The translations under genes and the position numbers were made by a program. DNA of 35,023 nucleotides from an uncultured Bacteroidales bacterium (GTDB taxonomy: Bacteria > Bacteroidota > Bacteroidia > Bacteroidales > UBA932), in NCBI GenBank assembly GCA_947367375.1, contig CANBDZ010000013.1:1-35023 (forward strand). Reading direction: 5' to 3'. This document shows, one piece after another, positions 1 to 35,023 of the stretch (position 1 is the first letter of the stretch; each line of letters starts with the position of its first letter). The notes under the pieces are model-generated. The model saw only the letters and a list, made by a program, of their open reading frames with translations. It was not told the origin of the DNA and ran no database searches.

Positions 1-63
1 CTTTTCAAACAGTGCCGCGAAGCCTACAGCGACAAATTCCCTAAAAGAAATATGTTTGAATAG
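1..63 (+). CDS. C-terminal fragment of an upstream CDS (…LFKQCREAYSDKFPKRNMFE*)
   Basis: Frame 1 is open from base 1 to TAG at 61-63 and is followed at once by a strong terminator hairpin. Product not identifiable. Confidence 0.55.
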   Translation, partial: LFKQCREAYSDKFPKRNMFE

Positions 64-73
64 AGCATAAAAT

Positions 74-100
74 AAAAGACAGGCCGACGGCCTGTCTTTT
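74..100. terminator. Bidirectional Rho-independent terminator
   Basis: Perfect 12-bp stem AAAAGACAGGCC / GGCCTGTCTTTT with loop GAC, with A/T tracts at both ends, between convergent genes. Confidence 0.9.
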
Positions 101-110
101 ATATCTATTA

Positions 111-1709
111 CTATTCGTATAGAAGTTCGAATTCGTCGACGTAGAGGGTGCTGCCGACTCCGCCGGTGAAGTAGTCGCCGAGGTAGGATGCGCAGGCTGA
201 TATTACTATATATGTAGGCTTGCGCTCGGTGTCCTTATAGTCGAAATCGAGTCTGAATTCTCTATATCCGTCTGTCGCTTCATCTGACTCAAGCCTTGCG
301 GAGGCGATGATGTAATCGGCGTACATATCCACGAACTGGCCCTCTGTCGTGTTGACCACAAACGGTTTGTCCCAGTCTGTGAGGAAGGCTGTTATCTGGC
401 ATTTGTCAGTCTGACCTTCCTTGTCCTTATATGGCTCCTTTGTCTTGTTGATTTTCGCTGGAGTATAAGAATAATAGCCCTTGAGTGCTGTAGGACGGCA
501 AGTGAACGGATAGCCCCAGTCAAGGGTTGCACCCTGCGACATTATGTCTACATCAAGGAACTTACCTGTAAAGAGGTTTCCTGCTGCAAAGACGCTGACG
601 AACAACACCTTTGCTTCCATACTTTCCATTCTTACTGCCTTTCCTGCAACAACGTGTGTCTCCTCCGGAACTGTGGATGATCCGATAAATGTAGCTGATC
701 CTGGATTTGCGGAATCCCATGCGGACTCAGGATATGAAAGTCCCTGTGCATATGGATACCACACCTTTCCATCCTGATGCCAATCATCGAAGGACATGTT
801 CGGCACTTGTTCTGCCGCTTCAGTCACAAAAGCAACCGGCTCACTCTCCTGATCTCCGTCAACTATCTTCACCTCGTATGAAGTCGAAGGTTTCAGACTG
901 GCGATCCTGGCTGTGACATCAGCTCCGTGAACATTGATATCCTCTACAACATTCCATTCTCCTGATGTTTCGCGGATCATAAGAACCGGCTCACCATCAG
1001 CGTCGAAATGTGCCTCCACGTCCACGTGGCAGGCCCAGATATCAAGAGAAGTGACCTCTGCAGGTGCGTCAAACAGAGCGAAGCATAAAGTCCACTCATA
1101 TTCTGCACCCTGGTACTCCACTGTGAACACGCGGTCATGTCTGCAGTCAAGAGTCATAGGAAATTCAACCGGAGTGCTTTCGGGCTCTGCTAAGCCATCA
1201 ACTACTGATGCTGTAGAGACCACCACTGAACCTACCGCTTCCAGCTTGACGTCGAGGAAAGTCACTGCAGACAGATCATTTGCTTTGGAGAGATAGACGA
1301 CTGCCTTACGGTTGACAACATCTATCTGTGCATCACCTACCTGGCCCTCAACTGTTATATATCTGCTGACAGGCTGGACTGCGCTGATCACCCATTCTTC
1401 TTCCTGAGTACTCATAAGATGCAGAGTGTCAGGACAAGTAAGATTGAGGTAGTCTCTGTCGTCAAGAAGATACGTATCCTCATTCATTTCCAACTTGAGG
1501 ATACGTACACAAGTAAGGTCGGCTGTCTCCTCCATCACCGCTTCCACGCGGTTGTGATCTTTGTCGATAGTCAGGTCTACCTGACCCTCAAGTTCCATTG
1601 CTGTAATGTCTGCCGGAATCTCTCTCAGATGTACAGGCTCTTCTTCGCAGCAGGCCACAACAGCAGCCATCAGAAGAGTGCAGGTCAAGAATCTTAATTT
1701 TCTCATCAT
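111..1709 (-). CDS. Secreted lipoprotein with a probable PCMD (putative carbohydrate metabolism) C-terminal domain
   Basis: 532 aa ORF. Lipoprotein-type signal MMRKLRFLTCTLLMAAVVACC; C-terminal region (MSFDDWHQDGKVWYPYA…SAWDSANPG…AGKAVRMES…YVDEFELLYE) is PCMD-like. Confidence 0.75.
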   Translation of the reverse strand: MMRKLRFLTCTLLMAAVVACCEEEPVHLREIPADITAMELEGQVDLTIDKDHNRVEAVMEETADLTCVRILKLEMNEDTYLLDDRDYLNLTCPDTLHLMSTQEEEWVISAVQPVSRYITVEGQVGDAQIDVVNRKAVVYLSKANDLSAVTFLDVKLEAVGSVVVSTASVVDGLAEPESTPVEFPMTLDCRHDRVFTVEYQGAEYEWTLCFALFDAPAEVTSLDIWACHVDVEAHFDADGEPVLMIRETSGEWNVVEDINVHGADVTARIASLKPSTSYEVKIVDGDQESEPVAFVTEAAEQVPNMSFDDWHQDGKVWYPYAQGLSYPESAWDSANPGSATFIGSSTVPEETHVVAGKAVRMESMEAKVLFVSVFAAGNLFTGKFLDVDIMSQGATLDWGYPFTCRPTALKGYYSYTPAKINKTKEPYKDKEGQTDKCQITAFLTDWDKPFVVNTTEGQFVDMYADYIIASARLESDEATDGYREFRLDFDYKDTERKPTYIVISACASYLGDYFTGGVGSTLYVDEFELLYE

Positions 1710-1746
1710 TCTAAAGTGTTACACACAATTCCACATCAGATCAGCC

Positions 1747-2853
1747 CTATTTATGGTAGGTCTTGATCTCAAATTCGTTGGCAAGAATACCATAGCCGTT
1801 CTCTGCAAGAGACTCAAGCTCATCCTCACCAGGATAGACCTTTACAGGAGCTATGAATGACACTCTTGATGTGATGTCGGCAATGATGGCCTCGCTTCTG
1901 GCAATTCCGCCAGTGATAAGGATAGCATCAACCTTGCCACAGACATCTGTAGCCAAGGCTCCGATGTATTTTGCGATGCTCAAGCAATAGCCGTCGATGA
2001 AGACCTTGCACTCAGGATCACCTGCAGCAGCACGGTCAACTACACTCTTGAAATCGTTTGTTCCGAAGAATCCCACTGCGCCACCTTTTCCTACGAGCTT
2101 CTTCATTACCTCAGCCTTGGTATACTTTCCGCTGAAGCACATTTCAACAAGTGGGAATCCAGGTACGCTTCCAGCACGCTCCGGGCTGATAGGGCCGTCG
2201 CCGCCAAGTGCGTCGTTGGTATCGATCACCTCTCCGTTCCTGTGGAGAGTAACTGATGTTCCTCCTCCAAGGTGAGCCACGATGACTGTCACCTTGTTGT
2301 AGTCAGTTTCGTGCTCTCGCGCATACCTGCGACCGATTGCACGCGAATTGAGGGCATGGAAAAGAGCTCTGCGAGGGAACTCTGGAAGACCACCTATCTT
2401 AGCCTCAGGAAGCATTTCGTCTGCCATTGGAGGATCCGCTATGAAAGAACCGCAGTCAGCAGCGAGTCCTTTTTCAGCACGAGCCTCATTGACTTTGTCC
2501 GCAATGTCAGCCGCAATAAGTGCGCTGAGGTTGCAGGCATGCTTTCCTTCCTTGGCTTCACGAAGTGCCTCCTTCATGTCATCATTCACCCAATAGACTC
2601 CTGTCTTGATCGGGGTAATGAGACCGCCACGGGCCATTACTATGTCTATACTCTCAAGAGCGATCCCCTTCTCTGACAAAAAATCCATAATGGTACCAAG
2701 ACGCATCTGGTCCTGGTCCATTACGGATTCGTATTTTGACAATTCCTCGACAGAGTGTGTGAGATTCTTCTCGAAAAGTTTCTCTCCTCCGTCAAAGAAG
2801 CCTATTTTAGTCGAGGTGGATCCTGTATTTACTGCCAGTACTCTACCTTTCAT
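1747..2853 (-). CDS. buk: Butyrate kinase / branched-chain acyl kinase
   Basis: 368 aa; ASKHA acyl-kinase motifs VNTGSTSTKIGFF, VAHLGGGTSVTLHRNGEVIDTNDALGGDGPISPERAG, ILITGGIA. Confidence 0.93.
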   Translation of the reverse strand: MKGRVLAVNTGSTSTKIGFFDGGEKLFEKNLTHSVEELSKYESVMDQDQMRLGTIMDFLSEKGIALESIDIVMARGGLITPIKTGVYWVNDDMKEALREAKEGKHACNLSALIAADIADKVNEARAEKGLAADCGSFIADPPMADEMLPEAKIGGLPEFPRRALFHALNSRAIGRRYAREHETDYNKVTVIVAHLGGGTSVTLHRNGEVIDTNDALGGDGPISPERAGSVPGFPLVEMCFSGKYTKAEVMKKLVGKGGAVGFFGTNDFKSVVDRAAAGDPECKVFIDGYCLSIAKYIGALATDVCGKVDAILITGGIARSEAIIADITSRVSFIAPVKVYPGEDELESLAENGYGILANEFEIKTYHK

Positions 2854-2859
2854 AAAGTC

Positions 2860-3768
2860 TTATTTTACAGACATTGCTGCGATTGCGATTGAGTTAAGTT
2901 TAGTGTCGATGCTGTCCGCACGGCTTGAAAGCACGCATGGAACCTTTGCACCTACCATCATACCAGCCTGCTTGACATCCTTTGCAAGCATTGAGTTGGT
3001 CTTGTAGAATACGTTAGCCGACTCGATGTTAGGGAAGAGGAGGCAGTCTGCGTCACCGGCAACCTCGCTGTGAAGACCCTTGATCTCTACAGCCTCCTGG
3101 CTTACAGCCACGTCAAGCGCGAGAGGACCGTCAGCGATACATCCCTTGATCTGTCCGCGGTCTACCATCTTTGCAAGCATAGCAGCCTCAACACAAGCTG
3201 GCATACCTGCGAGCATCTGCTCGGTTGCAGCGATGATAGCTACCTTAGGCTTAGCGATACCTACAGCGTGAGCTGTGTTCACGAGGTGACCCATAATGAT
3301 CTGCTTCTGCTTGAAGTCTGGTGCAGGGATAACCGCCATGTCACCTACGAAGAGGAGCTTGTGGTAGTTAGGGTTCTCAAGAACTGCGCAGTGAGTAAGG
3401 GTACCCTTTGGAGGAAGGAGACCAGTCTCCTTGTTAAGGATAGCGCGGAGGAACTTGTCTGTAGAGCAGAGACCCTTCATAAGGAAGTCGCCCTGTCCCT
3501 CACGGATCATATTCACAGCCTGAGCTACAGCTGGAAGCTCGTTAGGGTTGTGTACTACTGTGAACTTAGCAACGTCGATTCCCTCTTCCTTGCACGCCTC
3601 AGCGATCATGTTCTCATCACCAACGAGGGTAACGTCAACAAGACCGAGGTCTACAGCCTTACCTGCAGCTGCGATAGTGTGGCTGTCAACGCCCCAAGCT
3701 GCGATCATTCTCTTTCTTGCGCCTCTGTTCTGGAGTTCCGCAAATATCTCTTCAAATTTTGTAAACAT
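2860..3768 (-). CDS. ptb: Phosphate butyryltransferase / phosphate acyltransferase
   Basis: 302 aa; PTA/PTB family pattern (…GDFLMKGLCSTDKFLRAILNKETGL…THCAVLENPNYHKLLFVGDMAVIPAPD…) and adjacency to buk. Confidence 0.92.
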   Translation of the reverse strand: MFTKFEEIFAELQNRGARKRMIAAWGVDSHTIAAAGKAVDLGLVDVTLVGDENMIAEACKEEGIDVAKFTVVHNPNELPAVAQAVNMIREGQGDFLMKGLCSTDKFLRAILNKETGLLPPKGTLTHCAVLENPNYHKLLFVGDMAVIPAPDFKQKQIIMGHLVNTAHAVGIAKPKVAIIAATEQMLAGMPACVEAAMLAKMVDRGQIKGCIADGPLALDVAVSQEAVEIKGLHSEVAGDADCLLFPNIESANVFYKTNSMLAKDVKQAGMMVGAKVPCVLSSRADSIDTKLNSIAIAAMSVK

Positions 3769-3788
3769 ATCTTTATCTTTTTATATAA

Positions 3789-5000
3789 TTATTCTTCGTT
3801 CTGTACGATGTTCATTGTGTCGCGTGCGATCATAAGCTCCTCGTTTGTAGTGATGAGAGCCACTTTCACAGCTGAATCTGGAAGAGTGATGATGGTGTCC
3901 TCGCCTCTTACGACATTTGCATCATAGTCAAATTTCACACCGAGGTAAGTAAGATTCTCGCACACTCTTCTGCGGAGACGGCTGTTGTTCTCGCCGATAC
4001 CTCCGGTAAACACGATAAGGTCAACACCGTTCATCGCAGCTGCATAAGCTCCGATGTACTTTGTGATGTCATATGTGAGTTTCTTGAGAGTGAGCTTTGC
4101 CTTTGGATCACCGTTGTTTGCGGCATCGTCAAGGTCACGTGCATCCGAAGACACGCATGAAAGGCCGAGAAAACCACTCTTCTTGTTCATCACCTTGCTC
4201 ATTTCAGCAGCTGTGAGACCTTCCTTCTCCTGGATATAAGTGACAACGTCAGGATCTACGCTACCGCATCTTGTTCCCATGATGAGACCTTCAAGCGGAG
4301 TGAATCCCATAGTCGTGTCGATCGACTTGCCGTTGAGAACAGCTGCAATCGAGCTTCCGTTTCCGAGGTGGCAGGTAATGACTTTAGAGTACTCTGGATC
4401 AAGTCCTGCAAACTTTGCTCCCTTTGCAGCCACATATTTATGGCTGGTTCCGTGGAAACCGTAACGGCGGATGCCGTACTTTTCGTAATATTCGTAAGGC
4501 AAAGCATACATATATGCATATGCCGGCATTGTCTGGTGGAATGCTGTGTCAAACACACCTACCTGCGGAACTGTCGGAAGGACAGCTGTGACAGCTTTGA
4601 TACCGAGAATGTTTGCAGGGTTGTGGAGAGGTGCGAACACCGAGCACTTTTCGAGCTGCGCGATCACCTTGTCGGTAATCATCTGGCTGCACACAAACTC
4701 CTCCGCTCCGTGTACCACGCGGTGTCCTACAGCCTCGATATCCTCGAGTGTTGTGAGACATCCTGCTTCCTTATCAAGAAGCGCATCCATTACCGCTCTG
4801 ATTGCTACAGTGTGGTCTTCGATTGGCATTTCTCTTACGAGCTTTTCCTTTCCTGTCGCCTGGTGTTTGAGGCAACCTGTTTCCATTCCGATTCTCTCGA
4901 CAAGACCCTTGGCGAGGAGGTCATAGACTTCGTCGCTCTTCATATCAAGGAGCTGATACTTAAGCGATGAGCTTCCGCAATTCAGTACTAAGATGATCAT
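3789..5000 (-). CDS. ackA: Acetate kinase
   Basis: MIILVLNCGSSSLKYQLLDM…YGFHGTSHKYV…CHLGNGSSIAAV…TGGIGENN. Start set at M10 of the listed ORF, because residues 1-9 lie at the predicted transcription start. Confidence 0.95.
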   Translation of the reverse strand: MIILVLNCGSSSLKYQLLDMKSDEVYDLLAKGLVERIGMETGCLKHQATGKEKLVREMPIEDHTVAIRAVMDALLDKEAGCLTTLEDIEAVGHRVVHGAEEFVCSQMITDKVIAQLEKCSVFAPLHNPANILGIKAVTAVLPTVPQVGVFDTAFHQTMPAYAYMYALPYEYYEKYGIRRYGFHGTSHKYVAAKGAKFAGLDPEYSKVITCHLGNGSSIAAVLNGKSIDTTMGFTPLEGLIMGTRCGSVDPDVVTYIQEKEGLTAAEMSKVMNKKSGFLGLSCVSSDARDLDDAANNGDPKAKLTLKKLTYDITKYIGAYAAAMNGVDLIVFTGGIGENNSRLRRRVCENLTYLGVKFDYDANVVRGEDTIITLPDSAVKVALITTNEELMIARDTMNIVQNEE

Positions 5001-5030
5001 GTTGTATTTAGTTTGTATTATTTTCAAGAC

Positions 5031-5046
5031 TATCTTTGCAAAGTTA
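5031..5046. promoter_or_regulatory. Back-to-back Bacteroidota -7 elements for comEC-like (+) and ackA (-)
   Basis: TATCTTTG at 5031-5038 (+) abuts CAAAGTTA at 5039-5046 (TAACTTTG on the minus strand). Both fit TAnnTTTG. Confidence 0.55.
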
Positions 5047-5084
5047 TAAAAATAATCGCTACTTTAGCAAAAAATAGGTATTAA

Positions 5085-6206
5085 ATGAATGTGGAGAGAG
5101 ATATGGCGGGGTTTACCTTACCTTTTGCTGTCGGCGCTTTCGTTGCCGCATACGCAGGACACCTCCTGCACACTGGAAATCTGTCACATATAACCCTTTC
5201 TCTGGCTGTCACATCAGTGCTGACTGCCCTGCTGCTGCACCCGGTACACAAGAAGTTCAGGCCAGCATGTATCTGGCTGAGTATAGGAGGTTTAGGGATA
5301 GCGGCAGGTATGTTCACATCTTTTCACGGAAGTGTGGCCGCAGTCAGTTCCCTGCCATGGCAGGTGGCGGCGGCCGAAGAATTCGGCGAAGCCTTGCGCG
5401 GGGCTGTAGACAAGATTCCGTTCACAGACACAGAGACCAATGCCCTTATCAAAGCCCTTCTCACCGGCGAAAGATCGGAACTGACGCAGCAGACAATCAA
5501 AGCGTTCCGCGACAGCGGAGCATCGCATATCCTGGCCCTGTCAGGACTTCATCTAGGTATAATATATGGGATTGTAAGACATTCATTATCAGTCATTGGC
5601 AATTCAAGGACTGCTTTGTATACGAAGACCCTCATAACCATATCCGCCTGCGGATTCTACACCCTCGCGACCGGAGCCGGCCCCTCGATTGTAAGAGCCT
5701 TCCTTTTCATATTTCTGAACGAAATCGCCCGTGCCTCCCATCGTCATCACACCACGGGAAGTGTGCTTTTCGCAGCACTCATCATCCAGACAGTCATATC
5801 CCCCTCCTCAATAAGATCTGTCGGCTTTCAGCTGTCATATGCAGCAATGGCCGGAATAGCCTTTATATATCCCTGGCTTCGTGACTTCTGGCCCTCAGGG
5901 GAAGGCGATCCGACAAGTCTGAGGTCGCGTATGAATCTAATGAAACGAATATGGGAAGCAGCCTCACTGTCGATAGCATGTCAAATCACAACAGGGCCTT
6001 TGGCGTATATATATTTCAAAAGCCTGCCGCTCAATTTTATTCTGACCAACTTGATTGCACTTCCGCTGACTACAGCACTGATTCCCTCCGCACTGATCAC
6101 GACAGCGCTGCACAGCGCAGGCATATGCCCTAACGCAGCCATACGTATTACCGAATGGCTGGCACAAATTCTTTTACGTTCGTTGGAAATTATAGCCGGG
6201 ATGTAG
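5085..6206 (+). CDS. Short ComEC/Rec2-type competence-domain membrane protein
   Basis: 373 aa with ComEC core motifs LLTGERSELTQQTIKAFRDSGASHILALSGLHLGI…GAGPSIVRAFLF…SIRSVGFQLSYAAMAGIAFIYPWL. Start could also be 5103. Confidence 0.85.
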   Translation: MNVERDMAGFTLPFAVGAFVAAYAGHLLHTGNLSHITLSLAVTSVLTALLLHPVHKKFRPACIWLSIGGLGIAAGMFTSFHGSVAAVSSLPWQVAAAEEFGEALRGAVDKIPFTDTETNALIKALLTGERSELTQQTIKAFRDSGASHILALSGLHLGIIYGIVRHSLSVIGNSRTALYTKTLITISACGFYTLATGAGPSIVRAFLFIFLNEIARASHRHHTTGSVLFAALIIQTVISPSSIRSVGFQLSYAAMAGIAFIYPWLRDFWPSGEGDPTSLRSRMNLMKRIWEAASLSIACQITTGPLAYIYFKSLPLNFILTNLIALPLTTALIPSALITTALHSAGICPNAAIRITEWLAQILLRSLEIIAGM

Positions 6207-6208
6207 TT

Positions 6209-7267
6209 CTACTCAGCTCCTTCAAGGACAAATCCATCTGAGCACCAAGTCTGGAAGACTCCCCCCTCATCATAGACAAGACAGCCCTCGAGGTCAGGGC
6301 GAGACTGGATGAATTCACGAGAAGCTTCAAGGCCTGCCACCATGCAATAAGTGGCATAGGCATCTGCCAAAGTAGCATTGTCTGCCACTATGGTTGCACT
6401 GAGCAACGTATGCTGCACAGGATAGCCTGTACGAGGGTCTATCGAGTGAGAATATTTCTTACCGTCACGGATGTAGAACTTCCTGTAATTGCCGGATGTG
6501 ACGATGCCATGAGGGCCTTCCGGAGCCTTGAATATACCCTGGATCTGAGCACCCGGGTCGTTGTTTCCATCTTCAGGACGGTCGATTCCCAAGGTCCACG
6601 GACGTCCTGAAGGATTGACACCGTCGCAGAAGATTTCTCCTATGTCCACCATCATATCCTTGACTCCGATAGAATACAGATAGCCGGCAACCAAGTCACA
6701 GCTATAGCCCTGCGCAATTGCGTTATAATTCAATTCAGGAAGAGTTCCTTCTTCAATGAGCAGATCAGCCGGAGCGAGTGTACCGTCTTCAGAAACAGCC
6801 TCCCTCATGTCTGCCTTGAGCCTTGACATTCCGCAGTTCTGTCTCACTTTCATAACCTCTTCATCTGAAGGAAGAGACTGGTTTGCAAAGCCGAAGCCCC
6901 AAATATCGAAAAGAGGAGCCGAGGCAGCATCCACAACTCCATCTGTCTCCACAAAGACATCATATGCCTCAGCATACATATCCACAAAAAGGCGGTCCGG
7001 CGCGATAGTGTCACCTTTGTTAAAACGACTTAAAAGGGAGTTCTTGTTGTAGCCTGAAAGGGAGTTATCGATATTCAAAAGAATCGCGTTTATGGAGTCT
7101 CGAATCTCCTCTGGAGCAGTCTCCACTCCCTCAAGATTGAATTTTACGGCATAGGTACCGCCCTGTGCAAAACCTGTAATGGTGACATAGCCTTTTTTAT
7201 GCGGTGCACAAGAAAAGGCTACACAAAGCAGCATTATCAATAAAAATATCCTGACATTTCTTCCCAT
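6209..7267 (-). CDS. apbE: FAD:protein FMN transferase (ApbE), lipoprotein
   Basis: ApbE pattern (FAQGGTYAVKF…SLSGYNKNSLLSRFN…YNAIAQGYSCDLVAGYL…VDIGGEI-like MVDIGEIF…GIVTSGNYRKF…HSIDPRTGYPV…LADAYATYCMV). Start set at M11, downstream of a TAACTTTG element. Confidence 0.93.
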   Translation of the reverse strand: MGRNVRIFLLIMLLCVAFSCAPHKKGYVTITGFAQGGTYAVKFNLEGVETAPEEIRDSINAILLNIDNSLSGYNKNSLLSRFNKGDTIAPDRLFVDMYAEAYDVFVETDGVVDAASAPLFDIWGFGFANQSLPSDEEVMKVRQNCGMSRLKADMREAVSEDGTLAPADLLIEEGTLPELNYNAIAQGYSCDLVAGYLYSIGVKDMMVDIGEIFCDGVNPSGRPWTLGIDRPEDGNNDPGAQIQGIFKAPEGPHGIVTSGNYRKFYIRDGKKYSHSIDPRTGYPVQHTLLSATIVADNATLADAYATYCMVAGLEASREFIQSRPDLEGCLVYDEGGVFQTWCSDGFVLEGAE

Positions 7268-7294
7268 AATCGTCACTAAGGCAAAGTATTTGTA

Positions 7295-7302
7295 CAAAGT
7301 TA
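7295..7302 (-). promoter_or_regulatory. -7 element (TAACTTTG) upstream of apbE
   Basis: CAAAGTTA on the + strand; matches TAnnTTTG on the minus strand about 28 bp upstream of the chosen start. Confidence 0.45.
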
Positions 7303-7364
7303 GCGGTTTTTCGAATTAAAATGCCCATCTTTGCAAGATTACACTTAAAAAATAAGATAGAATA

Positions 7365-8408
7365 ATGAGTTTTCGTAAACTTTATCTGCTTGTCTTTGCG
7401 GCAGCCGCACTCGCAGCTGTGTCTTGCGATGACGATGATGACACTACAGTATATCCGTCATTGAACGGAACACTTACATTCCACGCACCGGAATTCATAG
7501 AACCAGGCCAGACATTGCACATGTCGCCGAAAGGCGTCAGCCATCCTGAGGGAGGCGAACTCGGTTACTATTGGAAAGTCACTCCGGGCATGGAAATTTC
7601 AGACACTACAAGATACGAGAATGGTCTGACACTGGACGGCAAGGAATCAGACGGTTCGTTCTCATACACATTCCCAGACACCCTCGCGACTTATACCGTA
7701 AGCGCCTATGCATTTGCACAGGGTTATTCCGGAGCATCAAGAGTAAGATACGTCACAGTGGTAATTGGTGACATGACAGGAAACGGCTCTATCACCGGAA
7801 ACGGCATCAAGGCCTCAGACCCTAAGATCACCGTAGACGGAATCGACTACTACTATACCAACATTGCAGGTCTCGACTGGTTCCGAAACAACCTTGCAAA
7901 CCCGGCTTTCGGAGCGCCTTACAACAAGGACGAAGCAATGAGTCCGGTATTCGGAAGATACTACAGCTATGAAGAGGCTGTTCAGGCCTGTCCTGAGGGA
8001 TGGAGACTCCCTACTGACGCTGAATGGACAGCAATGGCTCAGGCTGTGAACCCTGAGAGTGTTCTCACTGAAAACGGTTCACTCACTTCTATTGCAGCAG
8101 ACCTTATGGCTGATGTAGCATTCAATGGATTGACAATGTGGGAGTACTGGCCAAAAGTCGGTGAGATCACAAACAAGAGCGGTCTTGCAATTATCCCTAG
8201 CGGATTCTCTAACCTGGGAGAAAAGATCGACGGAAAGTACCCTGCAGCCAGCTTCTCTGGAACAAACGCATACTCTGTATTCTGGACAGCTGACAAGAAC
8301 GGAGAAACAATGGCGAACTACAGATACGTATTCTGCGAAGAGCCAGACATGGTACTTGCTAAAGGTGACGTGACAACATTCGGAGCATCTGTAAGATGCG
8401 TAAGATAA
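7365..8408 (+). CDS. Lipoprotein with Fibrobacter succinogenes major paralogous (FISUMP) domain
   Basis: 347 aa; signal plus Cys (LAAVSCDDDDD); C-terminal NNLANPAFG…GRYYSYEEAVQACPEGWRLPTDAEWTAM pattern. Confidence 0.8.
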   Translation: MSFRKLYLLVFAAAALAAVSCDDDDDTTVYPSLNGTLTFHAPEFIEPGQTLHMSPKGVSHPEGGELGYYWKVTPGMEISDTTRYENGLTLDGKESDGSFSYTFPDTLATYTVSAYAFAQGYSGASRVRYVTVVIGDMTGNGSITGNGIKASDPKITVDGIDYYYTNIAGLDWFRNNLANPAFGAPYNKDEAMSPVFGRYYSYEEAVQACPEGWRLPTDAEWTAMAQAVNPESVLTENGSLTSIAADLMADVAFNGLTMWEYWPKVGEITNKSGLAIIPSGFSNLGEKIDGKYPAASFSGTNAYSVFWTADKNGETMANYRYVFCEEPDMVLAKGDVTTFGASVRCVR

Positions 8409-8419
8409 ACATTTGAAGT

Positions 8420-9010
8420 ATGAAGAAAGGATTAACTGCTTTACTAATTGTTGCAGCTGTCGTATTAGGCGTTTTCCTCTGGGTAAAAGGGGCTTACAAT
8501 AAGATGGTGACAGCTGACGAAGGTGTTCAGGCTGCCTGGGCACAGGTTGAAAATGTCTATCAGCGCAGAGCTGACCTCATTCCTAACCTTGTTGCGACAG
8601 TAAAAGGCTATGCACAGCATGAGTCTGAGACTCTAGAGAGTGTAGTAGCAGCTCGCGCGAAGGCTACTCAGACTGTCGTTGACCCTTCAGACCTCTCAGA
8701 AGAGGCAATTGCAAGATTCAACGAGGCCCAGGGTGAGCTTTCTGGTGCACTCGGAAGACTCCTTCTCATTCAGGAGAGCTATCCTGATTTGAAGGCAAAC
8801 CAGAACTTCAGCGAGCTTCAGGCACAGCTTGAAGGAACTGAAAACAGGATTGCTACCGAGAGAATGAAGTTCAACGACACAGCAAGAGCTTATAACACTC
8901 TCATTAGAAAGTTCCCTGACAACATCATTGCTTCTATGTTTGGATTTGAAAAGAAGGGATATTTCGAGGCACAGGCTGGAGCTGAAACAGCACCTAAGGT
9001 AGAATTTTAA
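8420..9010 (+). CDS. lemA: LemA family protein
   Basis: 196 aa; N-terminal TM helix; YNKMVTADEGVQAAWAQVENVYQRRADLIPNLVATVKGYA and ENRIATERMKFNDTARAYNTLIRKFPDN. Confidence 0.96.
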   Translation: MKKGLTALLIVAAVVLGVFLWVKGAYNKMVTADEGVQAAWAQVENVYQRRADLIPNLVATVKGYAQHESETLESVVAARAKATQTVVDPSDLSEEAIARFNEAQGELSGALGRLLLIQESYPDLKANQNFSELQAQLEGTENRIATERMKFNDTARAYNTLIRKFPDNIIASMFGFEKKGYFEAQAGAETAPKVEF

Positions 9011-9019
9011 TCACAAGAT

Positions 9020-9466
9020 ATGATACTTGAAAAATTTCTGACCGCTCAGCAGCAGGAAACTGTTGTTGACGCGGTCAGACTTGCAGAAAAAGGGACATCC
9101 GGAGAAATCCGCATCCATATAGACCGCGAGTGCAAGTCCTCACCGGTCGAAAGAGCCGAAGTTGTGTTCAACAGACTTGGAATGCACAAGACTGCCCAAC
9201 GCAACGGTGTACTTATCTATATGGCAGTAGAATCAAAAGTCTTTGCCATAGTCGGTGACAAGGGTATCAATGATGTCGTGCCAGAAAATTTCTGGACAGA
9301 CGTAATTGAGGCTATGGGCAATGAATTCCGCAAAGGGAACTTCACAGAAGGACTTTGCAAAGGAGTGCTCATGGCTGGTGAGAAGCTGAAGACATACTTC
9401 CCTTACCAGGAGGGTGACATCAACGAGCTTCCTGACAGCATTTCATTTGAGAAGGAGGACAGATGA
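9020..9466 (+). CDS. TPM-domain protein (short, soluble)
   Basis: 148 aa; VDAVRLAEKGTSGEIRIHID…RNGVLIYMAVESKVFAIVGDKGIN; follows lemA. Confidence 0.85.
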   Translation: MILEKFLTAQQQETVVDAVRLAEKGTSGEIRIHIDRECKSSPVERAEVVFNRLGMHKTAQRNGVLIYMAVESKVFAIVGDKGINDVVPENFWTDVIEAMGNEFRKGNFTEGLCKGVLMAGEKLKTYFPYQEGDINELPDSISFEKEDR

Positions 9467-10227
9467 TGAAGAGAGCATTGACATTCATAGCTGCATTGGC
9501 CTTTGCAGTAGCAGCCTTTGCAATACCGTCCAGACCTTCTCCTGCAAGATTGGTAAACGACTTGGCAGGCACATTCACTTCCAGACAGGCAGAAGAGCTT
9601 GAAAGAGTGCTTGTCGCCTTTGATGATTCCACCTCCAATCAGATTGCAGTGGTCACAGTCAAGGACCTGGAAGGATATGAACCGGCAGAATATGCCACAA
9701 GGATAGGACTTGAGTGGGGCGTTGGCTCCGAAAAGTTCGACAACGGCATTGTGATTCTGGTAAAACCAAAGGACAACACTGCCGGAAAGGTCTTCATCGC
9801 AATCGGATACGGACTTGAGGGAGCTATCCCAGACGCCTATGCAAAGAGGATAATCAATGAGGTGATGATCCCTCACTTCAGGAATGACGACTATTATGGA
9901 GGTGTTTCAGAGGCCTGCAAGGTCCTGATGAGGCTTGCCAGTGGTGAGATTTCCGAATTACGAGAAGACGAGTTCGATGCAGATGATGCTGGAGCCATAG
10001 CTGGAGCAGTAGTGACCTTGATCATACTCATCTTTGTCTTTGTACTGATTACTCAGAACGGAGGAGACAACACAGGCTCAGGCAGCCACAGAGGTGGCAG
10101 AACCATATATACCGGTCCTATAATAACCAGCGGACGCATTTACGGCGGAGGCAGCTCATTCGGAGGAGGTTTCGGAGGATTTGGCGGAGGTTCATTCGGC
10201 GGAGGCGGTGCCGGCGGAAGCTGGTAA
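9463..10227 (+). CDS. TPM-domain membrane protein, YgcG-like, Gly-rich tail
   Basis: 254 aa; signal peptide, VNDLAGTFTSRQAEELERVLVAFDDSTSNQIAVVTV…, TM helix, GGGSSFGGGFGGFGGGSFGGGGAGGSW C-terminus. 4-bp overlap with the upstream gene. Confidence 0.92.
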   Translation: MMKRALTFIAALAFAVAAFAIPSRPSPARLVNDLAGTFTSRQAEELERVLVAFDDSTSNQIAVVTVKDLEGYEPAEYATRIGLEWGVGSEKFDNGIVILVKPKDNTAGKVFIAIGYGLEGAIPDAYAKRIINEVMIPHFRNDDYYGGVSEACKVLMRLASGEISELREDEFDADDAGAIAGAVVTLIILIFVFVLITQNGGDNTGSGSHRGGRTIYTGPIITSGRIYGGGSSFGGGFGGFGGGSFGGGGAGGSW

Positions 10228-10248
10228 ACTCCTCAGCCGAGATATAAT

Positions 10249-10857
10249 CTATCTCAGGTCTGTAACGATCCAGGTCTTATCGAAGCGGATTGACGGGCGG
10301 AAGGCTGTAATGTCTTTCTGAGGGAAGGCTGTCATTTTGCTGACAGTTATGTTCCATACATTGCCGTCAGACATAGTAAATGTTCCTGAACTGAGGTTTC
10401 CTTCTGTAGAGAAAGTGACTTCCGCTGAAGTAATTTCTCCCTTTGTTTTCGGTTTCATGGTATACTTCCTGCCGCTGACAGACTTCACGTCGAAGAATTC
10501 GTCCAGGCGCGAAAGAAGAAGCGCCGGGTTTGTCATATATCCGTCAGGGCCTTCTGACACAGGCTCGATTATGACTTCCTTGGATGTCTGATCCACGATC
10601 CATACAGACTCTCCGTCGCAATAGATGTCGTAACCACCTCCCATAATGCGATAAGCTTCGCCCTGTACCTGAAGTTCAGCCTTACCCTTCACCTCAGGGC
10701 CTCCGTTTCCAACAGAGTAGTCTGCTTCCAACGCAACAAGGTTAGCCGAAAAAGTGTCATAGAGGCGGGTAAGCATAGCCGGCTCTTGAGCAAGAAGTCT
10801 TCCTGACACAAAGGACAGGAAGACTACCATGATATATTTGAATACATTTTTCATCAT
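10249..10857 (-). CDS. lolA: LolA-like outer-membrane lipoprotein carrier
   Basis: 202 aa; signal peptide; LDTFSAN…KGKAELQVQGEAYRIMGGGYDIYCDGESVWIVDQTSKEVIIEP; located after ftsK. Confidence 0.85.
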   Translation of the reverse strand: MMKNVFKYIMVVFLSFVSGRLLAQEPAMLTRLYDTFSANLVALEADYSVGNGGPEVKGKAELQVQGEAYRIMGGGYDIYCDGESVWIVDQTSKEVIIEPVSEGPDGYMTNPALLLSRLDEFFDVKSVSGRKYTMKPKTKGEITSAEVTFSTEGNLSSGTFTMSDGNVWNITVSKMTAFPQKDITAFRPSIRFDKTWIVTDLR

Positions 10858-13358
10858 TATCGTACGAAGTGCGACAGAACCTCATCGAGTTCTTCGAGCG
10901 AGGCTACGAGAACCTGTCTTGGTTTCGAACCTTCCTGAGGTCCTACAATGCCGGCACCCTCAAGCTGGTCCATTACGCGTCCTGCTCTTGCATATCCCAT
11001 ACCAAGACGTCTCTGAAGATCTGAAGTTGATCCCTTCTGCGATGTAACCACCATACGGGCCGCATCTTCAAACATAGGGTCTATGTTGTTCATATCGATA
11101 GATCCGCCGCTGGTTTCACCATCCTGCGATTCCGGTACAGGGAGGTAATATGGAGTGTTGTAGCACTGCTTGTAACCGCTCTGCTTTCCGATGAAGTCGG
11201 TGATCTTGTTGATCTCTGCCATACTCACGAGAGCGCACTGCACTCGTTCCATTTCCACTCCGGAATAATAGAGCATATCTCCACGTCCTATGAGGTTCTC
11301 AGCGCCGTTCGAGTCAAGGATAGTAGCCGAATCCACACGAGAAACCACTCTGAAGGCAATTCTTGTAGGGAAGTTTGTCTTGATGAGACCTGTGATGACG
11401 TTTACAGATGGACGCTGGGTTGCGATGATCACGTGGATACCAGCAGCTCTACCCTTCTGAGCAAGGCGGACAATGGAAGCCTCAATGTTCTTCGCTGCCT
11501 TTCTTGCCTCCGGACCGGCTCCTCCCGCCATTGTAAGGTCGGCGTACTCATCGATAACAACTACAAGATAAGGAAGATACTTGTGTCCGTCAGTAGGAAG
11601 GAGATGGCGGTCTCTGTACTTTTCATTATAGAGGGTAAGCTTGTTCACTCCAGCAAGAGCGAGGAGTTTGTATCTCTCATCCATCTCTATACAAAGCGAG
11701 TTCAACACTTCTTCGGCGTGCTTTGCATCCTTTACGATAGCGTGTTCACGCTCATCCTCCTCGCTTGCTGCCATTGGAAGCACAGCAAGATAATGTTTAA
11801 GAAGAGAATTATACGAAGTGAACTCCACCATCTTAGGGTCAATGAAGACAAACTTCAGTTCAGACGGATGCTTAGCATAGAGGAGCGAAGCAATGATCAC
11901 GTTCAAGCCGACTGACTTACCCTGCTGGGTAGCACCGGCAACCAGGAGGTGCGGTGCAGAAGCCAAGTCGAAAGTCTTCACCTTCTTGGTGATGGTGTAA
12001 CCGATAGCAATCGGGAGTTCATATTTGGTCTGAGTAAAGGCCTCATTTCCAAGGGTCTTCTTCAAAGGTACTATAGAAGGTTCTCTGTTTGCCACCTCGA
12101 TACCTACGCAATCAGGAAGGACCACAACACGTACACCCTTGGCTCCCAAAGACATACCGATCTCTCTGTGCAGCATCTCGATAGAAGACACCTTGACACC
12201 CGGTGCAGGCACAACCTTGTAGAGAGTGACTGTAGGTCCGACTACAGCAGACACGTGCTGGACATCAATCTTATAATTGAGAAGAGTCGCTCTGATTCGG
12301 TTGTTGTTTATCTCAAGCTCCTCCTGAGAAACCGAATGCTGGCCATCCGAATAGTCGTCAAGAAGTTCGAGCGAAGGGAACTCATAACGTTCCAGGTCCG
12401 CTCTGTTGTCGATTCTTGGAAGTGGCTCCTGTACAGGTGCATCCGGATCGTAGTTGATGACCACATCCATAGCAGGAGTTTCAGGTTCCTCTACTGGAAT
12501 TTCAGGATTTTCAACCACTATTTCTTCTGTGACCTCATCTGCAAACGGCAGAGGATCAAGTTCGAATTCCACTTCCGACTGATCGAATTCAGAAATCTGC
12601 TCCGGCTCTTCTTCCAAGACAGGAATCTCTGCTTCTGTCTCTGTCTCAACAGGAGTCTCAGTCTCCCCTTCAGCAAGATTCTCGGCAGGAGTTACAGCCT
12701 CCTCCTCTTCAGCTTTCTCCTTCTTCTCCATTCCTGCAACTGCAAACCAATGAGCGAATCTCTTGCTTGAGAGTACAAGCCAGATAATCACCAGCACACA
12801 GATCACCAGACCGGTTACGATCCCGCCGAAAAGATTTTCCATCCAAAGAACCACTGCATGACCCGAATAACCTCCGAGACCTCCGCCAAAAAGATTTCCG
12901 AGGGCGAAAAGGTCAGAAATATATGCAAGAATCAGCGAGCTTATAAAAGCGCCACTGACACATATCATAGAGATTCTGAACAGGCCTATGCTTCTGTTCC
13001 AGAAAAAGAGTCGATATGCTATCGCACCGAGAAGGAACACAAATGCGAACGAACCGAGTCCGAGGAAATTGCGTACAAGGAAACTTCCCCACTTGTAACC
13101 CAGTTTACCTCCCGCATTGGACACATCAACATCCTGGGACATCATATTCTGCTGATATTCCAGACTCTGATCAGCCTGCCATGTAAAAAGATATGAGGCT
13201 GTTCCTATCAAGGTAATGATGGCAAATATACAGAACATCACTCCTGCTGCCTTGTAGATCAGAGACTTTACATCAGGATCAATTTCAGACAAGAACGAGA
13301 AGCGTGGCTGCTTCTCTTTCTTGCTGTCTTTCTTCTTTGTCTTATTGCTTGCAGCCAT
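10857..13358 (-). CDS. ftsK: DNA translocase FtsK/SpoIIIE
   Basis: 833 aa; 4-TM N-terminus, acidic linker, Walker A VAGATQQGKSVGLNV, VIDEYADL, IIATQRPSVNVITG, C-terminal gamma-like domain. Confidence 0.96.
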   Translation of the reverse strand: MAASNKTKKKDSKKEKQPRFSFLSEIDPDVKSLIYKAAGVMFCIFAIITLIGTASYLFTWQADQSLEYQQNMMSQDVDVSNAGGKLGYKWGSFLVRNFLGLGSFAFVFLLGAIAYRLFFWNRSIGLFRISMICVSGAFISSLILAYISDLFALGNLFGGGLGGYSGHAVVLWMENLFGGIVTGLVICVLVIIWLVLSSKRFAHWFAVAGMEKKEKAEEEEAVTPAENLAEGETETPVETETEAEIPVLEEEPEQISEFDQSEVEFELDPLPFADEVTEEIVVENPEIPVEEPETPAMDVVINYDPDAPVQEPLPRIDNRADLERYEFPSLELLDDYSDGQHSVSQEELEINNNRIRATLLNYKIDVQHVSAVVGPTVTLYKVVPAPGVKVSSIEMLHREIGMSLGAKGVRVVVLPDCVGIEVANREPSIVPLKKTLGNEAFTQTKYELPIAIGYTITKKVKTFDLASAPHLLVAGATQQGKSVGLNVIIASLLYAKHPSELKFVFIDPKMVEFTSYNSLLKHYLAVLPMAASEEDEREHAIVKDAKHAEEVLNSLCIEMDERYKLLALAGVNKLTLYNEKYRDRHLLPTDGHKYLPYLVVVIDEYADLTMAGGAGPEARKAAKNIEASIVRLAQKGRAAGIHVIIATQRPSVNVITGLIKTNFPTRIAFRVVSRVDSATILDSNGAENLIGRGDMLYYSGVEMERVQCALVSMAEINKITDFIGKQSGYKQCYNTPYYLPVPESQDGETSGGSIDMNNIDPMFEDAARMVVTSQKGSTSDLQRRLGMGYARAGRVMDQLEGAGIVGPQEGSKPRQVLVASLEELDEVLSHFVR

Positions 13359-13378
13359 ATTTGTGACTGTTATATTGT

Positions 13379-14059
13379 TTACTTATTGTTATGCTGCTTC
13401 TTGTTCTTGCCGTTCTTGTGTCGCTGCTGGTTCTTGCCGTTCTTCTGCTGCGCACCTGGTCTTGAAAAATTCGCTCCGGATTCTACCTTGGAAAGCTGTA
13501 TTCCCTCTGGAACCTTGACTCTTCCGTCTGAAAGCTTCTCTATATCCTGGAAGATAGTCTCATCAGCGACAGTGTCCTTGTTCCAGATAAGGTACTGCTG
13601 TCTCATGTAGATGGCCAGCGAACGTATCATCGACGTCTTTACCTCACCGTCCTCGTGCTCAGCAATCAGATCTATCATGCTTTCGATATTCCTTCCATAG
13701 TGAGTAGCCTTAATAGGCTTGCCTTTGTAAGGAATCGGCTTCGGAGGCTGCTGCATCGTCTCAATCTCAGGCTTTGGATAAGGCGCATCCACATCGAGGT
13801 CAAAACCTGCAATGACATAAAGATGATCCCACAAAGTCTGCTCAAAGTTCTCCTGAAGATGAACGTCCGGATTCAGGATCTCCATCACATTTATGATAGC
13901 CTTAGCCTGCTCGTTTCGCTTGTTCCTGTCCTCGATGGTCTTGAGGTAATCAACCATCTTCTGCACATTTCTTCCGTACTCCGGAATGCACAGACGCACC
14001 CTCTCGGTGTTATACAGAAGCTTGCAGGTGTCTATATTCGTATTCTCCATAAATTTCAA
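13379..14059 (-). CDS. DUF4290 family protein with low-complexity basic tail
   Basis: 226 aa; LYNTERVRLCIPEYGRNVQKMVDYLKTIEDRNKRNEQAKAIINVMEILNP; C-terminal NGKNQQRHKNGKNKKQHNNK. Confidence 0.85.
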   Translation of the reverse strand: MKFMENTNIDTCKLLYNTERVRLCIPEYGRNVQKMVDYLKTIEDRNKRNEQAKAIINVMEILNPDVHLQENFEQTLWDHLYVIAGFDLDVDAPYPKPEIETMQQPPKPIPYKGKPIKATHYGRNIESMIDLIAEHEDGEVKTSMIRSLAIYMRQQYLIWNKDTVADETIFQDIEKLSDGRVKVPEGIQLSKVESGANFSRPGAQQKNGKNQQRHKNGKNKKQHNNK

Positions 14060-14104
14060 ATGCTTACAATCTGCAAATATATGAAAAAATGAACTGTTTT
14101 ACAA

Positions 14105-17100
14105 TTATACAACCGTGATGATTTTGTCATCATTCACATACCAAAGCATAGCCGAGACATCTGTGTAACCCATACTTCTCCACAGATCCGCATAGATCTT
14201 AAGTTTAGTCTCGTATGAGCTGTAATGCTCTCCGAACTTATAGTCAACAATAACCACTGATCCGTTTTCTGCAATCATTACCCTGTCCGGCCTGTACATT
14301 TTTCCTTTGGTGTCTATCAAAGTCGTCTCATTCATCACCTTTGCCCCCTCTGCGGCAAACCATTGCGGCTTTGATGCTATCCTTTCATTCAAAAGAGCAA
14401 GAATCTCTCCCCTCTGCGGAAGATCCACATCTCCGGAGTTCACAGCGGCATCGACAGCATCTTCAAGTTCGGACACATCAGTCAGTCTCGACAATATGTC
14501 GTGAAGGACGATACCCTTAAGACGCGGAGAAGCCTCTATGCCCGCCTTGTCTTCTGCGAAGAAGTCAAGTGAATCGGCTGAGAACTTCAAACGGCTGAGC
14601 TCCCTGACATCAACCATATCTCCGTCCTCTTGATCCATTACCGGAACAACAGGATTCAACGGCACAGAAGGGAACTCGTTTCCTCCTCTCTGCACGAAGG
14701 CCTCCATCTCATCAGACTCACGCTTCATCTTAGTGAAGTCATAGCCGGATCCGAAGTGGAAGTTCAGAATGTCCTTACCTTCATCCTCTTCATTCTTGTC
14801 TACAATAAGCTCTATTCCATCAAGAATCTCTGACGAAGACACAAACCAGTAGATGAGTTCAGCAAAATTCTTGAAATCATATGTACCTGATTCTATGTTC
14901 TCCCTTCTGGTCTTTCCCGGTGCATTGGCAATAATGTGCATACCTTTCTCTGCTCTGGTAAGTGCCACATAGAGGATGTTCATATTATCCACCAGCTGAA
15001 GGAAGCTCTCTCGTGTGTAATGTCTGCTGAAATGGGTCAAGCAGCTCGCCTCTGAAAGCATCACGTCATATGTGCCTTCAGCGACACCCTCGAGTTGCGT
15101 ACCCTCAAGCTGCGGCGCACACCACATCTTTCCGCTTTTGTAGAATCCTATCTTTTCCGCATATGGAAGTATTACGTATGGGAAGGCAAGACCTTTGGAC
15201 TTGTGCACTGTCATAACCCTCACCGCGTCACCGGAAGATGGAGAACTGATGGACGGATCCTTCTCTTCCCAATACTTCAGGTAGTTGTGCAGGCTGTTGT
15301 CATGGGTGCTCACGTAGTCCTGAATCGCATCCATATATGACTGGATATGAGGGATTTCGCTCTTCCATCCGTCACCAGTCTTAAGCTTCAGTTCACGAAG
15401 GAAGTACTCAGCCAAGTCAATGAGCGAACGGTATGAGGACGGTGCATCTATGTCGAGCTGCTCAGCCAGGTAACCGTTCACCATGTCTGCAGGATTGTCT
15501 ACATAAGACATCAGGGACATAAGTCTTCTTACGGTAGCTGACTTCTTCACCTTCAGAGACTCGTCAGTTATGACAGCTATGTTTTCTTCAAGCAGGAAGG
15601 CTGCGATCTTCTCACCTTCTACATTGCCTCTCACAAGGATAGCTATGTCGCCCAGACGTGCTCCGCTTGATGTCAGTTCCCTTATTGTTTCGAGGATCTT
15701 GTCCCTCTGGAAACCATTGTCTCCCTTTCCCTTTTCCGGAGCCGGGACAAAGGTAACCTTCACACTGCCGCCTTCCTTATGCTTCGGAGCCACCTTCTGC
15801 ATCACATCCGCATAGATCTCCGCAACAGGGCCGCGTTCCTTCTCGCTCTCAGGATCCGCCAGACTGTCCATTACTGCCTCGACAGTCTCTTCAGAGATGT
15901 CCTGCCTGTCCAGAACACGAGCCAAAGTCCAGAAGAGTACATTATTGAACTTGATGACATCAGCAAGACTGCGCCAGTTAGTCTCAAGAGTATTGTCCTC
16001 CACCTTGTCAAAATGTCCCCTGATCTCGTTGTTCAGAAGATTCCAATCGGAGCCGCGCCATCTGTAGATGCTCTGCTTCACATCTCCCACAATGAGGTTG
16101 CGGCCTCCCTTGGAGTGGCTTTCCTTCAACAGCGGCAGGAAGTTATCGTACTGCACACGAGAGGTGTCCTGGAACTCGTCCAGGAGGAAATGATCGAACC
16201 TCACACCCGTCTTCTCATATATGAACGGAGCATCAGAACCGTTGATTATGTCACGAAGGATTTCATTTGAGTCATCAAGACACATTATGTTCTTCTCCTT
16301 CATTATCTCCTTGAACATCTGCTCAAGCTCGCCTGCCAATCCCAATCCATACAGCTGGGAGTCAAGGATGCAGGCAGTGTTGTAGTCCATAAGATTCTCC
16401 GCCTTGAAGAATTCTTCAACGACAGAAACATATGGGGATATATTTGAAGCTATCAGATCCAATTGTGACTTGAATCTCTTCTTCTGTTCTCCTGTAAACC
16501 ATTTGGATGAGTCCGCAAGCTTGTTCATGAAGGATGTGCCAGGCAGCTCTACGGACTCGCCTTTCTGCATCTTTGAAAACACAGCAAAATGTCCGAAGAA
16601 GGTCCTCTTGTCGGCCTTCACCTCAAGACCGTACTTTCCAAGTTCCGAAAGGACAGCCTCCGAGGCTTCAACAAGTCGGTCAAAGCCTTCTGCAATGATT
16701 TTTCTGCTTGCAGTCCTCACCTTTTTCAGATCCTCCTTGTCACGAGTGTCCGCTTTCAGTCCAGCCTCCTTTACGGCATCCTTCCTCTGACGGCTTCCCA
16801 ACCTCTTTGCTATGTCCATGAGACTTGCATCGACGCGGTACTTTCCACCTCTTTCTATCTGATCCAGAAGGTTCTCTGTCAGCCAGCCTCTCAGTTCCTT
16901 CTTTTCTTCCGTCAACGAATCCAGAAGGCGGTCTACGCTCTCCTCCACAACAGAATCTCTATCCAGTTCTACCTGATAAGAAGCGAACTGTCCTATCTCA
17001 TGAGCAAATGCCTTGAGAGTCTGCTGGAAGAACTTGTCGATAGTGCTGATGGCAAATGCACTGTAGTCGTGCAGGATGTCACTCATGACACGGGCTGACT

Positions 17101-17362
17101 TCCTCTGCAGGTCCTCCTTTGTCGGCAGCACCGAAGGCACAAAGTCATTCAGATAATCTGACTCGTGAGGTTTTGTAGCCATAATGTAGAGTTCCTTGAG
17201 TATGCGGCTCTTCATCTCATCCGTGGCCTTGTTTGTAAAGGTCACAGCCAAGATATGCCTGTAGGCATCACGATCCCTGCTTTCAAGAAGCAATCCTATA
17301 TATTTCTTTGCCAGCGTGTAGGTCTTTCCTGATCCCGCTGACGCCTTCATCAATTCCACCAT
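14105..17362 (-). CDS. addA: AddA-type UvrD-like helicase/exonuclease
   Basis: 1085 aa; MKASAGSGKTYTLAKKY, LAVTFTNKATDEMKSRI, LLDEFQDTSRVQYDNFLPLL, VGDVKQSIYRWRGSDW, MTVHKSKGLAFPYVI; C-terminal PD-(D/E)XK motif YRPDRVMIAENGSVVIVDYKFG. Confidence 0.9.
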   Translation of the reverse strand: MVELMKASAGSGKTYTLAKKYIGLLLESRDRDAYRHILAVTFTNKATDEMKSRILKELYIMATKPHESDYLNDFVPSVLPTKEDLQRKSARVMSDILHDYSAFAISTIDKFFQQTLKAFAHEIGQFASYQVELDRDSVVEESVDRLLDSLTEEKKELRGWLTENLLDQIERGGKYRVDASLMDIAKRLGSRQRKDAVKEAGLKADTRDKEDLKKVRTASRKIIAEGFDRLVEASEAVLSELGKYGLEVKADKRTFFGHFAVFSKMQKGESVELPGTSFMNKLADSSKWFTGEQKKRFKSQLDLIASNISPYVSVVEEFFKAENLMDYNTACILDSQLYGLGLAGELEQMFKEIMKEKNIMCLDDSNEILRDIINGSDAPFIYEKTGVRFDHFLLDEFQDTSRVQYDNFLPLLKESHSKGGRNLIVGDVKQSIYRWRGSDWNLLNNEIRGHFDKVEDNTLETNWRSLADVIKFNNVLFWTLARVLDRQDISEETVEAVMDSLADPESEKERGPVAEIYADVMQKVAPKHKEGGSVKVTFVPAPEKGKGDNGFQRDKILETIRELTSSGARLGDIAILVRGNVEGEKIAAFLLEENIAVITDESLKVKKSATVRRLMSLMSYVDNPADMVNGYLAEQLDIDAPSSYRSLIDLAEYFLRELKLKTGDGWKSEIPHIQSYMDAIQDYVSTHDNSLHNYLKYWEEKDPSISSPSSGDAVRVMTVHKSKGLAFPYVILPYAEKIGFYKSGKMWCAPQLEGTQLEGVAEGTYDVMLSEASCLTHFSRHYTRESFLQLVDNMNILYVALTRAEKGMHIIANAPGKTRRENIESGTYDFKNFAELIYWFVSSSEILDGIELIVDKNEEDEGKDILNFHFGSGYDFTKMKRESDEMEAFVQRGGNEFPSVPLNPVVPVMDQEDGDMVDVRELSRLKFSADSLDFFAEDKAGIEASPRLKGIVLHDILSRLTDVSELEDAVDAAVNSGDVDLPQRGEILALLNERIASKPQWFAAEGAKVMNETTLIDTKGKMYRPDRVMIAENGSVVIVDYKFGEHYSSYETKLKIYADLWRSMGYTDVSAMLWYVNDDKIITVV

Positions 17363-17367
17363 AACCT

Positions 17368-20298
17368 TTAATCGTTAGAAGTCCTTCCACAGATGACCTT
17401 GAAGTCACAGTACTCACAATTCTTTTCAACTGATGTGCGCGAGAATGGTACAGCAGGATCAAGCATCTCGGCAAACAGCTGTTCCAGACCTTCCTTCATC
17501 ATCTCATAAAAGCTCTCGTTCAGAGCATCGTTCCTCACACTTTCCTTGAAAAGGAGCGAGGTCTCGTACACCGAATTCAAGACCGAACGTCCTGCATAGC
17601 TCTGTCCCGATGCATTGCGTCCCGTACGGACAAGAAGGTCATATATGAAAAACTGCAGGGCAATCTTAGGACGGGAAGACGGGTCAGTGTCGTGACTGAA
17701 TATCTTCTTCACCAGAGCCTCTGCCCTGACCTGGTCAGCCGGAATGTCTCTGTCCTCAGGGAGCACCTTTCCGGTCTTGTAATCCACAACCCTGACATTG
17801 TCAGGACCATACGAGTCCAGACGGTCTATGAAGCCCTTGAGTTTCAGCCCGGCAAAAGATCCTGAAAATTCCTGTTCGAGGCCGAGGATCTCAAAGGACT
17901 CTTTCCTCATTTCCTCGAGATGTTCCAGATCCCTCTTCAGAGTGTTCATGACACATCGCACTATCACATCCAGCACAACGATGTTCCTGCCCTCCAGCTC
18001 CACGGAATGGAGATGGTACAGCATAAGCTCCCTCACTTTCTTCCTTATGTCATCCTCTCTTCCGAGCCACTCCTTGATGTAGTCTGTTGTCACACGCATC
18101 ATCACAGGTTCCGGACACTTGGAAGCCTCCATAGGGCCATCAGGGGCCATGAAGTCCGGATTTGAGTACAGAGCCCACATCGTGTCATGGAACACTGTAC
18201 CGAACATTGCGTTGTCCAGACTTTCCACCACCTCGTCTTCCGGACGCAGTCTCTTCACCTTCTCATACCAGAACTTGGCAGGACAGGATATATAAGACTG
18301 CAATGCACTGGCAGACAGACTGATAGAGCGAATTGCATCTATATCCTCCTGAGTCTTCTCTATCTCCGGAAGAGCCTCCACAACAGCAGAATCAGACTTT
18401 ACGACGTACCTGTTTACAGGGACCTGGAAATCATACTCCAGCTGCTTTATGTAACGGCTTTCCTCACCGGAACGCATGCCTTCACTTCTTGAATCATAGA
18501 AGATCCACACATTCTCCGCCCTGGAGATCATACGATAGAAATAGTAGGCCCAGATAGCATCCTGATGCTCGTACGTCGGAAGTCCGAACACGTGTCTCAG
18601 GAACGGAGGAATGAAGGACGAGCTGACACTCTTTCTCGGAAAGACACCTTCATTTGCCGACATCAGGATGACATTCCTGAAATCTAGCGCACGAGTCTCG
18701 AGAGGTCCCATAATCTGAAGTCCCTTGAGAGATTCTCCCTTGAACGGAACTGTAATGCCTGCAAGCAGGTTGTTCAACAGACGCACAAAGGTCATAGGGA
18801 GAAGGGGCTTGTCTATACGCTTCAGCAGAGTGACTGTCCTGTAATAGGCACGGGCAAACTCCACTTCTACAGCAAACTCCGGATCACAGGCCGCCTTGGA
18901 AGCTGCAGCATTTATCAGCGCCGTAAGATAGTCCGCAAAGGTGCGGATCTGATCACAGTCAGCCACCTTGGGCTGCTGGACCGCCACCTTGAAAAGCATG
19001 TCCATCAGCGGAGACCCGTTCAAGTCCTCCACAGGTATATAATATTTTGCATCCTTCTTTACTCTGGCTGCGATCTCGACATCCTCCTCTGAAGCAATCC
19101 TCCTGAAGAACGCACTTGAGAACAGAGACCACACCTGCCTGTGATAGAAATACCACTTCCCTTTCTTCTGCATAGTGTGCATCTGTGCCGCCACCACCTC
19201 CGACATAAATGTGTACAACTCACTGGATGTCATAGGGTAACCCATAGTCACATTGATCGCCTCCACATCCTCTGGAATGGTGTTCAGAAGAGACATAAGC
19301 AGAGTCTCATCCGGAAGCACGACAGCGCAGTCATCCGGCTTTCCCGGCAGTCTTGACAGGAGCTCCGGCACACATTTGACCTGGCCGACAGCAGAAGGCA
19401 CACTCACTACATTGACAACAGGCTGAGGTAACCCTTCCTGATCAAACATGAAGGCCTGACCGAACTCAGCCACATTCTTGTCCATGAAGAATGAAGACTT
19501 GTTTCTCTCAGCCTTTATCATTTCCGACGAATAGTCCCAGCAGAACTCAGCCCTTCCCTCTTTCTGAAGCCTCCTCATCACAGCCTTCTCACATTCGTTA
19601 GGAGCATTCAGTCCCACAAAGACAAACAGACCGGGCATGAGATCTTCTGCAGACCCGGCCTTCACCTTCTGAGCCAAAGACCTGTAGACCATACCCTCAT
19701 AGGCCATACCCTTGCTTGTCAGATGAGAGTTGAACTCATCATAAAGCGGGCAGAGCATGTTCCATATCTGGAAAAACCTTTTCTTTACGTCAGGCTTGTC
19801 CGAGCCTATGTCTGCGGTAAGCACTCCAGAGCCTCTCTCAAAATGATCGACAAGTGCCTCTATCGCCTCCCTCTGGGCAGGCTCGAGATAAGAGAAATCA
19901 TCCTGAATGCTCTTATACTCAGCGACATTTGCAAACAGCCCCTTAGGATCCGCAAGATACTTGTCGACATCATTGAAGTCTGCAAGGATTATGTCACCCC
20001 AGAATATGAAATCATCAAGCGACTCCGCATTCGGATGCAGCTTGGAATAGCATTCGTGAAGTTCAATAAGCAGAGTAACCCTGTCCGAAACCTCCATAGA
20101 GGCATATTTCGAGAACATATCGCTCATCGTCATCATCTTCGGAGCAACGACCGGAGCTATCCCGTCAGCCGCTACCGCTTCGACCAGATACTTCTGGAAG
20201 AACACAAGCGAACGCCTGTTAGGAAAAACAAAACAACGCTCGGAAATCCCTCCTGCCTTATAATAATGTTCAGCTACCTGCTTTAAAAAAGGTGTCAT
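17368..20298 (-). CDS. addB: AddB-type nuclease/inactivated helicase with Fe-S-like Cys motif
   Basis: 976 aa; ends 5 bp upstream of addA; GFIDRLDSYGPDNVRVVDYKTGK nuclease motif, YISCPAKFWYE plus CEYCDFKVICGR cysteines. Confidence 0.87.
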   Translation of the reverse strand: MTPFLKQVAEHYYKAGGISERCFVFPNRRSLVFFQKYLVEAVAADGIAPVVAPKMMTMSDMFSKYASMEVSDRVTLLIELHECYSKLHPNAESLDDFIFWGDIILADFNDVDKYLADPKGLFANVAEYKSIQDDFSYLEPAQREAIEALVDHFERGSGVLTADIGSDKPDVKKRFFQIWNMLCPLYDEFNSHLTSKGMAYEGMVYRSLAQKVKAGSAEDLMPGLFVFVGLNAPNECEKAVMRRLQKEGRAEFCWDYSSEMIKAERNKSSFFMDKNVAEFGQAFMFDQEGLPQPVVNVVSVPSAVGQVKCVPELLSRLPGKPDDCAVVLPDETLLMSLLNTIPEDVEAINVTMGYPMTSSELYTFMSEVVAAQMHTMQKKGKWYFYHRQVWSLFSSAFFRRIASEEDVEIAARVKKDAKYYIPVEDLNGSPLMDMLFKVAVQQPKVADCDQIRTFADYLTALINAAASKAACDPEFAVEVEFARAYYRTVTLLKRIDKPLLPMTFVRLLNNLLAGITVPFKGESLKGLQIMGPLETRALDFRNVILMSANEGVFPRKSVSSSFIPPFLRHVFGLPTYEHQDAIWAYYFYRMISRAENVWIFYDSRSEGMRSGEESRYIKQLEYDFQVPVNRYVVKSDSAVVEALPEIEKTQEDIDAIRSISLSASALQSYISCPAKFWYEKVKRLRPEDEVVESLDNAMFGTVFHDTMWALYSNPDFMAPDGPMEASKCPEPVMMRVTTDYIKEWLGREDDIRKKVRELMLYHLHSVELEGRNIVVLDVIVRCVMNTLKRDLEHLEEMRKESFEILGLEQEFSGSFAGLKLKGFIDRLDSYGPDNVRVVDYKTGKVLPEDRDIPADQVRAEALVKKIFSHDTDPSSRPKIALQFFIYDLLVRTGRNASGQSYAGRSVLNSVYETSLLFKESVRNDALNESFYEMMKEGLEQLFAEMLDPAVPFSRTSVEKNCEYCDFKVICGRTSND

Positions 20299-20314
20299 AT
20301 ATATACATTTTTAC

Positions 20315-20414
20315 GCGACAAATGTCGCCATAGATATGGCCAAAGTACGGCACATTCTGAATATGCCGGTTATTTTTCTACAAAATACGGATTTTTCGAC
20401 AAAATGTCGAAAAA
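20315..20414. repeat. Cluster of four palindromes upstream of addB
   Basis: GCGACA-AA-TGTCGC (20315-20328); GCCATA-GA-TATGGC (20327-20340); CGGCAcATTCtGAATaTGCCG (20348-20368); TTTTTCGACA-AAA-TGTCGAAAAA (20392-20414). Confidence 0.8.
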
Positions 20415-20432
20415 GAAAGGGATATAATGACA

Positions 20433-20456
20433 AAGGACCGGAAACATCCGGTCCTT
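20433..20456 (-). terminator. Probable terminator hairpin after the S4-domain gene
   Basis: AAGGACCGGA-AACA-TCCGGTCCTT, 10-bp stem just past the stop of 20467..20928. The following U-tract is weak. Confidence 0.6.
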
Positions 20457-20466
20457 CGTCGATATA

Positions 20467-20928
20467 TTAATCTTCATAAAAGTCATCGTCGACTTCGTCA
20501 TAGCCGAAGTCTGATGCCAGGCGCTCGGCCACATCATCAGGAATGTCGAACGCGAGATTGCCCCAAAGCGAATCCATCTGCCTTCTGTCCTTCTTAGTCG
20601 GACGGCCAGCTCCCCTGTCTCTCTTGAGGAAGAACGTCTCCACTGGAGCGCGAAGCTTGGCGAGTTCTTCGGCAGGAGTAAGGTTCTCTGCATACGTAGG
20701 AACCAGCTTTGCACCCTGCCTCTTGTCAACCAACTCGAGTACTTTATATGTATATACGACAGCTCCCTTGCGGGCTACCAGCATATCCCCGACCTTTACC
20801 GCCTTCGACGGCTTCACATCGACTCCGTTCAGACGCACCTTTCCGCCCTTGCAGGCATCTGTGGCATCGGTTCTGGTCTTATATACCCTTATAGCCCAGA
20901 GATATTTGTCAATCCTTACTTCTTCCAT
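20467..20928 (-). CDS. S4-domain RNA-binding heat-shock-like protein (HslR family)
   Basis: 153 aa; VRIDKYLWAIRVYKTRTDATDACKGGKVRLNGVDVKPSKAVKVGDML. Confidence 0.9.
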   Translation of the reverse strand: MEEVRIDKYLWAIRVYKTRTDATDACKGGKVRLNGVDVKPSKAVKVGDMLVARKGAVVYTYKVLELVDKRQGAKLVPTYAENLTPAEELAKLRAPVETFFLKRDRGAGRPTKKDRRQMDSLWGNLAFDIPDDVAERLASDFGYDEVDDDFYED

Positions 20929-20939
20929 AGGAACTTGCT

Positions 20940-22328
20940 TTACGACTTCATCGATGAGCCGAAGAAGCCGAACGGACTTGCTCCGGACGGTCCCATTTCC
21001 TCCTCATCGTCATCAAGAAGTCCATCCTCAAGTCCTTCATAGTCCTCTCCCTCAAGGAAGGCCTCAGTGTCAGGATTTATATATCCGTCCTGATCCTCAA
21101 CCGGACGTGTGACTGTCTCAAGAATGATAGTCTCCCTGTCGCGCGGAACAAGGAAGAAGTCCGGCATATCAGCAGGAATCATGATGGTCTCACCCTTGGC
21201 GAACTCGTAGTTGTCCATGCACGCCTCGCCCTTTTCGTTGGTCGAAGGCACCTGAACTGACGCCGCACCTTCCACACATATATATACAATGAAGCTTTCG
21301 AACTTTTCTGTATATATGTGAAGAGGGTCTGTGAGGTTTATCTTGGTTACATTGAACTGAGCTGACTCTACCAACGTCTCTGCCACCTGGCCCTTGTCGC
21401 TGTGATGGTGATGCTCGTGGCCACAATGGCACTCGCCCTCGCAATGACATTCGTCGCCGCAATGACATTCGTCGCCGCAGTGGCACTCATCACCACAGTC
21501 ACATTCGCCATGGCAGCCGCAATGACATTCTGTAACATGGCAAGGCTCATATGAAGCCTCATCTCCCCAGAGCGGTCCCTTACGGTAAAGTCCGCTGTCA
21601 AACGGTCTGTAGTCGATCAGGTCAATCGCCTCCTCCAGATGCATGTCACGGGCTGTTGCAGGATTGTGCTCACGTCCCCAATCGTAGAGACGGAAGGTCA
21701 TGTCCGATGACTCCTGGATCTCAACGATGAGCAGACCGGCATCAGCGGCGTGGACTGTTCCAGCCGGAATGTAGATGACGTCACCCTTCTTAGGCTCCAG
21801 TACATTAAGGACCTCCTCAACTGTACCTGCATTGCATCTGTCATAGAACTCCTGGGCAGTCATCTCCTTGTTGAAGCCCACGTACATCTTTGCGCCAGGC
21901 TTGGCGTCCACGACATACCAGAGTTCCGACTTTCCAAGCGAGTCATATCTTTCAGCAGCAATCTCGTCGTCAGCATGCACCTGAACTGAAAGCTTTCCGT
22001 TGATGTCGAGAAGCTTGATCAGGACAGGGAACTGACGGCCGAAGAAGTTATATACATCCTCTCCGACTATCCTCTCGAGGTAGGTCTCCATAAGCTCGCC
22101 GATGGTGTTACCCGCCAGCCAGCCGTTCGAAAGCACCGAATCCTCAAAGCCCATGTCAGCGATCTCCCAGCTTTCACCCACCGGTGTCTCCGGGCCGATC
22201 ACCACTTCGTTGCCTTCCTCGTCGCACTCGACGAAGTTCTTGCCCAGTTCTCTGACAAGAGTACTGCCGCCCCAAGGTCTCCTTGAAGCGACAGGAATAA
22301 ATTTAAAAGGATAAAGTTTCTTCTCCAT
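20940..22328 (-). CDS. manA: Class I mannose-6-phosphate isomerase with Cys/His-rich internal repeat
   Basis: 462 aa; PMI motifs RPWGG, PVLIKLLDINGKLSVQVHAD, KSELWYVVDA, GTVHAADAGLLIVEIQESSDMTFRLYDWGR; interrupted by CHVTECHCGCHGECDCGDECHCGDECHCGDECHCEGECHCGHEHHHH. Confidence 0.93.
   Translation of the reverse strand: MEKKLYPFKFIPVASRRPWGGSTLVRELGKNFVECDEEGNEVVIGPETPVGESWEIADMGFEDSVLSNGWLAGNTIGELMETYLERIVGEDVYNFFGRQFPVLIKLLDINGKLSVQVHADDEIAAERYDSLGKSELWYVVDAKPGAKMYVGFNKEMTAQEFYDRCNAGTVEEVLNVLEPKKGDVIYIPAGTVHAADAGLLIVEIQESSDMTFRLYDWGREHNPATARDMHLEEAIDLIDYRPFDSGLYRKGPLWGDEASYEPCHVTECHCGCHGECDCGDECHCGDECHCGDECHCEGECHCGHEHHHHSDKGQVAETLVESAQFNVTKINLTDPLHIYTEKFESFIVYICVEGAASVQVPSTNEKGEACMDNYEFAKGETIMIPADMPDFFLVPRDRETIILETVTRPVEDQDGYINPDTEAFLEGEDYEGLEDGLLDDDEEEMGPSGASPFGFFGSSMKS
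21423..21512 (-). repeat. 18-bp tandem repeat (about 5 copies) encoding DECHCG-type units
   Basis: GCAATGACATTCGTCGCC occurs exactly twice (21441-21458, 21459-21476), flanked by degenerate copies at 21423, 21477 and 21495. Confidence 0.9.
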
Positions 22329-22329
22329 A

Positions 22330-23670
22330 TTAAAGTCTTGCTCTCAAAGCCTCAGCCTGCTCTTCGTAGCCAGGCTTGCCCAAAAGCGCGAACATATTCT
22401 TCTTGTAAGCCTCAACGCCCGGCTGGTCGAACGGATTCACGCCAAGCATGTAGCCGCTGATTCCGCAAGCCTTCTCGAAGAAATAGAAGAGGGCGCCGAG
22501 AGTGTACTCGTTGATACGCTCGATAGCAAGGCCGATCTGAGGCACTCCGCCGTCGATGTGAGCAAGTTTTGTTCCAAGCTCTGCCATTGCGTTGCACTCC
22601 TCAACGTGCTTTCCTGTGAGGAAGTTAAGACCGTCAAGGTTCTGAGGGTCATTCTCGATGAGCATTGAGCGGTTGCTGTTCTCTACAGTGACTACAGTCT
22701 CCATGAGAGTACGCTCACCATCCTGGATGTACTGACCCATTGAGTGAAGGTCTGTAGTGAAGTTTACAGATGCAGGGAAGATTCCGAGACCGTCCTTGCC
22801 CTCTGACTCTCCGTAAAGCTGCTTCCACCACTCTCCGAGGTAAGTGAGCTTAGGGTTGTAAGCTACGAGGATCTCGATCTTCTTGCCCTGGTTGTAGAGA
22901 GCGTTACGCATTGCAGCGTACTGTACTGCAGGGTTGCACTCGCACTTCTTAGCGCATGCCTCCTCCATTGCGAGGGCGCCCTGGAGCATTGCGTTCATAT
23001 CGAAACCTGCGAGAACGATAGGAAGGATACCTACCGGAGTAAGAACTGAGAAACGTCCACCTACGTTATCCTCGATAACGAAAGTTCTGTAACCCTCCTG
23101 AGTTGCGAGGCCCTTGAGAGCTCCGCGAGCCTTGTCAGTAACAGCTACGATACGCTCAGCAGCCTCTGCCTTGCCGTAAGTCTCCTCGAGATACTTCTTG
23201 ATGAGGCGGAATGCCACTGCAGGCTCAGTTGTAGTACCTGACTTTGAGATCACTACACAAGCTGCATTTCTCTCCTGAACGAGGTCCATAAGCTCGCACA
23301 TGTACTCCTCTGAAAGGTTCTGTCCTGCGAAAACGATCTCAGGAGCGTCACCCTTAGTCTTGAGCTGCTTTGCGAACTGGTGTGAAAGAGCCTCAAGAGC
23401 GCACTTTGCTCCAAGATATGAACCACCGATACCGATAACTACAACGAGGTCAACGTTCTTAGCCTTCCATGAATCTCTTACTGCCTCGCAGTCAGCCACG
23501 AGTGTGCTGTTCAATGTCTCTGAAGGGAGGTGCTTCCAACCGAGGAAGTCGTTACCTGCTCCTGTCTCGTTCTCGAGAACATCAAGGGCCGAAAGGGCCT
23601 TTTCAACATAAACCTTGTAGTCAGCGTCTTTAACGAAAGAGCTGCATCCGCTTAAATTAACTTTTACCAT
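22330..23670 (-). CDS. pgi: Glucose-6-phosphate isomerase
   Basis: PGI motifs VVIGIGGSYLGAKCALEAL, VISKSGTTTEPAVAFR, GGRFSVLTPVGILP, YTLGALFYFFEKACGISGYMLGVNPFDQPGVEAYK. Start set at MVKVNLSG (23670); the ORF-track extension to 23862 covers the promoter region. Confidence 0.96.
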   Translation of the reverse strand: MVKVNLSGCSSFVKDADYKVYVEKALSALDVLENETGAGNDFLGWKHLPSETLNSTLVADCEAVRDSWKAKNVDLVVVIGIGGSYLGAKCALEALSHQFAKQLKTKGDAPEIVFAGQNLSEEYMCELMDLVQERNAACVVISKSGTTTEPAVAFRLIKKYLEETYGKAEAAERIVAVTDKARGALKGLATQEGYRTFVIEDNVGGRFSVLTPVGILPIVLAGFDMNAMLQGALAMEEACAKKCECNPAVQYAAMRNALYNQGKKIEILVAYNPKLTYLGEWWKQLYGESEGKDGLGIFPASVNFTTDLHSMGQYIQDGERTLMETVVTVENSNRSMLIENDPQNLDGLNFLTGKHVEECNAMAELGTKLAHIDGGVPQIGLAIERINEYTLGALFYFFEKACGISGYMLGVNPFDQPGVEAYKKNMFALLGKPGYEEQAEALRARL

Positions 23671-23730
23671 AATATCAAATATTTTATATATTTCTAAGTC
23701 ATGTAATACGCACATATGCGCACAACTCGG

Positions 23731-23738
23731 CAAATATA
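23731..23738 (-). promoter_or_regulatory. -7 element upstream of pgi
   Basis: CAAATATA on + (TATATTTG on -). Confidence 0.45.
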
Positions 23739-23769
23739 ACATTTTTTGCGTAAAAGCTGATAAAATATT

Positions 23770-23777
23770 TATATTTG
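23770..23777 (+). promoter_or_regulatory. -7 element upstream of the GDPD gene
   Basis: TATATTTG, fits TAnnTTTG, about 41 bp upstream of the ATG. Confidence 0.5.
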
Positions 23778-23818
23778 CACACACTAAACGACAATAAACA
23801 CAAACACTGATAGACAAC

Positions 23819-24628
23819 ATGAAGACAATCGCAAAGATCGCATCATTGGCAATGACATGCATGCTCGCATTGCCCCTCGGAGCAAATGCTCAGAAAAAGG
23901 CAGGAATCGTAGCGCACAGAGGTTTCTGGAACTGTGAGGAAGCCGGATTTGCAAAGAACTCAGTAGCAGCCCTCAGAGAGGCTCAGGAAGCAGGATTCTG
24001 GGGAAGTGAATTCGACGTGAACATGACTTCTGACGGAGTACTCATCGTTTACCACGACAGCGACGTAGAAGGAAAGAAGATCGAGAAGCATCCTTACTCT
24101 GAATTCAAGGATTTCAAGATCAAGAACGGAGAGACCATCCCAACCATCGACCAGTATCTTGAGCAGGGCAAGAAGTACCCTGAGACTATGCTCGTGTACG
24201 AGATGAAGCCTCATTCTTGCGATGAAGTAGAGGACAGATTCGTAGAACTCACTATCCAGAAGCTCGAGGAGCACGGTCTTCTCAGCCCAGACAGAGTGAT
24301 GTTCATCTCATTCAGCCTCCACATGTGCGAGGTTCTCGCTCAGAAACTTCCTGAATTCACAGTGCAGTACCTCGGAGCAGACCAGAGTCCTGACAAGCTC
24401 GCTGAGAAGAAGATCAACGGTATTGACTTCAACTACAAGAACTTCTACCTCCATAAGAAGTGGTACAAGATGGCACGCCGCCACAAAATGAGCGTGAATG
24501 CCTGGACAGTGAACAAGGAAGAGGACATGAGAAACATGTTCGAGATGGGCGTTGACCAGCTCACAACAGACAACCCGCTTCAGGCAAGAGAACTCCTCAA
24601 GGAGATGAAGTACGTGGAGCTCAAATAG
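23819..24628 (+). CDS. Secreted glycerophosphodiester phosphodiesterase family protein
   Basis: 269 aa; signal peptide; AGIVAHRGFWNCEEAGFAKNSVAALREAQEAGFWGSEFDVNMTSDGVLIVYHDSD; C-terminal MSVNAWTVNKEEDMRNMFEMGVDQLTTDNP. Confidence 0.95.
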   Translation: MKTIAKIASLAMTCMLALPLGANAQKKAGIVAHRGFWNCEEAGFAKNSVAALREAQEAGFWGSEFDVNMTSDGVLIVYHDSDVEGKKIEKHPYSEFKDFKIKNGETIPTIDQYLEQGKKYPETMLVYEMKPHSCDEVEDRFVELTIQKLEEHGLLSPDRVMFISFSLHMCEVLAQKLPEFTVQYLGADQSPDKLAEKKINGIDFNYKNFYLHKKWYKMARRHKMSVNAWTVNKEEDMRNMFEMGVDQLTTDNPLQARELLKEMKYVELK

Positions 24629-24629
24629 T

Positions 24630-24698
24630 AACGTCATACCCGACACAAGAACGTCATACCCGACACACGAAACGTCATGCCCGACCTGATCGGGCATC
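24630..24698. repeat. REP-like cluster: three AACGTCATxCCCGAC units, the last forming a hairpin
   Basis: AACGTCATACCCGACACAAG / AACGTCATACCCGACACACGA / AACGTCATGCCCGACCTGATCGGGCATC; hairpin ATGCCCGA-CCTGA-TCGGGCAT at 24677-24697. Confidence 0.8.
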
Positions 24699-24710
24699 CC
24701 ATACATACAA

Positions 24711-24740
24711 GGTGCACCGACAAAATCAGTGCACCTTTAT
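24711..24740 (+). terminator. Rho-independent terminator after GDPD
   Basis: GGTGCAC (24711-24717) / GTGCACC (24729-24735) followed by TTTATTATTT; overlaps the 3' end of convergent umuC. Confidence 0.7.
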
Positions 24741-26000
24741 TATTTCATCCAGTGAAGTCGTGTACAGTCCCGATCTGAAATCGCACCTGATTCCGTCAGC
24801 ATAATGCCCGGGCCTCTGGGTGGCAAGCCTCAAAAGGGACGCCTCAGACGAAGATGCAGTAGAATTGACCGCATCGATAACTTTGGAGAGTCTGTCCTGC
24901 TTGTCACGAAGTTTCTCATCAAAGTCAAAAAGCGATGACTGGATAGCGTCCGCTTCTATTATCCCGCTGACAATCACTCCCGCTTTTTTGTATTTATATC
25001 CATCCCTGTATATGGTCCTGAAGGCCTTCAGGGCCGCTCCCACAATCTCCTGGGCGCTGTTGGCCGCCACCCCCAACTTGACCGTCGCCGACGGAAAGTA
25101 CTGTTCAAGATCCTCCCTGAAACGGTTGGTGTACATAAACACTGTCACCTCACCCGCAGCCGTGCCTTCCTCGCGTAATTTCCGTGCGCACATCGCGGCA
25201 AAATCCGACACTCTAAGCTCCAGTTCACGGACATCTGTTATCATATCCGCAAAAGAACGTGACGTGCAGATGGACTTGCGGTGTCCTTCATTTTCCTCTT
25301 CCACACAAGCTCGTCCCTGAAGTTCCTCCCAAGTCCTGACTCCCGGAAGATGAAGGTGCTTCCTCACCCATTCTTCAGGCCTGTTCACAAAGTCGAGGGC
25401 AGTGTTCACACCCATAGCAAGAAGCTTGGGAGCATTCCTTCTGCCTATTCCCCAGACATCAGCTATTTCAGTGAGTGACAGAGCCTTATTGCGTTTCTCG
25501 TCCGAGTCTATCATACAGACTCCCCTATATCCCTTATATTTCTTCGCGAAGTGACTAGCTATCTTTGCGAGCGTCTTTGTCGGGGCGACGCCGATGCTCA
25601 CCGGCACTCCCACCCATTTGCGCACCTTTGCCACAATATCCCTGCATAATTCGGGAATCTTTTCGGGACCGATTCCGTCAAGGTGGAGATATGCCTCATC
25701 TATCGAATATATCTCGATCTTCGGCACAGCGTCCGCCAGGACCGACATCACTCGGTTCGATATATCTCCATATAACGCATAATTCGACGAGCAGGCGTAG
25801 AGACGACCATTGTCGGCATATCCCTTTACCTGATAGAACGGCGTTCCCATCTTTATGCCCATCGCCTTGCTTTCGTTGCTTCGCGAGACGACGCAGCCGT
25901 CATTGTTGGACAGAACAACAACCGCCTTTCCTTCGAGTTCGGGTCGGAAGATCCTCTCGCAGGAAACGAAGAAATTGTTGCAGTCCACAAGTGCGTACAT
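24726..26000 (-). CDS. umuC: UmuC-type Y-family DNA polymerase V catalytic subunit
   Basis: 424 aa; [45 protein letters not shown]-like start, [33 protein letters not shown]. Confidence 0.96.
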   Translation of the reverse strand: [424 protein letters not shown]

Positions 26001-26001
26001 T

Positions 26002-26433
26002 CTATCTGACTTTCTTGATCACATAAGTCACCACACCCCACATAATGAAGTCCGAGCCTTCGGAAACCTCTATTGCAGGGTACTTGTCATTTGCAGGAAG
26101 AAGGCTGAGTCCGTCCTCCCTGAACTTTATGTATTTCAATGCGAATTCCCCATCCACAAAGCACACGGCCATGTCACCGTCACGGGCTTCCAAAGACTTG
26201 TCTATCACGAGGATATCTCCTTCCTCTACTCCGGCATCTATCATCGAATCACCGACGACGCGACCGTAGAAAGTCGCCGCCGGATGTTTCACAAGTTCCT
26301 TGTTCAGGTCTATAGCCTGGGTCATATAATCAGTGGCAGGAGACGGGAATCCTGCGTGGATCTCCGTCTGGGCCATTGAAGGCAGAGACTGGCTTTGTTC
26401 CTGTCCCTGAATGATTTCATCTTTATCAGTCAT
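26002..26433 (-). CDS. umuD: UmuD-type S24 self-cleaving protein
   Basis: Cleavage-site-like HAGFPSPA, catalytic VVGDSMIDAGVEEGDILVID and FALKYIKF Lys region; adjacent to umuC. Start set at M8 (MTDKDEI), about 20 bp below a -7 element. Confidence 0.93.
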   Translation of the reverse strand: MTDKDEIIQGQEQSQSLPSMAQTEIHAGFPSPATDYMTQAIDLNKELVKHPAATFYGRVVGDSMIDAGVEEGDILVIDKSLEARDGDMAVCFVDGEFALKYIKFREDGLSLLPANDKYPAIEVSEGSDFIMWGVVTYVIKKVR

Positions 26434-26453
26434 TTTGTCTACATCCAATGCCA

Positions 26454-26491
26454 CAAAATTAGCAATAATCCTGCAGGAATTGGTATCTTTG
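26454..26491. promoter_or_regulatory. Divergent umuDC / 26506-gene promoter region with central palindrome
   Basis: CAAAATTA (26454-26461; TAATTTTG on -), TCCTGCAGGA palindrome (26469-26478), TATCTTTG (26484-26491, +). Confidence 0.55.
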
Positions 26492-26505
26492 CGAAGATAT
26501 TATCC

Positions 26506-27453
26506 ATGGCTTCACTTGTAAAAGAAATAGGATCTTTCCTGACGGAAAACGGGCTTTCGCACTCTGTCAAAAACGACAGTGGGTGCGAGGTTATCGTCAT
26601 CGACAAGCCGCAGCTGGCCATATTCCCTATCGAGGTGACGGCCGTCACTGCTGAAGAAGCGTTCGTCAAGAGCGAAGAGGAGTGGGAAAAGATAAAGGAA
26701 TATACCGACGTCCACGGCTATCCCGTCATAATCACTGAAGACAGGTGGAGGAGCGACACAGGGGCGCTCAGGAACAGGCTTCTGGCACATATGAGGCAGC
26801 ACGTCCAGGTATATGCCAGGAACTGTGAGGTGAGGCGTATTGAGAAGATGGAGGCGGCCGCGTTTCTTGCAGAGCATCACTCCTATGGCAACGCATCCTG
26901 CAGGTACCATTACGGAATGTTTCTGAAGAGGCACACCGGGCACAATGCCGACGGAGGCGTCGGCTGGCCTGAGCCGGGCACACTGGTAGCGGTGGCGCAG
27001 TTCTCCAATGCCCGCAAATGGCTCAAGGGAAACAAGGAGATACGCTCATACGAGTGGACTCGCTATGCATCCCTTTCAGGAGTGAGGATCAGCGGTGGCA
27101 TGGGAAGGATGCTGAAGACTTTCATAGAGGATGTAAAACCCGATGACATAATGAGTTATGCAGACCTCGAATGGTCTTGGGGAGATGCCTATTCACAGTT
27201 GGGATTCAGTCTTGAGGGGCAGAAGGAGCCGGTGACTTTTGTGGTTGATGAACAATGGAGGAGATCCCCGGTCAAGCCGGGGATGCCGGCAAAGGCTGAG
27301 AACGCCATTGCCGGCGTGACCGGGGAAAAAGAGAACGTCATTGCCGGCGCGACCGGGGAAAAAGAGAACGTCATTGCCGGCGTGACCGGCAATCTGTTCT
27401 TCAGAAACTTCGGCAGCAACAAATACCGCCTGAAACTGACGGATTACGAATAA
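26506..27453 (+). CDS. Protein resembling the nuclease/GNAT-like accessory regions of Hef-type homing endonucleases; function unknown
   Basis: 315 aa from ATG 26506. C-terminal half: [20 protein letters not shown]…[13 protein letters not shown]…[60 protein letters not shown]-terminal ITEDRW… segment. Family assignment is from memory of the pattern. Confidence 0.6.
27263..27390 (+). repeat. In-frame REP-like hairpin plus 33-bp tandem repeat inside CDS 26506..27453
   Basis: ATCCCCGG-TCAAG-CCGGGGAT hairpin (27264-27284), then GAGAACGYCATTGCCGGCGYGACCGGGGAAAAA at 27298-27330, 27331-27363 and partial 27364-27390. Confidence 0.88.
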
Positions 27454-27460
27454 TATTTAC

Positions 27461-27468
27461 TACATTTG
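27461..27468 (+). promoter_or_regulatory. -7 element upstream of purC
   Basis: TACATTTG, fits TAnnTTTG, about 34 bp upstream of the ATG. Confidence 0.5.
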
Positions 27469-27502
27469 TGGGATTGAATTTAACATAAACAATTATATAA
27501 CA

Positions 27503-28447
27503 ATGGAAGCAATTGTAAAGACTGATTTCTCTTTCGCTGGCCAGACCGGCCACTATGTTGGAAAGGTACGCGACGTGTACAGCATCAATGACGAGTATCT
27601 GGTAATGGTAGTTTCAGACAGAATCTCTGCCTTCGATGTGGTTCTCCCTAAGGGAATTCCATTCAAGGGACAGGTTCTCAACCAGATCGCATCAAAATTC
27701 CTTGACGCTACTACAGACATCCTCCCTAACTGGAAGATCGCAGTTCCGGATCCTATGGTGACAGTAGGTCACAAGTGTGAGCCTTTCAAGGTGGAGATGG
27801 TTATCCGCGGCTACCTTTCAGGTCACGCTTGGCGCGAGTACAAGGCAGGAAAACGTACAATCTGCGGCGTAGAGATGCCTGAGGGAATGGTAGAGAATCA
27901 GAAGTTCCCAGAGCCTATCATCACTCCTACCACAAAGGCAGCTGAAGGCCACGACGAGGACATCTCTAAGGAGGAGATCATCGCACAGGGCATCGTAAGC
28001 AGAGAGGACTACGAGCAGCTCGAGGCTTACACAAGAGCAATCTTCCAGAGAGGAACAGAGATCGCAGCCAAGATGGGCCTTATCCTCGTAGACACAAAAT
28101 ACGAGTTCGGAAAGAAGGACGGCAAGATCTACCTTATGGACGAGATCCACACTCCTGACTCTTCACGCTATTTCTATGCTGAGGGTTACGAGGAGCGTCT
28201 CGCAGCAGGAGAGAAGCAGAAGCAGCTTTCAAAGGAGTTCGTTCGTGAGTGGCTTATGGCAAACGGTTTCCAGGGCCAGGACGGACAGCAGGTTCCTGAG
28301 ATGACTCCAGAGATCGTTGACGGCATCACTGAGCGCTACATCGAGCTCTACGAAAACATCGTAGGAGAGAAGTTCGAGAAGGCTGAAGGTACAGACATCC
28401 TCGCACGCATAGAGAAAAACGTAAGCGAGTGTCTCGCTTCACTATAG
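27503..28447 (+). CDS. purC: Phosphoribosylaminoimidazole-succinocarboxamide (SAICAR) synthase
   Basis: 314 aa; [74 protein letters not shown]. Confidence 0.96.
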
Positions 28448-28456
28448 TATATCACT

Positions 28457-29902
28457 ATGAAAAGAATCATCACAGTATTGGCCTCGATGCTATGCCTTTG
28501 TATAGCATCAGAGGCCAAGCTTGCATTGTCAAGCGTATGCAGCGACGGAATGGTCCTGCAGCAGAACACAGAAGCAGTCATCTGGGGAACAGCAGACGCC
28601 GGTGCTCAGATCACGGTAACCCCTTCATGGAACGGAAGAGCCTACAGAGGCAAGGCTGATGCAGAGGGCAGATGGGAAGTAAAGGTTGAGACCCCTGCCG
28701 GCAGCTACAAGGCCTACAGCATCTCTGTAAAAGGAGACGGTTCAGCACTCAAGATCAGCGATGTACTGGTCGGAGAAGTGTGGCTTGCATCAGGACAGAG
28801 CAACATGGAGATGCCTATGAGAGGCTTCTTCAACTGCCCTGTAGAGAACTCCCTGGAATACATCTGCGCTCCAGCTGCCAAAGAGAAGATCAGAATGTTC
28901 ACAGTTCCTATCAAGCAGTCATACGAGCCTCTCTATGAGGTAGATGCAAGATGGGAAGGAGCAGAACCTGCAACAGTTCCTGCAATGAGCGCCACAGCAT
29001 ACTTTTATGCACGCAAGCTGAACGAAATGCTTGATATTCCTGTAGGTATTGTTTCATGTGCCTACGGCGGAGCACGTATCGAGAGCTGGACTCCTAAGGA
29101 AATCCTCGAGACTTACAGTGACGAGAACCTGGACAAGGCCCACATCGAGGCTACTGAGCACTACCTCCGTCCTTATCTTGCATACAACGCTATGCTTTGC
29201 CCTGTAATGGGATACACAATCAAGGGTTTCATCTGGTACCAGGGATGTTCAAACGTCGGCCGACACCATCAGTTCGTCGAGAGAATGAGCAACATGATCA
29301 ACCACTGGAGAGAGTGCTGGGGTGACACAGACGCACAGCTTCCTTTCTATATGGTAGAGATCGCGCCTTACAGATACAAGCCTGCTACAGCAGTCAGCTA
29401 TGCTTCATTGCTGCGACTTGCACAGCACGAGGCTGCCCAGACAATTCCAAACTGCGGCATTGTAGTCACAAACGACCTCGTGGACAGCTTTGAAATGGAC
29501 AACATCCATCCTATGCGCAAGCTCGAGGTCGGCCAGAGACTCGCAAGACTTGCTCTGAACCGCAACTACGGTTTCCACACCGTAGCCTGCGACAGCCCTG
29601 AAGCTGTACGCTGTTATCGCCTGCCTGCAGGAAACGAGCTGGGAGTAGAACTTACCCAGACTCCTAACGGCCTGAGCAGATGGATGGAAATCGAAGGTCT
29701 TGAAGTGGCAGGAAGCGAAGGTATATTCTATCCTGTAACCTACGCCTACTTCGAGTGGGAGACAAGAGTTTTGAGAGTCAGGTCAGAATTTGTACACGAC
29801 CCTTGCGAAGTAAGGTACGGATGGGGCGACTTCAAGCCAGGCAACCTCAAGAATGCAGAAGGCCTCCCTGTAGCGCCGTTCAACCTCAAAGTTGAGAAAT
29901 AA
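28457..29902 (+). CDS. Secreted sialate O-acetylesterase-like (SGNH) protein
   Basis: 481 aa; signal peptide; LSSVCSDGMVLQQNTEAVIWGTADAG, VWLASGQSNMEMPM, GFIWYQGCSNVGRHHQF. Confidence 0.92.
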   Translation: MKRIITVLASMLCLCIASEAKLALSSVCSDGMVLQQNTEAVIWGTADAGAQITVTPSWNGRAYRGKADAEGRWEVKVETPAGSYKAYSISVKGDGSALKISDVLVGEVWLASGQSNMEMPMRGFFNCPVENSLEYICAPAAKEKIRMFTVPIKQSYEPLYEVDARWEGAEPATVPAMSATAYFYARKLNEMLDIPVGIVSCAYGGARIESWTPKEILETYSDENLDKAHIEATEHYLRPYLAYNAMLCPVMGYTIKGFIWYQGCSNVGRHHQFVERMSNMINHWRECWGDTDAQLPFYMVEIAPYRYKPATAVSYASLLRLAQHEAAQTIPNCGIVVTNDLVDSFEMDNIHPMRKLEVGQRLARLALNRNYGFHTVACDSPEAVRCYRLPAGNELGVELTQTPNGLSRWMEIEGLEVAGSEGIFYPVTYAYFEWETRVLRVRSEFVHDPCEVRYGWGDFKPGNLKNAEGLPVAPFNLKVEK

Positions 29903-29919
29903 AATCACACTAAAACATA

Positions 29920-30495
29920 ATGAAAGGAACATACGTATTTCTTGCTGACGGATTCGAAATATCCGAAGCGCTCACTACTGTCAACATGCTCCGCAGAGGC
30001 GGCGTAAACGTAAAGACAGTTTCTATATATGACGACAGAATTGTCACAAGCTCAAACAGGATCCCTGTTGTGGCAGACATGGCATTCGGAGAATTCAGGG
30101 CCTCTACCACATTCGGCCCATGTCTTCCAACAGACGTAATGATCTTCCCGGGCGGAATGCCAGGTTCATCTAACCTTGCGACCTTCCCTAAGCTTATGGA
30201 CATCATGCTGCAGCACCATGCAGAAGGCGGCACACTTGCAGCCATCTGCGCAGCTCCAAGCGTAGTTCTCGGCCTTCTTCCTACACTCGAAGGCAAGAAG
30301 ATGACCTGCTACGACGGATTTGAGGAAGCAGTCATTGCAAAGGGAGCAGAATATGTCAAAGAAGGAGTCGTAGTAGACGGCAACATCATAACAGGACGCG
30401 GCCCAGGTTGGGCAGTAGAATTCGGCCTTGCAATCCTTGCTCTCATCAAGGGGCAGGAGACAGCAGACAAAGTAAAGGCTGGCCTGATGCTCTAA
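29920..30495 (+). CDS. DJ-1/PfpI family protein
   Basis: 191 aa; YVFLADGFEISEALTTVNMLRRGGVNVKTVSI, IFPGGMPGSSNL, LAAICAAPSVVLG, ITGRGPGWAVEFGLAIL. Confidence 0.94.
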   Translation: MKGTYVFLADGFEISEALTTVNMLRRGGVNVKTVSIYDDRIVTSSNRIPVVADMAFGEFRASTTFGPCLPTDVMIFPGGMPGSSNLATFPKLMDIMLQHHAEGGTLAAICAAPSVVLGLLPTLEGKKMTCYDGFEEAVIAKGAEYVKEGVVVDGNIITGRGPGWAVEFGLAILALIKGQETADKVKAGLML

Positions 30496-30501
30496 GAAAA
30501 G

Positions 30502-30529
30502 AGGCTCTCACATCAGTGGGAGCCTTTTT
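30502..30529 (+). terminator. Rho-independent terminator after the DJ-1 gene
   Basis: AGGCTCTCAC-ATCA-GTGGGAGCCT followed by a T tract; one G-U pair. Confidence 0.85.
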
Positions 30530-31489
30530 CTATATTGTTATATTTAATTTTGACGTTATCCATTCCTGCAATGTGCGCCTGTCCTCTTCCGACGCAAGGT
30601 CTATAGAGTTGAAGCAGGCGAAAGGACCTTTGAAAGAGCGAAGGAGCTCCATCTTGCGGGAGAAATAGCCCGGCTTGTCCTTCGGCTGGAAGAAGAAGAG
30701 TCTGCCATCTGCCGGACGGAGTTCAATCTTATGCTGAGAGTCCAGCAATGTATACTGAAGCACTGTCGGAACAAACTGCGAGGCATCCCTGAAGCGATGG
30801 CATATATTCCTTCTCAGTATATCCTTATGGGCTTCAAAATACTCTTCATAAACATCACGTCTCAACGCCTTCTGGCAATGAGCCGGCCTTATGTACGACA
30901 TGCGGGCTCCGGCAAGCATAGCCGCATTCATCTGCAGTCCCTTTGTCGTCACAGCCTTGCTTCCACCCGAATTCCTTTTCAGCAGTCTTGTAAGCCTGTC
31001 CCAGAAAATCGATGATCTTCCGCCGTACACAACCGGAGTACCGTCTGGAAGATAGAAATCTTCCGGAGTCACAGGAGCAAGGAGCATCAGATCGTCATTG
31101 AATTCAAGGAAGCGGTCACTCAGTCCCGGAATACGCCAGGTCATTGACTCTATAGAAACCGAATTGAAAGTAGGAAGGCAGTCTTCATATCCTTTGAAAA
31201 GGACCTTATGATCCACTATCTCCACCGGTATATATCCTTCTGGAAAATTTCTCTCAAGAAAAGCATCAAGACCGGGATCCTGCTCGTCAGTGACTATATA
31301 GATCTTATTCAGCCACGGAGCATAACGATTGAGAGAGGCCACGCACCAGAATATCTCACCCAGGTCTGCATAGCGAGTCTCCCCCGCCTTGTCATTTGAC
31401 ATCAGCTGGCCCGCAGAGGCATATTTCATCCTCTTTTCACGATGACGAGCGTCATTGCCGTCAACCCAGGTAATAACAGCATCTATCAT
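30530..31489 (-). CDS. Stealth-type capsular/sugar-phosphate transferase (copy 2 in operon)
   Basis: 319 aa; MIDAVITWVDGNDARHREKR; LNKIYIVTDEQDPGL; FLEFNDDLMLLAPVTPEDFYLPDG. Confidence 0.85.
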   Translation of the reverse strand: MIDAVITWVDGNDARHREKRMKYASAGQLMSNDKAGETRYADLGEIFWCVASLNRYAPWLNKIYIVTDEQDPGLDAFLERNFPEGYIPVEIVDHKVLFKGYEDCLPTFNSVSIESMTWRIPGLSDRFLEFNDDLMLLAPVTPEDFYLPDGTPVVYGGRSSIFWDRLTRLLKRNSGGSKAVTTKGLQMNAAMLAGARMSYIRPAHCQKALRRDVYEEYFEAHKDILRRNICHRFRDASQFVPTVLQYTLLDSQHKIELRPADGRLFFFQPKDKPGYFSRKMELLRSFKGPFACFNSIDLASEEDRRTLQEWITSKLNITI

Positions 31490-32364
31490 TTCTCAAAGCG
31501 CGATCTGTTCGGGAACCTCTTTTCGAAGGCTGCAAGCAGTGACTCTCTCATCACTACATACTTCGATTCCGGTATCTTCACATCGTTTATACAGCAGAGC
31601 TTCTTCGAAGGAGACTCAAGGAAGGCAGAAAGGGTGTCCATACCTGTGACAGCAAGAGAAAAATGCTTGCCCTGGATCCTCTCGGAGATTGCCATACCTT
31701 TATAATATATGTAATCCAGCATCAGGTTCTGATTTACATTAGAATCGTTCCTGACGCGGGAAAGCGTAGCCTTTATATCCTTATCTAGCAGAGCTGAAAC
31801 TTCCTGGCACTGACTGCGAAGAAGCGGAAGACAGATGTGCTGTGCCCTGACAAATCCAAGTCCCGGCTTCATTCCAAGGGCCTTTCTTGCCATATGGTCC
31901 GATCGTCTGCAATGCTTCTTGTACATACCGGATGCAAGGATATGTTTTGAGAAGCCTACCACGATCTTTCCATTCCTGAAGAAGTCCTGAGGGCTGCATT
32001 CCTTGACAGGGAAGATGTCGTCGTTGAAGTACAGGTACTCCTCATCCAATCCCTCGATCCTGTGAAGGAACATTTCGATAGTCGTACTGTTGAATGTAGG
32101 AAGGTATTCTGCAGGTATGATGTCCTTGTGAAGAACAATCTTCAGGTTTTCCTGGTCAGCCCAAGAAGGTACCTGCGAAGGATGCGAGACCACGAGGTAG
32201 ACATTTCTGATGAAAGGCATGTTCACCTCAATTCCTCTGAGCAGGTACTTCAAAGTTCCCCAGTCACGGAAACGCTTCTCCATCACAGGGACATTTGTGT
32301 ACGCCTCATAGTCCTTCTTCCAGAAAGGATCATTACCATCTACGTATGTAATAACGATATCCAT
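31486..32364 (-). CDS. Stealth-type capsular/sugar-phosphate transferase (copy 1 in operon)
   Basis: MDIVITYVDGNDPFWKKDYE; RNVYLVVSHPSQVPSW; EYLYFNDDIFPVKECSPQDFFRNGK. Start set at M13; 4-bp overlap with the downstream copy. Confidence 0.85.
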   Translation of the reverse strand: MDIVITYVDGNDPFWKKDYEAYTNVPVMEKRFRDWGTLKYLLRGIEVNMPFIRNVYLVVSHPSQVPSWADQENLKIVLHKDIIPAEYLPTFNSTTIEMFLHRIEGLDEEYLYFNDDIFPVKECSPQDFFRNGKIVVGFSKHILASGMYKKHCRRSDHMARKALGMKPGLGFVRAQHICLPLLRSQCQEVSALLDKDIKATLSRVRNDSNVNQNLMLDYIYYKGMAISERIQGKHFSLAVTGMDTLSAFLESPSKKLCCINDVKIPESKYVVMRESLLAAFEKRFPNRSRFEK

Positions 32365-32388
32365 AAGCTTTATCAGGTCAACAGGATG

Positions 32389-32396
32389 CAAATGTA
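32389..32396 (-). promoter_or_regulatory. -7 element upstream of the Stealth operon
   Basis: CAAATGTA on + (TACATTTG on -), about 25 bp from the chosen start. Confidence 0.5.
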
Positions 32397-32525
32397 GCAA
32401 ATTTCGGCAGGAGAAAGCGTTAAAAAAAGATTGAAAGACGTTAAAAAAAAGTTTAAAACTTTAAAAAAAGAGAAAAATCTCGTTTTTCTTTTTTTAAATC
32501 ACGCAATGCTCTGAATGCCGCAATA

Positions 32526-32533
32526 TAGATTTG
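32526..32533 (+). promoter_or_regulatory. -7 element upstream of the fimbrillin-like operon
   Basis: TAGATTTG, fits TAnnTTTG, 13 bp upstream of ATG 32546. Confidence 0.45.
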
Positions 32534-32545
32534 CGAACAAAAAGT

Positions 32546-33058
32546 ATGAAACGTCTGATACTTTCAATATGCGCATCGGCGGCTCTAATTCCCTGTTCCG
32601 GACAAGTCCGGGGACATATCGGAGCCGGCGTGACAGAGATGCTGACAAAAGAAGCGGCAGGTATATACATAGGTCACAGCTTATCACCGAAGTGGTCAAT
32701 TGAAAGCGGAGCGGTGTTCAAGCTCCCGCATCACGGAAGGTCAGGCAACGAAGAATGGAAGGAACATGTCAACGAGTTTACAGATGAGGTCACAAAGGAA
32801 AAGTCACAAGTACCTGCAAGGTTTACCGTCAGTCTCAGACATTGGAATCACAGTGCCTATGACGGAGGCTGCATACTTGTCGGAATCACGCAGTATGAGG
32901 AGAACCTTCCGGTCATACACACCGGAGCCGCCTACTGCATGAAACTGTGCAGGCACATCGGCCTGGACCTGTCCTTCAGGATAAATCTGAACGGATACAG
33001 TACGTCCAAGGCCATAACCGGAAACGGGATAACATTAACAATAGACTATTTATTCTGA
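32546..33058 (+). CDS. Small exported protein, first gene of a fimbrillin-like locus (possibly beta-barrel, DUF3575-like position)
   Basis: 170 aa; signal MKRLILSICASAALIPCSGQ, alternating beta pattern ending ITLTIDYLF (aromatic C-terminus). Family not recognised. Confidence 0.6.
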   Translation: MKRLILSICASAALIPCSGQVRGHIGAGVTEMLTKEAAGIYIGHSLSPKWSIESGAVFKLPHHGRSGNEEWKEHVNEFTDEVTKEKSQVPARFTVSLRHWNHSAYDGGCILVGITQYEENLPVIHTGAAYCMKLCRHIGLDLSFRINLNGYSTSKAITGNGITLTIDYLF

Positions 33059-33060
33059 AT

Positions 33061-34113
33061 ATGGGAAAACAGCATCGGGACAGATTCAATCTACAGTCAC
33101 ACATCTCACTTGCTACATCAAACACACCCATTCTGGGACGCATCATCACATTGCTACACCTTGTCCCGGCTGTTCTGTGCGGATGTTCAGATGCGGAACA
33201 TCCCGCTTATGAAGAGATCCGGAGGGAAATTGGCATCGCTTTGACAAAGAGTCAGGATGTCAAGGGCCCTCTGGACATCTTCGTTTTCGAGGACGACAGG
33301 ATGCAGAGGCTGGACTGCTATCTGCGTCTTGAAGACTTCAGTTTATGGAAAGGAGGAGTAGTCACCGGAAGCGGAGACCGCATCATATCATTTGTCACAG
33401 GAATACAGAAAAAGAAAGAAGACTGGACCGGCATCACTTCCAGAGCGGCTCTGGAGAAGGTTACGGTCAACCTCGAGGATGAAAGCAGAGACGCTGCGAT
33501 AATGAGCGGGGAAACAACGGGATCCACCGCTGAACTAGTCCCGGTATCAAGCCAGATATGTCTGGAACGGCTCTCATGTGACTTCACCGGGAAACCGTAC
33601 TCAGACAACAGTATAAAAGAGGTGAAAGTCTACCTGACCAACGTCAATGCCAGCTGCGGAATACTGGCATCAGGAGAGATCTCCCCTACCCGCATCATCA
33701 ACCAAGGCAGACTTTCGGAGGAAGATCTGGCCGGATTCAAGGATAAAAGCCTTGTCTGTCACCATGTGAAGGATCCTGTAGGAAAGTCAGACAGCTGGAC
33801 TCCGATAGACTTTCTATGCTATCCGAACAACGCGTCTGAAGAGGGTCCCGGCACACCTTTCACCAGACTGGTCATCGAAGGGAAGGTGGACGGAAGGACA
33901 TTCTACTGGCCGATCGACATCAACAGGAATGAAAGGCAAGGAGTCGACCGGGCAGGGAGCGGAATAGACAGAGGCAGAAGATACACCTTCGACATAACCA
34001 TAACCGGTAAAGGAGTGTCTGATCCGGACACCCCGGTAAGTTCTGAATATGTAGACGTAAACTTCAAGATAAAGGAATGGGAAGAACAGGAAGACTATGC
34101 AATTTTATTCTGA
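33061..34113 (+). CDS. Fimbrillin-like lipoprotein
   Basis: From ATG 33061: LVPAVLCGCSDAEHPAYEEIRREI…IKEVKVYLTNVNASCGIL…YWPIDINR…RRYTFDITITGKG, consistent with the fimbrillin superfamily. Confidence 0.65.
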   Translation: MGKQHRDRFNLQSHISLATSNTPILGRIITLLHLVPAVLCGCSDAEHPAYEEIRREIGIALTKSQDVKGPLDIFVFEDDRMQRLDCYLRLEDFSLWKGGVVTGSGDRIISFVTGIQKKKEDWTGITSRAALEKVTVNLEDESRDAAIMSGETTGSTAELVPVSSQICLERLSCDFTGKPYSDNSIKEVKVYLTNVNASCGILASGEISPTRIINQGRLSEEDLAGFKDKSLVCHHVKDPVGKSDSWTPIDFLCYPNNASEEGPGTPFTRLVIEGKVDGRTFYWPIDINRNERQGVDRAGSGIDRGRRYTFDITITGKGVSDPDTPVSSEYVDVNFKIKEWEEQEDYAILF

Positions 34114-35023
34114 GACATGCAGCCACAATAGCCGTCATCTGTGCGCCGGGCTGCACCTTCTCAGTTGTCGAAAGAGACGAATATGTGATGACCACAATAA
34201 ATCTCACAGGAGGTAACATGATCACAAAAGCAGCAGACCCGAACGAGGAGCTCATCACAGACATAAGTCTGATGGTGTTCGACGAGCACGGGGATGCGGA
34301 GGAGTGCACATGGTTGACAGGCGGCAGGACCAGCCACATGACAAGGCTCATCAAAGGCAAGAAATATATAATATGCGCCTGTGCCAATTTTGGTCATCAG
34401 GTCTACGCAGACAACATAGACGAACTTGACGAAATCACTTACCACATCGCCTATCCGGACGAATATCGTGAAGGCATCCCGATGTGCGCGAGGGCTGAGA
34501 CTGTTGTCACCAAAGATGGCGAGATAACTGTCGAACTTGAAAGGTTGATGTCAAAGATCAGCCTCAAGATAGACAGGACTATGCTCTCGGAAGATGTGGA
34601 GATGAATGTACGCTCCGCCCTTATAGGAAACTGCCCACGCGTCACCAAAGTATTCACCGACAACAGAGCAGAAGATGAAGATGACTGCTTCCCATTGGGA
34701 TTCTACAGAAACGAGCTCCAGGCTGCCATTCTGAACTCCGATGCCGGAGGCGGTATCAGCAGGGAGATATCCTTATATATGTTGGAAAACCTGCAAGGCG
34801 AGATGCCATTCCACGTCGGCAGCGACAGCGACAAGATCTTCGGCAGCAACGACCTGCGAAATCAGACCTGCTCTTACATAGAACTTGAAATAGAGTACAG
34901 CTCAGACACTTACATCAGCGGTAGCGAAGGCCTCATCTACAGATTCTACCTTGGAGAAGACAGAAACAACCTCGATGTCAGACGCAACACCCACTACCAC
35001 ATCACGGTGACTCCACAGGACAC
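34077..35023 (+). CDS. Fimbrillin/DUF4906-like lipoprotein, 3' end beyond window
   Basis: Frame open from ATG 34077 (MGRTGRLCNFILRHAATIAVICAPGCTFSVVERDEYVMTTINLTGGNMITKAADPNEELITDISLMVFDEHG…) to the window end; C-terminal HYHITVTPQD. Absent from the ORF track, apparently because it has no stop in the window. Confidence 0.75.
   Translation, partial: MGRTGRLCNFILRHAATIAVICAPGCTFSVVERDEYVMTTINLTGGNMITKAADPNEELITDISLMVFDEHGDAEECTWLTGGRTSHMTRLIKGKKYIICACANFGHQVYADNIDELDEITYHIAYPDEYREGIPMCARAETVVTKDGEITVELERLMSKISLKIDRTMLSEDVEMNVRSALIGNCPRVTKVFTDNRAEDEDDCFPLGFYRNELQAAILNSDAGGGISREISLYMLENLQGEMPFHVGSDSDKIFGSNDLRNQTCSYIELEIEYSSDTYISGSEGLIYRFYLGEDRNNLDVRRNTHYHITVTPQD

Follow-up and report, generated by a model that had tools for sequence, protein, structure and literature searches.

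A Cys/His-rich insert in a Bacteroidales phosphomannose isomerase as a possible built-in metal reservoir or cis-chaperone

The window analyzed here, a stretch of 35,023 nucleotides from an uncultured Bacteroidales bacterium, encodes a phosphomannose isomerase (PMI) that carries an internal segment unusually dense in Cys and His. The locus raises the question of what such a segment does within an enzyme of sugar metabolism, and whether it serves the metal site of its own host. The features concerned are as follows.

20940..22328, minus strand: class I phosphomannose (mannose-6-phosphate) isomerase, 462 aa (TIGR00218, PF20511, PDB entry 1qwr by sequence and fold, residue alignment)
21402..21542, minus strand: Cys/His-rich insert, PMI residues 263-309 (open reading frame [ORF] translation, TRF, composition statistics, low AlphaFold confidence of about 50)
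20943..21401, minus strand: C-terminal cupin-like part of PMI, residues 310-462 (Pfam, AlphaFold)
22330..23862, minus strand: glucose-6-phosphate isomerase (PGI), directly upstream of PMI (ORF)
20467..20928, minus strand: S4-domain RNA-binding protein, directly downstream of PMI (ORF), which we take from family knowledge to be Hsp15-like

Apart from the insert, the window protein is, as judged by sequence, an ordinary class I PMI with predicted isomerase activity. It scored above the cutoff for PF20511 (36.6 bits versus 22) and slightly below that for TIGR00218 (107.7 bits versus 116.2; E value, 7e-31), and it matched the Bacillus subtilis PMI (PDB entry 1qwr) by both sequence and fold. In alignment with the family, Q116, H118, E135, H193, and R213 were intact; based on family knowledge and 1qwr, we take the first four to be zinc ligands and R213 to be the catalytic Arg. 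Both marks of a class I PMI, the catalytic-domain profile and the set of zinc ligands with the catalytic Arg, are present. The B. subtilis enzyme shares the fold and catalytic residues but has a short linker at the insert site. The gene order PGI-PMI-S4 is kept in the nearest relatives (L072 and L073), and the S4-domain gene adjoins the long PMI throughout the genus. The longest PGI ORF overlaps the start of a divergent glycerophosphodiester phosphodiesterase-like gene (23819-24628, plus strand). Because relatives align only from about residue 40 to 65 of the PGI, its true start probably lies further in than the first ATG.

ORF translation bore out the count of 14 Cys and 12 His in about 47 residues given in the initial annotation, which had also located the segment correctly and drawn it slightly too wide (21391-21546 rather than 21402-21542). 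The 47-residue insert, CHVTECHCGCHGECDCGDECHCGDECHCGDECHCEGECHCGHEHHHH, is built of tandem (G/E)(D/G)ECHC units with HEHHHH at the end. Of the 35 Cys and His residues in the window PMI, 26 fall within a 48-residue stretch, against an expectation of 1.0 given the remainder of the protein (hypergeometric P = 5e-22). TRF independently found an 18-bp tandem array at the insert. Two neighboring units are identical in DNA, which points to a recent duplication, while the remaining units differ through synonymous codons; the copy number is young, and the residues are not. AlphaFold modeled the protein with a mean pLDDT of 86, with low confidence at residues of about 270 to 310 (about 50) and in the acidic C-terminal tail. 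Taking low confidence as disorder, the insert is predicted to be an intrinsically disordered linker between two ordered parts, the catalytic part and the C-terminal cupin-like part.

Relatives were sought within the genus in 400 genomes, of which 81 gave a match at an E value of 1e-70 or better. The relatives' genomes are metagenome-assembled genomes (MAGs) of uncultured Bacteroidales, several from herbivore gut or feces. The main clade, with moderate support (SH-aLRT, 88), comprises 39 PMIs; 35 carry Cys/His inserts (3 to 14 Cys and 4 to 18 His), and four have no insert or only a remnant. All 35 insert-bearing members are catalytically intact, and the zinc-ligand residues are intact in every member of the clade. 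These related segments dispose of the concern that the insert might be an artifact of a single assembly. Insert length and repeat number vary, and copy number differs even between close relatives. Insert composition is 23% His, 22% Cys, and 17% Glu, versus 1.6% His and 1.3% Cys outside the insert. The PMIs of the order's other families have short linkers and no insert.

Where dS was unsaturated, pairwise dN/dS across the insert ranged from 0.01 to 0.13, figures that are indicative because repeats align imperfectly. Most Cys and His residues were kept, many of them changed only synonymously; between L001 and L046, all 16 of 16 were retained, six with a synonymous change (dN, 0.01; dS, 1.65). 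Purifying selection on the insert is therefore well supported at the sequence level. When the insert columns were excluded from tree building, eight changes were needed to explain the Cys/His label. The simplest reading would be that the insert was gained once in the main clade and lost about three times, and that L079/L097, L124, L125, and L017/L208 gained theirs separately, although long branches leave the exact placement of some of these rows unsure. At least four further Cys/His-rich inserts thus appear to have arisen at the same linker site, differing in sequence and alike in Cys/His bias. The enzyme is intact in L079/L097; the other three inserts sit in paralogues with degraded catalytic residues (e.g., T-C-K-H replacing Q-H-E-H). 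Metal-binding-like repeats seem to have been recruited repeatedly to a single position in a household enzyme, also in paralogues whose catalytic residues have been lost.

Several known systems resemble the insert in part. The SlyD tails of Escherichia coli and Helicobacter pylori bind several Ni or Zn ions (PMC7055735). Like the insert, the SlyD C-terminal tail is a disordered segment with abundant Cys, His, Asp, and Glu that varies among species, and near-identical peptides occur on SlyD of this genus; in SlyD, however, the segment forms the end of an FKBP prolyl isomerase, whereas the present one is internal to a sugar isomerase. The window protein is not itself a SlyD, as its only Pfam matches are to PMI and cupin profiles, with no FKBP domain. 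The His-rich loop of COG0523/CobW GTPases and the His-stretches of HypB and UreG are likewise metal-binding low-complexity loops. Such stretches on HypB, UreG, and COG0523 have been taken as signs of metallochaperone function, and that of UreG occurs where UreE is absent (PMC2770081), a pattern resembling that of the insert without COG0523. In contrast to the COG0523 loop, the insert has no accompanying GTPase domain, contains more Cys, and is carried by the presumed client enzyme instead of by a chaperone. COG0523 membership, which entails a GTPase domain with a GCxCC motif, does not apply, since the host domain is PMI. Metallothioneins share the dense CxC motifs, but the insert lies within a large enzyme and has about as much His as Cys; assignment to that family was rejected (Pfam Metallothio_5 E value of 1.4, 9.5 bits versus a cutoff of 25; PDB E value of 0.57). 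Some bacterial Cu,Zn superoxide dismutases have a His-rich N terminus proposed to help metal acquisition. This is also a metal-binding extension on the metalloenzyme itself, differing in being N-terminal, His based, and part of a periplasmic enzyme.

The likeness extends to the peptides themselves. Besides PMI, pattern searches of the genus matched two SlyD tails (e.g., EEGHECHCGEEGHECHC) and, in two genomes, the loop of a COG0523 GTPase (DEHECHCHEEGHECHCHDHDDDDD). Near-identical HECHCHEEGHECHC-type peptides thus occur on three unrelated proteins of one genus (SlyD, L209 and L212; COG0523, L210 and L211), with different synonymous codons. Because the same peptides (HECHCHEEGHECHC) sit on SlyD tails and COG0523 loops, both known metallochaperone families, metal binding by the insert is very likely by analogy. 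The string HECHCHEEGHECHCH recurs unchanged in the COG0523 proteins of genomes G234 and G249, and the SlyD of the window genome ends in CGGCHGGGCSGGCHGGDDCGCEDGDCGCGCH. Together with the occurrence across species, the absence from PMIs of other families, and the selection on the residues, these peptides leave the initial proposal of a metal-binding-like insertion in PMI well supported on sequence grounds. Outside the genus, an ECHC..ECHC pattern searched in 396 genomes of the phylum recovered only the window and one match with a spacing not divisible by three, and the insert as query against plasmids gave no match. A deoxyribose-phosphate aldolase from an uncultured Bacilli MAG (L084, 4341-5084, plus strand) ends in a similar Cys/His tail, DDECDCGDECHETEHKCRCGKCHCHHDE. 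A large calcium-binding-repeat-like protein of Campylobacteraceae containing GECDCGDECMCGDEC (L083) was judged to be an isolated look-alike. In the open-licence literature, we found no paper linking PMI to metallochaperones or describing such an insert.

We also compared the distribution of the insert with that of COG0523, scored as full-length PF02492 GTPases (genome G005, which has a broken match, was scored as having one). A full-length GTPase was missing in 39 of 41 insert-bearing genomes, including all 37 with an intact enzyme, and present in 38 of 50 insert-free genomes. It was absent from every main-clade genome (39/39), which genome incompleteness cannot explain, and from G392, G334, G298, and G266; in G298, the sole PF02492 protein is a short one, similar in size to UreG or HypB. 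G392 and G334 represent a second intact-enzyme insert origin, also without COG0523. Among insert-free genomes outside the main clade, 38 of 46 have the GTPase and eight lack it. Most of the full-length GTPases carry the His-rich loop. Insert and GTPase occur together in G025 and G091, whose PMIs are degraded. This group of gut bacteria, many of which come from ruminants and other herbivores, has a PMI loop usually without the metal-delivery GTPase common in its relatives.

Fisher's test of the association gave an uncorrected P of 1e-12. The association is strongly confounded by phylogeny and comes mostly from one clade: of eight independent pairs, two to four point in the same direction and none in the opposite one (P = 0.125), and a rough binomial over the five insert origins gives 0.004 for an idea formed on part of the same data. 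The four intact main-clade members without the insert still have no COG0523. Since they have neither, neither is essential. We regard compensation of COG0523 loss by the insert as a lead, not a result. In genome G293, an intact PMI gene is preceded, 25 bp upstream and on the same strand, by the gene for a COG0523 GTPase that has no His loop (L274, 19-978 and 1003-2118, minus strand).

Our preferred reading, with a rough probability of 0.5, is that the insert is a SlyD-tail-like, built-in metal reservoir or cis-chaperone, one that may have made the GTPase chaperone easier to lose. It would be a disordered metal-binding segment of the SlyD-tail/HypB/COG0523 His-loop type that expanded through duplication of repeats in the linker joining the catalytic and cupin-like parts, and its Cys-His-Cys units most likely bind several divalent, zinc-like ions. 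As a local reservoir or cis-chaperone, it would keep the only PMI detected in the cell loaded with zinc; in the first sample, no second canonical PMI was found in insert-bearing genomes. It would also add to the cellular metal buffer. The full-length GTPase is missing where the insert-bearing enzyme is intact, and the insert may have made an external chaperone less needed. The initial annotation had likewise suggested that the segment could store metal for, or deliver it to, the active site of its own enzyme. This fits the main clade but not the inserts on paralogues without a zinc site, and four intact members have lost the insert; in L017, L208, L124, and L125, whose catalytic residues are degraded, an own-active-site role is impossible. 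A bolder version holds that PMI has internalized its own metallochaperone, the insert replacing zinc delivery by a COG0523 GTPase with PMI as the client and permitting GTPase loss in several lineages, while in other lineages PMI paralogues no longer capable of catalysis came to carry metal-binding inserts. We consider this unlikely as a whole. To our knowledge, the clients of many COG0523 metallochaperones are unknown, and the insert without the GTPase, plus the G293 gene pair, makes PMI a testable candidate.

The main rival is a metallothionein-like sponge on an abundant housekeeping protein, buffering or detoxifying metal in general and unrelated to the PMI active site. The same paralogues without a zinc site would suit it, as would the Cys-rich CHC units, a weak and nonsignificant metallothionein resemblance, and the tail on the unrelated Bacilli aldolase. 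In the main clade, however, the insert accompanies an intact, apparently sole PMI, and no metal-resistance genes were seen in the immediate neighborhood of insert-bearing PMIs; we hold the sponge to be possible but doubtful, with the local zinc reservoir or cis-chaperone the best single account. A regulatory switch, in which metal on the insert alters PMI activity or assembly and ties mannose metabolism to metal status, has a precedent in SlyD, whose isomerase activity is reversibly inhibited by metal on its tail (PMC7055735), and the insert does lie between two ordered parts. Its length and sequence are nevertheless highly variable, its loss is tolerated, and it has no predicted structure. 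We found no evidence for the sensor role or the coupling of sugar metabolism to metal status raised initially, and we rate the switch as improbable. Neutral low-complexity expansion, by slippage or an in-frame GTCATTGC-type repeat, would account for the two identical adjacent 18-bp units, the differing copy number among close relatives, and further GTCATTGC-like repeats in the window. It is already disfavored, and very improbable, given the low dN/dS, the Cys and His retained at near-saturated synonymous sites, and independent inserts that differ in sequence yet share the Cys/His bias.

Elsewhere in the window, tandem repeats at 27298-27396 (33 bp, GAGAACGTCATTGCCGGCGTGACCGGGGAAAAA) and 24630-24685 (20 bp, AACGTCATACCCGACACAAG) resemble dispersed REP-type elements. 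Beyond it, L017, L208, L124, L125, and about 30 more tree rows are PMI paralogues with H118, E135, or R213 replaced, and this large group of the genus apparently consists of pseudoenzymes. Most of the degraded copies checked still adjoin the same S4-domain gene. Where the S4-adjacent copy is degraded, the genome has a second PMI copy at another locus that retains the catalytic residues; the full set was present in 12 of 14 second copies fetched from genus genomes, and one more had a single unreadable residue. Genome G337 encodes two long, catalytically intact PMIs on separate contigs (G337:C2:192675 and G337:C14:59905).
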